Of a DNA stretch of 64,000 nucleotides, positions 1-64,000 are shown one piece after another. A program made the position numbers and the translations under genes. The DNA lies in NCBI RefSeq assembly GCF_007559335.1, contig NZ_VMBG01000001.1, forward strand, positions 248,001 to 312,000. The letters run 5' to 3'. The stretch is from Rariglobus hedericola. GTDB taxonomy: Bacteria; Verrucomicrobiota; Verrucomicrobiia; Opitutales; Opitutaceae. The notes under the pieces were generated by a model. That model was given only the letters and a program-made list of their open reading frames with translations. It was not told where the DNA came from and searched no databases. The number at the start of each line of letters is the position of its first letter. Positions within the stretch are counted from its first letter, which is position 1.

Positions 1-164
1 CTTCTTTTGCCGCCGTCGCGCTCGTTCGCGCCGAGGCCAAGTCCGAGGAGAAGAAGACGGAAAAGGCCTGCTGCGTCGAAAAGAAGAGCTGCTGCGCCGC
101 TGAGAAAGCCTGCTGCGAGGGCCATGAAAAGAAGGACGAGAAGAAAGAAGAGAAGAAGTCCTGA
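1..164 (+). CDS. Secreted Cys-pair/Lys-rich small protein (C-terminal part)
   Basis: The reading frame is open from the window edge (codons from base 3) to a TGA at 162-164, so the N-terminus is missing. The visible part starts with SFAAVALVRAEA, which looks like the end of a signal peptide with an AxA cleavage site. It continues as a low-complexity tail rich in Lys and Glu with three Cys-Cys pairs (KACC, KSCC, KACC) and ends in an acidic/basic KKDEKKEEKKS. I do not recognise a named family. The paired cysteines suggest metal or thiol chemistry in the periplasm, which is inference. A strong terminator follows 30 bases later, so this is the last gene of its unit. Confidence 0.6.
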   Translation, partial: SFAAVALVRAEAKSEEKKTEKACCVEKKSCCAAEKACCEGHEKKDEKKEEKKS

Positions 165-191
165 GCCGCGTCATCCGTTGCTCTTTAACAT

Positions 192-225
192 AAAAAAAGC
201 CGGCCATCATAGGCCGGCTTTTTTG
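192..225. terminator. Bidirectional intrinsic terminator
   Basis: A perfect stem AAGCCGGCC/GGCCGGCTT with an ATCATA loop is flanked by an A-run on the left and a T-run on the right. It can therefore end transcription of both the Cys-pair gene (plus) and the sugar isomerase (minus), which converge here. Confidence 0.9.
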
Positions 226-238
226 TGTTCGTCAGTTC

Positions 239-1057
239 TCACCACCAACGATGACTGGCGGCGGAGGTGAGCGCGTCTTCAAGCGGCTCAATCTTCGGGT
301 GCCAGTGGCGTTCCCATTCAAGGCTGACCGTGCTGGCATAGCCGTCCTGCTCCAGAATGGTGCGCAAACTCGCCATGGGGAAATCGCCCGTTCCGGGAAG
401 GGCGTAGGTGTAGGCGTTGTTGCCGGAAGGAACCGGAATGCTGTCTTTGACGTGGATGTGAACCACGCTGGAGCTAATCTCCTTCCATGTATCCACGGGC
501 GATTCGCCGCCGAGTTTCCAAGTGTGGTGGGCATCCCAGAGCAAGGAGGTTCCAGTGGGTGCCTGAGCGAGGAAACGGCGGATCGCGGGTGTAGTAATGA
601 GCGCGTCGTGGGTCTCGATCATGAAGTCGGTCCGCCAGCCGTTTTCACGGCGGAGGCCGTTCCACCAGGCGAGCGTTTCGAGGGCTTGGGCGAGGTCGGC
701 CTCGGTGAGACCGGCTTTGCTGCCGCCGTCGAAAATGCGCAGGCGGGGGATGCCAAGGGCTTCGGCCCACGGTATGAATTGGAGGAATGCATCGCGGTCG
801 GCCGACGTGTTGCCGATGAGGCGGAGGGACGTATCCAGTGCGACGATACGAATGGGCGACTGACGGGCGTGGGCGGCGAAGGCTTCGGGCGTGCCGTAGG
901 TTTTGGCGAGCCAGGCGGGCACGTCGAGCGAACCGCCGAGTCCGCGCAGTTCGACGGCGTTGAGTTGGTGGCGTGTAGCGAGGGCGAGGGTTTCATCGAG
1001 CGTGAGCTCGACGGCACCGAGGGAGGAGAAGGCGCGGGCGTAGGGACGGGTGGACAT
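239..1057 (-). CDS. Sugar phosphate isomerase/epimerase family protein (TIM barrel)
   Basis: This 272-residue protein has the xylose-isomerase-like/AP endonuclease 2 TIM-barrel pattern. The likely metal ligands fall in the usual order: Glu in FMIETHD, Asp in LLWDAHH, His in VHIHVKD and Glu in VSLEWER. Family members isomerise or epimerise sugars or polyols, and the substrate cannot be read from sequence. The start MSTRPYARAF was chosen because the longer frame runs through a terminator hairpin and into the upstream gene. It lies downstream of the GH1 beta-glucosidase on the same strand, which fits sugar catabolism, but a hairpin separates the two. No signal peptide, so cytoplasmic. Confidence 0.8.
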   Translation of the reverse strand: MSTRPYARAFSSLGAVELTLDETLALATRHQLNAVELRGLGGSLDVPAWLAKTYGTPEAFAAHARQSPIRIVALDTSLRLIGNTSADRDAFLQFIPWAEALGIPRLRIFDGGSKAGLTEADLAQALETLAWWNGLRRENGWRTDFMIETHDALITTPAIRRFLAQAPTGTSLLWDAHHTWKLGGESPVDTWKEISSSVVHIHVKDSIPVPSGNNAYTYALPGTGDFPMASLRTILEQDGYASTVSLEWERHWHPKIEPLEDALTSAASHRWW

Positions 1058-1060
1058 GCG

Positions 1061-1093
1061 GAAACGAAAAGCCCCGGGCATGAGCCCGGGGCT
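1061..1093 (-). terminator. Hairpin/terminator between GH1 gene and sugar isomerase
   Basis: On the minus strand AGCCCCGGGC and GCCCGGGGCT form a perfect 10-bp stem with a TCAT loop, followed by TTTTCGTTT. It follows the GH1 gene and ends only about 13 bases before the isomerase ATG, so it could also act as a leader hairpin for that gene. Confidence 0.7.
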
Positions 1094-1113
1094 GTGAGGG
1101 TTACGATTGCGGA

Positions 1114-2475
1114 TTAAACGAGGCGGTTTTCGGCGATGACCTTCGCATACCATTTGGCGGAGGTCTTGGGGGTGCGCTTCTGCGTCTTGAAGTCGCAGTG
1201 GACGATGCCGAAGCGACGGGTGTAGCCGTCCTGCCACTCGTAATTGTCCATGAAGGACCAGAGGAAGTAGCCCTTGACCGGCACGCCGTCGGCGATGGCG
1301 CGGTGGAGTTCGTGGAGGTAGTTGCGAACGAGATCGCGGCGGTGGAGATCGTGGACCTCGCCGCTTTCAGTGAGCGTCTCGACATCGTAACCGCAGCCGT
1401 TCTCAGTGATGTAGATTGCGGGGACCTTGTAGATCTCGGCGGGGAGGCGGGTGCCCCAGTAGAGGACCTGCGGCATGATGTTGAGCCACGGGCAGCTGCT
1501 GCGGGGGAAGTCGGCGGGGAGGGGGAGTTCCTCGTAGCGCTTGCCCTTGGCGGCGCGGACGAAGGCGCCGGTGTAGATGTTGAGGCCGAGGAAATCGGTA
1601 GGGAGGCTGATGAGGCCGAGGTCGCCTTTCTGGACGTCGGGCATATCGGCGCCCATGCGCTTCTTGTGGTCGGCGGAGTAACGGCCGGTATAAATCGGCT
1701 CAAGGATGCGGGAGTTCTTCTCGATGAACCAGGCGCGGGCGGCGGCGATGTCGGCAGGCGTCTCGGTGACGGGAATGGGAACGGCGGAGTTGTCGGTGAT
1801 GCCGACGCGGGCGCCCTTGCCGCCGAAGTTGCGGACGGCCTTCACGGCGTGGCCGTGGCAGAGGAGGGCGTGATGGTAAGTCTGGTTGACGACCTTCTCG
1901 CTTTCTTTGCGACCGGGGGCCTTGTCGCCGACCTTGGAGTAGCCGAGGAGGGTGAAGCAGACGATCTCGTTGAGCGTGATCCAGTTTTTGACGCGGTCGC
2001 TGAGGGCTTTGACGACGGTCTCGGCATAGACGGCGAAGGCATCGGCGGTGGCGCGATTGGTCCAGCCGCCGCGATCTTCGAGGGATTGCGGGAGATCCCA
2101 GTGGAACAGCGTGACCCACGGGGTGATGCCGTGCTTGAGGCAGGAGTTGATGAGTTTGTTGTAGAACTCGAGGCCCTTGGGGTTGATTTCGCCGTCGCCG
2201 TTCGGGTAGATGCGCGGCCAGGAAACCGAGAGACGGTAGTTCTTGATGCCGAGCTTGCGCATGAGCGCGAAGTCCTGCGGGTAGCGGTGGTAGTGGTCGT
2301 TGGCGACATCGAGCGTGTCACCGTTGAGGACCTTGCCCGGGATGCGGGCGAAGCGGTCCCAGATGGACTCGCCTTTGCCGTCCTCGAAGGCGGCGCCTTC
2401 GATCTGGGCGGCGGCGGTGGCGACGCCCCAGACGAAATTCTTAGGGAAAGTGAGAGGTTTTGGTTTGATGGGCAT
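1114..2475 (-). CDS. GH1 family beta-glucosidase
   Basis: This 453-residue protein is a full-length glycoside hydrolase family 1 enzyme. The N-terminus has the family signature FPKNFVWGVATAAAQIEGA. The acid/base Glu lies in WITLNE (about residue 170) and the nucleophile in YITENG (about residue 358). The C-terminal GYFLWSFMDNYEWQDGY block forms the aglycone side of the site. GH1 enzymes hydrolyse beta-linked glucosides or galactosides by a retaining mechanism. There is no signal peptide, so it probably acts on imported oligosaccharides in the cytoplasm. It follows dxs by 51 bases on the same strand and may be cotranscribed. Exact substrate is not predictable. Confidence 0.93.
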   Translation of the reverse strand: MPIKPKPLTFPKNFVWGVATAAAQIEGAAFEDGKGESIWDRFARIPGKVLNGDTLDVANDHYHRYPQDFALMRKLGIKNYRLSVSWPRIYPNGDGEINPKGLEFYNKLINSCLKHGITPWVTLFHWDLPQSLEDRGGWTNRATADAFAVYAETVVKALSDRVKNWITLNEIVCFTLLGYSKVGDKAPGRKESEKVVNQTYHHALLCHGHAVKAVRNFGGKGARVGITDNSAVPIPVTETPADIAAARAWFIEKNSRILEPIYTGRYSADHKKRMGADMPDVQKGDLGLISLPTDFLGLNIYTGAFVRAAKGKRYEELPLPADFPRSSCPWLNIMPQVLYWGTRLPAEIYKVPAIYITENGCGYDVETLTESGEVHDLHRRDLVRNYLHELHRAIADGVPVKGYFLWSFMDNYEWQDGYTRRFGIVHCDFKTQKRTPKTSAKWYAKVIAENRLV

Positions 2476-2526
2476 GGTCAGGGAAAAGTTGAGGGTTGGT
2501 GATGAAAGTTAAAGTGGACGGGGCGG

Positions 2527-4491
2527 TCAGGCGTTGGCCTCGACACGGGCTGCGTGGCGGTTGCGCCAGCGGTCGGCGACACGCTGGTGGATGGCGTCGG
2601 GCGAAAGTCCGTGGGCGGCGCGCAGGATGTTCTGGCTGCTGCCGTGTTCGACGAACGTATCCGGCCATCCGATACGTTCGACGGCGGCGGGGCAGTCGGC
2701 TTCCTGCAGCGCCTCGAGGGCGGCGCTGCCAAACCCGCCGGCGAGCACGTGATCCTCCATCGTGACGATGAGCGGGATGCAGGCGGCCTGGCTGAGCAGC
2801 AGTGTGCGGTCGAGGGGCTTGATAAAACGGGCGTTCACAACGCCGACAGAAATATTTTCGGTAGCTTCGAGACGTGCGGCGAGGGCGAGGGCATCCTGCA
2901 CCATGGAGCCAAGCGCCCAGATCATGATGTTGGAACCCTGCTTTAAGACCTCGGCCTGTCCGATTGGAAGCGTGGCGGGGCTTTCCTTGATCTTAACGCC
3001 GAGCCCAGCTCCTCGGGGGTAGCGGATGAAACCGGGGCCGGGGAGCTGGAGACTGGTGTGCATCATGTCCACGAGCTCGTCCTCGTCCTTGGGCTGCATG
3101 ATCGTGGCATTCGGGACCGGGCGCAGGTAGGCGAGGTCAAAGAGGCCGTGGTGCGTGGGGCCGTCGTTGGGCGAGAGGCCGGCGCGATCCATGACGAACG
3201 TCACCGGCAGGTTTTGCAGGGCAACATCGTGGATGATGGGATCGTAACCGCGCTGGAGAAACGTGGAGTAGATGGCGACGACGGGCCTGATGCCCTTGGT
3301 GGCGAGACCGGCGGCGAAGATCACGGCGTGTTCCTCGGCGATGCCGACATCGAAGAACTGTTTCGGGCACTCGGCCGCGAGGTGCGACAAACCCGTGCCG
3401 CTCGGCATGGCGCCGGTGATGCCGACGATGGCGGGATTGGCCTTCGCGAACCGAACCATGGCCTTGCCCATGACGTCCTGGTAATTGGGGGCGGGCGGAG
3501 CGATGGGAGCGACGGCGGGTTTCAGGCTCTCGCCGGTGAGCGGATCGTAGGGACTCGCGCCGTGGAATTTTTCCGGATGGGCGATGGCGGCGTCGAGGCC
3601 TTTGCCCTTTTTGGTGATGACGTGAAGAATGACGGGCGTGTCGCAGTTTTTGGCGAACTCGAGGTTCTTCACGAGTTCTTCGAGGTTATGCCCGTCGATG
3701 GGACCGAGGTAACGCAGGCCGAATTTTTCGAAGAGCGAGGACTCGACAAAGAAGTCCTTGGTCTCGCGTTTCCACTTTACCCAGAGACGGTGCATGTCCT
3801 GTCCGCCAGGAAGGCCGGTGAAGAACTTTTCGAGGTCGTGGTGGACTTTGTTATAAGTGGAGTTGGTGGAAAGCCGGTTCAGGTATTTCGAAAGGGCTCC
3901 GACGTTTTTGGCGATGGACCACTCGTTGTCGTTGAGGATGACGACCAGGCGCTTGGTGGAACTGACGACGTTGTTCAGTGCTTCGAGCGTGATGCCGCAG
4001 GTGAAGGCGGCGTCTCCGCAGAGGGCGACCACGTGTTCGTTCGTGCCGCGCAGGTCGCGGGCGGTGGCCATGCCCAAGGCCGCGGAGAGGGCGGTGCCGG
4101 CGTGTCCGGCGCCGAAAGAATCGTGGGTGCTCTCGGCGCGATACAGGAAACCGCTGGCGCCGCCGGTCTGACGGAGTTTGCGGAAAAATTCACCGCCACG
4201 GCCGGTGAGGAGTTTGTGCACGTAACCCTGATGCGAGACGTCGAAGACGAACTGGTCATCGGGGGTGGTGAACACACGGTGAAGGGCGAGGGTGAGCTCG
4301 ACGACGCCGAGGTTGGGGCCGACATGGCCACCGTTGCTCGCGGTGACAGCGATGATCTCGTTGCGAATTTCGCGGGCGAGCTGCGGCAGTTGATCCGCTG
4401 CCAAGGCCTTGACGTCTGCTGGCCCGCGGATGCCATCAAGCAGACGTGGCGAGGAAAAAGAAGGGGCCGAAGTGCCGGCAGATGTGTTCAT
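2527..4491 (-). CDS. dxs: 1-deoxy-D-xylulose-5-phosphate synthase
   Basis: A 654-residue thiamine-diphosphate enzyme that would condense pyruvate and glyceraldehyde 3-phosphate to DXP, the first step of the MEP isoprenoid pathway and a source for thiamine and pyridoxal. Recognisable blocks are HQGYVHKLLTGR, YLGPIDGHNLEEL and DRAGLSPNDGPTHHG. The ThDP motif, normally GDG near residue 160, reads GDAAFTCG here, followed by LNDNEWSI. The usual GHSSTSISAGLG reads GHAGTALSAALG. Length and all other blocks fit DXS, so this is probably a divergent but functional member. It sits 50 bases after xseB, a classic dxs neighbour. A relative with altered activity cannot be excluded. Confidence 0.85.
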   Translation of the reverse strand: MNTSAGTSAPSFSSPRLLDGIRGPADVKALAADQLPQLAREIRNEIIAVTASNGGHVGPNLGVVELTLALHRVFTTPDDQFVFDVSHQGYVHKLLTGRGGEFFRKLRQTGGASGFLYRAESTHDSFGAGHAGTALSAALGMATARDLRGTNEHVVALCGDAAFTCGITLEALNNVVSSTKRLVVILNDNEWSIAKNVGALSKYLNRLSTNSTYNKVHHDLEKFFTGLPGGQDMHRLWVKWKRETKDFFVESSLFEKFGLRYLGPIDGHNLEELVKNLEFAKNCDTPVILHVITKKGKGLDAAIAHPEKFHGASPYDPLTGESLKPAVAPIAPPAPNYQDVMGKAMVRFAKANPAIVGITGAMPSGTGLSHLAAECPKQFFDVGIAEEHAVIFAAGLATKGIRPVVAIYSTFLQRGYDPIIHDVALQNLPVTFVMDRAGLSPNDGPTHHGLFDLAYLRPVPNATIMQPKDEDELVDMMHTSLQLPGPGFIRYPRGAGLGVKIKESPATLPIGQAEVLKQGSNIMIWALGSMVQDALALAARLEATENISVGVVNARFIKPLDRTLLLSQAACIPLIVTMEDHVLAGGFGSAALEALQEADCPAAVERIGWPDTFVEHGSSQNILRAAHGLSPDAIHQRVADRWRNRHAARVEANA

Positions 4492-4541
4492 TAACGAAAT
4501 TCGAAGGGATGGGCGCGGACAGCGGGCAGTGAAGAATCGCT

Positions 4542-4790
4542 TCAGGCGTCGCGGGTGGTGTCAAAGGGCGTCAGGACAACCGGGCCGTTTTTTTGTTTTT
4601 TAAGCTGTTCTATCTTGAGCTCGGCTTCTTTGAGACGGGCCTCGCAGGTTTTGAGCAGGGTGTTGCCCTCTTCGAACTTGGCGAGCAACTCGGCCAGCGG
4701 GACGTCGCCGGATTCCATCGATTCAACGATCGTTTCAAGGCGTGCGAGGGCGTCCTCGAAGGAAGGCGGTTGCTTGGTTTTGTCGGCCAC
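4542..4790 (-). CDS. xseB: Exodeoxyribonuclease VII small subunit
   Basis: This 82-residue protein has the XseB pattern: SFEDALARLETIVESMESGDVPL followed by a helix with LLAKFEEGNTLLKTCEARLKEAELKIEQL. XseB binds the large subunit XseA to make exonuclease VII, which trims single-stranded DNA. The xseA gene is not in the window. xseB is first in a minus-strand run with dxs, a linkage found in many bacteria. The promoter should lie in the 155-base divergent region 4791-4945 shared with the M48 protease gene, where I see no clear consensus boxes. Confidence 0.93.
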   Translation of the reverse strand: MADKTKQPPSFEDALARLETIVESMESGDVPLAELLAKFEEGNTLLKTCEARLKEAELKIEQLKKQKNGPVVLTPFDTTRDA

Positions 4791-4945
4791 AGCTGGTTAA
4801 CGTTGCGGGCGGAGAAGGGCTTTTCAACCAAACTTTAGGCGGACGGGGTGCAGACGGTTTTCAGGTTTGAGAAGACAGGGTCAGGCTTGGCTGCCGGCTT
4901 AAAATTGAGAGTTGGCGTTGACGGGGAAACAGATGGAGTCGGCGC

Positions 4946-6184
4946 ATGGTTTTTACAGTCGTGGTCGGGTTGGTGGTTGCCAAGTTGCTGGCTGAATTGG
5001 TCTTGGCGGCTTTAAATCGCGCGGAAGTGCGCCGTCATGCCTCGCAGGCTCCGGCCGCCGTGGCCGCGATCATGGATGAGGAGACTTACCGGAAATCCGT
5101 GGATTACACGCTGGCGAAGAACCGCTTCGGAGTCTGGTCGATGATTTTTGACACGGGGGTGCTACTGCTGGCGTTGTCGAGCCAAGTGCTGCCGATGCTT
5201 TTCGGAAGCGTGGGAGCGTGGTCGCCAGTGGGTAAGTGGGATGACGCGTTGTTTATTCTTTTTGTGGGTGTGCTGCTGAGCATCCCGAGTCTGCCGTTTG
5301 AGTGGTGGGGGCAATTCAGGCTCGAAGGGCGTTTCGGCTTCAATAAATCCACGCCCGGGTTGTGGATCGCGGACAAGTTCAAGGGCCTGGCGCTGATGTT
5401 CGTCATCGGGTTTCCGCTGCTCTGGGCGTTGCTCTCGTTGGTCGGCTGGGTCGGTAATGCGTGGTGGTTCTGGGGCTTCGGGCTGATCTTCGTGTTCCAG
5501 CTCCTGATGATGGTGCTCTACCCGAAGTTGATCATGCCGCTGTTCAACAAGCTCACGCCGCTGCCCGAGGGCGAGCTGCGCACACGCTTGATGTCTTTGG
5601 CGGATCGCACGGGTTTCAAGGCGGCGACCATCGAGGTGATGGATGGCAGCAAACGCTCGGGGCACTCGAATGCGTTTTTTACGGGCTTCGGACGCTTTCG
5701 CCGTATCGTGTTGTTCGATACGTTGATCGCGCAGCTCACGCCCGAGGAACTCGAGGCGGTGCTGGCGCATGAAGTCGGTCACTATCGTCGCGGGCATATT
5801 CCCAAGACGCTCGTGCTTTCAGCGGTAATCCAGCTGGGCGCATTCGCAGCCATCGCCTGGCTGGCGCGCAGCGACTGGTTCAACCCGGCGTTTCATTTTC
5901 CTGCGCGTGAACTGGCGCCGAGTTTCCTGCTCTTCGGCTTGTTGAGCGGAGCGGTGATGTTCTGGTTTTCGCCCCTCGGCAACATCCTGTCGCGAAAACA
6001 TGAATACGAAGCCGATGCCTTCGCCCGCGAAGCGATGGGCGGAAAAGAACCGCTGGTGGCGGCGCTGCGAAAGCTCTCCCAGAAGAACCTGAGCAACCTG
6101 ACGCCGCATCCGTGGTTCAGTGGATTCTACTACTCGCATCCAACTCTGGTGGAGCGCGAGGCGGCGATGGCCAAAACAAGCTGA
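4946..6184 (+). CDS. M48 family membrane metalloprotease (Ste24/CAAX protease-like)
   Basis: A 412-residue multi-pass membrane protein. The zinc site is HEVGH (about residues 275-279), followed by RRGH, with the third ligand in EYEADAFAREA (about 353). An N-terminal M48 membrane domain with several hydrophobic segments (about 65-85, 100-115, 148-190) precedes the catalytic part, as in CAAX prenyl protease 1 relatives. Bacterial members act in membrane protein quality control or peptide processing, with substrate unknown. A GGAG stands at a reasonable spacing before the ATG. Its TGA overlaps the ATG of the next gene (ATGA arrangement at 6182-6186), indicating translational coupling. Confidence 0.9.
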   Translation: MVFTVVVGLVVAKLLAELVLAALNRAEVRRHASQAPAAVAAIMDEETYRKSVDYTLAKNRFGVWSMIFDTGVLLLALSSQVLPMLFGSVGAWSPVGKWDDALFILFVGVLLSIPSLPFEWWGQFRLEGRFGFNKSTPGLWIADKFKGLALMFVIGFPLLWALLSLVGWVGNAWWFWGFGLIFVFQLLMMVLYPKLIMPLFNKLTPLPEGELRTRLMSLADRTGFKAATIEVMDGSKRSGHSNAFFTGFGRFRRIVLFDTLIAQLTPEELEAVLAHEVGHYRRGHIPKTLVLSAVIQLGAFAAIAWLARSDWFNPAFHFPARELAPSFLLFGLLSGAVMFWFSPLGNILSRKHEYEADAFAREAMGGKEPLVAALRKLSQKNLSNLTPHPWFSGFYYSHPTLVEREAAMAKTS

Positions 6185-7080
6185 TGAACGTCGCGGTCCT
6201 TCGCCTTTGCGGGGTATTGCTTTCGGGCTGGTTGCTCGCGAGTAGTTCGCAGGCGGAGCCGCTGACCGTCGCGACTTACAATATCGAGAATTACACGATC
6301 GCCGACCGGACTGTGGAGGGCGTGTATCGGAAGGAATATCCCAAGCCGGAGGCGGACAAAGCGGCGTTGCGGGCGGTCATCCGCCAGATGAATGCGGATG
6401 TGCTGGCGTTGCAGGAGATCGGTGGAGCGCCGTTTCTCGCGGAGTTGCAACGCGACTTGAAACATGAAGGCGTGGATTATCCGCATGCCGTCGTGTTGGA
6501 AGCGGAGGACAAAGATCGCATGATCGCGGTGCTGTCGAAGAGGCCACTGGTGCAAGTGGTGCGTCACCAAGATCTCGCGTTCAAATATCTGGGTGGCGTC
6601 ATGAAGGTCCGTCGCGGATTACTTGAAGTGCGCGTGGCTGACGACAAGGGCGAGGTCGCGGTCTTTGTGGTGCATTTGAAGAGCCGCTTTACGGAGCGAC
6701 CGGATGATCCGGGTGCGGCGCTGCAACGAGCGGGTGAAGCCGTTGCGGTGCGTGATCGGGTGCTGGCGGTGTTTCCCAAACCGGATACGGCGCGGTTTTT
6801 GATTGTCGGGGATTTTAACGACGGACGGACCGCGCGTCCGGTGCGGGCGATGTTGGAACGCGGCGAGACCCCGATCACGACCTGGCTGCCGGCGGCGGAT
6901 GAACGCGGCCATGTGTGGTCGCACTTTTTCCGGAAGGACGATTCTTATTCACGCGTGGATCACGTGCTGGTTTCAGCGGGTTTGCTGCCTCGGGTGCTCG
7001 GTGGAGCCGGACGGATTCAGGACTCGCCGGAAGTCGGGAAGGCGAGCGATCACCGTCCAGTCGTCGTCGTGTTGGAATAA
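6184..7080 (+). CDS. Secreted endonuclease/exonuclease/phosphatase family protein
   Basis: The 298-residue product begins with a signal peptide (MNVAVLRLCGVLLSGWLLASSSQA) and then shows the EEP fold order: VATYNIENYTI with Asn, ALQEIGG with the metal-binding Glu, VVHLKSR, IVGDFNDGR with Asp and Asn, and the closing ASDHRPVVV with Asp-His. The family contains DNases, sphingomyelinases and phosphatases that use Mg2+ or Ca2+. Export suggests scavenging of nucleic acid or phosphate, which is inference. The start at 6184 was chosen because it gives the signal peptide directly and overlaps the stop of the M48 gene. Confidence 0.85.
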   Translation: MNVAVLRLCGVLLSGWLLASSSQAEPLTVATYNIENYTIADRTVEGVYRKEYPKPEADKAALRAVIRQMNADVLALQEIGGAPFLAELQRDLKHEGVDYPHAVVLEAEDKDRMIAVLSKRPLVQVVRHQDLAFKYLGGVMKVRRGLLEVRVADDKGEVAVFVVHLKSRFTERPDDPGAALQRAGEAVAVRDRVLAVFPKPDTARFLIVGDFNDGRTARPVRAMLERGETPITTWLPAADERGHVWSHFFRKDDSYSRVDHVLVSAGLLPRVLGGAGRIQDSPEVGKASDHRPVVVVLE

Positions 7081-7114
7081 TTAAACGGTGATAATACCGG
7101 CTCGGGCACAGGCA

Positions 7115-7150
7115 CAAAAAAGACCGGCCCTTGAGAGGCCGGCCTTTTCT
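7115..7150. terminator. Bidirectional intrinsic terminator
   Basis: A near-perfect stem AGACCGGCC/GGCCGGCCT with one mismatch is flanked by an A-run at 7116-7121 and T-run at 7145-7148. It lies between the convergent EEP-family gene and lipoprotein gene. Confidence 0.85.
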
Positions 7151-7167
7151 GAAGAAGCGACGTGCGC

Positions 7168-8082
7168 TTACTTGACGGTTACGGGAACGGCGATTTCGCC
7201 TTCGCCGAAGCCCTTGAGGAAGAGGCTGCCGGAACCGGGCTTGCCGCCGGTGATGCTGACCGTGGCGCTGGTGGAGCCGGCGGGGACGACGACTTCGGGC
7301 ATGATCACGCTGTCGGGAGCGTCGGTGGTGACATCCAGGAGCAGGCCGCCGGTGGGGGCGGGCGTGGTCAGGGTGAAGGTGAGCTCCTGAACCTGGCCGC
7401 GGGTAAGGGCGAGCGAGGTGGGCGAAACTGTGAGGGCGGTGGAATCGACGCGGAAGGTGCCGACGGCGGAAGTGCCGTTGGCGCCGGCGATCTCGACCTT
7501 GTAGTTGCGACCGGACTCGACGGCGGGGACGAAGAAGCTGATCGAAGTGGGGGAGTCGTAAACGGTGCGGGCGGAGGTGCCGTCGAAGGTCACGGTGTCC
7601 TGAGCGGTGAAACCGCGGCCAAGGACGCTGATGCGGGCGCCGACGGGACCACGGTTGGTTTCCAGGGAGAGAACGTAGCGACCAACGATATTGCTGCGGA
7701 CGACGTCGGAGAACTCCTCTCGGGCGTTAACGACGCCCTGATGGACATACTTGTAGTTAATCAGGAAATAATAGGCGATTTCGGCGCGACCGGCGGGGAG
7801 TTGATACTCGAATTCATAGATGTCGCGGCCGAGGGCGCTCTTTTTCATGTCGAAGCTCTGGCCGTCGATGATGATGCGGACGAGCAGGCTGCCGGGGACG
7901 ACCTCGGGGGCATCGGGCTTTACGCGGGTGGAGATCGTGTAGATCTGCGAGGGGTTTTCCGCCAGCACGCTGGGCGTGAGATTGGTGATGGCGTGGTTGC
8001 AACCGGTCAGGGAAACGAGACCGACCAAGGCGCTAAGCGCGAGGAGAAGGGATTTGGCGCGAATAAAGCGGGTGTTTTGCAT
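7168..8082 (-). CDS. IPT/TIG-domain lipoprotein
   Basis: This 304-residue protein starts with a lipoprotein signal ending in the lipobox LTGC (start MQNTRFIRAKSLLL). A longer frame exists but would bury the signal. The middle contains an immunoglobulin-like IPT/TIG stretch (PVGARISVLGRGFTAQDTV, with VTFDGTSA and TSISFFVP). The C-terminus is a second beta-rich segment (TVSPTSLALTRGQVQELTF to the end). It is probably anchored to the outer membrane and may bind surface glycans or proteins; the role is unknown. It is transcribed divergently from hemW. Confidence 0.75.
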   Translation of the reverse strand: MQNTRFIRAKSLLLALSALVGLVSLTGCNHAITNLTPSVLAENPSQIYTISTRVKPDAPEVVPGSLLVRIIIDGQSFDMKKSALGRDIYEFEYQLPAGRAEIAYYFLINYKYVHQGVVNAREEFSDVVRSNIVGRYVLSLETNRGPVGARISVLGRGFTAQDTVTFDGTSARTVYDSPTSISFFVPAVESGRNYKVEIAGANGTSAVGTFRVDSTALTVSPTSLALTRGQVQELTFTLTTPAPTGGLLLDVTTDAPDSVIMPEVVVPAGSTSATVSITGGKPGSGSLFLKGFGEGEIAVPVTVK

Positions 8083-8139
8083 TGGGATTTTCTGATTTAA
8101 AAGTCCGTGGATACGCAACAGAAACGCCTGATCTTGGCA

Positions 8140-9327
8140 ATGAGCGAAATCAATTCTGCGGTGCGGCAATCAGGTCAACACGGTCCGCTTGGGCTTTACG
8201 TGCATGTTCCGTTTTGCGCATCGACGTGCGATTTCTGTGCGTTTTACCAGACCACGCCAACGGCAGATGGTATCGATCAATATATGAAAGCGATGGCCGA
8301 TGAGGCGGCCTTGGTCGCCTGGGACGGTCGCCGGATCGAAACGGTTTTCTGGGGTGGAGGCACCCCTGGGCTGCTGTCTCCGCAGGATATCCGCCGGTTG
8401 GGGAACATCGTGAGCGCACGGCTTGGCGGCGGGGCGACGGAGTGGACGGTGGAAATGGCACCGGCTTCCGTGACCGAGGCGCGACTGGAGGCGTTGAAAG
8501 AAATCGGGGTCACGCGTATCTCGATGGGGGCACAATCATTTCAACCGGAGTTGCTCGACGGATTGGGGCGCCAGCACACGCGCGAGCAAATTTTCCGTGC
8601 TTACGAGCGCATCCGTGCGGCGAATTTCGCGAGTGTGAACATCGACCTGATGTTCGCTTTGCCCGGGCAGGACGAAGCGGCATGGCTGGCTGATCTGGGC
8701 GAAGCACTGGCATTGGCGCCGGATCATCTTTCGACGTATTGCCTCACCTTCGAAGAGGACACGAAACTCTGGGTGAAGTTGTCCAAGGGACAGGTGAAGC
8801 TCGACGTCGAGCACGAGGCGCGGCTCTACGAAACGACTTGGGCGCGGTTGGAGGAGTCGGGTTACGTCCAATATGAAGTGTCGAATTTCGCACGATCAGG
8901 TCATGCGTGCCTCCATAACTTGAATACGTGGCGCATGCACGAGTGGGCCGGACTGGGGCCGTCGGCCGCCTCGCAACACGCGGGCTGGCGCGGAGGAAAT
9001 GTGGCGGATCTGGTCAAATGGCAGGAACTCGTCTCCCGGGGCGAACGGGTGACCGAGGACCGGGTGCAGCTCACGCCGGCGCTGCTGGCCGAGGATGCGC
9101 TGATTTTTGGCGTGCGGATGAATGCAGGGGTTGACCTCGGGGCGTTGCGCGGCCGTTTCCCGTCCGCGCCATGGGATGCGGTCTCAGCCGAGATTGCACG
9201 GCTGACCGATGCGGAGGTCGCGGTAGTGAAGGACGACCATCTGCGGCTGACGACACGCGGCCGGTTGATCGCGGATACGGTGGGCGGCGAACTGATGCAG
9301 GCGTTTTCCGAAGCTGCCGAGGCGTGA
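8140..9327 (+). CDS. hemW: HemW-like radical SAM protein
   Basis: The 395-residue protein carries the radical-SAM cluster motif CASTCDFC right after GLYVHVPF, then WGGGTPGLL, GVTRISMGAQSF, NIDLMFALPGQ and the HemW C-terminal block HNLNTWRMHEWAGLGPSAAS. HemW was long annotated as an oxygen-independent coproporphyrinogen oxidase but is considered a heme chaperone. The third cysteine is followed by F-C-A-F, as in HemW rather than HemN. Start set at ATG 8140; an upstream GTG at 8107 in frame is possible. No Shine-Dalgarno is visible at either site. Confidence 0.88.
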   Translation: MSEINSAVRQSGQHGPLGLYVHVPFCASTCDFCAFYQTTPTADGIDQYMKAMADEAALVAWDGRRIETVFWGGGTPGLLSPQDIRRLGNIVSARLGGGATEWTVEMAPASVTEARLEALKEIGVTRISMGAQSFQPELLDGLGRQHTREQIFRAYERIRAANFASVNIDLMFALPGQDEAAWLADLGEALALAPDHLSTYCLTFEEDTKLWVKLSKGQVKLDVEHEARLYETTWARLEESGYVQYEVSNFARSGHACLHNLNTWRMHEWAGLGPSAASQHAGWRGGNVADLVKWQELVSRGERVTEDRVQLTPALLAEDALIFGVRMNAGVDLGALRGRFPSAPWDAVSAEIARLTDAEVAVVKDDHLRLTTRGRLIADTVGGELMQAFSEAAEA

Positions 9328-9414
9328 GGTCGTGCGCCTCGGTCCTTGCCAAGTTCATGTCGTCCGGCACAGGGTGAGGTTCGGCGAATTTCTCCGACCG
9401 TATTTTTATTTTAT

Positions 9415-9924
9415 ATGAAACACCCCCTGCGTTCTTCTTTTTTTATTCTGATGCTGGCTGCCCTGCTGGCAGTGGCAGGCTGTAACAGCAGCACAAAGAA
9501 GATGAAGGATGAGGACATGGTAATGGCGCGGTTCCTCGTTGAGGCCAGCGAAGGCGATGCGTTTGCCTCGGTGACCCTTCCGGTGAGCGGAGTGCAGATT
9601 GTGGTGAACAACAAACCGGTCGTGACCGAGTTCGATTATGTCAGTGTAGAACTGGCGAAGTCGGATCTCGGCACCTTTATCGTCTTTAACCTTACGGGTG
9701 ATGCTTCGCGGGATGTCTATCGTTTTACGGGCAATAACCAGGGCAAGCGACTGGTGCTGTTCATTGGTGGAAAGCCGGTGGGCGCCCGTATGATCGATCG
9801 TGCGTTCAATACCGGATCGATCGCGGTTTTCGCAGCAATTCCCGAAGAGGAATTGCCCGCAATCGTGAAAAAAATGAATGAGACGGCCATCGAAATTCAG
9901 CGCCGCATTTCCAAGGAGAAGTAA
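9415..9924 (+). CDS. Small lipoprotein of unknown function
   Basis: A 169-residue protein with a clear lipoprotein signal ending AVAGC (start MKHPLRSSFF). The mature part is a compact alpha/beta domain with YVSVELAKSDLGTFIVFNLTGDASRD and GKRLVLFIGGKPVGAR. This is faintly like the SecD/preprotein-translocase type P1 repeat in which small-residue and hydrophobic strands alternate, but I would not assign a function. It lies three bases before an M23 peptidase gene, so the two are probably made together and may act in the periplasm or at the cell wall. Confidence 0.7.
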   Translation: MKHPLRSSFFILMLAALLAVAGCNSSTKKMKDEDMVMARFLVEASEGDAFASVTLPVSGVQIVVNNKPVVTEFDYVSVELAKSDLGTFIVFNLTGDASRDVYRFTGNNQGKRLVLFIGGKPVGARMIDRAFNTGSIAVFAAIPEEELPAIVKKMNETAIEIQRRISKEK

Positions 9925-9927
9925 GGA

Positions 9928-10947
9928 ATGGCCGGATGTGTTTCGGGTTGGTTGATTTTTTTGTGTCCGCTGGCGGTATTCGCGGCGGGCCCGCGCATCG
10001 AGTTAGTGTGGCCTACGCCCAATACGGCTTATCTCGAGGGTAAGCCGATCGATGCTTACGTGCAGCCGACAGTTTCCGGGGAGGTGACGTCCGGGCTTTT
10101 CGGCTGCGCGCGCAGCGGTGGCGGGCAGTTTCACGAAGGCGTGGATTTAAAGCCGGTATCGCGCGACCGGAAGGGCGAGCCGACGGATGATGTGTTTGCC
10201 ACGATGACGGGTGTGGTGAGGCACATCAACAAACGCTCAGGCGAGAGCAGTTACGGTCGGTATATTGTGATCGAGCACCCCGACTTGAAACCGGCGGTGT
10301 ATACGCTTTACGCGCATCTCAGCGCGGTCTCCGTGGGATTAAACCCGGGGGACACGGTGCAGCGCGGACAGGTGATTGCCACGATGGGGCGTTCGGCGGG
10401 CGGCTATGCGATTCCCAAGGATCGCGCCCACCTGCATTACGAAATCGGTCTGATGATGACGCGGCAGTTCCAGTCGTGGTATGACTGGAAAAAGTTCGGC
10501 AGTCCCAACGAGCAGGGGCTTTACAACGGCATGAATCTCATGGCCGTGAACGCGCTGGATTTCTTTAACGAATTTCGTGCGCGTCGCGTAAATAACTTCA
10601 CCGAATATTTTGCGCAGCTTCCTGCGGTGGCCCGTGTGCGCATCGCCACCACGCGCACGCCGGATTTCGTGCAACGGTATCCTGAACTGCTGACGACCCC
10701 CGTGCCGATGGGCGGCGTGGCGGGTTGGGAAATGAAGGTCAACGCCACAGGGATTCCGTTTTCGTGGACTCCGCTGGCGGCGACTGACGTGATCGGGTTT
10801 CGTGCAAACGAGATCCGGTTGTCGGAGGTCGATGCCGATGCAATCAAGCGCTTTCGCTGCAAGTCCATCGCGGTGTCACGACGCGGCGAATACACGCCGG
10901 GCCGTGATCTCGACACAATGCTGCAGCTCGTGTTCGGCGTGCGCTGA
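9928..10947 (+). CDS. Secreted M23 family metallopeptidase (LytM-like)
   Basis: This 339-residue protein has a signal peptide (MAGCVSGWLIFLCPLAVFAA) and an M23/LytM-type domain near residues 65-180. The zinc-ligand blocks are FHEGVDLKP (HxxxD), YTLYAHL and the final HLHYEIG (HxH). Active M23 enzymes cut peptide cross-links in peptidoglycan, and all ligands are present, so activity is expected. The remaining 160 residues have no recognised domain. It follows the lipoprotein by three bases and its stop is three bases from the converging nadA stop with no terminator between. Confidence 0.88.
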   Translation: MAGCVSGWLIFLCPLAVFAAGPRIELVWPTPNTAYLEGKPIDAYVQPTVSGEVTSGLFGCARSGGGQFHEGVDLKPVSRDRKGEPTDDVFATMTGVVRHINKRSGESSYGRYIVIEHPDLKPAVYTLYAHLSAVSVGLNPGDTVQRGQVIATMGRSAGGYAIPKDRAHLHYEIGLMMTRQFQSWYDWKKFGSPNEQGLYNGMNLMAVNALDFFNEFRARRVNNFTEYFAQLPAVARVRIATTRTPDFVQRYPELLTTPVPMGGVAGWEMKVNATGIPFSWTPLAATDVIGFRANEIRLSEVDADAIKRFRCKSIAVSRRGEYTPGRDLDTMLQLVFGVR

Positions 10948-10950
10948 GGA

Positions 10951-11931
10951 TCAGCGCTTGCTCCAGTCCAGCATGCGTTGGATCGGAACGAGCGCGGCGG
11001 TGCGGATGGCTTCCGGCACATCGATGACGGGCGACAGGTTTTTCAACGCATCGCGGACCTTCTCGATGGTGTTCATCTTCATGAAACGGCAGTCGTTGCA
11101 GGCGCAAGAATCGGTTGGGCCGGCGATGAAGGTCTTGTGCGGAACTTCTTTGCGCAGGCGGTGCAGCATGCCGCTCTCGGTGACGACGATGATCTCGGTG
11201 GCGGGGGTTTCCTTGGCGAATTTCACCATGAGCTCGGTGGAGCAAACCTCGTCGGCGAGATCGCGCACGGCTTGCGTGCACTCGGGATGGGCGACGACGG
11301 GCGCGTTGGGGAATTTGGCGCGGACTTTTTCCACGGCCTGCGTCGTGAACATGACGTGTGCGTAACAGCTGCCGGGCCACAGGCGCATCTTGCGGCCGGT
11401 CTGCTGGGAAACCCACTGGCCGAGATTCTGGTCGGGGACGAAGAGGATGTCTTTGTCGGCGGGGATTTGGTTGACGATTTTGACGGCGTTGCCGCTGGTG
11501 ACGATCACGTCGCTCAGCGCTTTCACGCCGGCGGAACAGTTGATGTAAGCGACGACGTAAACGTTGGGATTGGCGGCTTTGTAGGCGGCGAGACGATCGT
11601 CGGGGCAGGAGTCGGAGAGTGAGCAACCGGCGTCGATGTCGGGCAGCAAAACCGTGCGCGCGGGGTTCACGATCTTGGCGGTTTCAGCCATGAAGTGGAC
11701 GCCGCAGAAGAGAATCACGTCGGCCTGCGCGGCCTGTGCCTGATACGACAGACCAAGGGAATCACCGACGTAATCGGCGACCTGCTGGATGGCCTCGATC
11801 TGGTAGTTGTGGGCCAGGATGACGGCGTTGCGTTCGCGTTTGAGCGCGAGGATTTCCTCCTGAATGGGCGTAAGCTTCGGCGGGGCCGAACGCGGGAGGA
11901 GGACGAGGGGCTCGTAATCGAGAACAGGCAT
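10951..11931 (-). CDS. nadA: Quinolinate synthase
   Basis: The 326-residue enzyme would condense iminoaspartate and dihydroxyacetone phosphate to quinolinate for NAD synthesis, using a [4Fe-4S] cluster. The three cluster cysteines are expected in YINCSAGVKA, HPECTQAV and the CACNDCRFMKMN region. Other family blocks are AHNYQ, DYVGDSLGLS and CGVHFMAETAKI. The start MPVLDYEP was preferred because longer versions overlap the TPR gene. nadB and nadC are not nearby. It is third in a fur-TPR-nadA unit, 29 bases after the TPR gene. Confidence 0.93.
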   Translation of the reverse strand: MPVLDYEPLVLLPRSAPPKLTPIQEEILALKRERNAVILAHNYQIEAIQQVADYVGDSLGLSYQAQAAQADVILFCGVHFMAETAKIVNPARTVLLPDIDAGCSLSDSCPDDRLAAYKAANPNVYVVAYINCSAGVKALSDVIVTSGNAVKIVNQIPADKDILFVPDQNLGQWVSQQTGRKMRLWPGSCYAHVMFTTQAVEKVRAKFPNAPVVAHPECTQAVRDLADEVCSTELMVKFAKETPATEIIVVTESGMLHRLRKEVPHKTFIAGPTDSCACNDCRFMKMNTIEKVRDALKNLSPVIDVPEAIRTAALVPIQRMLDWSKR

Positions 11932-11960
11932 GGCGGGAAAAATGGCAGGCGGTAACCGGC

Positions 11961-12329
11961 TCAGCTCTGGGGCTTGAGCTGCGATAACAGCGCTTTGAAT
12001 TCGCGGACGTTTTTCAAACTCTCCAAATCGGGGTCGTGCGACATCCAATCATAGTCGGTGTAGCCGAGATGGATGGCTTCACCGAGCACGCGAAGGGCGT
12101 CGGACCGGCGTTTGCTGAGAGCGAGGCTGCAGGCGAGATTGTAGCGGGCGGTGGCGTTGTCGGGCTGAAGACGGACGAGCTTGCGGTCCATCTTGAGGCC
12201 ATCGGCAATGCGACCGGTTTTCGTGTAGAGACCGCCGAGCAGTTCGATCACATCTTCGTAGCCCGGCTCGCGCTTGAGCACGGATTCGTAGAAGGCGATG
12301 TCGAAGGCGGGATCTTCTTTGCGGGACAT
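11961..12329 (-). CDS. Small tetratricopeptide-repeat protein
   Basis: The 122-residue protein consists of two to three TPR-like helical pairs: FYESVLKREPGYEDVIELLG, GRIADGLKMDRKLVRLQPD and ARYNLACSLALSKRRSDAL with the typical LxxxYxxxG spacing. No signal peptide. It would be a small scaffold or protein-binding module. It lies 7 bases after fur and 29 before nadA, so it is probably cotranscribed with both. Partner unknown. Confidence 0.8.
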   Translation of the reverse strand: MSRKEDPAFDIAFYESVLKREPGYEDVIELLGGLYTKTGRIADGLKMDRKLVRLQPDNATARYNLACSLALSKRRSDALRVLGEAIHLGYTDYDWMSHDPDLESLKNVREFKALLSQLKPQS

Positions 12330-12336
12330 GTGCGAT

Positions 12337-12804
12337 TTAAGCGTGGTTTTTGCAGCCGCCCGATTGCTTGAGGGCGTTGCAATGAGCGCTGACCTGAAGT
12401 CGCTGGGTGACGGGGGTCAGTCCCAATTTGGTGGAAACGGTGCTGCCATACCACTCCATGAACGGGGCGCTGATCTCGAAAATCTTGTCGCAATCCACGC
12501 AGATGACCTGCGCGACCTGCGCGTTATTGGTCGAGATGGGCAGGTAGTATTTGATGTTGGTGCCGATATCGACCTCACGCAGCAAAGCGCTCTCGGTCAT
12601 GATCGGCAGCGTGCGGTAAACGGTGGCACGCGACACGGAGTCATCGATGGCACGTGCGTGATCGAGGAGTTCCTCGGCGGTAAAGTGTTCCTTGCGCGCG
12701 AACGCCGCCTCGAAAATGGCGAGGCGCTGGTTGGTCATGCGGAGACCTTTTCGGGCGAGGTAATCTCTGAATTTTTCGCGGGCCGCGTCGTTACTCACAG
12801 GCAA
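12337..12804 (-). CDS. Fur family transcriptional regulator
   Basis: A 155-residue Fur-superfamily repressor. The winged helix shows [22 protein letters not shown] and [12 protein letters not shown], the conserved recognition helix. The C-terminal part has one CxxC (CVDC) for a structural metal; a second potential pair lies near the end ([10 protein letters not shown]). The subtype (Fur, Zur, PerR) cannot be read with confidence. It heads the fur-TPR-nadA unit and diverges from priA across 104 bases; I did not find a convincing Fur box there. Confidence 0.88.
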
Positions 12805-12908
12805 AATGTCGGTGGGGTGGTGGAAGCTGTCAACTGGTTCGTCGGATGCTTAAATTCGTGGTCGGCGCGCTTGCAGGGTGGCGGACGGGGGTTCATCAAC
12901 CACTGCTT

Positions 12909-15146
12909 ATGACGGTTGGCGTGCATCCCCTCGCGGGCTTTGACAAGCTCCTGCACTACAAGGTGCCGGAATCGTTGCGCGCGCAAATCGCCATCGGCTC
13001 CCTGGTGCGGATTCCGATCATGAACCGCCTGCTCCTCGGAATCGTCGCGGAGTTTAGCGAGCCGGTGGATTTCCCCGTGAGCCGTCTCAAGCCCCTGGCC
13101 GACGTGGTTTATCCGTTCCCGGCGCTGCCTCCGGATTTGCTCAGTCTGGCGCGCTGGATGTCGAGTTACTACGCCGCGAAGCACGACTCGATTATCGAGA
13201 CGATGTTGCCGGCCGCCGTGCGCAACGCGGCCAACATCAAACAGGAAAAACTGCTCTCCATCGCCCGGGTGATTCCTGCCGATGAACTGGCTGCTTTGAT
13301 GAAACGCGCGCCGGCGCAGAGCAAACTTTACCAGTTCCTCGCCCAGCAGTTTAAGCCTCAGAAAAAATCTTTGGTAATAGGACGGTTGGGGGCGACGGCC
13401 GCAGTTGTCGCCGCGCTCGTTAAACGCGGACTCGTGCTCGAAGAAAACCGGCGCGTCGAACGTATCGCCTACACCGACGACTGGTCGACGGGCGAAGTCG
13501 TTGCTTCGCAACCGCACAATCTTAACCCGGGCCAGCAAACGGCGGTTGATACGATCGCAGCGACGTTGGCCGAGAATAAATTTGTCGTCACGCTGCTTCA
13601 CGGCGTGACCGGATCGGGCAAGACGGAGGTCTATTTGCGCGCGATGCATGATGCGCTCGCCGTGGGTGGCGGCGTGATTTTTCTCGTGCCTGAAGTGGCG
13701 CTAACGCCACAGACGGTGTCGCGGTTGCGCGGGCGCCTCGAAGCCATCGCGCCCGGCCATAAATGCATGGTCTGGCACAGTCACCTGAGTGAAGGCGAGC
13801 GACTCGACGGCTGGCTCTCTCTGGCGACGGGTGAATCTAAAATCGTGGTCGGCGCGCGTTCGGCGATCTTTGCTCCGGTGCAAAACCTGAAGCTCATCAT
13901 TGTCGATGAGGAGCATGAACCCGCTTACAAGCAGGACGAGACGCCGCGTTACCATGGCCGCGATGTCGCGGTGATGCGGGCCAAGTTGAACAACGCGTTG
14001 TGCCTGCTCGGCTCGGCGACGCCGTCGTTGGAAAGTTACTCGAATGCGCAGGCCGGGAAGTATCGGTTGATCGGTCTGCCGGAGCGCGTGGATGCGCGCA
14101 AATTGCCGCACATTGATATCGTGGATATGCGGGTCGAGATCGTGCGCCAGCGCGGGTTCACGTCACTCTCGCGCAAGCTCGTCGATGCCATGCACGCGCG
14201 TTTTGAGAAAAGGGAGCAGACGATTTTGTTTCTCAACCGCCGCGGCTATTCGCCGTCGATGCAGTGCACCAAGTGCGGGCATGTGGAGGAGTGTCCGCAT
14301 TGCAGCATCACGATGACCTACCATCGGAGTGACGAGAAGTTGCGTTGCCACCTGTGCGGACAAGAGGCGGTGGCGCCGGCTCGGTGTCCGGCCTGCGGTG
14401 CGCCCGAAATTCGTTGGAAAGGCATGGGCACGCAGCGGGTCGAGGAGGCGGTGCGCCGCGTGCTGCCGAAGGCGCGTCTCGAACGCATGGATACTGACAC
14501 CATGTCGAAGAAGAATCGATTCCGTGAAATCCTGTCGGATTTTCGCGCGGGTAAAATCGATATCCTGATCGGCACGCAGATGATCGCGAAGGGACTCGAT
14601 TTTCCCAACGTTACGCTCGTGGGCCTGATCGATGCGGACATCTCGATGCACATCCCGGATTTTCGCGCCAATGAACGGACTTTCCAATTGCTCGTGCAAG
14701 TGGCGGGTCGCGCCGGGCGAGGAGATCGCGCGGGCGAAGTCGTGGTGCAAACGTTCACGCCCCAGGCCGAGGCGATTCAGTTTTCACGGCATGCGGACTT
14801 CGAAGGTTTCGCTGCCAGCGAGTTGAAGATGCGGAAAGATTTTCGTTATCCGCCGTATCGGCACCTGATCCATCACTTGTTTCGCGGACCGAGCGAAGAG
14901 AAGCTCAAGTTCTTTACGGAGCAGTGGGCGCGGCACGTGGAAAAAGAGCTGGCCGGTCGCGTCGAGCTGCGCGGTCCATCGCCGTCGCCCATCGAAAAAA
15001 TCAAGGATGAGTATCGGTATCAGGTCTGGTATTTCACGAACGGCGTGACCCGGGTGATCGCCGATTTGAATGCGTTGCGCACGGCCTTTGCATGGCCTGA
15101 TGACATCACGCAAGTGCTCGATGTGGATCCGGTGAACCTGACGTAG
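12909..15146 (+). CDS. priA: Primosomal replication protein N' (PriA helicase)
   Basis: The 745-residue protein restarts stalled replication forks. It has an N-terminal 3' DNA-binding region (VHPLAGFDKLLHYKVP), Walker A GVTGSGKTEVY, Walker B IIVDEEHE, and the zinc-binding insertion with CTKCGHVEECPHC and CHLCG...CPACG. The helicase C-terminal blocks ILIGTQMIAKGLDFPNVTLV and QVAGRAGRGDR follow. ATG 12909 is preferred over the upstream 12846 start because it aligns with usual PriA N-termini. Its stop lies 9 bases from the converging comM stop. Confidence 0.95.
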   Translation: MTVGVHPLAGFDKLLHYKVPESLRAQIAIGSLVRIPIMNRLLLGIVAEFSEPVDFPVSRLKPLADVVYPFPALPPDLLSLARWMSSYYAAKHDSIIETMLPAAVRNAANIKQEKLLSIARVIPADELAALMKRAPAQSKLYQFLAQQFKPQKKSLVIGRLGATAAVVAALVKRGLVLEENRRVERIAYTDDWSTGEVVASQPHNLNPGQQTAVDTIAATLAENKFVVTLLHGVTGSGKTEVYLRAMHDALAVGGGVIFLVPEVALTPQTVSRLRGRLEAIAPGHKCMVWHSHLSEGERLDGWLSLATGESKIVVGARSAIFAPVQNLKLIIVDEEHEPAYKQDETPRYHGRDVAVMRAKLNNALCLLGSATPSLESYSNAQAGKYRLIGLPERVDARKLPHIDIVDMRVEIVRQRGFTSLSRKLVDAMHARFEKREQTILFLNRRGYSPSMQCTKCGHVEECPHCSITMTYHRSDEKLRCHLCGQEAVAPARCPACGAPEIRWKGMGTQRVEEAVRRVLPKARLERMDTDTMSKKNRFREILSDFRAGKIDILIGTQMIAKGLDFPNVTLVGLIDADISMHIPDFRANERTFQLLVQVAGRAGRGDRAGEVVVQTFTPQAEAIQFSRHADFEGFAASELKMRKDFRYPPYRHLIHHLFRGPSEEKLKFFTEQWARHVEKELAGRVELRGPSPSPIEKIKDEYRYQVWYFTNGVTRVIADLNALRTAFAWPDDITQVLDVDPVNLT

Positions 15147-15155
15147 TCGGCCTGC

Positions 15156-16700
15156 TTAGTAGAACAGGTTGCGGTCGAGGCTGCGGTATTGGATGGCTTC
15201 GAGTAAGTGTGGGGCCTCGATGCGGTCAGAGGCGGCGAGGTCGGCGATGGTGCGGGCAACTTTCAAGATGCGGTCGTAGGCACGTGCGGAGAGCGATAGC
15301 TGTTCCATCGCCTGCTGGAGCAGGTCGCCGAGAGACGAATCAATGACGCAGTGCGCGCGGATTTGCGCGTGGGTCATGCGGGCGTTGGCGGTGGTGCGGG
15401 TGCCGGCGAAGCGGGCGAGCTGGCGTTCGCGGGCGGCCTGCACGCGGGCGCGGATATCGGCCGACGACTCGGCGGGTTGCTCGGTGCGCAGTTCGTTGAT
15501 CGATAGCGCGGGCGCCTCGATGTGCAGGTCGATGCGATCAAGCAGCGGGCCGCTGATGCGGGCGCGGTAACGCTGGATCTGCGCGGGCGAGCATCGGCAT
15601 TCGTGACGCGGGTCGCCGAGGTAGCCGCACGGGCAGGGGTTCATGGCTGCGACAAGCATGAAGCTGCACGGCAGCGTCACTTTTCCAGCGCTGCGTGAGA
15701 TGGTGACGTGACCGTCCTCGAGCGGTTGTCGGAGGACTTCGAGGGCGCTGCGTTTGAACTCGGGGAGCTCGTCGAGAAACAGCACGCCATTGTGCGCCAA
15801 GGAGATTTCGCCGGGCCCGGGAACGGTGCCGCCGCCGAGGAGGCCAACATCGGAAATGGTGTGGTGTGGCGAGCGCACGGGACGGCGGCCGAAGACAGGG
15901 GCTCCGCCGCCGCTCAAGGTTTGTCCGGCTGCGGAGTGGATGCTGAGAATCTGCAGTGATTCATCGAGCGTGGGTGAGGGGAGGATGGTCGGGATGCGTT
16001 TCGCGACCATTGATTTTCCGCTGCCGGGCGGCCCGATCATGATCAGATTATGTTCACCGGCGGCGGACACCTCGATAGCGCGGCGGAGTGCGTGCTGGCC
16101 CTTGATCTCGGCAAAGTCACCCGACGACATGTCGGGACCGGCCTCGATGCTGATGCTCGCCGCATGGGGGATGGGCTCCAAGGCGAGTTCACCGCTTAAA
16201 AAACGCACGGCTTGGTCGAGGGATTTGACGGGGTAGGAAGCAACTCCATCGACGAGGGCGGCTTCCTCGGCGGATACGGGCGGGAGCAGGACGCCGCGTT
16301 TGCCCAGTTTTTTTGCGAGACGGGCGAGGGCGAGGGCGCCACGCACAGGGCGGGTGGCGCCGGAGAGGCTGAGTTCGCCGGCGATCAGATAATCGTCGAT
16401 GCCGGGGGCGTTGATTTGTTCGGTCGCGAGCAGGATGCCGAGGGCGATGGGGAGATCGTAGAACGGGCCTTCTTTACGCAGGTGACCGGGGGCGAGATTG
16501 ATGGTCGTGCGGGTGCGAGGTGACTTGAACCCGCTGTTGCTGAGGGCCGAGACCACGCGGTCGTCAGACTCCTTGACGGCGGCATCGGGCAGGCCAACCA
16601 AAATGAGTTTAGGGTCGCCGCTTTCACCGGAGTTCACCTCCACATGGACCAATTCCGCGTCGATGCCTTGCAGTGCGGCGGAGGAAATCGTCGCAAGCAT
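15156..16700 (-). CDS. comM: YifB/ComM family Mg-chelatase-like AAA+ ATPase
   Basis: This 514-residue protein begins with the ComM N-terminal domain ([15 protein letters not shown], then [12 protein letters not shown]) and has Walker [14 protein letters not shown], Walker [11 protein letters not shown] and sensor [15 protein letters not shown] small C-terminal Mg-chelatase domain ends [19 protein letters not shown]. ComM is a hexameric branch-migration helicase that helps integrate incoming DNA during natural transformation. It starts 6 bases after the stop of the HD-domain gene, so they are likely cotranscribed. Its presence beside a type IV pilus motor block is compatible with competence. 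Confidence 0.93.
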
Positions 16701-16706
16701 GGCTGA

Positions 16707-17552
16707 TTAAATCGCTGCGACGGAGTGCCGGCGCGCGATCTCACCGAGGTTGCGTTCTACCGCGTCGATGTAGGGGTGAGTGCCGTCGGCTTGAGTGAGG
16801 AACCGGTAAACGCCGAGGAAGTCGTTTTCCAGTTTGGGCCTCACGACTTTTTCCCAGAATAGAGAAGTTCCCGCGATGAGTTGTGCGGGGGATTTGAATA
16901 CACGCTGGGAGGAAGGCAGTCCGAGGAATGCGTCGGACTCGGCGAATTCGTTGAACAACAGCTCCAGCTCATCGGGGTAGTCGTCCGCAGCCATTTGCCC
17001 GAGGTAGTCGGCGGTGGCCACCATACTGGCGAGCACATGATCGTCGCGCCGGTTGAAACGGAGTTTCATGCCGGTCGTCGAAGGGCCGGTGCAGCGAATC
17101 GCGCCGAGCACGGTGTCGATTTCGTCGATCTTGAGGCCCAGGGTGGGTAAATAAGACGCGCTCAGAGCGCAGCTGCGCAGAACGTGGCAAAACGTGTATT
17201 TGGCACCAGTGCCGAGGCGATCTGAACGGAGTTTTAGATAGCCGCTGTCGTGTAAAAGGGCGGTGGCGAGACCCAGTTCGAACTGGCGGTGGGTGAACGG
17301 TGTTTCACCGGAAGTCTGACGTGCGGCGAACAAATCCACATAAGCCACCGTGACCTGCAGAGTATGACGGAAATCGTGATAGCTCAGGTCGTTGGCTTGG
17401 TAATCTAGATAACCGCCAGTGAAGAGTTTTTGAACTCCGGCCAAAAGCTCGCAGGTGAACGTTTCGGATGCACCGGGAAACAGAGTGCGAGTGGCATCAA
17501 GGATGGCTTCGGTGACAGACTCTGCGCGCGTGGTGTCAGTCGTGAGAGGCAT
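16707..17552 (-). CDS. HD-domain phosphohydrolase
   Basis: A 281-residue protein with a complete HD metal site: His in LSYHDFRHTLQVT, the HD pair in LLHDSGYLKLR, His in TFCHVLRSC and Asp in MVATADYLGQ. The YHDFRHT block resembles the HNxxH-containing core of cyclic-nucleotide phosphodiesterases more than that of dNTPases. Substrate is unknown: a cyclic nucleotide, (p)ppGpp or other phosphoester are possible. No signal peptide or receiver domain. It precedes comM by 6 bases in one unit and diverges from coaE. Confidence 0.78.
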   Translation of the reverse strand: MPLTTDTTRAESVTEAILDATRTLFPGASETFTCELLAGVQKLFTGGYLDYQANDLSYHDFRHTLQVTVAYVDLFAARQTSGETPFTHRQFELGLATALLHDSGYLKLRSDRLGTGAKYTFCHVLRSCALSASYLPTLGLKIDEIDTVLGAIRCTGPSTTGMKLRFNRRDDHVLASMVATADYLGQMAADDYPDELELLFNEFAESDAFLGLPSSQRVFKSPAQLIAGTSLFWEKVVRPKLENDFLGVYRFLTQADGTHPYIDAVERNLGEIARRHSVAAI

Positions 17553-17681
17553 GTCGTGGTCCGGCCGGTTTTACGAGGAAGTGGAGTTACGCAAAACTAT
17601 GGCGAAGCGAGCTGTGAGTAATGATTTGCGGAATGCGCGCGCAAGCCCAATCTTCGTATTCAACTATTCACCGACTCCACG

Positions 17682-18263
17682 ATGATATTGGGAATTACCG
17701 GCGGTATGGGCGGGGGGAAATCCACCGCGATGCGCTTCTTTGAAGAGGCGGGTTTTCGGCGGATTGATTCCGATCGCATCGTGCGCGAGGACTTGCTGAC
17801 CGATCCGGCGGTGGTCGGCCTGATCAAAGCAAAGTTTCCCGATGTGGTGAATGCGCAGAACGAAGTGCAGCGGGCGGAGTTGGCGCGGTATGTTTTTGGC
17901 AACGATGAAGACCGCGTATGGCTGGAGAAATTGTTGCATCCCATGGTATATAACCGCTGGCAAGAGCTGATGGCTGCCGACCCTGCGGCGGATTGGGCGA
18001 TCGAAACCCCCCTGCTTTTCGAACAAGGTTTGGAAAATTGGTTTGATTTTACCGTATGCGTATCGACATCGTCGGCCAATCAGCTTGTCCGGTTGATTGA
18101 GCGCGGAATTCCCCAATCGCTCGCCGAGCAGCGAATTTCCAAGCAATTGCCCTTGGCTCAGAAACTAGAAAAAGCCGATTTTATCTTGTCCAACGATGGC
18201 ACTCCCGAGGCGCTTCGCCTTCAGGTGAACCACTTGGCGGCCCGGTTGTCCGGTGTTCGCTGA
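17682..18263 (+). CDS. coaE: Dephospho-CoA kinase
   Basis: The 193-residue enzyme phosphorylates dephospho-CoA in the last step of CoA synthesis. The P-loop is GGMGGGKST (residues 7-15), followed by the family FRRIDSDRIV block, WAIETPLLFEQGLE and the lid-region QRISKQLPLAQK. The second P-loop glycine replaces the more usual Ser but is compatible with the Walker A pattern. It is first in the plus-strand block with rho, 48 bases before the rho ATG. Confidence 0.93.
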   Translation: MILGITGGMGGGKSTAMRFFEEAGFRRIDSDRIVREDLLTDPAVVGLIKAKFPDVVNAQNEVQRAELARYVFGNDEDRVWLEKLLHPMVYNRWQELMAADPAADWAIETPLLFEQGLENWFDFTVCVSTSSANQLVRLIERGIPQSLAEQRISKQLPLAQKLEKADFILSNDGTPEALRLQVNHLAARLSGVR

Positions 18264-18311
18264 AAAGCGGTTTCGGGCCGGTTGATTTTTTGTCCCTCTT
18301 TTTTTCCACAA

Positions 18312-20306
18312 ATGGCTGAATCCGATTTGAACGCCTCCGCCGAAACCGGCGCAGGTAAACCTAAGAAAACGACCAAGCGTGCGCCTCGCGCCGCAAGCGC
18401 CGACGCCCCGAAGAAAACGCGGGTGACCAAGCCCAAGTCGCCCAAGGCCTCTGCCAAGTCGGAGAGCGTCCGCGAGCCGAGCTTGTTTGAACCCACCTCG
18501 TCCCCGGCTCCCGAGCCTTACCGTGCTCCCGAACCGGTGCGCGAGGCGGTTGCTGCTCCGGTGCACTTTGACGCGCCTGCGCCCGCACCGACACCGCCGG
18601 CCGAGCGTCCGGTCTTCGTGCCGTCGTCTGAGCGTGCCGCGGCTGCGGCATCAGACGCACAACAAAATAGTTTTGAGTCCTCTGGCGCGACATCAGCCGA
18701 GCCTCAATCGCAGGACTCTGCCCCGTCTGCTGATCGTGGCCACGAAGGCTCTGCGCCGCAGGGTGGGTTTCAACAAGGGCAGGGCGGGGTCGGCGGAGCC
18801 CCCGAAGATGATCGGGGTCCTTGGTGGAAGCGCAAAAAGGACAAGAAGAACAAGTGGAAGGATAAGCATCAAAATAGCGGTGGTGGCGGTGGAGGTCGTT
18901 CGGGTGGACACCCGCAACATCCCCCGCAGCCGGCGCCTCCCGTGCTCGCTCCGCAGCACTATGGTGACCTGCCTGACCCGGCGCGCTTTGAAGATCAGGT
19001 CGCGTTGGATACGCTGGCGGCCTCCCTGCTTACGGGCAATGGCGCAGCGCCCATCCAGATCGACCAGCTGTTCTCCTTCAGCCTGTTTGAGCTGACTGCC
19101 TACGCCCGCAAGCTGGATGTTCCGTTTGAAGGCACGCTCAACCGTCTGCAGATGTTGGAGGCGATTTTTATTCACGCCGCGGAGAAACAGATTCCCATCG
19201 TCGACCGCGGACTGGTCGAGCTCACGGACAAAGGTCACGGCTTTATCGTTCACGAGCAGGCGAATTATCGTCTGTATCCGGAAAGCACCTACCTCCCGGA
19301 GTCGCTAATCAAGCGTTACGTTCTCAAGCGCGGCCACCACGTTGAAGTGATCGTGCAGTCCCCGCAGTCGGGCGATCGTTGCGCGGCGGTCGTGGGTGTA
19401 AAGACCGTCATGGGCAAGGCGCCCGACGAGGTGTCCAGGCTCACGCCCTTCGAGGAGCTCGTTCCTTATTATCCGCTCCAGCGTATTCTTTTGGAAGCGC
19501 CCGAGATTCATAAAGACATCTCGATGCGCGCGGTCGATCTGCTCACGCCGATCGGCTTTGGTCAGCGCGGCTTGCTGGTGGCTCCGCCCCGCACGGGCAA
19601 AACGGTGCTGCTGCAAAACATCGCGAACTCCATTTCGCACAACTTCCCTGATAAAAAACTCATCCTGCTGCTCATCGATGAACGTCCCGAGGAAGTGACC
19701 GATTTCAAACGTCACACCAAGGGCGAGGTGGTCAGTTCCACGTTTGACGAGGCTCCCGAGAGCCATGTGCACGCTGCGGAGATGGTCATCGAGAAATCAC
19801 GCCGCCTGGTCGAACAAGGCGAGCATGTCGTGATCCTGCTCGACTCGATCACCCGTCTGGCGCGCGCCTACAACGCTCTCGCGGCCAACTCCGGCAAAAT
19901 CATGTCCGGTGGTGTCGAGGCGACCGCGCTTCAGAAGCCCAAACGCTTCTTTGGTTCGGCCCGTAATATCGAAGGCGGCGGCAGTATCACGATTATTGGC
20001 ACTGCGCTGATCGATACCGGCAGCCGCATGGACGAAGTTATTTTCGAAGAGTTCAAAGGCACGGGCAACATGGAGCTCCATCTGGACCGCGGCTTGTCCG
20101 ACAAACGTATCTTCCCTGCGATCAACATTGATCGCTCCGGCACACGCAAAGAAGAGCTCATTTATCACCCCGAGGAAATGCTTCGTGTATACGGTTTGCG
20201 CCGGGCGATGCAGGGCATTCCTCCCGTCGAAGCGATGGACATGTTAATTCAACGCTTGAAGAAAACCAAAACAAACGCGGAATTCCTCATGAGCCTGAGC
20301 CGCTAG
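18312..20306 (+). CDS. rho: Transcription termination factor Rho with long disordered N-terminal extension
   Basis: The 664-residue protein has a C-terminal Rho core of about 420 residues: an N-terminal helical domain, the RNA-binding cold-shock-like domain ([16 protein letters not shown]), Walker A APPRTGKT (about 424-431), Walker [17 protein letters not shown] and ARNIEGGGS with the R-loop [11 protein letters not shown]. The first roughly 220-245 residues are low complexity: Lys/Pro/Ala-rich, then Gln/Gly-rich with a [15 protein letters not shown] basic patch and a Gly run. Such extensions occur in some other phyla and can change RNA binding or drive condensation. The ATG at 18312 was chosen over an upstream one because it starts MAESDLNAS. 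Confidence 0.96.
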
Positions 20307-20366
20307 TTCACTCTCCCTGTAATTACCCGACAACTACCCTGATCGGCCTAACGCCCCCTCCCCAAC

Positions 20367-22097
20367 GTGACTTCCGCCGACGATTTCGTCATACAGCTCG
20401 CCCTTGACAAGGGCGTGCTCACTCAAGCCCAGATCGATGAAGCCAACCAGCGCATCGCTGCTCACACCGATCTGACCACCGCTCCGCCCAAGCTCTTCGA
20501 TATTCTGATCGCCAGCAAGCTGGTCGAGGCCCGCCAGCTGAGCAAGCTGCTGGCCGACGAATTTGGCATGCCCATGGTGGACTTGGCCGCGTTGCGCGTT
20601 CCCAGTGCCGAGGCGATGGCCTTGGTGCCCCGCGCGCTGGCCGTGCGCTACACGGTATTCCCGATTTCCAAAGATGGCGGTTCGTTGCAGCTCGCCATCA
20701 GTGACCCGCTTGATGTCGACGCGATCGACAGTCTGGGCCACATGCTCAAGCTCAACATCGAGCCGTCCGTCGCACCCGCTAGCGAAATCAAGCACGTCAT
20801 CGAGCGTTTCTACGGCAAGGATGCCGATGAACTCGATGCCATGCTCGGCGAATTTTCCGTCACCGGAGCCGAGGCTGCGGGCGTAACGACCGTGGCCGTC
20901 GATGGCATGCCGTCCGTCGAGGAAGGCGATGCGCCGATCATCAAGCTGGTTCACCAGATCATTCTGGAGGCGATCCAGCGCCGCGCTTCCGACATCCATT
21001 TGGAGCCGCTCGAAAAGCGTTTCCGCGTCCGCTACCGCATCGACGGCGTGCTACTCGAAATCGAGAACCCGCCGAAGCGCCTGCAGCTTTCCATGATCTC
21101 ACGTCTGAAGATCATGGCTAATATCTCGATTGCCGAAAAACGCATTCCGCAGGACGGCCGTATCCAGATCAACATGACAGGCAAGCAAATCGACTTGCGC
21201 GTGTCCTCGCTGCCCACCGCGCACGGCGAGAGCATCGTCATGCGTATTCTCGACAAAGACGGCCTCCAGCTCGGTCTGCCCGAGCTCGGCTTCTTCAGTG
21301 ATGACCAGGCCATCGTGGAACGACTGATTGCGCTGCCCGACGGTATCATGCTCGTCACGGGTCCGACCGGCTCCGGCAAGACCACGACGCTGTATTCATG
21401 TCTCCACTTCATCAATAAGTCCGACCGCAAGATCATCACGGTGGAAGACCCGGTCGAGTATGTGCTCGCCGGTATCAACCAAGTGCCGGTCCGTCACGAT
21501 GTGGGCATGACCTTCGCCTCGGCGCTTCGCGCCATGTTACGTCAGGCTCCGAATATCGTGATGGTGGGTGAAATTCGAGATTTGGAGACGGCGGAAATTG
21601 CCATCAACGCCTCGCTGACCGGTCATATGGTGTTCTCCACGCTGCACACCAACGATGCTCCCGGTGCGATCACGCGCCTCATCGATATCGGTGTTAAACC
21701 GTTCCTGGTTTCCACTTCGTTGCGTGCGGCGGTCGCCCAGCGTCTTACGCGCAAAATCTGCAAGCAGTGCAAGAAACCGTATACGCCCGACTCGAACGAA
21801 CTGCGCTCTCTTAACATCACGCCGCAGCAAGCCGCCACCGCGACGTTCATGCAGGGTGAGGGTTGCCAGAACTGTAACGGCACCGGCTACCGCGGCCGCG
21901 CCGGTATTTTCGAGATGTTCGTCGTGAACGAAGAGATCCAGCGCATGATTTATGACAACGTCGGCACCGCCAAACTGCGCGACAAAGCCCGTTCGCTCGG
22001 CATGCGCACGATGCGTGAAGACGGCGTTCGCAAGGTGCTCTCCGGCATGACTACGATTGATGAAGTCGTTTCGATCACCGTCGGTGACGCCAGCTAA
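20367..22097 (+). CDS. pilB: PilB/GspE-type assembly ATPase (first copy)
   Basis: A 576-residue type II/IV secretion ATPase. Residues 1-150 are an MshEN-like N-terminal domain. The core shows [11 protein letters not shown], Walker [14 protein letters not shown], the Asp box ITVEDPVEY, Walker [15 protein letters not shown] and the His box [12 protein letters not shown] zinc knuckle CKQC...[12 protein letters not shown] lies before the C-terminus, as in PilB and GspE. It would power pilin or pseudopilin extension from the inner membrane. The start is a GTG at 20367, 60 bases after rho. It belongs to a pilB-pilT-gspE-pilC run. Confidence 0.93.
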
Positions 22098-22121
22098 GCC
22101 TGCTTCCTGCTACTCGCCGCT

Positions 22122-23204
22122 ATGAGCTACGAAATGAACGATCTGCTGGAGCTGGTGGTGGATCAGGGCGCCTCCGACCTGCACCTCCAGGTTGGCCAGC
22201 CGCCGACCCTCCGCTTGAGCGGCAGCATGGTGCCGATCGACGGCCCTTTGCTTACTCCGGCCGACACCGAGAAGCTCATGCTCTCGATCACGCCGGACAA
22301 CCACCAGCAGAACGTGAAGCTGAACGGCGGCTCCGATTTCGGCTTTGCCTACCTGGAGAAGGCCCGTCTTCGCGTGAGTGTTCTCAAGGCGAAGGGCAAC
22401 TACGGCATGGTGCTTCGCCAGATCCCGAACAAGATGTTCAGTCTGCGCGAAATCGGCATTCCCGACAAAGTGCGCGAGCTTCTCTATCGTCCGCGCGGCC
22501 TTATGCTGGTGACCGGCCCGACTGGATCGGGCAAGTCGACCACGCTCGCGGCGATGATCAATTACATCAACGAAACCCGCGACGGCCACATCATCACCAT
22601 CGAGGATCCGATCGAGTATTATCATCCGCACAAACACTGTATCGTCACCCAGCGTGAAGTCGGTGTGGATGTGCCCAGCTTTTCAGAGGCCATCCGGCGG
22701 GCGCTTCGTCAGGATCCCGATATCATTCTCGTGGGTGAAATGCGCGACCTCGAGACGATCGAGGCGGCGATCAGCGCGGCCGAAACCGGTCACTTGGTGT
22801 TTGGCACGTTGCACACCAACGGCGCCGCCAAGACCATCGACCGTATCGTGGATGCGTTTCCCGCAAACATGAAGGACATGATCCGCACGCAGCTCGCGTC
22901 GTCCATTGTGGCGGTCATCTCCCAGGTGCTCTGCAAGAAAATCGGCGGCGGACGCATCGCCAGTTATGAAATCATGGTGAATACCACCTCGATTTCTTCG
23001 CTCATCCGCGAAAACAAGACCTTCCGTATTTCCTCCGATATTCAGACCGGGGCCAGCTTGGGTATGATCACCCTCGACGCCCATCTCATGAGCCTGGTCA
23101 ATCGTGATCTCGTCACCCCTGACGAGGCTCTCGACAAAGCCCAGGATCCCTTGGTCATGCGCGAGAAACTCCTCGCGATGGGAGCACAACTTCGCCAACT
23201 CTAA
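22122..23204 (+). CDS. pilT: PilT retraction ATPase
   Basis: The 360-residue protein is a typical PilT: N-terminal [19 protein letters not shown], Walker [38 protein letters not shown], Walker [16 protein letters not shown] and [18 protein letters not shown]. It lacks the N-terminal domain and zinc knuckle of the flanking PilB-like genes. PilT depolymerises type IV pili and powers twitching and DNA uptake. Its presence favours a true type IV pilus over a pure type II secretion system. It lies 24 bases after the first PilB copy. Confidence 0.93.
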
Positions 23205-23255
23205 CCACTCTCAACGCAATCGCTTTCCCCCTCGTCGGCTCACGCCGGTTACCCT

Positions 23256-24956
<1,701 letters not shown>

Positions 24957-25029
24957 TCCACGTTCGGCACGTTTCCAGCATCGACCTGTGATCTAATTTC
25001 CATTACAAACTTCTTAATACCCTTACCCT

Positions 25030-26334
25030 ATGCCAAAGTTTACCTACAGCGCCATTGAGTCGGCCTCCGGAAAAGAAAAAAAGGGCGTGCTTGAGAGCGC
25101 GTCATCCGAACAAGCATCCGCCGAATTGAAGGCGATGGGCCTCATTCCCACCGCACTTGCAGCCGAAGGCAGCGGCGGTCCCAAGCTGTCCGCGGGCGCC
25201 AAGAAAGACGTCCGCAAGCTCAACGCTCCCGCCGCGCCGGCGAGCACGCAGCTGCGCGCCAAAAAGAAAAAAGGCGGCATGACATTCGGCCGTATTATCA
25301 GCAACGCGAACCTCACGGTGTTTACCCGTCAGCTCGCCACGCTCGTTAACGCCGGCATGCCCATCATGCGCAGCTTGGAGACGCTCGCCCGTCAGGAGAA
25401 GAATCCGCTCTTCAAGGACGTGGTGGAGTCTCTCGTCGAGAACATCCGCTCGGGCGGTAATTTTTCCGATGGTCTTCTTCAGCACCCGAAGGTCTTCGAT
25501 CGCCTTTATGTGAACATGGTGAAGGCCGGTGAAGCGGGCGGCGTGCTCGGCACCGTGTTGGATCGTCTTTCGCGCTTCATGGAGAAAGCCGAGAAGATCA
25601 AGGGCAAGGTGAAGTCTGCGATGACCTACCCGGTGATCATCGTGTTTGTCGCCGTCGCCATCGTCGGCGCACTGATGGTTTTCGTTATTCCGCAGTTCGA
25701 GAAAATCTTTTCGGGTATGCTCAAAGGCCAGTCGATGCCTGGCCTGACACTCGCGGTTCTGGCCGTAAGTAATTTCGTCAAGAATCACATCATTGCCACC
25801 ATCGGTATCTTTGTTGCGCTCTATTTCTCTTTCAAGGCGTGGCACAAAACCAAGGGGGGCACCCGTGCGGTCGATTGGTTCCTCTTGCATGCCCCCGGCG
25901 TTGGTCCGCTTTTCCTGAAGTCGTCCATCAGCCGTTTCACCCGCACGCTGGGCACACTGCTCGCTTCGGGCGTCCCGATTCTGCAGGCGCTGATCATCAC
26001 CCGTGATACTTCGGGCAATGTTCACGTGGCCGATGCGCTAAACGTCGTTCATGACCGCGTTAAAGAGGGTGACAACGTCGCCCGTCCCCTTGATTCGACC
26101 AAGGTGTTCCCGACCATGGTAACCTCCATGATCGAGGTCGGTGAAGAAACCGGCGCCCTCCCTGAGATGCTTAATCGCGTGGCTGATACCTACGACGAAG
26201 AGGTGGATAATTCCGTCGCCGGTCTTACCTCGATCATCGAGCCGGTCATGATTGTGTTCATGGCCGTGATGGTGGGCACCATCGTCATCGCGTTGTTCCT
26301 CCCGATCGTGAAGATCATTCAGAGCCTTTCGTAA
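25030..26334 (+). CDS. pilC: PilC/GspF inner-membrane platform protein
   Basis: The 434-residue protein has two repeated T2SSF domains with the pattern LTVFTRQLATLVNAGMPIMRSLETL and later RFTRTLGTLLASGVPILQALII, plus the closing VMIVFMAVMVGTIVIALFLPI membrane segment. Three to four transmembrane helices are visible. An N-terminal Lys/Ala-rich linker separates a short beta segment from the first domain. PilC is the membrane platform that the assembly ATPase turns during pilin polymerisation. It ends the rho-pil block and is followed by a strong terminator. Confidence 0.93.
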   Translation: MPKFTYSAIESASGKEKKGVLESASSEQASAELKAMGLIPTALAAEGSGGPKLSAGAKKDVRKLNAPAAPASTQLRAKKKKGGMTFGRIISNANLTVFTRQLATLVNAGMPIMRSLETLARQEKNPLFKDVVESLVENIRSGGNFSDGLLQHPKVFDRLYVNMVKAGEAGGVLGTVLDRLSRFMEKAEKIKGKVKSAMTYPVIIVFVAVAIVGALMVFVIPQFEKIFSGMLKGQSMPGLTLAVLAVSNFVKNHIIATIGIFVALYFSFKAWHKTKGGTRAVDWFLLHAPGVGPLFLKSSISRFTRTLGTLLASGVPILQALIITRDTSGNVHVADALNVVHDRVKEGDNVARPLDSTKVFPTMVTSMIEVGEETGALPEMLNRVADTYDEEVDNSVAGLTSIIEPVMIVFMAVMVGTIVIALFLPIVKIIQSLS

Positions 26335-26356
26335 TTGTCCGATTACGTTTCGACTC

Positions 26357-26394
26357 AACAAAAAGGCCGCCCGATTTTCGGGCGGCCTTTTTGT
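26357..26394. terminator. Bidirectional intrinsic terminator after pilC
   Basis: A near-perfect stem AAAAAGGCCGCCCGA/TCGGGCGGCCTTTTT separates the converging pilC and YhaM-like genes and has A- and T-runs on its sides. Confidence 0.92.
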
Positions 26395-26418
26395 TGAGGG
26401 GACGTCTGAACTCCGCTC

Positions 26419-27414
26419 TTATTTCGCCGGCGAAACCGGCTTGGTGAGCAGCACGCTGTTGAGCCCCATCAGGCGCTCCGAGAATTCATCGTGCTCGTTG
26501 GCTTGGCGTAGGGTGCGCTGGACCATGCCCATCTTGGCGTCGAGGTTGTCGATCATCGAAACAAACACCGCTTCCGGCGTGGCCGCGTAAACGGCCGCGC
26601 CCCATTCCGGTTCACCTTGATGACTGAGCACAATGTGTTCGAGGCGTTCCAGACGCTCCGCATCGAGACGGGATTTGATGCCGTGTTTACGGGCAAGTTG
26701 ATAACCGAGGACGACGTGGCCTTGCAGGATGCCCTTGCGGCTGCGCTTGGTTGCAAGCGAGCCCTCGTATTCGATGGTCTTGCCGGTGTCGTGGAGAAGG
26801 ATGCCGGCCATCGCGAGGTCGGCGTCCACTTCGCGGTAGAGCGGTAGCAGGGCCTTGCAGGCGCGCGCCATGTGAATCGTGTGCTCAAGCAAACCATGTC
26901 GGTAGGCGTGGTGCATCGAGACGGCGGCAGGCGTCCATTTGAACGTGTCGCCGATCTCCTCGAACACGCCGCGCACGGTCATACGAAGCTCGTCGTGGGT
27001 GATGCTGTCGATGAATGTTTGAAACTCCGCCCACAGTTCAGCGGCAGGCTCGGGCGCGACTTCAACAAGGTTGTCGATCAGGCCGGGAGCCCCAAGTTCG
27101 TCTTCGGAAAGGGGAGTGACCTTGAGCAGTTTTGGAGAGAGCCGGCCTTGATAATAATCGACGCGACCTTCGATGCGCAGCACGCCGCCTTCGCCGGCGG
27201 CCTTGACGGTGTCGAACACCGTGCCGTCGCTGAACAGGGTGCAGCCAAACGAGCCGGTGCGGTCACCTAGATCGAGGACGAGAAATGGATTGCCGTTGGA
27301 GGCTGTTTTGATAGCGAGTTTTTTGACCACCAAGACACTGGCGAAGGGGCGTCCGGAGGCGTCTTCAAGCGCTTTGAGTTCGCGGACTGAGAGCAGAGGG
27401 AGTTCGTCGGACAT
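26419..27414 (-). CDS. YhaM-like 3'-5' exoribonuclease (OB fold plus HD domain)
   Basis: The 331-residue protein combines an N-terminal OB-fold nucleic-acid-binding domain (about 10-110, with PFLVLDLGDRTGSFGCTLF) and an HD domain with HAYRHGLLEHTIHMA, ILLHDTGKT, HVVLGYQLARK and VSMIDNLDAKM. This order matches YhaM/CvfA-type 3'-5' exonucleases of Firmicutes, which degrade RNA and some ssDNA ends. It is the last gene in a minus-strand unit led by a PPP phosphatase and an isochorismatase-like gene, 14 bases after the latter. Assignment to an exact RNase activity is inference. Confidence 0.83.
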   Translation of the reverse strand: MSDELPLLSVRELKALEDASGRPFASVLVVKKLAIKTASNGNPFLVLDLGDRTGSFGCTLFSDGTVFDTVKAAGEGGVLRIEGRVDYYQGRLSPKLLKVTPLSEDELGAPGLIDNLVEVAPEPAAELWAEFQTFIDSITHDELRMTVRGVFEEIGDTFKWTPAAVSMHHAYRHGLLEHTIHMARACKALLPLYREVDADLAMAGILLHDTGKTIEYEGSLATKRSRKGILQGHVVLGYQLARKHGIKSRLDAERLERLEHIVLSHQGEPEWGAAVYAATPEAVFVSMIDNLDAKMGMVQRTLRQANEHDEFSERLMGLNSVLLTKPVSPAK

Positions 27415-27428
27415 AGTGGTGACGGAGC

Positions 27429-27986
27429 TTAACTGTATTTTTTGACGAGCTGGGTGAAGTTCTTGAAGAACGGATGTCCTGCATCGTGCAGCAGTGCATA
27501 AAAGACGGTCTCGGAAGGAAGCAGGTGCACGCCTGCGCGTGCGAGCGAACCGAGGCAGATGGCGGCATCAGCGGAACGGCGGGCGCCAATCGCATCGGAA
27601 AGCACGGTGACTTGCAGGTTGGCATCAAGAGCTCCGAGTGCGGTCTGGTAAATGCACACGGGAGTTTCCAAGCCGCAGAGAATGATGTGTTCGATATCGG
27701 GTGATCGCAGGGCATCGGTGATGCCATCGTCACCAAAGACGGAAAAAGAACTCTTGGTGTGGACGTCCGAACCGGGGGCGAGCGCGAGCAGTGCGGGGGC
27801 TGTGCCGCCGAGTTTGCGTGGGAGTTGCTCGGTGAAAGCGACCCGAATACCCAAGCCGACCGCCGCCTCGATCACGAAGGAGCAGCGCTTCAGAAGTTCT
27901 TCGTGCTCAGGGATGACCTTGAGGAAGGACGGTTGGAGGTCGACGCAGAGCAGTAGAACACCGGCGAGAGGATCGGGAGCGGCCAT
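27429..27986 (-). CDS. Isochorismatase-family cysteine hydrolase
   Basis: A 185-residue protein with the cysteine-hydrolase triad pattern: Asp in LLLCVDLQPSF, a Lys in VHTKSSFSVF, and the catalytic Cys in CGLETPVCIYQTAL. The family includes isochorismatases, nicotinamidases and N-carbamoyl amidases; the substrate here is unknown. No signal peptide. It follows the PPP phosphatase gene by 6 bases, so the two are cotranscribed. Confidence 0.85.
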   Translation of the reverse strand: MAAPDPLAGVLLLCVDLQPSFLKVIPEHEELLKRCSFVIEAAVGLGIRVAFTEQLPRKLGGTAPALLALAPGSDVHTKSSFSVFGDDGITDALRSPDIEHIILCGLETPVCIYQTALGALDANLQVTVLSDAIGARRSADAAICLGSLARAGVHLLPSETVFYALLHDAGHPFFKNFTQLVKKYS

Positions 27987-27992
27987 GATTGT

Positions 27993-28658
27993 TTATGGAT
28001 AATAACGACGGCGGGACTTCACCTGCACGAACCGTTTTTCGGGAAGAATGTAAGCGGTCAGGTGGCCGCCCATGACACACGCGGTGTCGATGCCGACAGA
28101 CCACTTAAGTTTGTAAACATCAGGCCGGGGAGTGTGCCCGTAAATGACGAAGGGCGGACCGTTCCAGAGATCGGCCCACGGAGGTGAGTCGGGCGAATCG
28201 GAGCGTTTGCAGGCCCGTCCATCGGCATCGATGGATTGGATTCGCGTGACGATCGAGGCGGGCTGGCGTTGCCAGGGTTCGTTAGGAAGAAATCCACCGT
28301 GCGCGAAAACCGTGTTCAGGGCCTCGACATAGTGGGTGAGCGGCATCGACTCCAAGTAGAGCCAATCCTCGGGGCGCAGCTTTTGGAAAGTGTCAGCGTC
28401 GGTTTTTCGATCAATCTCGGCAGCAGGCGTCTTGTTCTTCCGGTAATTCAGGAGACGCAGTTCGTGATTACCGAGGAGCGAGATCGCACGGTGCTGACGA
28501 GCGAGGTCGATCACCTTGCAACTGTCGGGACCGCGATTCACGAGATCGCCGACGAGAATCAGACGGTCGTCCTTGGTGGGTTTCAGGAGCTCGAGGAGCT
28601 CGGCAAACTCTTGATGGCAACCATGGATGTCGCCGATGGCGATGATACGACCGTTCAT
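27993..28658 (-). CDS. PPP-family metallophosphoesterase
   Basis: The 221-residue enzyme has the phosphoprotein-phosphatase signature blocks AIGDIHGCHQE (GDxHG), LVGDLVNRGPDS (GDxxxRG), SLLGNHELRLL (GNHE) and a late YGHTP. Bacterial relatives hydrolyse phosphoproteins, diadenosine tetraphosphate (ApaH/PrpE type) or nucleotides; I cannot pick one. It begins the PPP-isochorismatase-YhaM unit and diverges from the conserved hypothetical at 28718 across 59 bases. Confidence 0.88.
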   Translation of the reverse strand: MNGRIIAIGDIHGCHQEFAELLELLKPTKDDRLILVGDLVNRGPDSCKVIDLARQHRAISLLGNHELRLLNYRKNKTPAAEIDRKTDADTFQKLRPEDWLYLESMPLTHYVEALNTVFAHGGFLPNEPWQRQPASIVTRIQSIDADGRACKRSDSPDSPPWADLWNGPPFVIYGHTPRPDVYKLKWSVGIDTACVMGGHLTAYILPEKRFVQVKSRRRYYP

Positions 28659-28717
28659 TCGTGCTGGTGAGCAAATTTGCTAGCGTCCACCCCCTTGGGA
28701 AGTAAACAAGAAAGCCT

Positions 28718-29290
28718 ATGGAATTGAATCTGCAGCCCCTCGCCACGACCTGTTTTGTCAGCGGAAAGCCATTTGGTGAGGGCGAGCGCGTGCTGAGTTT
28801 TCTGGTGCGCAACGAAACTTCGGACGAAGTGATGCGTTACGATGTCCTGGAATCGGCGCGGGAGAGCTTTACGGTTCCTGGTTTTGTGGCCTGCAGTTGG
28901 GGACATGTGTTCAAGCCTCGCAAGGTCGGGGAAAATCCCGAGCGTGAATTAAAGCTCACCGCAGAAAATCTTTTCGTGACCCTGGCGGATCCTACCATCG
29001 AGATTGCGCCGGAAAACGAACGGCTTGTTCAATTCCTCGCCCTCATGCTGGAGCGCAAAAAACTTCTCAGGCCGAAAGGGCGTGCTGCCGATGGGGAGCG
29101 CAATCTTTACGAGCACGCCAAGTCCAAGCTCATTTATGCGGTGCCCGCCGGTGAACTCAGTCCGGAGTTCTTCATGGCGATTCAAGAGCAGCTCAGCCTG
29201 TTGGTGGGCGGCGCAAAGAAATCAGTTCCTGTTGCGCAAGGCACCGTAACCCCCGAGGGCCCGGCCTCGACGTCTACTCCGTCCGAGTGA
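28718..29290 (+). CDS. Conserved hypothetical protein
   Basis: This 190-residue protein is not one I recognise. The first part is a compact domain starting MELNLQPLATTC with two cysteines (TCFVSGKPF and ACSWGHVF). The centre has a charged helix region, VQFLALMLERKKLLRPKGRAAD then NLYEHAKSKLIYAV. The end (ASTSTPSE) is disordered. CxxSGKPF at the start resembles a zinc-ribbon half-site but no partner CxxC is visible. It overlaps the converging M14-like gene by 17 bases. Confidence 0.65.
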   Translation: MELNLQPLATTCFVSGKPFGEGERVLSFLVRNETSDEVMRYDVLESARESFTVPGFVACSWGHVFKPRKVGENPERELKLTAENLFVTLADPTIEIAPENERLVQFLALMLERKKLLRPKGRAADGERNLYEHAKSKLIYAVPAGELSPEFFMAIQEQLSLLVGGAKKSVPVAQGTVTPEGPASTSTPSE

Positions 29291-30041
29291 CGAAAAATGC
29301 CGCGAGCGCGGCCGTCACCGCAGCATGGTGTGTGGCGATGCGTTGTGCCATCGGAGTGACCGATGGAGTTTCCAACGTGTAACCAAGTCGGGAGTGATGT
29401 TCGAAGAGGTAAATCGCCTCAGGCCATTTATCGCGTAAAAGCGGATCGGTGTCGGGCCGAATGATGCCCGGGGCGATGGACTCACGACCGTCGATCAGCG
29501 GTGCCGATTCGATGGGGCCCTGATGTCGGGCGGCCTCAATCATCGCATCGGCGAGAGTGTGGCGGGAATCCGGATTCAATTCGTAGAGATAAAAGCCGGT
29601 GGTTTCCCAGTCTTCGTGCAGGCAAAAGGTGACATCGAACCGGGGCTGTTTTTGTAGCCAACCAATGTGTGCGCTGATCTCGATGCTGAGCGTATCGCGA
29701 TAATCACGATTCAGATCGATGGAGGCTTCATTTTCCCGGGTGCCGCGGATGTAGCCGGTGGGATTGAGTAATGGGCACAAAAACCAGGTCGCCCGTTCGT
29801 CGAACAGACCGCTTTCGAGCATCTGCAGAAGTGCTTCGGGAGCCGCGGGCTCGTCTCCATGGATGCCGCTCGAAAGATAAATGCGCGTTCCATTGCCCGC
29901 CGTCTGTTTTGTGTAAGCGGAAAGGGGCACACCGGCTATGGTAGCGAGCGGTTCCTGTCGGAAGCCATGGGCGAGCGCCGCCGCTTCGAATCTTTTAACG
30001 AAGGACAGCGGATCGAGCGGGCAGGCTTTGACAGCATTCAT
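29274..30041 (-). CDS. M14-like/succinylglutamate desuccinylase-family zinc hydrolase
   Basis: The 255-residue protein has the carboxypeptidase-like zinc site HGDE in [15 protein letters not shown], the substrate-binding NRDYRD block ([12 protein letters not shown]), and CLHEDWE as the likely third-ligand region. Such proteins include aspartoacylase, succinylglutamate desuccinylase and murein peptide amidases. A full-length fold is present. Substrate not determined. Its 3' end overlaps the neighbour by 17 bases, and its start is 58 bases from the divergent gltX ATG. Confidence 0.8.
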
Positions 30042-30099
30042 GGGCTACTTCTGTCTAGCGTTTTACCCGTTTCCGCGGGTGCAATTTATTTCCACCATC

Positions 30100-31470
30100 A
30101 TGTCTCCAGTTCGCGTTCGTTTTGCTCCCAGTCCGACCGGGTTTTTTCACATCGGCAGCGCCCGCACGGCGTTGTTCAACTGGCTTTATGCCCGCCACAC
30201 CGGCGGCGTGTTTGTGCTCCGTATCGAAGACACCGACCAGGCGCGCAACAGCGAGGCGTTCCTCAACGTGATCTACGACAGCCTCACGTGGTTGGGTATG
30301 ACGTGGGACGAAGGTCCGAAGGTAGGCGGCGAATTTGGTCCATATCGCCAGAGCGAGCGCGGTCCCATCTATAAGGAATACCTGCAAAAGCTCACCGACG
30401 CCGGTCGCACTTACGAGAAAGACGGTGCGGTTTGGTTCAAACTCATCGGCGATCGTTCCGAAGTGTTCGATGAACATCGTCAGAAGACCGTCACCAAGGT
30501 CGCGGTCGCTCCGAGCGTGATCGATGACCAGATTCGCGGTCGCGTGGAGCGCATCGAAGACGAGGATTTTGTGATCTTCCGGTCCGACGGCAACCCCGTG
30601 TTCCATTTCGTCAACGTGGTCGATGACATCGCCATGAAGATCACGCACGTGATCCGCGGCGAAGACCATCTGTCCAACACGAGCAAGCACGTCGAGTTGT
30701 TCAAAGCGTTTGGCGCACCGATGCCGAAGTTCGCGCACATCCCGCTGATCTTGAAACAAAATGGTCCGGGCAAGATGTCGAAACGCGACCAAGGCGCGCT
30801 CATCGAGGAATATCAGAACAAGGGCTATTTGCCTGAAGCATTGGTGAACTTCCTTTCATTGCTCGGCTGGTCTCCGAAGGACGACCGTGAGAAGATGGCC
30901 ATTGCGGACATCATCGCGCTCTTCGATTTCCCCGGGATCAACCAGAGTAACGCGCGTTTCGACGAAAAGAAACTCGCACACATGAACATGGCCTACCTGC
31001 TGGAGTTGCCGGTCGATGATTTCGTCGCGCGTGCACGCGCGTATTTTGAAAAGCATAACGTGACCTCGCCGCTCTCCGCTGATGCGGCGTATCTGCGTGA
31101 TGTGCTTTTGATCAGCCAGCCCAAGATCAAATCGTTTGAAGAGCTCCCCGCTTACACGGCCTATTTTTTCACCGAAGATTTTACGATCGATGCCAAGGTG
31201 CGTGACAAAGTCATGGGCAAGGGCGAGCCGCAGGCGCGTATGGCCGAACTCACCGAGACAATCGCCACGGCGGATTTCTCCAGCGACACGGCGATCGAGG
31301 AAGCGATTAAAGCTCTCGCGGTTTCGAAGGGCCTGGGCTTCGGCGATTATCAGTCTGTTGCTCGTCTGGCTGTGAGTGGCACCAACGTGGGGCCGAGCCT
31401 CACCGGCATGTTCCGCGTGCTCGGGCGCGAACGCGTGCTGTCGCGCTTCGCACGGTTGGCGGCGCTTTGA
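30100..31470 (+). CDS. gltX: Glutamyl-tRNA synthetase
   Basis: The 456-residue class I synthetase charges tRNA-Glu. The HIGH-type motif is [19 protein letters not shown], with [10 protein letters not shown] following, and the second signature is GKMSKRDQG. Anticodon-binding helical domains fill the C-terminal third. The start at ATG 30100 was chosen because it begins [14 protein letters not shown], the family N-terminus; longer frames give no homology. It converges on glnS with a shared terminator. Confidence 0.95.
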
Positions 31471-31480
31471 GCGTATTCAT

Positions 31481-31517
31481 AAAAAAAGCCCGACGATTTC
31501 TCGTCGGGCTTTTTTTG
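31481..31517. terminator. Bidirectional terminator shared by gltX and glnS
   Basis: A perfect stem AAGCCCGACGA/TCGTCGGGCTT with a short TTTC loop, framed by A-run on the left and T-run on the right, serves both converging synthetase genes. Confidence 0.93.
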
Positions 31518-31521
31518 GAGA

Positions 31522-33312
31522 TTACTTTTTGGGCGTCCAAGCGTCTTTAAGAGAGATCGTGCGATTAAACACGAGTTTCCCAGGCGCGCTGTCTTTGCTG
31601 TCCAAGGCAAAGTAGCCGATGCGTTCGAGTTGGAAGCGGTCCTCGAGCTTTGCTTCGGCGAGGGAGGACTCGAGCCGTGCGGTAACGACTTCGAGTGACT
31701 GCGGGTTTACGACCTTCAGGAAATCCTCCTCTGACCCCGGTTCGGACACGGTGAAGAGACGGTCATAAATACGCACTTCAGCGGCGATGCTTTGCGTGGC
31801 GCTGACCCAGTGGATGGTGCCTTTGACTTTGCGGTCGGAGCCGGGTTCGCCCTGAAGCGTGGTGCGATCGAAGGTGCAGCGCAGTTCGGTCACGGCACCG
31901 GTGGCGTCCTTCACGATTTCGTCGAGCTTGATGATGCCGGCGTATTTCAGGCGGACCTCACCGTCGGGTTTGAGGCGGAAGTATTTGGGCGGCGGGACTT
32001 CTGCGAAGTCATCGCTCTCGATGAAGACCTCGCGCGTGAGGGCAATTTTGCGCGTGGTGGGCGTTTCGTCCTGAGGGTTGTTGGTCGCGTTGCACTCGAT
32101 GACCTCGCCCTCGGCGATGTTGGTCAGGACGATCTTGATCGGACGCAGCACACCGAGACGGCGGACGGCGAGCGTGTTGAGATCCTCGCGCACGACGTGC
32201 TCCATGACGGCGATATCGGTGAGGGCGTCGAACTTGGTGACGCCGGCACCGATCACGAATTTACGGACGGCCGTGGCGGTGATGCCGCGACGACGCAGAC
32301 CGGAAAGCGTGGGCATGCGCGGGTCGTCCCAGCCGGTGACGACGTTGTTCTCGACGAGCTGGAGCAGCTTGCGCTTCGAGACGATCATGTAGCCCGGAAT
32401 GAGCTTGGAGAACTCATACTGGTGCGGCAGCGCGCGGGGCAGTTCGAGGCTTTCCAGAACCCAGTCGTAGAGAGGGCGGTGATCAACGAACTCGAGCGTG
32501 CAGATGCTGTGGGTGATTCCCTCGAGATAATCGCTCAGGCAGTGCGCGTAGTCGTAGAGCGGGTAGATGCACCACTTGTCGCCGGCGTGGTGGTGCGCGA
32601 CGTGGCGAATGCGATAGAGCAGGGGATCGCGCAGCCACATGTTGGGCGCGGTCATGTCGATCTTGGCGCGCAAGGAACGGGCACCGTTGGGGAACTCGCC
32701 GGCGCGCATGCGCTGGAAGAGATCGAGGTTTTCCTCGACCGAGCGCGTGCGGAACGGACTGTCCTTGCCGGGCTTTTCAGGGGAACCGCGGTAGGTCTCG
32801 GTGTCCTCGGCACTCAAATCGCAGACGTAAGCTTTGCCCTTTTTGATGAGTTCGATCGCGTAGCTGTAAAGTTGTTCGAAGTAATCGCTGGCGAAGAAAG
32901 GCTCGGCGGCAGACGAACCAAGGGTGATCGAAGCGCGGTAGTGATCGGGGCGGCCGTTGACGGATTGAGCGTCGGGATGGGATCCCTTGGGTTTGAAGCC
33001 GAGGCACTGATCGGCCCAGCCGGCGATGAGCCACTGGACATCGGTCGTGATGGAATCGACGTATTCGACATCTTCCTTCGCGGGATTGGTATCGTCGAAG
33101 CGGAGGTTGCAGGTGCCGTTGTTTTCGCGGGCGATGCCAAAATTCAGGCAGATAGATTTCGCGTGGCCGATGTGAAGGTAGCCGTTGGGCTCGGGGGGGA
33201 AGCGCGTGACGATTTTTTGATGACGGCCTGCGGCGAGGTCGGCGGCGACGATGTCGCGAATAAAATCGGTGGGCGTGGCAGGCGCGGGTGCGTCGTTGTT
33301 CTCAACGGTCAT
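31522..33312 (-). CDS. glnS: Glutaminyl-tRNA synthetase
   Basis: A 596-residue class I synthetase with PPEPNGYLHIGHAKS, LRFDDTNP, GMxxxxYIYR-region equivalents, and MIVSKRKLLQL as the KMSKS-type motif. The beta-barrel anticodon domains (YAGIIKLDEIVKD onward) are present. Direct charging of tRNA-Gln by GlnRS implies that the organism need not rely on transamidation for Gln. GlnRS is patchily distributed in bacteria and is usually explained by transfer from eukaryote-like lineages; this is family knowledge. A hairpin separates it from the pyrophosphatase gene upstream. Confidence 0.95.
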   Translation of the reverse strand: MTVENNDAPAPATPTDFIRDIVAADLAAGRHQKIVTRFPPEPNGYLHIGHAKSICLNFGIARENNGTCNLRFDDTNPAKEDVEYVDSITTDVQWLIAGWADQCLGFKPKGSHPDAQSVNGRPDHYRASITLGSSAAEPFFASDYFEQLYSYAIELIKKGKAYVCDLSAEDTETYRGSPEKPGKDSPFRTRSVEENLDLFQRMRAGEFPNGARSLRAKIDMTAPNMWLRDPLLYRIRHVAHHHAGDKWCIYPLYDYAHCLSDYLEGITHSICTLEFVDHRPLYDWVLESLELPRALPHQYEFSKLIPGYMIVSKRKLLQLVENNVVTGWDDPRMPTLSGLRRRGITATAVRKFVIGAGVTKFDALTDIAVMEHVVREDLNTLAVRRLGVLRPIKIVLTNIAEGEVIECNATNNPQDETPTTRKIALTREVFIESDDFAEVPPPKYFRLKPDGEVRLKYAGIIKLDEIVKDATGAVTELRCTFDRTTLQGEPGSDRKVKGTIHWVSATQSIAAEVRIYDRLFTVSEPGSEEDFLKVVNPQSLEVVTARLESSLAEAKLEDRFQLERIGYFALDSKDSAPGKLVFNRTISLKDAWTPKK

Positions 33313-33324
33313 AAAACGACGAAC

Positions 33325-33350
33325 TTGCCGCCCGTGCGAGCGGGCGGCAA
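33325..33350 (-). terminator. Hairpin after the pyrophosphatase gene
   Basis: A perfect 10-bp stem TTGCCGCCCG/CGGGCGGCAA with a 6-base loop lies between the end of the pyrophosphatase gene and the start of glnS. The T-run on the minus strand is weak (GTTCGTCGTTTTAT), so termination may be partial. Confidence 0.6.
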
Positions 33351-33399
33351 CGCTGCATTTATTCTTCGATTATTGTCCGCACGTGGGACGCGAACGCTT

Positions 33400-35127
33400 T
33401 TAAGAAGAAGCTGCTTTATCGAACGGGGCGGCCGAGGCGCCAGGCGTGGGCATGACGCCGTAAGTCTGCATTTCCTTGAGGATGCCACCGATGTAAGGGA
33501 TGAGCTGTTTCTTGCGGCTTACCACGCCGGGCATGTCGAAGATCTCGTCCTTCTGCACGGACGGATAGTTGATGCGATTAATGAACTCGGCTTCGCCTTT
33601 GACGAGGAGCAGGGAGTTTTGCGTGTTGATATCGGTGACGAGCACGCAGGCAAACAGCAGGGCTTCGTCGTCACGCAACGTTTGCAGTGCCTTCGCGAGA
33701 TCGCGGGAATGTGGCCAGAAATTGCCGAAGCCGAGCTCTTCGATTTGGGAAACGGCAAAGCGAATGCCGTCCTCTTCGTAGATTTTGAAATCGGAGCGGA
33801 TGACTTTGTCCGGCGAATTGGCCAGAATGACGGAGCCTGAACTGAAAATCTCGTTGGCGAGTTCACGCGAATCCACCGAGGCGATTTTCGCCAGCCAGCT
33901 GAGAATGACGCCGTCTTTTTCGGTGGTGGTGGGACTGTTGAGATGCAGCGTATCCGAGATGATGCCGCTCATCATAATGCCGGCGATATCCGGCGAGGGC
34001 ACGATGCCTTCGCGTCGAAACAAGTCGGCGATGATGGTGCAGGTGGAGCCCACGGGTTCGTTGATGAACAGAATGGGTTGCTGGGTGTTGAGCGATCCAA
34101 GGCGATGGTGATCGATGATCTCCACAATGGTGACTTGATCCGCGCCGCTCACGGCCTGGCTCATCTCGTTGTGATCGACGAGGACGAGGCGGGTTTTAAC
34201 CGGCTTGAGAACGTCGGTCTTGGTAAGGATGCCCTGCAGCTTGCCTTCGTCGTTTACGACCATGTAGGCCGCCACGGTGGAGGTGGCCAGTTTCTTGCGC
34301 AAATCGCCGAGGCGGATGTCACCGCTGAGTGATGCGAATTTACGATCAACGAGTCGATCCAATGTAGTGGCGCTACGGATAACCCAGGCGGTGGTGGCCG
34401 AATCGAGCGGGCTGACGATGAGCGCGACGCCATTGGTTTTGGCGGCCTGAACGATCGAGTCTTCCACGGGAAGATTACCGGTCACGACGAGTGCACGCAC
34501 GCCGAGTTCGATCGAGCGCATCTGGATGTCGCGACGGTCGCCCACGATGATGATGGTTTTTTCCATCGGCACCCCTTCGCCGGCGGACACCTTGCCGAAG
34601 GATTTCACATCCATGGCGCCCACGCGCACGAAGAGCTCTTCGGCGAGATCGGGGCGGTCCACATGGAGCGTGTGAGCTTTAAGCGCGCGCGAGATGTGGG
34701 TGAGGCTGGTGAATACCTTTCGCATTTCACGCGGCTCGCGCATGTGTGGAACGAAAAAGCTGCCTAGTTGGAAAATCGAGACCGTGCCGATGACGCGATT
34801 ATCCTCGGTTACTACGGGCAGAATACGAACGTCGTATTGGTCGATGAGCTCAAGGGCTTCGGCGCAGGTAGCCGATTGGCAAATCGAGACGACATTGCGC
34901 ACCATGACATCGCGCACGCGCGGGGTGACGTCGCTTAAATAAATCGGGAGCGGCTGGTGGAATCGCGCGAGAATGGTATCGATGCGGGCATTGGAATTGC
35001 CGCAGCGGGCGGGGGCATAGCCAGTCTCACCCTTGGCCTCTTTGAGTGCGGCATACGCAATCGCCGAACAAATAGCGTCTGCATCGGGATTCTTATGGCC
35101 GATGATGTAGGTGGGTGATGCGGACAT
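33400..35127 (-). CDS. Putative manganese-dependent inorganic pyrophosphatase with CBS and DRTGG domains
   Basis: The 575-residue protein starts with the DHH-phosphoesterase block HKNPDADAICSAIAYA. A first CBS half follows (residues about 65-130), then a DRTGG domain, then a second CBS half. The phosphoesterase resumes with LVDHNEMSQAV and IDHHRLGSLNT, ending in a DHHA2-like C-terminus. This inserted CBS-DRTGG layout is that of CBS-pyrophosphatases, which hydrolyse PPi to phosphate and are regulated by adenine nucleotides such as AMP and Ap4A. Start set at MSASPTYIIG because the longer frame lacks family homology. Confidence 0.88.
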   Translation of the reverse strand: MSASPTYIIGHKNPDADAICSAIAYAALKEAKGETGYAPARCGNSNARIDTILARFHQPLPIYLSDVTPRVRDVMVRNVVSICQSATCAEALELIDQYDVRILPVVTEDNRVIGTVSIFQLGSFFVPHMREPREMRKVFTSLTHISRALKAHTLHVDRPDLAEELFVRVGAMDVKSFGKVSAGEGVPMEKTIIIVGDRRDIQMRSIELGVRALVVTGNLPVEDSIVQAAKTNGVALIVSPLDSATTAWVIRSATTLDRLVDRKFASLSGDIRLGDLRKKLATSTVAAYMVVNDEGKLQGILTKTDVLKPVKTRLVLVDHNEMSQAVSGADQVTIVEIIDHHRLGSLNTQQPILFINEPVGSTCTIIADLFRREGIVPSPDIAGIMMSGIISDTLHLNSPTTTEKDGVILSWLAKIASVDSRELANEIFSSGSVILANSPDKVIRSDFKIYEEDGIRFAVSQIEELGFGNFWPHSRDLAKALQTLRDDEALLFACVLVTDINTQNSLLLVKGEAEFINRINYPSVQKDEIFDMPGVVSRKKQLIPYIGGILKEMQTYGVMPTPGASAAPFDKAASS

Positions 35128-35139
35128 TAATAAAAGAGG

Positions 35140-35177
35140 GTATAAAATAAAACAGCCCGACCATAGGTCGGGCTGTT
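35140..35177 (-). terminator. Intrinsic terminator after the pilin-like gene
   Basis: On the minus strand AACAGCCCGACC and GGTCGGGCTGTT form a strong stem followed by TTATTTTAT. It ends transcription of the pilin-like gene before the pyrophosphatase gene. Confidence 0.88.
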
Positions 35178-35207
35178 TGAGGATCAAGTCTTGGAATTCA
35201 GGATGTT

Positions 35208-35990
35208 TTAAGCACCGCCTGCAACAGCTGGCGCAACATCTGCGCCGGTGTTGTCCTGTTCAAGAAAGCGAACACCAGTCTTGTTCGCTTTAACCGTCTT
35301 TTTGATGTCAAAGGTGGTGGTGCCATCGGATTCGATAAGCTCACCCGTGGCTTCCGTGCCGCCGAGGTTCTTATAAAAAGCGACGTTGCCACCAATGAAT
35401 ACAATGTGGCCACCGTCGGCTTTATATGTTCCGGCATTTTCGCTCCATTTGCCCGTGGCCATGTTAGCAATACCGCGTGTATAGGCAATAGGAGTGGTTG
35501 CAGGATAGTTGCTGTTCAGGCCGACGACATAACCAAAAGCCAAGTTGGCGGCTTTAAATTCGTTGGTCAGATCCTGCTTGGTTGGAAGAAGGATGTTGGC
35601 AACAGCGACGTTCTGGGCCTCTTGGGTAGTGGTATCGTCAGCCTTGGAGATCCAGAGAGCACCGGCTTCCAAGCCACCAGAGACTGCGAGAGCGCCTGCT
35701 ACGGTTTCGACGGTAGCTTGAACGCCTCCAGTGGACAAATTCTGACCGAAGGTTGTGCCGGGACCGGTAAGCAAATTGGCGGGCAGTTGATCTTTGTTGA
35801 GCTGCGAATAGATCAGCGAGGATTGGCCGATTTGGCGGAGATTGGAGGAATCGGCGGTGCGGCGGGCCGTCTGTTGGACCTTGCCGACCGTGGGGATAAT
35901 GATGGAGGCAAGAATACCGATGATCGCGATAACCGTGAGGAGTTCGATCAGGGTAAAACCTGCGTTTTGACGACGGATGTTTTTAGTCAT
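35208..35990 (-). CDS. Type IV pilin-like/pseudopilin protein
   Basis: The 260-residue protein has a canonical prepilin leader MTKNIRRQNAG cleaved before FTLIELLTVIAIIGILASI, with the conserved Glu at +5. The rest is the kind of large pilin-like domain common in Verrucomicrobiota and Planctomycetota, with HIVFIGGNVAFYKNLGG near the end. It could be a pilus subunit or a type II pseudopilin. It stands alone, 9 kb from the assembly ATPase block. ATG 35990 was chosen to give a short leader. Neighbouring intergenic DNA has an inverted repeat CAAAAC/GTTTTG at 36026-36047. Confidence 0.85.
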   Translation of the reverse strand: MTKNIRRQNAGFTLIELLTVIAIIGILASIIIPTVGKVQQTARRTADSSNLRQIGQSSLIYSQLNKDQLPANLLTGPGTTFGQNLSTGGVQATVETVAGALAVSGGLEAGALWISKADDTTTQEAQNVAVANILLPTKQDLTNEFKAANLAFGYVVGLNSNYPATTPIAYTRGIANMATGKWSENAGTYKADGGHIVFIGGNVAFYKNLGGTEATGELIESDGTTTFDIKKTVKANKTGVRFLEQDNTGADVAPAVAGGA

Positions 35991-36116
35991 GGGGAAGGGC
36001 ATTGAGGGTAGTGGTAAGGGTATGACAAAACAGTTCCTCTGGTTTTGTTGAAACTCAAGAAGAAAGTCCCTCTGAAGCTGGACAAAATCGGGGCGTGGTT
36101 TCTACGCTGACACGGA

Positions 36117-36983
36117 ATGAAAATTTATTTGGACGGAAAATTTGTGGATGAGTCCGAAGCCAAAATTTCCGTGTTTGATCACGGCCTGCTTTACGGTGAC
36201 GGGGTGTTCGAGGGCATTCGTGTTTATCAGGGTAACGTTTTCCGTCTCGAGGAGCATCTGGAGCGTCTGGAATACTCGGCGAAAGCCCTGCTCCTGAAAA
36301 TGCCTTGGTCTCGCAAGGAGATTGCTGATGCGACGATGGAAACCTGCCGTCAGAATGAGCTGATGGATGGCTACATCCGTTTGGTTGTCACCCGTGGCGT
36401 GGGCGATCTCGGGCTCTCTCCCTGGCTGTGCCCAGTTCCGTCAATTTTTATCATCGCCGGCAAGATCGCCCTGTATCCCGCCGAACACTACACGACTGGT
36501 TTGTCGATCGTCACGGTGCCTACCCGCCGCATCAGTTCGGCGGCACTGCCTCCAGCCGTCAAGTCGCTCAACTATCTTAATAACATTCTCGCCAAGATGG
36601 AGGCCCGCCAGGCCGGCGCCCTGGAGGCGATCATGTTGAACGACCAAGGCTACGTGGCCGAGTGCACCGGCGATAATATCTTTATTGTTCACAAGGGCGA
36701 AATCATCACGCCGGCCGCGTCGCAGGGGGCACTCAAGGGCATCACGCGCTCGACGATCATGGCGATCGCGGAAGAGTTAAAGATTCCCCTCAAGGAGGCC
36801 GATATGACCCGCTACGATGTGTGGAATGCGGACGAATGTTTTCTTACGGGCACGGCGGCCGAGGTTATCCCGGTGGTAAAGCTTGACGGACGTGAAATTG
36901 GCAACGCCAAGCCGGGTCCGGTTACGCAGCGGATATTGGAGGCTTTTCGCCGTCGTGTGCTGGTCGAAGGGACCCGCCTTTGA
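36117..36983 (+). CDS. ilvE: Branched-chain amino acid aminotransferase (class IV)
   Basis: The 288-residue PLP enzyme has YLDGKFVDESEAKISVFDHG, YGDGVFEGIRVY, AVKSLNYLNNILAK with the likely PLP-binding Lys and ECTGDNIFIV, ending with the FLTGTAAEVIPV block. It transfers amino groups in valine, leucine and isoleucine synthesis; a D-amino-acid transaminase is a less likely alternative in this fold class. It stands apart from ilvN, leuC and leuD, which are elsewhere in the window. The 258 bases downstream, before mcsA, contain possible RNA structure. Confidence 0.88.
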   Translation: MKIYLDGKFVDESEAKISVFDHGLLYGDGVFEGIRVYQGNVFRLEEHLERLEYSAKALLLKMPWSRKEIADATMETCRQNELMDGYIRLVVTRGVGDLGLSPWLCPVPSIFIIAGKIALYPAEHYTTGLSIVTVPTRRISSAALPPAVKSLNYLNNILAKMEARQAGALEAIMLNDQGYVAECTGDNIFIVHKGEIITPAASQGALKGITRSTIMAIAEELKIPLKEADMTRYDVWNADECFLTGTAAEVIPVVKLDGREIGNAKPGPVTQRILEAFRRRVLVEGTRL

Positions 36984-37072
36984 CGTTGTTGCCTTTGGCA
37001 ATCCCCTGTCGTGTCCGCCGTCTGCAAGTGGGACATTGTCGCGCACTTGGTTTATTGGCACTGCGCCGTGTA

Positions 37073-37165
37073 GTCTCTTGCGTCCGGACGTCGATTTGTG
37101 TCGTTACAGAGGTGACGCCTTGCCTTGTCAGCCGACCACCGGTTGGCATGGTCGGTGCAAGAGAC
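37073..37165 (+). other. Possible structured RNA element upstream of mcsA
   Basis: GTCTCTTGC at 37073-37081 is the exact reverse complement of GCAAGAGAC at 37157-37165. Inside lie a 6-bp hairpin (CGTTAC/GTGACG with loop AGAG, 37102-37117) and a 7-bp hairpin (CCGACCA/TGGTCGG, 37132-37155), giving a plausible three-way junction. A 10-bp palindrome CGTCCGGACG follows the outer left arm. I match no known riboswitch consensus. Each piece could arise by chance in GC-rich DNA, so this is a hypothesis. Confidence 0.3.
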
Positions 37166-37241
37166 CTCCATCGCTTTGTCCAATCTCAAAAATTCTTGCG
37201 AGTGCAGTCGAAGTTTCCGCCTTACGTGATAACCTACTCCC

Positions 37242-37751
37242 ATGGCCAGCCCGCTTAAGTGTGATCTTTGCACCAATCCCGCCACTGTGCACCTCACGCA
37301 AATCGTGAATAACAAGGTGCATAAGGTGGACCTGTGTGAATCGTGCGCCCAAGCCAAGGGCGTGACGGATCCGAGCGGGTTCTCGCTGGCGGATCTTTTA
37401 CTCAAGGCTTCGCTCAATCCGGAAATTCCGGCCTCCGCAGTGCGTTGTGAGCAGTGCGGTTTCACTCAAGGGGATTTCAAGAAGCATGGGCGCTTTGGCT
37501 GCCCGCAGTGCTACTCCACTTTTTCCAGTATTGTTGAGCCCATGCTCGACAACATGCACAAGGGCACCGCTCACACGGGCAAAGTCCCTGAAAAAGCCCT
37601 TGAGCGTAAAACCCTTCACGACCGCCTCGGTGAACTCGAACTGAACCTTGAGGATGCGGTCAAAACTGAACGTTACGAGGACGCTGCCCGTTACCGCGAT
37701 GAAATCACCCAGCTCAAACAAACCGTCGAGCAACCGAAGCGTGCGCGCTAA
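37242..37751 (+). CDS. mcsA: McsA-like zinc-ribbon/UVR protein
   Basis: The 169-residue protein has four CxxC pairs (CDLC, CESC, CEQC, CPQC), a metal-binding pattern of McsA, and a C-terminal UVR motif (LEDAVKTERYEDAARYRDEI). McsA is the activator of the arginine kinase McsB and protects or presents substrates to ClpC. It lies 4 bases before mcsB. No ctsR homologue is present upstream; the preceding gene is ilvE. The ATG at 37242 has no Shine-Dalgarno. Confidence 0.92.
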   Translation: MASPLKCDLCTNPATVHLTQIVNNKVHKVDLCESCAQAKGVTDPSGFSLADLLLKASLNPEIPASAVRCEQCGFTQGDFKKHGRFGCPQCYSTFSSIVEPMLDNMHKGTAHTGKVPEKALERKTLHDRLGELELNLEDAVKTERYEDAARYRDEITQLKQTVEQPKRAR

Positions 37752-37755
37752 GCCC

Positions 37756-38841
37756 ATGACCATCACCTCTCTGTTGGCCACGCCTTCCGAGCTCACCGAT
37801 TCTTCGAGCAGCAAATCTGCGATCGTGCTGATGACGCGTATCCGTCTGGCGCGGAATCTTGCAGGCAAATCCTTTCCCGGCTGGGCTCGCGAGCCGCAAC
37901 GGGCCGAAATTTTGGAGGCCTGTCGCGAGGCTTTGATGGCGACCGCTCCGATGAAGCGGGGGGCTAGCGCTGCGGTTTCGGAGCTTACTGATCTTGAGAA
38001 ACAGATGTTGGTTGAACGTCATCTGATCTCTCGCGAACTCAGCGGCTCGGCCGCGGGTTCAGGCGTGGTGATCAACAAGGACCAGACGGTCTCGGTTATG
38101 ATCAACGAAGAGGACCACCTGCGCATTCAGGTGCTTCGCGCCGGATTCCAACTCAAGAAAGCTTGGAGCGTGATCAACGCCCTCGATTCCGAACTCGAAG
38201 ACCGCCTCGATTATGCGTTTTCGCCGCAGCTGGGCTATCTCACCGCGTGCCCGACCAATTTGGGCACCGGCCTAAGGGCGTCTGCCATGATGCACCTGCC
38301 TGCGCTCGTGATTGCCGGCCAGATGGAGAAAGTCGTTCGTGCCGTGAACCAACTCGGCATGGTGGTGCGCGGACTCTTCGGCGAGGGCTCCGATGCGAGT
38401 GGCAGCATTTTCCAGATTTCCAATCAGACGACCCTGGGCGAATCCGAGGAGGCGATCATCAAGCGCCTTGGCAGCGTCTTGGAATCCATCATCGAGCATG
38501 AGCTCAACGCCCGAGCAAAGTTGATGGAGACAGATTCCGCCAAGTTGTTTGATAAAATCGGACGCGCTTACGGAATCTTGCAGAATTGCCATCAACTGAC
38601 CTCGACCGAGGCGATGAACCTGCTGTCACTCCTGCGCCTGGGTATTGATCTGATGGTATTTCCGGAAGACTCCCGCGCCATTATCGACCGCCTGTTTATC
38701 GAGGCCCAACCGGGGCACATTCAGAGGACGGCGAAACACGACTTGGAATCTAATCAACGCGATATTCTTCGTGCCGAACGTCTGCGCACGGAGTTTGCTA
38801 CGTTTGCAAAACCCAATTTCACGATCAACGGTCAGAACTAA
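37756..38841 (+). CDS. mcsB: Protein arginine kinase McsB
   Basis: The 361-residue protein belongs to the phosphagen kinase fold: VLMTRIRLARNLAGKSFP, VMINEEDHLRIQVLRAGF and CPTNLGTGLRASAMMHLPAL. McsB phosphorylates arginines on protein substrates, marking them for degradation by ClpC-ClpP. The conserved NEEDH and CPTNLGTGLRAS blocks are intact, so activity is expected. Start set at ATG 37756, four bases after the mcsA stop. It precedes clpC by 18 bases. Confidence 0.93.
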   Translation: MTITSLLATPSELTDSSSSKSAIVLMTRIRLARNLAGKSFPGWAREPQRAEILEACREALMATAPMKRGASAAVSELTDLEKQMLVERHLISRELSGSAAGSGVVINKDQTVSVMINEEDHLRIQVLRAGFQLKKAWSVINALDSELEDRLDYAFSPQLGYLTACPTNLGTGLRASAMMHLPALVIAGQMEKVVRAVNQLGMVVRGLFGEGSDASGSIFQISNQTTLGESEEAIIKRLGSVLESIIEHELNARAKLMETDSAKLFDKIGRAYGILQNCHQLTSTEAMNLLSLLRLGIDLMVFPEDSRAIIDRLFIEAQPGHIQRTAKHDLESNQRDILRAERLRTEFATFAKPNFTINGQN

Positions 38842-38859
38842 CCCATATAAACCACGCCT

Positions 38860-41397
38860 ATGGAACCGATGAACAATTTCACCCCCCGCGCCCAGCAAGT
38901 GCTGGCGCTGGCTCGCAAGGAAGCCGATCGCTTCCATCACAACTACGTCGGCACCGAGCACATCCTTCTGGGATTGATCAAGCTCGGACAAGGCGTCGCC
39001 GTGAGCGTTCTCCAGAAGATGGGCCTCGATCTTGAGACCGTCCGCAACGCTGTCGAAAAACAGGTGGGCACCGGTCAGGAAACCAAGACGCAGGGCAGCA
39101 TTCCTTACACGCCTCGCGTGAAAAAGGTCCTCGCCCTCGCAGGCAAGGAAGCCAAGGCGCTCAACCATTCTTACGTCGGCACCGAGCACATTCTGCTCGG
39201 TCTTCTCCGTGAGGGCGAGGGCGTCGCCGCCCGCGTGCTCAAGTCTCTCGACATCGACATCGAGCGCACCCGCAACGAAATCCTCCGCGAACTCGATCCG
39301 CAGTTCTCTGGCGGCGAAGGCGGCACTCCTGGTGGCGGTGAAGAAGCGTCTGCCGGCGGTTCGCAGCGCGGCTCCGGTGACGAGGGCGGCGGCAACAAAA
39401 AGGAAGTGAAGACCCCGGCCCTCAAGGCCTTTGGTCGCGACCTCACGGAACTCGCCCGCAAGGGTGAACTGGACCCCGTCGTCGGTCGTAAAAACGAGAT
39501 CCGTCGCGTCATTCAGATTCTCTGCCGCCGCACCAAGAACAATCCCGTCCTCATCGGTGAAGCCGGTGTGGGTAAAACGGCGATCGCCGAAGGTCTCGCC
39601 CAAGAGATCGCCGGTGGCCTCGTGCCTGAAATCCTCTTGGATAAAAAGATCATCACGCTCGATCTTGCGCTCATGGTTGCCGGCACCAAATACCGCGGCC
39701 AGTTCGAAGAGCGCATCAAGGCCGTGATGGACGAGGTCAAACGCGCGAAGAACGTCATCATCTTCATTGATGAGATGCACACCATCGTTGGCGCCGGCGC
39801 CGCCGAAGGTGCCATGGATGCGTCCAATATCTTCAAGCCCGCACTCAGCCGCGGCGAACTCCAGTGCATCGGTGCGACCACTCTCAACGAATACCGCAAG
39901 TATATCGAAAAGGACTCCGCCCTCGATCGCCGCTTCCAGTCCGTGAAGGTCGAGCCGCCGTCCGTTGAGGACACGATCACCATCCTGAAGGGTATTCGCT
40001 CGAAGTATGAGGATCACCACAAGGCCATCTTCACTGACAAGTCGCTGGAGATCGCGACGAAGCTTTCTGATCGCTACATCACCGGACGTTTCCTGCCCGA
40101 CAAGGCCATCGATGTGATGGACGAGGCCGGCTCGCGCGCCCGTATCTCTTCTCTCAGCCGCCCGACCGACATCGAGGACCTTTCCAAGGAAATCGAGCAG
40201 GTCTGCGCGCAAAAAGAAGAGGCCATCGCCAAGCAGCACTTTGAGGAAGCGGCCAAATATCGTGACACCGAGAAGCAGCTCCGCGCGAAGCAGGAGCAAG
40301 CCACCGAGGCTTGGAAGAAAGCCCGCGACGAGCAGCGCATCACCATCGACGAGGATCTGATGATGCAGGTCGTCGCCGACTGGACCGGCATTCCGCTCTC
40401 GCGCATGGAAAAGAAGGAGAGCGAAAAACTCCTGGGCCTCGAAAAGGAAATCCAGCGCACCGTCATCGGTCAGGATCTCGCGGCGAGCGCCATCGCCCGC
40501 GCTCTGCGTCGTTCCCGCGCCGACCTTAAAGATCCGCGCCGTCCGATCGGTTCGTTCCTGTTCGTTGGCCCCACGGGCGTCGGCAAGACCGAGACCGCCA
40601 AGCAGCTCGCGATGCAGATGTTTGGCAACCAAGAGGCGCTCATTCAGATCGATATGAGCGAATACATGGAGAAGTTCGCTGTCTCCCGCATGGTCGGCTC
40701 GCCTCCCGGCTACGTCGGCTATGACGAAGGTGGCCAGCTTACCGAAGCCGTGCGTCGCAAGCCCTACGCTGTGATCCTTTTCGATGAAATCGAAAAGGCC
40801 CACCCGGACGTGTTGCAGATCCTGCTGCAAATTCTCGAAGACGGACGCCTGACCGACTCGCTTGGTCGCGTGGTCGATTTCCGAAACACGATCATCATCA
40901 TGACCTCGAACGTCGGTGCGCAGCTCTTGATGCGTCAGACCTCGATGGGCTTTGCAGCTGCGGCTTCGAGCTTCAGTGACGCCGAAAAGATGCGTGAGAA
41001 GGTCCTGGAAGAGGCCAAGAAGGTCTTCAAGCCCGAGTTCCTCAATCGCATCTCCGACATCGTGTTCTTCCGCCCGCTGGAGAAGACCGATCTCGTCAAA
41101 ATCGTGGACCTCGAAGTCACCAAGTTCGCGAAGCGTCTCGTGGAACGCAAAATCGAGCTCGAGTTCACCGACGAGGCCAAGCTGCTCCTCATCGACAAGG
41201 GCTACGACGAAAAATACGGCGCGCGTCCGCTGCGCCGTGCCGTCGAGCACTTCCTCGAAGATCCGCTGGCCGAAGCCATCCTGCGCGGCGATGTGAAGGA
41301 CGGCGAAGTCATCTTGGTGACCCGTGATGGCGAAAAACTAGCCTTCACGCAAAAGACGCCCGTCGAGCCTTCACCTGATACCAACGTCGCTTCCTGA
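38860..41397 (+). CDS. clpC: AAA+ chaperone ClpC
   Basis: The 845-residue Clp/Hsp100 unfoldase has two N-terminal Clp repeats ([36 protein letters not shown]) with [12 protein letters not shown] twice, Walker A1 [13 protein letters not shown], a UVR motif in the middle domain ([19 protein letters not shown]), Walker A2 [13 protein letters not shown] and Walker B2 [11 protein letters not shown]. The SMGF tripeptide in the small domain is a candidate ClpP-docking loop. It unfolds substrates for ClpP, including arginine-phosphorylated ones. The UVR motif recurs in McsA, consistent with their interaction. Confidence 0.96.
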
Positions 41398-41416
41398 TCG
41401 AACGCAACTTAGGTTC

Positions 41417-41454
41417 AACGCCTCGCAACCATTACGGCGGCGAGGCGTTTTTTT
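41417..41454 (+). terminator. Intrinsic terminator after clpC
   Basis: CAACGCCTCGC and GCGAGGCGTT form a long stem across a 13-base loop, followed by TTTTTTTGTG. It closes the mcsA-mcsB-clpC operon. Confidence 0.88.
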
Positions 41455-41470
41455 GTGTATTGTCTTCGCC

Positions 41471-43288
41471 GTGCGCGTGTTCACTCGTCTTCCCGTGTCT
41501 CGATTCTGCCTGCGATTGATCTGGTGGCTTTGTCTGGTTGCGTGCGTCGCACAAGGCCGGGCCGCGCTGAACACGGATCTGCCGGACGATTGGTTCACGC
41601 GTGCGCCCACGCCCGAGCGGCTCAAAGCCGTGCAATCCAGCGCAGTGTCTTCCGGCTGGAGCGCGGTTTCAAACCGGCTGTTTGCAGGCGCGATTCGCGC
41701 GTATGAACTTCGACAGGAAGATGCGGCCGCAGCGTGGTATCACGTCGCGCGGTGGTGCGACGTGTTTGCCCAATCCCAGTCCAAATCGGGACGGCAATGG
41801 CTGGAAGCGCTCAACCAGGTTGGCGGGATTCACGGTAATATTGATCAGGTAAAAATATTCTCGCTGCCGGATGAAGAGATCGCGCAGTTGCTGTCGGCTG
41901 AGACCCGCGGGTGGCTTCTGGGAGACAAGGCGTTTTCGGAGTCATTTTTTAATCTGCTCACGCCTTATGATTGTCTGCCGCAGGTGATGCGAATCGTGCA
42001 GACGCTCCGGGATTCGGACGCGCGTTTGTTTTCTGAATACAGCCAGCTGGCGATTGCGATTGCCTTGGTTTACGACGAATCCCCGCCGTCGTATTGGCCT
42101 CACTGGCAGGTATCCGAAAAGACGTTACCGCGGCGTTTGCCGGCTCCGCTGGATGCTTTCAAGTTTTTGGTGGATGCGGACCAACGGCGGGTGACGTTAC
42201 AAAAACTGGGACAGTTGTCCGCCGGCGAATTGAAGTTCGTGGTCGATCTGGCCGCACCGGCAACCGAGCTTGCCTGGGCGCAACGCACGGTGAAGTTCCC
42301 TCTGGCTGACTTGGTTAAAAGCTATGAATCCGTTCGTTATCGGCATGACCGGATCGACGCGCGCGAATACGTTTGGACCGGTGCCAGCTATGATCTGGAG
42401 GAAATCCGTCGTGAGGGCGGAATTTGCGTGGATCAAGCTTACTACGCGACACAGGCGGGCAAGGCGAGGGGAGTGCCGACGCTGTTGTTTTCAGGCGCAG
42501 GGCAGGACGGACGGCACGCGTGGTTTGGCTATCTAGGAATAGGCCGTCAATGGGTGCTCGATGCCGGGCGTTACGCGGAGCAGCGATATGTGACCGGGGT
42601 CGCGTATGATCCGCAGACATGGCTGGAACTTTCGGATCATGAACTGGGGTTTTTGAGCGAGGGATTTCGACGGCTGTCGCCCTATCGCCAATCGTGGCAG
42701 CATCAGGTTTTCGCGGAACTCTATCTGCGCATGCACAAACCGGCCGCAGCTGCCGTGGCTGCACGCAAAGCGGTCAATTATGAGCGCCGAAATCTGGCGG
42801 CTTGGGATCTGTTGCTGGATGCCAGCGAAGGCGCGCCGGCACGCACGCGCGAGGGCTTGTTGATCGAAGCGGCCCAGGCGATGCAGCGTTATCCCGATCT
42901 CAATGGTCGTTATGTCCGCGCGCTGGTGGCGAGCTTGCGCGAACGCGGTGAAATCAGTGCGGCGGATTTGGAAGAGCGGACTTTGCTTCGTCGCAGTCGT
43001 GGCGGCGGCCGCACCGACATGGGGGTTGATCAGGCGGTCGCGGTCATGGCCAAATCATCGCCGGCTGATGACACGCGCACCTACCGTCAGGTGCTGCAAC
43101 AATACGGACGAGGCGCCGGTGTGGATTTTTATGACCGCGTAACCGAACCCTTCGTTGCAAAGTTGATCACCGAAGAACGGAAGGTCGAAGCCGCGCAGAT
43201 TATCGTGCAGACCCGTGCGGTGTTGAAACCGGATGCGGGCAGTCAGCTTGATCTCGAAATGAAAGATCTCGCCGACACGACCAAGTGA
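41471..43288 (+). CDS. Exported protein with transglutaminase-like domain
   Basis: A protein of about 605 residues. A signal-peptide-like N-terminus (LIWWLCLVACVAQGRAALN) precedes a helical region. The centre has a transglutaminase-like triad pattern: Cys in EGGICVDQAYYAT, His in QDGRHAWFGYL and Asp in QWVLDAGRYAE. Helical TPR-like material fills the C-terminal third (HKPAAAAVAARKAVNYERRN). Function is unknown; proteins with this fold cleave peptides or cross-link amides. Start is uncertain because it lies just past the terminator; GTG 41471 or 41477 are the options, and TTG 41453 is less likely. Confidence 0.75.
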   Translation: MRVFTRLPVSRFCLRLIWWLCLVACVAQGRAALNTDLPDDWFTRAPTPERLKAVQSSAVSSGWSAVSNRLFAGAIRAYELRQEDAAAAWYHVARWCDVFAQSQSKSGRQWLEALNQVGGIHGNIDQVKIFSLPDEEIAQLLSAETRGWLLGDKAFSESFFNLLTPYDCLPQVMRIVQTLRDSDARLFSEYSQLAIAIALVYDESPPSYWPHWQVSEKTLPRRLPAPLDAFKFLVDADQRRVTLQKLGQLSAGELKFVVDLAAPATELAWAQRTVKFPLADLVKSYESVRYRHDRIDAREYVWTGASYDLEEIRREGGICVDQAYYATQAGKARGVPTLLFSGAGQDGRHAWFGYLGIGRQWVLDAGRYAEQRYVTGVAYDPQTWLELSDHELGFLSEGFRRLSPYRQSWQHQVFAELYLRMHKPAAAAVAARKAVNYERRNLAAWDLLLDASEGAPARTREGLLIEAAQAMQRYPDLNGRYVRALVASLRERGEISAADLEERTLLRRSRGGGRTDMGVDQAVAVMAKSSPADDTRTYRQVLQQYGRGAGVDFYDRVTEPFVAKLITEERKVEAAQIIVQTRAVLKPDAGSQLDLEMKDLADTTK

Positions 43289-44212
43289 TCAGGGCTCTCC
43301 GCTGATCGCTCCGGCGGCGATTGATAAAAAGGCAGCGAGCGCCGGATCAAGTGCCGCTGCCGATCGCCAGCCGATGACCAGACGGCTTTCCGGTCCCGGT
43401 CCATCAAGTGGACGAAAAACCACTTCGGGTGGCAGCTGCTTTGCCTCGGACGGACACATGAAGGTGGCTCCGATACCGGCGCGGACGAAGCCTACGCCGT
43501 TGGCGCGCGGCCACACTTCTTCTGCGATGCGCGGAGTGACGCCGGCGCGTGCGAAGGCTGCCAGAATCCGATCGTAGAAACCCGGGTTATAGGCTCGTGG
43601 AAATAACACGAACGGTGTCGCCGCGAGATCGCGCAATTGCAGTGAGGGTTTGGCGCTCAGCGCATGATCCGAGGGAAGTAGAATGCCGTTTTTCTCGCGA
43701 AGGAGCAGTTTGGTTTTGAGCCCCGGTGTGGGCGTTGCCTCCGGGTGGAAAAAACCGCAGGCAAGTTCGCCGGCCTGCAACGCAATCAGCTGGGTTGAGG
43801 TAGGCGATTCGTTGAGTTCGAGCCGTATCCCGGGGAATTTTTTATGAAACTCTCGCAGGATGGCCGGCAACACCGTGGCCATGGCAAGACCGGTAAATCC
43901 GACTTTGATGTGGCCGCTGCCGCCTTCGGCGAGCGCCTGCAGTTCGGATGGAATTTTTGAGAGTGATCGCAGAACCGGCTCTACCCGTTCCGCCAAGGCT
44001 TTGCCGGCTGCGGTCAGCTCAACACGGCGCCTTGAACGTGAAAAAAGGGGAGTGCCCAGCGCTATTTCTAGTTGGCCAATTTGCCTGCTTAGAGCGGGTT
44101 GAGCGATTGAAAGCGTTTCGGCCGCCTTGCGGAAATGAAGTTGCCGGGCCACCTCTCGAAAGTAAACGAGATGGCGTAGCTCATAATTAAACTGATACTC
44201 GCGAGGCATCAC
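43289..44212 (-). CDS. LysR-type transcriptional regulator
   Basis: The 307-residue regulator has the LTTR winged helix (LRHLVYFREVARQLHFRKAAE, SIAQPALSRQIGQLE) followed by a periplasmic-binding-like effector domain. It is transcribed divergently from leuC, separated by 105 bases, so it may control leuCD; that is inference from position. The first codons MMPREYQ may begin at either Met. Its stop codon touches the stop of the converging transglutaminase-like gene. Effector unknown. Confidence 0.9.
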   Translation of the reverse strand: MMPREYQFNYELRHLVYFREVARQLHFRKAAETLSIAQPALSRQIGQLEIALGTPLFSRSRRRVELTAAGKALAERVEPVLRSLSKIPSELQALAEGGSGHIKVGFTGLAMATVLPAILREFHKKFPGIRLELNESPTSTQLIALQAGELACGFFHPEATPTPGLKTKLLLREKNGILLPSDHALSAKPSLQLRDLAATPFVLFPRAYNPGFYDRILAAFARAGVTPRIAEEVWPRANGVGFVRAGIGATFMCPSEAKQLPPEVVFRPLDGPGPESRLVIGWRSAAALDPALAAFLSIAAGAISGEP

Positions 44213-44230
44213 AGACGACTGAACAAGTAT

Positions 44231-44259
44231 TTCTCAGGTATGCAAGATTCTGGTAGTAT
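44231..44259 (+). promoter_or_regulatory. Candidate promoter for leuCD
   Basis: TTCTCA (44231-44236) and TAGTAT (44254-44259) with a 17-base spacer give a weak sigma70-like match (4 of 6 at each box), 58 bases before the leuC start in the gap shared with the LysR regulator. This is a low-confidence reading. Confidence 0.3.
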
Positions 44260-44317
44260 GATCTCCTTGTTTATGACCACGGGAGCTTGCTCCTGATAAC
44301 CTCGACCACCCTGAACC

Positions 44318-45730
44318 ATGGCTAAATCTCTTTTCCAAAAAGTCTGGGACGCCCACACCGTCCGCACTCTGGCTAACGGCCAGACCCAGCTGCTCATCGG
44401 CACGCACCTCATTCACGAGGTCACTTCTCCCCAGGCCTTCGGCATGTTGCGCGATCTCGGCCTGAAGGTCGCCTACCCGCACCGCACGTTCGCGACGGTT
44501 GACCACATCATCCCGACCAACGAATTGGTCGAGCCCTACGCCGACACGCTCGCCCAGGCCATGATGGACGAGATCCGTAAAAACTGTGCCGAATACGGTG
44601 TCACCTTCTTTGACCGCGCCAGCGGCAAGCAGGGCGTCGTGCACATCGTCGGTCCCGAGCAGGGCATCACCCAGCCCGGCACCACCATCGCCTGCGGCGA
44701 CTCTCACACGTCCACCCACGGCGCGTTCGGCGCGATCGCCTTCGGCATCGGCACGAGCCAGGTTCGCGACGTGCTCGCCACGCAGACCATGGCCCTCGGC
44801 GCCCTCAAGGTTCGCCGCATCGAGGTCAACGGCAAGCTGCGCCCCGGCGTTTACGCCAAGGACGTCATTCTCCACATCATCCGCCTCACCGGCGTGAACG
44901 GCGGCACCGGCTTCGCCTATGAATACGCGGGCAGCACCTTCGATGGCTTCACCATGGAAGAGCGCATGACCGTGTGTAACATGTCCATCGAGGGCGGCGC
45001 CCGCGTTGGCTACGTCAACCCCGACCAGACCACCTTCGATTATCTCAAGGGCCGTCCTTATTCGCCCACGGGCGCCGCTTGGGATGCCGCCGTCGAGAGC
45101 TGGAAGTCCTACGCTTCCGATCCGGGCGCGACCTACGACGACGTCATGAAAATCGACGCCGCCGACATCGCTCCGAGCGTTACTTGGGGCATCAATCCCG
45201 GCCAGGGCATCTCGATCACCGAGAATATCCCCAGCCCGGAGACCGCCACCTCCGCTGACGAGAAGGCCGGCATCATCGAGGCGCTCGAATACATGAAGCT
45301 CCCTGCCGGCAAGCCGATCAAGGGCACAAAGATCAACGTCGCCTTCCTTGGCTCCTGCACCAACGGCCGTCTCTCCGACTTCCGCGAGGTCGCCAAATAC
45401 ATCAAGGGCCATAAGGTCGCCGCTGGCGTTAAAGCCATCGCCGTCCCCGGTTCGCAGATCGTCGCCCTCCAGTGCGAAAAAGAAGGCATCGACAAGGTTC
45501 TCGTCGACGCCGGTTTCGAATGGCGCGCTGCCGGTTGCTCCATGTGTCTCGCTATGAATCCTGACAAGCTCATCGGCGACCAGCTCTGCGCCTCGTCGTC
45601 CAACCGCAACTTCAAGGGCCGCCAAGGTTCCATCACCGGTCGCACCGTGCTGATGAGCCCGGTCATGGTCGCCGCCGCCGCCGTCACCGGCGTGGTGTCC
45701 GACGCCCGCGAGGTCTTCTCGGTCAACTAA
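44318..45730 (+). CDS. leuC: 3-isopropylmalate dehydratase large subunit
   Basis: The 470-residue aconitase-family protein isomerises 2- and 3-isopropylmalate in leucine synthesis, with LeuD. It shows [25 protein letters not shown]-like starts, [26 protein letters not shown] and CSMCLAMN, giving three [4Fe-4S] cluster cysteines. It lies 30 bases before leuD in one operon. leuA and leuB are not present. Start sequence [14 protein letters not shown] agrees with the family. No Shine-Dalgarno. Confidence 0.96.
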
Positions 45731-45760
45731 ACCCAAAAGCTACTCTTACTTTAAAATAAA

Positions 45761-46366
45761 ATGGCTCTCGCAAAAATCACCTCCGTCACCGGCCGCGCGG
45801 TCAACGTGCCCGGCAACGACATCGACACCGACCGTATCATCCCGGCGCGCTTCATGAAGTGCGTCACCTTCGATGGTCTCGGCGAATTCGTCTTCTTCGA
45901 CGTCCGCCACGACCCGCAAGGCAACAAGATCGACCACCCGATCGATCGCCCCGAGCACAAGGGCGCGACGATCCTCCTCTCCGGCGCCAACTTCGGCTGC
46001 GGTTCCTCCCGTGAGCACGCCCCGCAGGCCATCTCCAAGGCCGGCTTCAAGGCGATCATCGCCGAGAACTTCGCCGAGATTTTCTTCGGCAACAGCACCA
46101 CGCTCGGCATGCCTTGCGTGACCGCCAGCCGTGAAGATATCGCCAAGATCGCCGCCGCTGTGGAAAAGGATCCGCAAGTCGAAGTCACCATCGACCTCGA
46201 AAAGCTGGAAGCCCGTTTTGCCGGCCAGTCCGTGAAGATCGCCCAGCGCGAATCCGCCCGCGACGCGCTCGTGAATGGTCGTTGGGATGCCATCGGCGAG
46301 CTCATCGATGGCCTGCCCAGCGTGCGAGTCACCGCCGGCAAACTGCCCTACATGGCCGCTTCCTAA
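45761..46366 (+). CDS. leuD: 3-isopropylmalate dehydratase small subunit
   Basis: The 201-residue partner of LeuC has GRAVNVPGNDIDTDRIIPARF, GANFGCGSSREHAPQAI and IIAENFAEIFFGNS. The two subunits together form the active isomerase. It is followed by a strong terminator, so leuCD is a two-gene unit. The upstream leader is A-rich (TACTTTAAAATAAA) with no Shine-Dalgarno. Confidence 0.96.
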   Translation: MALAKITSVTGRAVNVPGNDIDTDRIIPARFMKCVTFDGLGEFVFFDVRHDPQGNKIDHPIDRPEHKGATILLSGANFGCGSSREHAPQAISKAGFKAIIAENFAEIFFGNSTTLGMPCVTASREDIAKIAAAVEKDPQVEVTIDLEKLEARFAGQSVKIAQRESARDALVNGRWDAIGELIDGLPSVRVTAGKLPYMAAS

Positions 46367-46398
46367 AGCGTCTTAGCGGCACAAGCTTGCGCCGTTGC

Positions 46399-46434
46399 AA
46401 CCGGCAGGTCTTCGTAGGCCTGCCGGTTTTTTTG
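46399..46434 (+). terminator. Intrinsic terminator after leuD
   Basis: ACCGGCAGG and CCTGCCGGT pair around a short loop and are followed by TTTTTTTGTG. Confidence 0.9.
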
Positions 46435-46476
46435 TGACTTAAGCCTGTGGTCGGGGTCACTACCGCAACCATTTCC

Positions 46477-47052
46477 ATGTTTTTCGCTGTCATTGATATC
46501 TTCAAGGGGGCTGACGTCCTCATCTATCCGCTCGCGGTGTGCTCCATCGCGCTCGTGTTTATTCTCGTGGAACGCGGCTACGCATTGCGCAGCTCGGCGA
46601 TTCTTCCCGATGACTTGGTCGATGCGATTGTGGCGGGCCGTCCGATCAGCGGAGGTGCGCATTCCGTGTTGTCCCGTATCGTGGCTTTCTCTGAACAGCA
46701 TCCCGCCGATCCTGATGCGACCAAAGCCTTCGCCCGTCTCGAAATTGTCCGCATGGAGCGCGGCATTCCTTATCTCGATGTGATCTACGCCGGCGCGCCG
46801 CTGATCGGTCTGACCGGCACGGTGTGGTCGCTCATTCGCGTGTTCTCCAGTATTTCCGGCGAGAGCGGCATGCCTGATCCGGCTAAGTTTACCAGCGGCG
46901 TCTCGCTGGCGCTATCGGCCACCGTGATCGGTTTGATCATCGCGGTGCCAGCTCTGGTCGGCGGTGGCATCCTGCAACGCCGTGTGGAAAAATACGCCGC
47001 GCAAATCGACGTGCTGCTCGAGCGCATTCTGGCCCGTAACTCCGCCAAATAA
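46477..47052 (+). CDS. exbB: MotA/TolQ/ExbB-family proton channel protein
   Basis: The 191-residue membrane protein has three hydrophobic stretches: about 8-30, 112-130 (YLDVIYAGAPLIGLTGTVWSL) and 153-175 (LSATVIGLIIAVPALVGGG). The GAPLIGLTGTVWGL-type block and LALSATVIGLI are the family hallmark. With ExbD it should form a proton-driven motor that energises outer-membrane transport via TonB, or cell-envelope work as in Tol. No tonB is adjacent. Start set at ATG 46477; GTG 46447 also in frame. It precedes exbD by 7 bases. Confidence 0.85.
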   Translation: MFFAVIDIFKGADVLIYPLAVCSIALVFILVERGYALRSSAILPDDLVDAIVAGRPISGGAHSVLSRIVAFSEQHPADPDATKAFARLEIVRMERGIPYLDVIYAGAPLIGLTGTVWSLIRVFSSISGESGMPDPAKFTSGVSLALSATVIGLIIAVPALVGGGILQRRVEKYAAQIDVLLERILARNSAK

Positions 47053-47059
47053 CCGCACC

Positions 47060-47458
47060 ATGAGCGGACTTTACCAACGCCGGCGCAAGCGTCCCGAGCT
47101 CAATCTCGTGCCGCTGATCGACGTGCTCGTGATGCTCGTTTTCTTCTCGTTTGTGACGATGCAGTTTCGTTCATCGGCCACGCTTAACATCACGCTGCCC
47201 AAGGTGGAAACCGCCGGTAAAAACGAATTCAAGGGAACGGTCACCATCGGTATCGGCGCCGATGGCACGCTCTCTTTCAACGGCAAGCAGGCGAGCGAGG
47301 CGCAACTGGCCGAGCTTCTTCGTCAGGTGCGCGATCTCGACAAGGACACGCCGGTGCTCATTCGCGCCGACGAAACCACGCCGCTGAAGACACTGACCTT
47401 TGTGATGGATGCCTGCCGCAAGACCGGTCTCAACCGGTTCAGCCTGCAGAGCCGCTGA
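47060..47458 (+). CDS. exbD: ExbD/TolR-family protein
   Basis: The 132-residue protein has one membrane helix after a basic N-terminus (RRRKRPELNLVPLIDVLVMLVFFSFV), with the functional Asp in the helix (VPLIDVLVM). A periplasmic domain follows, ending LKTLTFVMDACRKTG. This is the partner of ExbB. Its 3' end overlaps the converging dedA gene by 20 bases. Confidence 0.88.
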   Translation: MSGLYQRRRKRPELNLVPLIDVLVMLVFFSFVTMQFRSSATLNITLPKVETAGKNEFKGTVTIGIGADGTLSFNGKQASEAQLAELLRQVRDLDKDTPVLIRADETTPLKTLTFVMDACRKTGLNRFSLQSR

Positions 47459-48110
47459 GCTTGCGTTTCGCGAGCCAGCCGCGTGCGAATTCAAACACGA
47501 TGGGCAGCACTGAAACCACGATGATGGCCATAATCACCAGACCGAAATTTTTCTTCACGAGCGGCAGATTGCCGAAGAAGAATCCCAGATAAGTGAAGGC
47601 GTAGATCCAGATGAAGCCGCCGACGACATTGAACATGAAGAAGCGGCGGTAAGTCATCGCACCGACACCGGCGACGAAGGGAACGAAGGTGCGCACGATG
47701 GGCACGAAGCGCGCGAGGATGATGGCGCGGCCGCCGTAGCGTTCGAAAAACTGATGGGCACGTTCGAGATGTTTTTTGCGCAGCCAGATGGAGTCTTCGC
47801 GACGAAAAACGGCAGGGCCGATTTTGTTGCCGATCCAATAGTTGAGCGAATCACCGAGCACTGCGGCGATGAACAACAGGAAGGCCATCAGGTGCACGTT
47901 CAGCCCGGACTCGGGCAGGGCGGCGAGTGCACCGGCAGCAAAGAGAAGGGAATCGCCGGGCAGCAGCGGCATGACTACCAGACCGGTTTCGGCAAAGATG
48001 ATCAGGAAGAGGACGCCGTAGGTCCACATGCCGTAATCACGGATGATTTCGGACAGGTGTGCATCGATGTGGAGGATGAAGTCTACGAGCTTCTTGAGCA
48101 GATCAATCAT
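47439..48110 (-). CDS. DedA-family membrane protein
   Basis: The 223-residue multi-pass membrane protein shows the DedA core (FAETGLVVMPLLPGDSLLFAAG, ILARFVPIVRTFVPFVAGVG, FMFNVVGGFIWIYAF). DedA proteins are thought to act as flippases or transporters that affect membrane lipid and pH homeostasis. ARFVPIVRTF is the diagnostic block. It overlaps exbD tail to tail. Upstream on its strand, a terminator separates it from the small basic protein gene. Confidence 0.9.
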   Translation of the reverse strand: MIDLLKKLVDFILHIDAHLSEIIRDYGMWTYGVLFLIIFAETGLVVMPLLPGDSLLFAAGALAALPESGLNVHLMAFLLFIAAVLGDSLNYWIGNKIGPAVFRREDSIWLRKKHLERAHQFFERYGGRAIILARFVPIVRTFVPFVAGVGAMTYRRFFMFNVVGGFIWIYAFTYLGFFFGNLPLVKKNFGLVIMAIIVVSVLPIVFEFARGWLAKRKLSGSAG

Positions 48111-48157
48111 GGGAATGGGACGAAAGAGGAAGGGGCGGCGGGCTTACGCCAAGACAC

Positions 48158-48195
48158 AAAAAAGGCAGGCAGTTAAATACTGCCTGCCTTTTTTG
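48158..48195 (-). terminator. Terminator after the small basic protein gene
   Basis: AAAAAAGGCAGGCAGTA pairs with TACTGCCTGCCTTTTTT around a TTAAA loop (48170s). On the minus strand the final TTTTTTTG run makes a strong terminator, 18 bases after the small basic protein stop. Confidence 0.92.
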
Positions 48196-48212
48196 AAAAA
48201 CGATCTGAAAAA

Positions 48213-48368
48213 TCAGACGTCGGGCTTGGTCTTGCGAAGGCCGGAAACGCGTTCGCCTTCTTTCCACTGACCGCGCTTCTTGAGGATGGCGACGCGCTCG
48301 AAGCGCTTCAGGACATTGCGCTTGATGACGAGACCGTTGGCGCCTTGGAGACTTTTGTGCTGTGACAT
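48213..48368 (-). CDS. Verrucomicrobiota/Chlamydiae small basic protein
   Basis: A 51-residue Lys/Arg-rich protein read on the minus strand: it begins MSQHKSLQGANGLVIKR, continues with NVLKRFERVAILKKR, and ends RKTKPDV before TGA. It fits a family of tiny basic proteins that I recall as typical of Chlamydiae and Verrucomicrobia (TIGR04137), suspected to be ribosome-associated, and it is a lineage marker. It is too short for a usual gene search. It is single, with its own terminator, and follows cutA by 43 bases on the same strand. Function unknown. Confidence 0.85.
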   Translation of the reverse strand: MSQHKSLQGANGLVIKRNVLKRFERVAILKKRGQWKEGERVSGLRKTKPDV

Positions 48369-48411
48369 GGTATTAAAAAAAGTGGGTTCTGACTCGTTAA
48401 AGGGTCAGTTA

Positions 48412-48717
48412 CTAAGAGTTCTCTCGTGCCCATGACAAGTATTTTTCTGCAACATGTTCAGCCTTTACCACAATCCACTCGGGAGTCTGGTAGGGATGAC
48501 GTGCATGGAGCCATGTCTCCAACAGGCTGATTTTGGCCAATAACACCTTGAAGGTCAGTCGATACTCCTCGGTTTTCTCAGGTTTGCCCTGCCAGATATA
48601 ATGGGACGTGATCGGGCCGTCGATTTGCACGCAAGCAGCCAAATGCGAGGCCACGGCGGAAGCGGCCAGTGTTTCGGCCATGACCTTGGTGGGCACGGTG
48701 GTCCAGGCGATGAGCAT
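48412..48717 (-). CDS. cutA: Divalent-cation tolerance protein CutA
   Basis: The 101-residue protein has the CutA1 pattern: IAWTTVPTKVMAETLAASA, LAACVQIDGPITSHYIWQGK and HPYQTPEWIVVKAEHVAEKYLSW. CutA forms trimers and has been linked to metal tolerance, but its precise function is unsettled. Start set at MLIAWTTVP because the longer frame adds unrelated residues. It precedes the small basic protein gene on the minus strand. Confidence 0.92.
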   Translation of the reverse strand: MLIAWTTVPTKVMAETLAASAVASHLAACVQIDGPITSHYIWQGKPEKTEEYRLTFKVLLAKISLLETWLHARHPYQTPEWIVVKAEHVAEKYLSWARENS

Positions 48718-48843
48718 GTGCGTATAGCGCGCATGACTCTGGCGCGACGCAACGTTGGAGCAGGGGAAATATACCCTTGACCGGTCCAAGCGTGCTCTGT
48801 GCTATCGGCTTTTTATCGCCGCCAACCACGCCCACGCCTGACC

Positions 48844-49044
48844 ATGAGAGACGACTATCTTAAAGAAGCCCACAAAGTCATTCCGGACGCCAACATCTTG
48901 ATCAACGTGGTCTCGCGCCGCGTTAAGCAGCTCCGCCGCGGTCAACGCGCCCTCGTGGAGTCCCTCGAGAAGCTCTCCCCTGAAGATATCGCCCTGCGCG
49001 AAATCATCGAGGGTAAGATCACTTACCAAGAGGCCGCCAACTAA
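48844..49044 (+). CDS. rpoZ: RNA polymerase omega subunit-like protein
   Basis: This 66-residue protein has an omega-like pattern: RDDYLKEAHKVIPDANILI, NVVSRRVKQLRRGQRALV, and a C-terminal EDIALREIIEGKITY. Omega aids RNA polymerase assembly. It is short and lies before smpB with two hairpin terminators between, so it is probably its own transcript. The start at ATG 48844 is preferred to the upstream ATG because it aligns with the family N-terminus. Confidence 0.85.
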   Translation: MRDDYLKEAHKVIPDANILINVVSRRVKQLRRGQRALVESLEKLSPEDIALREIIEGKITYQEAAN

Positions 49045-49107
49045 CGGCCGTCGCGGCGGGATCGACCCGCACGCCCACGGGTCATTCCGTGCCAAGCGGG
49101 AATCACC

Positions 49108-49130
49108 GCGGTTTAAACAACCGCCTTTTT
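49108..49130 (+). terminator. Intrinsic terminator after rpoZ
   Basis: GCGGTT/AACCGC around TAAAC, followed by CTTTTT. It is the first of two hairpins between rpoZ and smpB. Confidence 0.7.
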
Positions 49131-49136
49131 GATTCT

Positions 49137-49163
49137 TCACTTCGCGCGGAGTGACTTTTTTTA
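49137..49163 (+). terminator. Second hairpin/terminator before smpB
   Basis: TCACTTC/GGAGTGA (one wobble) with a GCGC loop is followed by CTTTTTTTAT, 35 bases before the smpB start. A tandem terminator, or a leader hairpin for smpB. Confidence 0.65.
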
Positions 49164-49197
49164 TAGCTTCTCACCGGGCCCCGACGCCCCTGTTTTT

Positions 49198-49677
49198 ATG
49201 TCCGCCCAGAAAAAAGATTCCAAACGCTTCACGGAAGTCCGCAACGCCAAGGCGCTGCGTGATTATCATGTGGAAGAACGGTTCGAGGCGGGCGTCGCGT
49301 TGCAAGGCACGGAGGTGAAGGCGATTCGCGCCGGTCGCGCGCAGATCAGCGATGCCTTCGGTAAATTTGAAAAAGGCGAGCTGTGGTTGTTCAACGCACA
49401 CATCGACGAATACGCGTTCGGCAATCTCAACAACCATGCGGCGCGTCGCACCCGCAAATTGCTTTTGCACAGTCATCAGATCCGCAAGATCGCGCAGGCC
49501 ATGCAGGTCGGTGGTCGCGTGCTGGTGCCGCTGCGCATGTATTTCAAGGAAGCACTGGTCAAGGTCGAGGTCGCCATCTGCATCGGCAAACAACTCCACG
49601 ACAAGCGCGACGACCTGCGTAAAAAAGCCGAGATGACGGAAGTCGCCAAAATCATCAAAACCACCCGTCGCGCATGA
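49198..49677 (+). CDS. smpB: SsrA-binding protein SmpB
   Basis: The 159-residue protein binds tmRNA and delivers it to stalled ribosomes. Seen blocks are NAKALRDYHVEERFEAGVAL, GTEVKAIRAGRAQISDAFG, RKLLLHSHQIRKIAQ and a basic C-terminal tail ending KIIKTTRRA. tmRNA itself is not in the window. Start set at ATG 49198, a natural N-terminus. Its ATGA overlaps thrB (49674-49677), showing translational coupling. Confidence 0.95.
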   Translation: MSAQKKDSKRFTEVRNAKALRDYHVEERFEAGVALQGTEVKAIRAGRAQISDAFGKFEKGELWLFNAHIDEYAFGNLNNHAARRTRKLLLHSHQIRKIAQAMQVGGRVLVPLRMYFKEALVKVEVAICIGKQLHDKRDDLRKKAEMTEVAKIIKTTRRA

Positions 49678-50582
49678 GCACTCTTCTTTCGACCGTGACC
49701 GTCCGCGTGCCGGGCAGCACCTCCAACTGCGGCGCGGGATTCGACACCCTAGGCCTCGCGTTGCAGATCTACAACCAGGTGACGTTGACCCGCGTCGACG
49801 GTGATGCGCCGCGACCGGTGACGGCAGCCGACGGGCGCGCCCAAGCAATGGTGGAGACTTCCGCGGCGGCTTTTTTTGCCGCGGCCCGCATTCGCCCCTT
49901 TGGATTTTCGTATCAGATAACTGGAGACGTGCCGCCCGCCCGCGGACTGGGCTCCAGCGTTACCGTGATCGGCGGCGTGCTGGGCGGCTTGAATGCGCTT
50001 TCGGGCGTGTCGCTTTCGGGGCATCAATTGGTGGCCATCGCGACGGCGATTGAAGGACATCCCGATAATGCCGCGGCGGGTATTCTCGGTGGCTTTTGCG
50101 TGGCGCGCTGTGATGCCACGACCGGTGCGTATGTCGATACCGTGCGCGTCGAACTCCCGGAGGAGCTGGCCTTCGTGGCCACGTCTCCCGATGTGGAAAT
50201 GCTCACCAAGGAATCCCGTGGAGTCCTCCCGGCTACGCTTCCGTATTTCGATGCGGTGAAGAGCATCAACAGCACGGCCTACCTGGTGGCGGCCATGGTT
50301 TCGGGCGAATACGAGCGTCTGCGTCATTCGGTGACCGATTACATGCACGAGCCCTATCGTTTGCCGCGTATTCCCGGCGGTCGGTCTGCCATCACGGCGG
50401 GTGTGGCGGCGGGCGCTTACACCGGTTGGTTGAGCGGCAGCGGATCGACTGTGCTCTGCGTGGCGCCGAAGTCGGTTGCCGGCGAGGTGGCGCGTGCGAT
50501 GCAGGCGGCGTTTACCGAAGCCGGCCTGACCAGCACCGCGCGCGTGTTGTCGGCCGATAACACCGGGTTAACGGTGGAGTGA
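49674..50582 (+). CDS. thrB: Homoserine kinase
   Basis: The 302-residue GHMP-family kinase phosphorylates homoserine on the way to threonine. It shows VRVPGSTSNCGAGFDTLGLAL, the ATP-loop PPARGLGSSVTVIGG and a C-terminal LSGSGSTVLCVAP. Threonine synthase and the rest of the pathway are elsewhere; asd is in this window. It overlaps smpB by ATGA and the converging receiver gene by 15 bases. Confidence 0.93.
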   Translation: MSTLLSTVTVRVPGSTSNCGAGFDTLGLALQIYNQVTLTRVDGDAPRPVTAADGRAQAMVETSAAAFFAAARIRPFGFSYQITGDVPPARGLGSSVTVIGGVLGGLNALSGVSLSGHQLVAIATAIEGHPDNAAAGILGGFCVARCDATTGAYVDTVRVELPEELAFVATSPDVEMLTKESRGVLPATLPYFDAVKSINSTAYLVAAMVSGEYERLRHSVTDYMHEPYRLPRIPGGRSAITAGVAAGAYTGWLSGSGSTVLCVAPKSVAGEVARAMQAAFTEAGLTSTARVLSADNTGLTVE

Positions 50583-51035
50583 CACAGCGCCCGGACGAAG
50601 GGGCGAAGGTGCATCGGCCGGCCAGTGCTGTTCGATCAGCGAGGCGAGTTGCTGCCAGCGAAACGGCTTGGCGAGAATGCCTTTGAAGCAAGCCATGCGC
50701 GCGATGTCGGAATCCTCATCGAGTGCGTGGCCGGTGATGAGAACGCAAGGAGGCGCGATCGCGGAGCGGGCGATGGCGCCACGAATCAATTCAATGCCGT
50801 TTAGATGCGGCATGTAATAGTCGGTCACCAGCATGCCAATATCCAGGAGGGGGATCGTTTCGAGCGCGGTCACCGGATTGCTGAACGTGAGGATCGGACA
50901 CTGAAAGTGTTCACCCAACAAGCGGCCTAAAAGATCGGTGAACGACATTTCGTCGTCTACGATCACGATGGCTTTACCCGCTTGATCTTCCACGGTCCAA
51001 AATGTGCAGGCGGTGTGGAGTCTGGGCAAATGCAA
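50568..51035 (-). CDS. Stand-alone response regulator receiver protein
   Basis: A 155-residue protein consisting essentially of one receiver domain. Acidic pocket Asp-Asp is in VIVDDEMSF, the phosphoacceptor Asp in MLVTDYYMPHLNG, the Thr in CVLITGHAL and the Lys in GILAKPFRW. There is no output domain, so it may act by protein contact like CheY or Spo0F. No histidine kinase lies nearby. The 3' end overlaps thrB. Confidence 0.88.
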   Translation of the reverse strand: MHLPRLHTACTFWTVEDQAGKAIVIVDDEMSFTDLLGRLLGEHFQCPILTFSNPVTALETIPLLDIGMLVTDYYMPHLNGIELIRGAIARSAIAPPCVLITGHALDEDSDIARMACFKGILAKPFRWQQLASLIEQHWPADAPSPLRPGAVSLHR

Positions 51036-51099
51036 TCAAACGTAACCGGAGATTGCCTTGGCGCCGGCACTCGCGTGATTTGTGCGTTCCTGCGCCGCT

Positions 51100-51564
51100 A
51101 TGCTGCACATCGTCCTTTTCCAGCCAGAGATTCCTCAAAACACCGGTAACATCGGTCGCATGTGTGCGCTCACGAAGTCGCGGCTGCATTTGATTCATCC
51201 GCTCGGCTACGAGATTACGGACAAACATCTCAAGCGCGCCGGCATGGACTACTGGCATTCGCTCGACGTGCATCACCACGCGGACTGGGCGGCGTTCAAA
51301 GCCAGTCCGTCAGGCCCGAAGCGCTTGTGGTTGTTCACTACAAAGACGACGCAGAGTTATTGGGACGCGAGTTTCACCGACGAAGACGGCCTGGTGTTTG
51401 GCAACGAAGGCCACGGCGCGCCGGAGTGGTTGCACGAGGAGTTCGGCGCGGATCGCCGGCTGACGATCCCGCATGCGAACCACGAGCTGCGCTCGCTCAA
51501 CCTGAGCACAGCGGCCGGCATCGCCTGTTATGAGGCGCTGCGGCAGACGAAGCTGATCGGCTGA
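51100..51564 (+). CDS. trmL: tRNA (cytidine(34)-2'-O)-methyltransferase, TrmL-type
   Basis: The 154-residue SPOUT-fold enzyme has MLHIVLFQPEIPQNTGNIGRM, LIHPLGYEITDKHLKRAGMDYW and a knotted C-terminal LVFGNEGHGAPEWL then LRSLNLSTAAGIACYEAL. TrmL methylates the ribose of the wobble base in some leucine tRNAs. The start at 51100 is preferred because the protein begins MLHIVLFQPEIPQNTG, the family N-terminus. Its stop is immediately followed by the converging stop of the esterase gene. Confidence 0.9.
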   Translation: MLHIVLFQPEIPQNTGNIGRMCALTKSRLHLIHPLGYEITDKHLKRAGMDYWHSLDVHHHADWAAFKASPSGPKRLWLFTTKTTQSYWDASFTDEDGLVFGNEGHGAPEWLHEEFGADRRLTIPHANHELRSLNLSTAAGIACYEALRQTKLIG

Positions 51565-52446
51565 TTATTTGGCAGCTGCCGGGATGAACCCGCGCTGTTT
51601 GAGCCAGAAAAGGCAGTCGGCATCCCACGGCGGCGCGATCTTGTTGTGCATCGGCAAGCCGAGTCCGTGGTGGCCATTTTGGTAGATGTGCAGATCGAAC
51701 GGCACGCCGGCCTTGCGCAACGCGGAGGCGAAGAGCAGGGCATTTTCCACGGGGACAGCCTGGTCTTCGACCGTGTGCCAGATGAAGCAGGGTGGAGTTT
51801 CTTTCGTGACCTGGAGCTCGTTGGAAAGAAAGCGAACGAGGTCTTCGGGCGGGTTTTTGCCGAGTAGATTATGCTTGGAACCTTGGTGGGTGAATTCGCC
51901 GAGCGTGATTACAGGGTAGCAAAGAATGCCGAGGTCGGGCCGCGAACTCTCACGTTCGATAGCATCGGTAGCGTCGGCTTGGCCGGCGTCGAAGTGGGTG
52001 AGGAGTGTCGAGGCGAGATGGCCGCCGGCGGAGGAACCGATGATGCCGATGCGAGCGGGATCGAGTCCGTCACGTTTGGCGAAGGAGCGGACCATGCGCA
52101 GAGCGCGGGCGGCGTCGTTAAGCATTACCGGATGGTGATAGCCGTGGGTGCCGAGCCGGTATTGCAGCACGTAGCAGGTGATGCCTTGCGCGACGAACCA
52201 GTCCGCGTAGCCCTTGCCTTCGTGGCCGGCGAGACCGCCGTAGCCGCCACCGGGCAGGATAAGCATGGTGGCACCGTTGCGTTTTTCAGGCGCGGGCAAA
52301 TATGCGGTGAGCGTGGGGATGTCCTGTGGTTTATCACCGAGGGCACCGGGTGCAGCGGAAGGCCAAAGGGGCAGCGGGGCGGCGTTCATGGAGGAAAAAG
52401 CGCTAGATAAGAGCAGGCCAATGACGAGCAGATAACGTGGGGTCAT
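51565..52446 (-). CDS. Secreted alpha/beta-hydrolase (esterase/lipase-like)
   Basis: The 293-residue protein starts with a signal peptide (MTPRYLLVIGLLLSSAFSS) and then shows the acyl-esterase pattern: oxyanion ILPGGGYGGLAGHEG, nucleophile elbow GIIGSSAGGHLAS and C-terminal His region FDLHIYQNGHHGLGL. Such proteins in carbohydrate-degrading bacteria often deacetylate xylan or other glycans. Substrate unknown. It diverges from hrpB with 51 bases between the starts. Confidence 0.85.
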   Translation of the reverse strand: MTPRYLLVIGLLLSSAFSSMNAAPLPLWPSAAPGALGDKPQDIPTLTAYLPAPEKRNGATMLILPGGGYGGLAGHEGKGYADWFVAQGITCYVLQYRLGTHGYHHPVMLNDAARALRMVRSFAKRDGLDPARIGIIGSSAGGHLASTLLTHFDAGQADATDAIERESSRPDLGILCYPVITLGEFTHQGSKHNLLGKNPPEDLVRFLSNELQVTKETPPCFIWHTVEDQAVPVENALLFASALRKAGVPFDLHIYQNGHHGLGLPMHNKIAPPWDADCLFWLKQRGFIPAAAK

Positions 52447-52497
52447 GCGCGCAGGCTGGACATGTGTGCGTGCAGCGAAAACAAGAAACCTCGCCCA

Positions 52498-55050
52498 ATG
52501 CCTGTTATTCCGCGCGACCTCCCCATCTACGAACTCGAGAAAAACCTCGTGGCGACGCTGCGCGCGCAAGGACGGCTCATCGTGCAGGCGCCGACGGGTT
52601 CAGGCAAATCGACGCAGCTGCCGCAGATGTTGCGGGCGCATGGTTTCTTGGAAAAAGGCGAAGTTGTCGTGCTGCAACCGCGCCGGCTGGCGGCGCGCAT
52701 GTTGGCGAAACGCGTGGCCGAGGAAGTGGGCTGCGCACTCGGCGACGAGGTGGGTTACCAGATCCGGTTGGAGTCGCGGGTGTCGGCCAAGACGAAGATC
52801 CGTTTTGTGACCGAGGGAATTTTGCTCCGGCAGATGTCGTTTGATGCGACGTTGAAGGGCATCGCGGCGCTGGTGTTCGACGAGTTTCACGAGAGGCATC
52901 TTTATGGTGATATCTCGCTGGCGCGGGCGGTGCAGATTCAGCAGACCACGCGTCCGGACCTGAAGATCATCGTGATGTCGGCTACGCTGGATGCGGTGGT
53001 GCTCAAGGATTATCTAGCACCCTGCGAAGTGCTCACGTCGCAGGGGCGGAGTTTTCCGGTGGCGATCGAATATCTGCCGAAGGCAGTCAATTTCGAGAAG
53101 GACAACGTGTGGGATGTGGCGGCGCGTGAAGTGGCGCGGGTGGCGGCGAAAACCTCGTCGGGCGATTTTTTGGTGTTCATGCCGGGCTCGTATGAGATTA
53201 GCCGGACGTTGCAGGCGCTGCAGTTTGAGAGCGCGTTGAGGGATTTCGTGGCGTTTCCGTTGCACGGCGAATTACCTCCGGAGCAACAGGATCGCGCGGT
53301 GGCGCGGAGCGAGCAGAGGAAGATCATCGTTTCGACCAATGTGGCGGAGACGTCGCTGACGATTGATGGCGTGACGGTGGTCGTGGACTGCGGACTGGCG
53401 CGCGTGGCGAGGTTCGATGCGAACCGCGGGATCAATACGCTGCTCATTGAAAAGGTTTCGATTGCGAGTGCCGACCAACGTGCGGGACGTGCGGGTCGCA
53501 CCGCGCCGGGCGTGTGCGTGCGGTTGTGGACGGAGCGCGAGCATTCGCAGCGGGCGTTGCAGGAATTGCCCGAGGTGAAGCGGCTGGATTTGTCGGAAGT
53601 GGTGCTGACGCTCAAGGCGAGTGGCATCGACGATATCGTCGCGTTTCCGTGGCTGGAGAAACCGGAGCCGAAGGCTCTGGAGCGCGCGGAGATGTTGCTG
53701 GCGGATTTGGGCGCGCTGGGCGGCAAGCGTCGGGTTATCACCGACACGGGACGGCGCATGCTGAGGTTTCCGGTTCATCCGCGTTATGCGCGCATGTTGC
53801 TGGAGGCGGATGCGCGGGACTGTGTGCGTCCGGTGGCGTTGATGGCGTCGCTTACGCAGGGACGTTCGTTTTTGATGCGCGGGGTGCCGCGCGATGTGGA
53901 AGAGGCGCGCGAGAAGACGCTGGGCGACGAAGAGGAGAGTGATTTTTTCCTGCTGATGCGGGCGTGGAAATATGCCGAGCAGAACAGTTATTCGGTCGAT
54001 GCGTGTCGGAGGTTGGGCATCCATGCGCAGGGAGCGCGTCAGGTCTGGCCGTTGTTTAAGCAGTTCTTGGAGATCGCGGCGAAGGAGGGACTCGATGCGA
54101 GCGAGAAGTCGGTCGATGGCGTGCAGGTGCGCAAGTGTGTGCTGGCGGGGTTTTCGGATCAATTGGCGAAGCGGCTCGATGGCGGCACGCTGCGATGCGA
54201 TCTCGTGCACGGGCGTCGCGGTGTGCTGGCGCGGGAGAGTGCGATGCAGCGGGCGCCGTTGTTCGTGGCGGCGGAGATCAGTGAAGTCGAAGGGCGCGGC
54301 GGCGAGGTGAGCGTGCTGTTGTCGCAGGCGACGGCGGTTGAGGAAGCGTGGTTGAAGGAGCTTTTCCCTGAGGATTATCGCGACGCGGTCGGAGTGGTTT
54401 ATGATGAGCAGGCTCGGCGGGTGATTGCGCGGCGTGAGCGGCGGTTTCGTGATCTGGTGTTGGAGGCGAAGCTGACGGCGGAGACTCCGCCGGAGAGCGA
54501 CGCGGCGTCGTTGCTCGCGAGGGAAGTGATGGCGGGGAATATCGTTTTAACGGAATGGAATGAAAACGTGGATCAGTGGATCGTGCGCGTGAACCGGCTG
54601 GCAGAGTGGTTTCCGGAGCTGGAAGTCACTCCGATCACGGACGCAGACAAGGCGACGCTCATCGAGCAAGTTTGCTACGGCAGCTACGGGGCGCGCGAGT
54701 TGAAGGACAAACCGGTGATGCCGGCGTTGCGCGACTGGCTGCGGCCGGAGCAACTGGCGGTGCTCGATGATTATCTGCCGGAGCGGTTGATCATGGGCAA
54801 CGGACGCAAGGCGCGGTTGACGTATAAAGCGGAAGGTCCGCCGATCATGAGCGCGCGCATCCAGGAGCTGTTTGGTGTCGATGGGCGTTTCACCATCGCT
54901 CACGGGCGCGTAGCGGTGAAATTCGAGGTGCTCGCGCCGAATCAGCGGCCGATCCAAGTGACGGACGACCTGACGAGTTTCTGGAGAGACATGTATCCGA
55001 AGGTGAAGGCGGAGTTGTCGCGGCGGTATCCGCGCCACGAGTGGCGCTAG
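52498..55050 (+). CDS. hrpB: ATP-dependent helicase HrpB
   Basis: The 850-residue DEAH-box helicase has Walker [31 protein letters not shown], the DEAH-like DEFHERHLYGD, SATLDAVVLKDY, and STNVAETSLTIDGV with DQRAGRAGRTAPGVC. The C-terminus carries the HrpB signature domain, ending KAELSRRYPRHEWR. HrpB is a nucleic-acid helicase of unclear cellular role. Start set at ATG 52498 to begin MPVIPRDLPIYELE. The terminal TAG overlaps the glycosyltransferase stop on the other strand in a shared CTAG. Confidence 0.92.
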   Translation: MPVIPRDLPIYELEKNLVATLRAQGRLIVQAPTGSGKSTQLPQMLRAHGFLEKGEVVVLQPRRLAARMLAKRVAEEVGCALGDEVGYQIRLESRVSAKTKIRFVTEGILLRQMSFDATLKGIAALVFDEFHERHLYGDISLARAVQIQQTTRPDLKIIVMSATLDAVVLKDYLAPCEVLTSQGRSFPVAIEYLPKAVNFEKDNVWDVAAREVARVAAKTSSGDFLVFMPGSYEISRTLQALQFESALRDFVAFPLHGELPPEQQDRAVARSEQRKIIVSTNVAETSLTIDGVTVVVDCGLARVARFDANRGINTLLIEKVSIASADQRAGRAGRTAPGVCVRLWTEREHSQRALQELPEVKRLDLSEVVLTLKASGIDDIVAFPWLEKPEPKALERAEMLLADLGALGGKRRVITDTGRRMLRFPVHPRYARMLLEADARDCVRPVALMASLTQGRSFLMRGVPRDVEEAREKTLGDEEESDFFLLMRAWKYAEQNSYSVDACRRLGIHAQGARQVWPLFKQFLEIAAKEGLDASEKSVDGVQVRKCVLAGFSDQLAKRLDGGTLRCDLVHGRRGVLARESAMQRAPLFVAAEISEVEGRGGEVSVLLSQATAVEEAWLKELFPEDYRDAVGVVYDEQARRVIARRERRFRDLVLEAKLTAETPPESDAASLLAREVMAGNIVLTEWNENVDQWIVRVNRLAEWFPELEVTPITDADKATLIEQVCYGSYGARELKDKPVMPALRDWLRPEQLAVLDDYLPERLIMGNGRKARLTYKAEGPPIMSARIQELFGVDGRFTIAHGRVAVKFEVLAPNQRPIQVTDDLTSFWRDMYPKVKAELSRRYPRHEWR

Positions 55051-56318
55051 ACCGCCACGGCGCCGCGGGCGTGTTCAGCGACGAAGCGTTCCAATTCGGC
55101 GACGGCGGTGACAGGGCCGTTTTCGCTGAGGAGTTGGGCGCGGACGGCCTTGGCGCGCTGCGCGTGGTTCGAATTGGCGGCGAGCCGGGTGAGGGCGTTG
55201 TGGAGCTGTTCAGGCCAGACGTTTTTACTGAGGCGGAAACCGCAGCCGAGGCGCTCGACCTCGCTGCCAAAGAACTGTTGGTCGCCGATGTGCGGAACCA
55301 CGATCTGCGGGACGCCGGCATGGAGTGCGCTCGCGGTGGTGCCGGCTCCGCCGTGATGGATGACGGCACTGGCGTGTTGGAAGAGCTGGTCGTGGGAGAC
55401 CTTGCCGATAACCTTGATGTGATCGTCTTCGCCCAGTTGGGGGAACTGCGCCCAACCGCGTTGGATGATGATTTTTTTGTCGCGGGGCCAGGCGCGGACG
55501 AAGCGTTCCATCCAGGCGCCGGCGTTTTCATAGACCATGCTGCCGAAGGTGAGGACGGGGACACGGTCGCCGCCGGTGAAGGCGCGGATCTCGGCGTCGA
55601 TCTCGGGGCTTTCGGGAGATTGCCAGCGGCAGTAGCCGGTGAACTTGAAGCGCGGGTCGATCTCGGCGCCGGGCGGGCGTAGCAGCGCATCGGATACAGT
55701 GACGAGGACACGGCCGGCGGGTTTGGAGAAAAAGTTGCGAACTTTCGGAAGACGGGCGGCTTTGAGCTCGGCGTGGACGCAGTTGTTGATGACGCGATCG
55801 ACGACGGCGTTGGCGATTTTCCATAGCCAGCGGTTCCAGGCGCGACGGGTGGTTTCGCCCAGCCAGCGCGGAGATGGAAAGTTTTCCGGCGGGTAGTCGG
55901 GCGAAGGGATGACGTGCGGCGCGAAGGCGAGGGTGGCGAAGGGGACGCCGTATTTTTCGGCGATGCCTCGGTTCATCGGAAAGAGGTAACTGGAGACGAC
56001 GAGGTCGGTCTCGGGCATAATCGCATCCATGCGCGAGATCATGTCAGGAATGTATTTTTTCGCGCCGACGTAGATCTCGCGAAGCTGATAGATCGGAGTG
56101 CGGATTTTTTGGAGACGGCCCATCCAGTAACTCAAGTCGGCTTGTTCCCAGTTGGGGCAGAGCGGATAGAACTCCACACCGGCGGCCTCGATCTCGTCTT
56201 TGTAATGCGGGATGGTAGCGAAGCGGACCTGGTGGCCGGATTTTTGCAACGCGACGGCGAGCGCGATGACAGGATAAATGTCACCGGTGGAGCCGTGGGA
56301 GGTGAGGATGACGCGCAT
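55047..56318 (-). CDS. GT1-family glycosyltransferase (UGT/MGT-like)
   Basis: The 423-residue protein has the N-terminal GT-B pattern (MRVILTSHGSTGDIYPVIAL, SYLFPMNRGIAEKYGVPFATL) and the nucleotide-sugar-binding C-terminus HHGGAGTTASALHAGVPQI. This resembles enzymes that glycosylate lipids, sterols or natural products. Acceptor unknown. It is the last gene in a dinG-PP2C-TPR-glycosyltransferase run on the minus strand, with 80 bases before it. It shares its terminal CTAG with hrpB. Confidence 0.88.
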   Translation of the reverse strand: MRVILTSHGSTGDIYPVIALAVALQKSGHQVRFATIPHYKDEIEAAGVEFYPLCPNWEQADLSYWMGRLQKIRTPIYQLREIYVGAKKYIPDMISRMDAIMPETDLVVSSYLFPMNRGIAEKYGVPFATLAFAPHVIPSPDYPPENFPSPRWLGETTRRAWNRWLWKIANAVVDRVINNCVHAELKAARLPKVRNFFSKPAGRVLVTVSDALLRPPGAEIDPRFKFTGYCRWQSPESPEIDAEIRAFTGGDRVPVLTFGSMVYENAGAWMERFVRAWPRDKKIIIQRGWAQFPQLGEDDHIKVIGKVSHDQLFQHASAVIHHGGAGTTASALHAGVPQIVVPHIGDQQFFGSEVERLGCGFRLSKNVWPEQLHNALTRLAANSNHAQRAKAVRAQLLSENGPVTAVAELERFVAEHARGAVAV

Positions 56319-56398
56319 GGTTTTTGCCGCCGACTGTGGCAGGCAAGAGGCGCGGAGGCGAGTGGCCGCGCGTGACGTTTAAGTAACGAAGGCGGGGC

Positions 56399-56713
56399 TT
56401 ACAACCCGGCGAGCAATCCGCGCAGCTCGGCTTCGGGATCCTGGTGATCCTGGTCGATGGCGAGTTGGAGGGCGTCGGCGAGCCACGGTTTCGCTTCGGC
56501 ACGACGGCCTAGGGCGAGGAGGGTTTTTCCGAGCATGATGCGGGGCATCATCCAGTCGGCCTTTTTACGGGCGCAGGCCTCGAGGTGTTCGAGGGCGTCG
56601 GCGCCGCGATCCTCGGCGAGTAGGGCCTGCGCGAGGCTGAAACGGAAGAGTTCGTTGTCGGGTTGTTTCGCGACCAAGGCGGCGAAGTGCACGGAGCGGG
56701 CGGGGGCGGTCAT
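56399..56713 (-). CDS. TPR protein
   Basis: The 104-residue protein has two to three TPR units (FAALVAKQPDNELFRFSLAQ, ALLAEDRGADALEHLEACA, LLALGRRAEAKPWLADALQ). It is a likely protein-protein adaptor. Its ATG at 56713 overlaps the PP2C stop (ATGA), so the two are translationally coupled and perhaps form a complex. Confidence 0.8.
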   Translation of the reverse strand: MTAPARSVHFAALVAKQPDNELFRFSLAQALLAEDRGADALEHLEACARKKADWMMPRIMLGKTLLALGRRAEAKPWLADALQLAIDQDHQDPEAELRGLLAGL

Positions 56714-57423
56714 CAGGCTTCGTCGATGAAGATGAGAACGGCGGTGAGGTTGTCGTGGCCGCCGCGTTTCAGGGCGAGATCGAGGATGAGTTGAAGCATC
56801 TCGGCGGGGCTCTCGGGCCCGGATATAATCTCGGCGAGTTCTTCGTCGGCGATCATACGGCAGATGCCGTCGGTCGTGAAAAAGTAGCGGTCACCCTTCG
56901 TGACGATGAACTCCTGGAAGTCGACTTCGGGCAGGCCGGGTTGACCGATGCAGCGGGTGAGGGCGTTGCGGTTTTCGATGCTGATCTCCATGTCTTCGCC
57001 ACGGGCACGCAGGCGGCGGGCTTCGTTTTCCACGGTGTGGTCTTCGGTGAGCGGGAGGAAGTCGCCTTTTTGAAACACGTAGGCGCGGGAGTCGCCGACG
57101 TGGGCGAGTTGTAGCTGGCCGTTTTTGAAGGAACCGAAAGTGAGGGTGCTGCCGATGCCGTAGGGCGGGTTCAATTGCTGGCCGAGCTTTTGAACGCTGA
57201 GGCTGGTGGTTTGGGTGAGTTTGATGAGGTCGGGTTGGGCGCCTTCGATAAAGCCGCGGGTGATTCCCTCGACCGTGCATTCGGCGGCTTCAGCTCCGCC
57301 GGGGAGACCGCCAATGCCATCGGCTACGCCGAACAGACCGAGCGCATCATCACGCAAAAAACGATCCTCGTTTTCAAAGCGGGTCTTGCCGATGTCGGTG
57401 ATGGCTGCTGATCGGTATTTCAT
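56713..57423 (-). CDS. PP2C-family serine/threonine phosphatase
   Basis: The 236-residue enzyme has all PP2C metal-site blocks: ENEDRFL with Asp, GVADGIGGLPGG, LAHVGDSRAYV, FFTTDGICRMI and GGHDNLTAVLI. It would remove phosphate from Ser/Thr on proteins. No partner kinase is nearby. Start set at MKYRSAAITDIG because a longer frame runs into dinG. It is coupled to the TPR gene by ATGA. Confidence 0.9.
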   Translation of the reverse strand: MKYRSAAITDIGKTRFENEDRFLRDDALGLFGVADGIGGLPGGAEAAECTVEGITRGFIEGAQPDLIKLTQTTSLSVQKLGQQLNPPYGIGSTLTFGSFKNGQLQLAHVGDSRAYVFQKGDFLPLTEDHTVENEARRLRARGEDMEISIENRNALTRCIGQPGLPEVDFQEFIVTKGDRYFFTTDGICRMIADEELAEIISGPESPAEMLQLILDLALKRGGHDNLTAVLIFIDEA

Positions 57424-57457
57424 TCTTGGTGACAGGGCTAACGTAGGCTCGGGTGGC

Positions 57458-59536
57458 TCAAATAAAAGGCTGAAATCGCTCGATGCGATTTTCACGGTTC
57501 ATTCGCACGGCGTTTTTTTGCGGGATACAGTCCAGAAAGAGACGGCCATAGGCCTTTTGGGTGACGCGGGAGTCTAAAATCGTGATCACACCACGGTCGT
57601 TGGCGGTGCGGATGAGGCGACCGATACCCTGGCGAAAGGTGATCAAGGCATCCGGCAGCGTGAGCTCGCTGAAGGGATTGCCTCCGCGTTCACGGATCCA
57701 CTCGGTGCGCGCCTCGAGCACGGGATGGGTGGGCACTTCGAAAGGCAAACGCGTGATGATCACCTGGGCCAAGGCGTCGCCGGGAACGTCGATCCCAGTC
57801 CAAAAGCTATCGGTGCCGAAGAGGATGCCGTTGCCTGCCTCGCGCAGTTTGCGGGCAAGTTCGGTGCGCGAGTAATCGCGACCTTGCATAAAAAAGGGCC
57901 GGAGCGCGCCGTCGTAGATCGGTTCCATCGCCTCGGCCACGCGCTTCATATCGAAATAACTCGTGAAGAGAACGAGCGTGCCGCCCTTGGTGCGCCGCGT
58001 GCAGAAATCGATGTAGTCGATAAGCACATCGAGCGCGAGACGCGCCTCCTGCGGCGTAGGCAGCGGCACGTCGGCGGCGACGAAGACGCGCATCTTGCGT
58101 TCGAAATCAAACGGCGAGTGTTCGACCGCGGTGGTAACGTGTTGAGCGCCGATGCGGGCTTGGAACGGTTCGATGCGGCCGCCCATCGCGAGTGTGGCGC
58201 TCGTGAAAACGACCGACGTGCCGCGCTTGAGGAGTTCTTCGCGGATGAACGGGGCGACATCGATCGGCGCGGTGCGCAGGGCGACGATGGTCTGGCGTTT
58301 GCCCATGCGCTCGACCCAGTAAACGGTCTTGTCGGCATCGGCGACGGCGAGGAAGGCGCGGAGGCTGCCCTGAAGCGTTTTGACCTTGCCCGCTTGCTCA
58401 AGGAGTTCGTCGCGTTCGCGGCCGTCGTCCATGCGGTCGGCGCGGGTTTTAACCGCCTTGTGCAAGGCGAGGAGCGGTCCGTCCATCCAGGCTTCGGCAA
58501 AGCCCTCGGCGCGCACGCGCACGATGGTTTGTTTGGTGAGCAGGCGTTCGTCGAGGAAGGCGAAAAACTGGTGCGCGGCCTCGAGCACATCGACGACGAG
58601 CTGGCGGTCGACGGCGTCGCCGTGTTTTTGAAGCAGACCGCGACGCGCCTTGGGGTTGTAGAGATACTTGAGCATCCGGTCCACGCCGTAGCTGGAGAGA
58701 CGCAGACCGCAGTGATCGGTGGCGACCTCGGGAACGGTGTGGGCTTCGTCTAGGACCAAGAAGTCGTCGGGAAACAACACGCCGCGCGTGGCGCCTTTCT
58801 CGGCGGCGCCGCCGGCGTTGATGTGGGCGAAGAGCAACGAGTGGTTGACGATGATAACGTTCGCCGCGCGGATGCGGGTGCGGGCGCGTTGGTAGGGGCA
58901 CTTGTTGCAGTCGCAGTATTTGCGGGCGCAACCGGAAGAGTCGGCATTGACCATCTCCCAGACCTCGGGGAGCGGGGCGGGATTGAGCTCGTGGCGCAGT
59001 CCCTCGGTGGTCGTCTCGGCCCAGGCTGCGATGCGCTGAAGATCCTCGTGTTCGGGCGTGGCGAAGAGTTCGTTTTTATCCTGCAACGCATGGGCGAGGC
59101 GCGAGGTGCATAGGTAGTTGCTTTTCCCTACAAGCATCGCGGATTTAAACGAGGCGTAGGATTCCGTCTCGGGCGAGGCAGCAAACACGCGGCGGCACAG
59201 TGGCAGATCCTTTTGATCGAGCTGTTCCTGCAAGGCGATCGTGTGCGTGGAGACGATCATCTGGCGGGACTGATCCATCGCGTGGACGATGCCGGGGAGC
59301 AGGTAGGCGAGGGATTTGCCGACGCCGGTGCCGGCTTCGAACAACAGGGATTCATCGCCCTTCATCGCAGCGGAGACGGCACGGGCCATTTTTTCCTGCT
59401 GCGGGCGGTGTTCGAGCTTTAGACTGGCTTGCAACCAGCCTCCGGCGGAAAACAACTTCGCGGCAAATTCCGGCGCGCGCGACGGGGGCGGCGGGGGCGG
59501 AAGCGCATCGGAGGAGTTGTCTTGGAGACCGATCAT
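57458..59536 (-). CDS. dinG: DinG-like ATP-dependent DNA helicase
   Basis: The 692-residue XPD/Rad3-type helicase has a Pro-rich N-terminus, Walker A FEAGTGVGKSLAYLLP, four iron-sulfur cysteines (KSNYLCTSRL, then CARKYCDCNKCPYQR), the DEAH box in VLDEAHTVPEVA and a C-terminal GTDSFWTGIDVPGDAL. DinG unwinds DNA and RNA-DNA hybrids and supports replication through transcribed regions. Start set at MIGLQDNSS, since upstream residues are unsupported. It begins a four-gene minus-strand run. Confidence 0.92.
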   Translation of the reverse strand: MIGLQDNSSDALPPPPPPSRAPEFAAKLFSAGGWLQASLKLEHRPQQEKMARAVSAAMKGDESLLFEAGTGVGKSLAYLLPGIVHAMDQSRQMIVSTHTIALQEQLDQKDLPLCRRVFAASPETESYASFKSAMLVGKSNYLCTSRLAHALQDKNELFATPEHEDLQRIAAWAETTTEGLRHELNPAPLPEVWEMVNADSSGCARKYCDCNKCPYQRARTRIRAANVIIVNHSLLFAHINAGGAAEKGATRGVLFPDDFLVLDEAHTVPEVATDHCGLRLSSYGVDRMLKYLYNPKARRGLLQKHGDAVDRQLVVDVLEAAHQFFAFLDERLLTKQTIVRVRAEGFAEAWMDGPLLALHKAVKTRADRMDDGRERDELLEQAGKVKTLQGSLRAFLAVADADKTVYWVERMGKRQTIVALRTAPIDVAPFIREELLKRGTSVVFTSATLAMGGRIEPFQARIGAQHVTTAVEHSPFDFERKMRVFVAADVPLPTPQEARLALDVLIDYIDFCTRRTKGGTLVLFTSYFDMKRVAEAMEPIYDGALRPFFMQGRDYSRTELARKLREAGNGILFGTDSFWTGIDVPGDALAQVIITRLPFEVPTHPVLEARTEWIRERGGNPFSELTLPDALITFRQGIGRLIRTANDRGVITILDSRVTQKAYGRLFLDCIPQKNAVRMNRENRIERFQPFI

Positions 59537-59715
59537 GGGGACGTAAGGGGTGAGAAGAGGCGCGCAGGGGGAGGAGCGCAAGTCGTCAGGCAGGTTTATC
59601 CGCGGATGTAATAGAAGAGGCTCTGATGACCATAGCGCGGTCGGTTCATTGGGACACAGTCTCAGGGGCTCGTGCGTTGCGTAGTGAGCTAAAAGGGTTT
59701 GGCTGATTTTTTCAT

Positions 59716-61995
59716 ATGCAGCCCTCGTGGACGGATACTTTGGCGGAATTCCTCAAAAAAGAGCCCGGCGTTGAGGCCGTGCGGCTCGATCCGGTGTCGC
59801 GCACGGTGTCCGTGGCCACGCTCGGAGAGGTGGATCTCAAGCAGCTGGAAAAGCGTCTCGATGAAACCTTGATGGCGATCGAATCGCAGCTGGGTGCGAA
59901 GGCCAAGGCGCCGGCCGGATTTACTTTAACACGCGACGGGCAGCGCACGGAGTTTTCCGGGGTGAGTTGTGCGACGGCACCAAAGTTTTGGAAATGGCGT
60001 GAGTTTGCCTGGCCCGAGGCGGATGCGTCGCATGCGGACCATGATCATGACAATGACCACGATCATGACGAAGGCTCCCACGGGCATGGGCACGGCCACG
60101 GGCATGGAGAATCGGAATGGAAGGAACTGACGATCTTCGCCGCGGTGTGCGGAGTTTTTGGTATTGCCGGATTTACCGTGAAATCGCTCGCCGTGGGCCC
60201 TTCTTGGCTGCCGCTGGCATTGTATGCGATCGCGTTGATCGCGGGCGGTTGGGATGCGGCGGTCGATTCCTGGGCGAACATCAAAAAGGCCAGGGTTGAT
60301 ATTCATTTTCTGATGCTCGCGGTCGCCGTGGGTGCGATCTGCGTCGGCGCCTGGAGCGAGGCGGTGTTGTTGCTCTTCTTGTTCTCGGCATCGGGAGCGA
60401 TGGAGGCGTTTGCAATGGATCGCACCCACCGCGAGGTGAACGCGTTGCTGAAATCAGCACCGAAACACGCCACGTTGCTTGTGCCGGGTGGTGGTGAACG
60501 CGAAGTGCCGGTCGATGAAATCTGCCTCACGGACCGTCTGCTCGTGCGTCCGGGCGAGGCGTTTCCGGCCGATGGCAATGTGCTCAAAGGCAAGAGTGCG
60601 ACCGATGAATCGGCGCTGACGGGGGAGGCGATCCCGGTGGAAAAAGCCGTGGGCGATCCGGTGTTCAGCGGCACGTTGAACCTGTGGGGCGCGGTGGAGT
60701 TTGAGGTCACGCGACTGCCGGCCGAGAGCACGCTGCAAAAGATCATCCGCTTGATCCAGACCGCGCAAAAACTGCGCGCACCCAGCGAGCGGTTCACCGA
60801 TAAATTTGGCGGCGGTTATACACTCGCGGTGCTGGGGGCGTGCGCGGTGATGTTCCTCGTGTGGTGGCTGGGCTTCGGGATCGCACCGTTTTTGAACGAC
60901 GGTGAAACCAAGTCCGCGTTTTATCGTGCGATGACCCTGCTGGTGGTGATGAGCCCGTGCGCGCTGGTGCTGTCGATTCCTTCGGCGATTCTCGCGGCGA
61001 TCGCGTGGGGCGCACGTCATGGCGTTTTGTTTCGCGGAGGTGCCGCCATCGAAAAACTCGCGAGCATCAACGTCGTCGCGATGGACAAAACCGGGACGTT
61101 GACCACGGGCGAACTCGCAGTGGTGGGCTACGAGAGTTTCCCCAAAGGACGCGAGTCGGACATCATGGAACTGGCGTATGCGCTGGAGGCGAATTCGCAG
61201 CATCCGTTGGCTCGGGCCATCGTGCGCGATGCGAAGGCGCGGGGCGTGCGCGAGCTGGGCGTGGATGAATTTGAATCGATCACGGGGCAGGGCGTGCGTG
61301 GGAGTCTTGGCGGGAGCCAGGTGCTGCTGGGACGTCGTGAATTGCTGGAAAAAGGTCCACTGGCTGAGTGGGCGCGAAACTTGCCTCCCGCCGCTGCGGA
61401 TCTCGCGGAAGTCTGGGTCGTGGGCAAGGACGTGATCGGGCGCGTGTTGTTGCGCGACCAGATCCGTGCGGAGTCGAAGGATGTGTTGGCGAAGCTAAAA
61501 GCGGCCGGCATCCACACGGTTATGCTGACGGGGGACCGTCGTCAGGCGGCCGAGTCTGTCGCCCGCGAAATCGGCTTGGACGAGGTGCGCGCCGGCCTGA
61601 CGCCCGAGGAAAAAGTCGCGGCGATCCAGGAGTTGCGCGCGGGTGGTCGCAAGGTCGCGATGGTGGGTGATGGCGTGAACGATGCGCCGTGTCTGGCCGC
61701 CTCGGATGTGAGCGTGGCGATGGGAGCACGCGGCAGCGATGCCGCGCTGGAGCAGGCCGAAGTCATCTTGATGCATGATCGCATCGAGAATTTCCTCGCC
61801 GCGCTCAGGCTCAGCAAACGAGCCACGGCGATCATCAAGCAGAATCTGGCGATCTCGCTCGGCGTGGTGCTCTTGATGGCGATTGCCGCGATTTTCGGGA
61901 TTATCCCGCTGGCGATCGGCGTGGCCGCCCATGAAGGCAGCACGGTGATCGTGTGCTTGAATTCGCTGCGGCTGCTCTTTGGCGAGAACCGGTGA
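59716..61995 (+). CDS. Heavy-metal-translocating P-type ATPase (P1B-4-like)
   Basis: The 759-residue pump has DKTGTLTTG with the phosphorylated Asp (about 457), GEAIPVEKA, the EANSQHPLARAIV HP motif and GDGVNDAPCLAASD. The membrane metal site reads SPC (about 413-415) instead of CPC, and the last helix has HEGSTVIVCLNSL. That pairing resembles P1B-4 ATPases, which export Co2+, Fe2+ or Zn2+. The N-terminal ferredoxin-like domain (residues 1-55) aligns with HMA domains but lacks the CxxC (SWTDTLAEF). A His/Asp-rich stretch lies at about 105-131. Substrate is inferred only. Confidence 0.88.
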   Translation: MQPSWTDTLAEFLKKEPGVEAVRLDPVSRTVSVATLGEVDLKQLEKRLDETLMAIESQLGAKAKAPAGFTLTRDGQRTEFSGVSCATAPKFWKWREFAWPEADASHADHDHDNDHDHDEGSHGHGHGHGHGESEWKELTIFAAVCGVFGIAGFTVKSLAVGPSWLPLALYAIALIAGGWDAAVDSWANIKKARVDIHFLMLAVAVGAICVGAWSEAVLLLFLFSASGAMEAFAMDRTHREVNALLKSAPKHATLLVPGGGEREVPVDEICLTDRLLVRPGEAFPADGNVLKGKSATDESALTGEAIPVEKAVGDPVFSGTLNLWGAVEFEVTRLPAESTLQKIIRLIQTAQKLRAPSERFTDKFGGGYTLAVLGACAVMFLVWWLGFGIAPFLNDGETKSAFYRAMTLLVVMSPCALVLSIPSAILAAIAWGARHGVLFRGGAAIEKLASINVVAMDKTGTLTTGELAVVGYESFPKGRESDIMELAYALEANSQHPLARAIVRDAKARGVRELGVDEFESITGQGVRGSLGGSQVLLGRRELLEKGPLAEWARNLPPAAADLAEVWVVGKDVIGRVLLRDQIRAESKDVLAKLKAAGIHTVMLTGDRRQAAESVAREIGLDEVRAGLTPEEKVAAIQELRAGGRKVAMVGDGVNDAPCLAASDVSVAMGARGSDAALEQAEVILMHDRIENFLAALRLSKRATAIIKQNLAISLGVVLLMAIAAIFGIIPLAIGVAAHEGSTVIVCLNSLRLLFGENR
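60031..60108 (+). repeat. His/Asp-rich repeat coding segment in the metal ATPase
   Basis: The gene's codons for residues about 105-131 repeat CATGAC/CACGGGCAT units, giving HDHD and HGHGHGHG stretches. This forms a probable metal-binding loop between the N-terminal domain and the first membrane helix. Confidence 0.85.
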
Positions 61996-62032
61996 GCTGT
62001 GAGTAAATAAGCGGGTTATCCGAAGGAGATAA

Positions 62033-62581
62033 TTACTCGATCCAGACGAAGTCGCCTGCTCGCACCTCTTCGTAGAGTTCTATTATTTCCAGGTTGCGCA
62101 TGAGGACGCAGCCGGCGCTTTGCGGCGTGCCGAGGCGGTCTTCGTGGTTGGTGCCGTGGACGTAAACGTAACGTTCGTAGGTATCGACCAATTCACCGGT
62201 GATGTTGAGGCCTTGGTTTACGCCCCGCTCGAGCCCGCGCAGCCAGAGAATGCGGCTGGTGATAAGATTGGGGTGCGTGTCTGCATCGGCCACTTCGTTG
62301 AAGTGCCGGCACGTGGGAACGCGCGCCTTGAAAACCATGCCCGGGGGCTGGTCGGTGCCGATTTTTTCCGCAATGGCGTGCAGGCCGCGCGGGGTGCCGA
62401 GGGAGTCCTTTACGTTGGAAGGCGGGCGCTTGGAGGTGGAAATGACGTAGCTGCGGACCAGTTCACCTTTGCGGAAAAACTGCATCGTTTGCGTGGCGAT
62501 GTGCACGGCAAGCAATCGCTCTGCGGACTTGATGCCGAGGCGGGTGCATGTTTCAGTGACCGACTCCCAAGGAGATTTCAT
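62033..62581 (-). CDS. L,D-transpeptidase (YkuD domain), no visible signal peptide
   Basis: The 182-residue protein is a YkuD-type catalytic domain. The active site shows HGTNHEDRLGTPQSAGC, with His about 142 and Cys about 158, plus GELVRSYVISTSK and DSLGTPRGLH. Such enzymes make 3-3 cross-links or attach lipoproteins in peptidoglycan. The N-terminus MKSPWESVTET shows no signal peptide or membrane helix, which is unusual for the family. Its start codon faces that of asd one base apart. The start could be slightly different. Confidence 0.85.
   Translation of the reverse strand: MKSPWESVTETCTRLGIKSAERLLAVHIATQTMQFFRKGELVRSYVISTSKRPPSNVKDSLGTPRGLHAIAEKIGTDQPPGMVFKARVPTCRHFNEVADADTHPNLITSRILWLRGLERGVNQGLNITGELVDTYERYVYVHGTNHEDRLGTPQSAGCVLMRNLEIIELYEEVRAGDFVWIE
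62569..62575 (+). promoter_or_regulatory. Shine-Dalgarno sequence for asd
   Basis: AAGGAGA lies 7 bases before the GTG start of asd. It sits inside the opposite-strand L,D-transpeptidase gene and supports GTG 62583 as the asd start. It is one of the few strong Shine-Dalgarno sites in the window. Confidence 0.8.
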
Positions 62582-62582
62582 C

Positions 62583-63626
62583 GTGAATACGCGTAAAGAT
62601 TACGTCATCGGTATCGTCGGCGCCACGGGTGCCGTCGGTCAAGAGCTCGTGCGTTTATTGCATGAGCGTAACTTCCCCATGAGCGCGCTGCGGCTTTTTG
62701 CCTCGGCCCGCTCGGCAGGAAAGGTCGTGGAGCGTTTCGGGAAGAAATGGACCATCGAGGAAGCCAAGCCGGGCGCATTCGCCGGCGTTGACCTCGCGTT
62801 CTTTGCCGCCGGCGGCTCCGTCACGCGCGCCCTGGCGGCTGATGCCGTGAAGTCCAGTTGCGTCGTCATCGACAAGAGCTCGGCCCTCCGCATGGAGCCG
62901 AATATCCCGCTGGTCATTCCCGAGATCAATCCCGAGAAGCTGCGCAACCACGGCGGCATCATCGCCAATCCGAACTGCTCGACGGCTGTCATGTTGATGG
63001 GCCTCTGGCCGCTCCATCAGGCTTTTGGCCTGAAGCGCATCATCGTGTCCACGTATCAATCCGTCTCCGGCACGGGCGCCGAGGCCGTCAAGGAGCTCGC
63101 CGACCAGATTCAGCAGCACGTCTCCGGTCAGCCGGTCACGCACAAGGTCTATCCCTACCAGATCGCCTTCAACTGCATCCCGCACATCGATTCGTTCGGT
63201 GAGAACGGTTACACCGGCGAAGAGACCAAGATGGCCGAAGAGTCCCGCAAGATCATGGGTCTCCCCAATCTCAAGGTTTCCGCCACCACGGTCCGCGTGC
63301 CCGTCGTGCGTGCCCACTCGGTGTCGGTTAGCGCCGAGTTCGAGCGTCCGGTCGATCTCGCCAAGGCGCGTGCCGCCATCGCGGCATTCCCCGGAGCCGA
63401 GCTGGTCGATGACGTTGCCAACAAGAAGTATCCGACCCCGCTCGACTTTGCTGAGAAGGTGAAGTGCGGCGTGGGCCGTCTGCGCATCGATACGGCATGG
63501 GACAACGGTCTCTCGTTCTGGGTGAGCGGCGACAACCTCTGGAAGGGTGCCGCCCTCAACGCCGTGCAGAACGCCGAGCTGATGATCCGCGAAGGCATTC
63601 TTAAGTCTGAGCCAGCGGCGGTTTGA
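62583..63626 (+). CDS. asd: Aspartate-semialdehyde dehydrogenase
   Basis: The 347-residue enzyme reduces aspartyl phosphate to aspartate semialdehyde, feeding threonine, methionine, lysine and peptidoglycan (DAP) synthesis. NADP-binding GIVGATGAVGQELVRLL begins it, followed by the catalytic Cys in IIANPNCSTAVML (about residue 132) and the RVPVVRAHSVSV block with the active-site Arg and His. Start chosen as GTG 62583 from the AAGGAGA site. thrB is also in this window. It is followed by a strong terminator. Confidence 0.95.
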   Translation: MNTRKDYVIGIVGATGAVGQELVRLLHERNFPMSALRLFASARSAGKVVERFGKKWTIEEAKPGAFAGVDLAFFAAGGSVTRALAADAVKSSCVVIDKSSALRMEPNIPLVIPEINPEKLRNHGGIIANPNCSTAVMLMGLWPLHQAFGLKRIIVSTYQSVSGTGAEAVKELADQIQQHVSGQPVTHKVYPYQIAFNCIPHIDSFGENGYTGEETKMAEESRKIMGLPNLKVSATTVRVPVVRAHSVSVSAEFERPVDLAKARAAIAAFPGAELVDDVANKKYPTPLDFAEKVKCGVGRLRIDTAWDNGLSFWVSGDNLWKGAALNAVQNAELMIREGILKSEPAAV

Positions 63627-63633
63627 GGCTTCC

Positions 63634-63675
63634 GGCGGGGCGGGGGACTTTGCTCCTCCGCCCCGCCTTGTTTCG
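63634..63675 (+). terminator. Terminator after asd
   Basis: GGCGGGGCGG and CCGCCCCGCC form a perfect 10-bp stem, followed by TTGTTTCG. The T-run is interrupted. Confidence 0.75.
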
Positions 63676-63691
63676 TCCATGGAATAAAGCC

Positions 63692-63721
63692 TTGTCAGCA
63701 CCCATACCCGCCCGCTTATCT
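63692..63721 (+). promoter_or_regulatory. Candidate promoter for tRNA-Val
   Basis: TTGTCA (63692-63697) is a good -35 match, with TTATCT 18 bases later as a weak -10, about 15 bases before the tRNA. Moderate to low confidence. Confidence 0.35.
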
Positions 63722-63735
63722 CTCAACTTTGGTTC

Positions 63736-63812
63736 GGACGATTAGCTCAGTTGGTTAGAGCACCTCGCTTACACCGAGGGTGTCGGGGGTTCGAGTCCCT
63801 CATCGTCCACCA
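63736..63812 (+). tRNA. tRNA-Val (anticodon UAC)
   Basis: A complete cloverleaf: acceptor GGACGAT/ATCGTCC, D-arm GCTC/GAGC, anticodon stem CCTCG/CGAGG with the loop CTTACAC (anticodon TAC at 63770-63772), T-arm GGGGG/CCCTC around TTCGAGT, and an encoded CCA end. The UAC anticodon reads valine codons. It lies 28 bases before ilvN on the same strand. Confidence 0.97.
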
Positions 63813-63840
63813 GAAATTTTCACCACACCATAACCCGCAA

Positions 63841-64000
63841 ATGCGACACACGATCTCAGTCCTCGTTGAGAACAAGTTCGGCGTTTTAGCCCGCGTGGCC
63901 GGCATGTTTTCCGGTCGCGGCTTCAACATCGAGACCCTCAACGTCGCTCCTACGCATGACGCGTCGCTGTCCCGGATCACCGCTGTGCTCATCAGCGACG
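63841..64000 (+). CDS. ilvN: Acetolactate synthase small subunit (5' part)
   Basis: The reading frame is cut by the window edge after 53 residues. It begins [21 protein letters not shown], then [18 protein letters not shown], and has the ACT-domain valine-sensing pattern. IlvN/IlvH gives feedback inhibition to acetolactate synthase, the first step common to branched-chain amino acids. The catalytic ilvB subunit is not upstream: a tRNA and asd are there instead. The start MRHTIS matches the family. Confidence 0.92.

Follow-up and report, generated by a model that had tools for sequence, protein, structure and literature searches.

The mcsA-mcsB-clpC locus

The window, i.e., the whole 64-kb stretch of Rariglobus hedericola DNA that was analyzed, carries mcsA, mcsB, and clpC in direct succession (Table 1), with intergenic gaps of 4 bases between mcsA and mcsB and 18 bases between mcsB and clpC. 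The start of mcsB is placed at the ATG at 37756 because the longer open reading frame from 37648 overlaps mcsA. The contig with the operon spans 2.4 Mb, and the genome has a size of 4.1 Mb and a completeness of 99.99%. A tRNA is the sole Rfam match within the window. A promoter scan of positions 36900 to 41700 finds nothing resembling a sigma-70 site on the two strands, and the five terminator-like sites in the same region are equaled in number by shuffled sequences.

Table 1. Features of the operon and its upstream region (window positions)
Feature	Position	Strand	Characteristics
Branched-chain aminotransferase (ilvE type)	36117-36983	+	Upstream neighbor; outside the McsA-McsB-ClpC system
Promoter-like element before mcsA	37125-37159	+	TTGTCA-N16-CATGGT, TGG before CATGGT, TGCA after; family-conserved
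mcsA, kinase activator	37242-37751	+	169 aa; two zinc fingers (8 Cys), HTGKVP at residue 111, UVR
mcsB, predicted protein-arginine kinase	37756-38841	+	361 aa; 11/11 catalytic residues tested, phosphoarginine site R335 D336 (and R339)
clpC, Hsp100 unfoldase	38860-41397	+	845 aa; N domain (E33, E109), UVR M-domain, MGF ClpP loop

McsB matches the Pfam domain ATP-gua_Ptrans with 232.1 bits (cut-off, 22.4) and exceeds the cut-off of the NCBIfam model NF002194, "protein arginine kinase" (407 versus 385 bits); it falls under the cut-offs of NF053707 (390 of 500 bits) and three other PRK01059 models of NCBIfam. The UVR domain of McsA reaches 35.5 bits (Pfam cut-off, 21.5), and the protein misses the cut-off of NF053706 (126.6 of 210 bits), although this is its best family. 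ClpC contains the Pfam domains Clp_N, AAA, ClpB_D2-small, and UVR, and its architecture includes two AAA domains. The best matches to solved structures extend over nearly the full length of each protein, with values of 2e-85 for McsB, 1.7e-25 for McsA (8wtb_B, across residues 7 to 163), and 2e-290 for ClpC. The predicted identity of the three genes is thus far beyond chance, and the adjacency of the genes with their family motifs, as described in the earlier note, is confirmed.

Alignment of McsB shows all 11 of the residues tested that are catalytic in the phosphagen kinases, with the columns themselves given by the alignment (R28, R30, N117, E118, E119, D120, R123, C165, R174, R205, and E210). 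The eight cysteines and the HTGKVP segment of McsA are kept. The similar motifs AARYRDE at residue 148 of McsA and AAKYRDT at residue 464 of ClpC, also pointed out in the earlier note, are present and lie inside the Pfam UVR domains, which are normal for both families. R335 and D336 of McsB align with R337 and D338 of Bacillus subtilis McsB, given as its phosphoarginine receptor site in PMC8370763. In ClpC, the MGF loop is kept, and E33 and E109 are the equivalents of Glu32 and Glu106, the pocket glutamates used for comparison (PMC12583610). The pocket glutamates were rejected as proof of phosphoarginine recognition, since all 19 of the 19 ClpC proteins encoded beside a degenerate McsB have them too.

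Control without CtsR

The repressor gene usual for this operon is missing, as had been noted from the window: a profile search of the R. hedericola genome gives no CtsR at an E value of ≤1. Among 387 Verrucomicrobiota genomes, no true CtsR was found by a search that matched in a Lactococcus control and gave no match for CtsR or PF00217 in the control genome of B. subtilis, perhaps because that stretch is masked there, which calls for caution with the absence results. The single CtsR match in the phylum (genome G049, locus L036) is an AraC-type regulator and was discarded as a false positive. CtsR stands beside the operon only in three Bacillota loci, matched by the family model, among 180 loci compared. 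HrcA was not found in the R. hedericola genome either, and the best RpoH match there has 172.5 bits (cut-off, 323), leaving no clear sigma-32. Control without CtsR is real, and a promoter of its own before mcsA presumably drives the operon. The "different control" proposed earlier stands insofar as searches of the genome gave neither CtsR nor HrcA; a candidate site of this control is the conserved promoter-like element before mcsA.

This element, whose TGGCA starts 98 bases before mcsA, appears to fit either a sigma-70 promoter with an extended -10 region or a sigma-54 promoter, with the sigma-70 reading slightly favored. Dependence of the operon on sigma-54 through a TGGCAY-N6-TGCA element is a real but tentative possibility. 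RpoN is encoded in the genome, and a GG-N10-GC element is found in the window and in seven of eight relatives of family f2 (all except L102), where it reads TGGCAC (once GGGCAC), N6, and TGC. Of the 21 family sites, 17 keep the GC, and a sigma-54 promoter would account for the TGCA. When each upstream region is scored against 100 first-order resamplings, the best sigma-54 score has a p value of ≤0.05 in 14 of the 20 regions from the same family and in 9 of the 20 from the same order. In addition, PMC10597470 lists mcsA and mcsB of Chlamydia as lowered in a dual sigma-28/sigma-54 knockdown.

Against sigma-54, few upstream regions from elsewhere reach the same threshold: 2 of 15 from the same class, none of 20 from other classes, none of 17 from the pseudokinase lineages, and 3 of 39 from named records. 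The sigma-54 pattern shows no enrichment in the genome (25 matches versus 37 for the reversed control), and its one match in the window lacks significance by itself, as 24 of 100 shuffles have one. Several features fit the extended -10 sigma-70 promoter instead: the window reads TTGTCA 16 bases before CATGGT, a TTGC box lies 14 to 15 bases before TGGCA in 20 of the 21 family sites (which were chosen for holding CTTGC), and T occupies the sixth place of CATNNT in 19 of 21. Furthermore, 10 sites lie 31 to 38 bases before mcsA, where sigma-54 would leave hardly any leader and sigma-70 leaves room. Across 1.24 Mb of the R. hedericola genome, the two-box element at the family spacing is unmatched, in a search that also missed the differently spaced CTTGC box of the window itself. 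In the same 1.24 Mb, groEL and dnaK were not found by simple motifs.

Predicted pathway and its distribution

Very probably, the operon was inherited within the phylum and encodes a canonical McsA-McsB-ClpC system, in which arginine-phosphate marking would feed ClpC/ClpP. McsA would activate McsB, and McsB would phosphorylate arginines of damaged proteins. The phosphoarginine would then be bound by the N domain of ClpC, which would pass the marked protein to ClpP, encoded elsewhere in the genome; a search for ClpP gave two strong matches and one weak match. The kinase activity of McsB, the marking, and the degradation are deduced from the genes and residues, which support the arginine-phosphate-marked degradation suggested in the earlier note.

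The "complete" system claimed there holds for the three genes and for ClpP; the eraser of phosphoarginine is uncertain. The genome encodes two low-molecular-weight phosphatases, of which L006 is closest to arsenate reductase, under the cut-off. The other, L005, finds its best matches in solved YwlE structures (5e-24) and is the sole YwlE-like phosphatase found. Its P loop reads CTANICRS, with Ile at position X5, whereas the arginine phosphatase YwlE/PtpB has Thr at this specificity position. According to PMC8001253, Thr in the P loop favors phosphoarginine and Ile favors phosphotyrosine. A YwlE candidate may be present, although the residue at the decisive position is not that of an arginine phosphatase. 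In 30 phosphatase loci (L005 and 29 loci from a family search of 31 genomes), the CT[AG]N type accounts for 24 (Ile in 20, Thr in 3, and Val in 1), and the other 6 read C[MLW]GNICRS. L005 adjoins a gene read by eye as glyA.

PF00217, the McsB-type domain, is found in 364 of 387 Verrucomicrobiota genomes and in 189 of 197 genera. In 80 strong-scoring genomes, picked from the best-scoring PF00217 matches, mcsA lies beside mcsB in 75, clpC follows in 66, and both apply in 61, with some contigs ending early; a comparison of operon structure across the phylum, as the earlier note had proposed, therefore finds the three genes together in most of this sample. The operon is ordinary equipment in Verrucomicrobiota and not unusual, so that its occurrence outside Firmicutes, which had been considered remarkable, is not. 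When named genomes were scanned with the ClpC of Akkermansia, at least 80 loci were obtained. Among the matches listed, 43 of 80 loci have an McsB above 80 bits, and 40 of these 43 keep all 11 catalytic residues, including those of Gemmatimonadota and of the anammox Planctomycetota Kuenenia and Jettenia; 3 do not (L200, L201, and L233). Gemmatimonadota and anammox Planctomycetota thus have the operon as well.

An unrooted tree of 46 McsB rows with Bacillota, Gemmatimonadota, and Planctomycetota places the 35 Verrucomicrobiota rows, one Kiritimatiellota counted among them, on one side of a branch with an SH-aLRT support of 90. This points to inheritance within the phylum rather than a recent gain from Bacillota, and on the same grouping horizontal transfer from Bacillota is not supported, with the tree being unrooted and the branch support no higher than 90.

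It is improbable that the main role of McsB and McsA in R. hedericola is that of a noncatalytic adaptor of ClpC, the role that degenerate relatives suggest for theirs. Elsewhere in the phylum, McsB stays beside mcsA, and often clpC, after the loss of catalytic residues; the McsB of the window, by contrast, has every catalytic residue tested, and so do all 80 of the strong-scoring relatives sampled, which suggests that catalysis is under selection there. That McsB is a free-arginine (phosphagen) kinase instead of a protein kinase is very improbable: the catalytic domain is common to both, and taurocyamine and arginine kinases of animals give matches of 2e-45 or weaker, but protein-arginine kinases match far better (2e-85), over a span that takes in C-terminal sequence with the phosphoarginine-binding R/D, and mcsB is located with mcsA and clpC.

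The canonical McsA-McsB-ClpC system proposed for R. hedericola is largely known in kind. The ctsR-mcsA-mcsB-clpC operon of B. subtilis and other Bacillota shares the three genes, their order, and the catalytic, activator, and pocket residues, and differs in having CtsR. Chlamydia trachomatis, like R. hedericola, belongs to the PVC superphylum; its mcsAB genes are reported apart from clpC, in contrast to the single gene cluster described here. Chlamydia ClpC together with ClpP1P2 degrades arginine-phosphorylated casein and not plain casein (PMC10128030). Within Verrucomicrobiota itself, mcsB and clpA of Methylacidiphilum carry the neighboring locus tags Minf_0242 and Minf_0241, and PMC8024496 describes these homologues as upregulated on formic acid, on the basis of expression data only. 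Genes of this kind outside Firmicutes, and in the same phylum, are thus already in print. The finding supports the view that arginine-phosphate proteostasis is general in one Gram-negative phylum, where it must be controlled without CtsR.

Degenerate McsB proteins in Verrucomicrobiota

Besides the canonical enzymes, 69 of the 364 PF00217 matches are weaker than 1e-45. Thirty of these genomes, 11 of them from the genus Akkermansia, were examined; each of the 30 has a single PF00217 match. All 30 copies have lost 5 to 11 of the 11 catalytic residues (0 to 6 left), compared to 80 of 80 intact strong copies, a contrast that is partly by construction as both sets were chosen by score. It appears likely that McsB has repeatedly become a dead pseudokinase in Verrucomicrobiota, also inside Akkermansia, and serves ClpC there as an adaptor or scaffold free of kinase activity, with McsA mostly losing the HxGKxP segment that follows its second zinc finger and keeping both fingers and UVR. 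The adaptor or scaffold role would follow from the retained fold and place of the dead McsB with McsA and often ClpC. The open-access literature searched, including PMC5177608 and PMC12599244, yielded no report of McsB as a pseudokinase or of McsB with Akkermansia. The repeated conversion is a novel lead and the part worth following: it provides a natural experiment in which the arginine kinase of the operon is intact in some lineages and not in others related to them, and comparing these could tell the kinase role of McsB apart from an adaptor role toward ClpC.

The reading frame is unbroken over the match in 29 of the 30 weak copies (G084 holds a TAG), and a neighboring mcsA is detectable beside 27. 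Weak McsB pairs (21 pairs from four genera with >42% identity) show dN/dS values of 0.16 to 0.64, many of them rough owing to synonymous distances of >1, versus 0.12 in one canonical pair. The comparable weak pairs are under purifying selection, and the higher values show relaxed constraint.

On a ClpC tree thinned to 66 rows (47 canonical and 19 degenerate) and containing long branches, the canonical or degenerate label needs four changes, at least three of which are forced by strongly supported branches. Weak and strong McsB copies occur within one family in f3, f10, f22 (borderline), f27, f36, f39, f40, and f77, part of which were examined. In genus g37, Akkermansia by record label, 11 of 23 McsB copies are weak. 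The lowest-scoring named McsB, L200 from an uncultured Akkermansia, has 3 of the 11 catalytic residues. Its predicted model (pLDDT, 85; pTM, 0.86) has solved McsB structures as all 10 of its best structural matches (TM, 0.67 to 0.84), indicating that this one degenerate protein keeps the McsB fold.

HxG[KR]xP is found in 74 of 75 McsA proteins beside a canonical McsB versus 2 of 27 beside a degenerate one, and the HxGKxP segment lies in the McsA fragment solved with Staphylococcus aureus McsB (8gqd). Five of five Gemmatimonadota McsA proteins are devoid of HxG[KR]xP though their McsB is canonical at the 11 residues, and the verrucomicrobial McsA L210 also lacks it, which speaks against strict coupling. 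All eight McsA cysteines are kept beside degenerate McsB in each of the 17 proteins aligned.

McsB copies with lost catalytic residues

A series of loci (L150-L179, L180-L199, L200, L201 and L233) carries McsB copies that have lost catalytic residues while mostly retaining a full reading frame; mcsA adjoins these copies and clpC is often present as well. The 30 examined genomes with such degenerate McsB spread over ten family codes of the phylum Verrucomicrobiota, among them the genus Akkermansia (g37). The McsB of one Akkermansia genome (G093, locus L150 / L180) retains 6 of the 11 catalytic residues, and its sequence suggests an intermediate, as if en route from kinase to pseudokinase. Here, lysine replaces arginine at three catalytic positions, accompanied by swaps between glutamate and aspartate.

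Clusters in Planctomycetota and Gemmatimonadota

Clusters of mcsA-mcsB-clpC are found in anammox Planctomycetota and Gemmatimonadota (L243, L252, L259, L264, L270, L274 and L278), and no CtsR was found at these seven loci. The genome search gave no match to PF00217 or CtsR in the Bacillus subtilis control genome, a species known to possess both this McsB domain and the repressor. The phosphoarginine site (R335/D336 in McsB of the window) lacks its arginine in all five Gemmatimonadota loci and its aspartate in three of them, and asparagine replaces the aspartate in both anammox Planctomycetota copies.

Upstream gene and YwlE-like phosphatases

The aminotransferase of the window matches 71 ORFs anywhere within the 180 loci searched, many of them apparently just 5' of mcsA.

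Coordinates of the aminotransferase and phosphatase genes
Feature	Position	Remark
Branched-chain aminotransferase gene	window 36117-36983	5' of mcsA
YwlE-like phosphatase (L005)	own genome C4:123125-123556	

The specificity position (P-loop X5) varies among the YwlE-like phosphatases of the Rariglobus family (L005 and L041-L069), with isoleucine in 20, threonine in 3 and valine in 1 of the 24 CT[AG]N-type loci.
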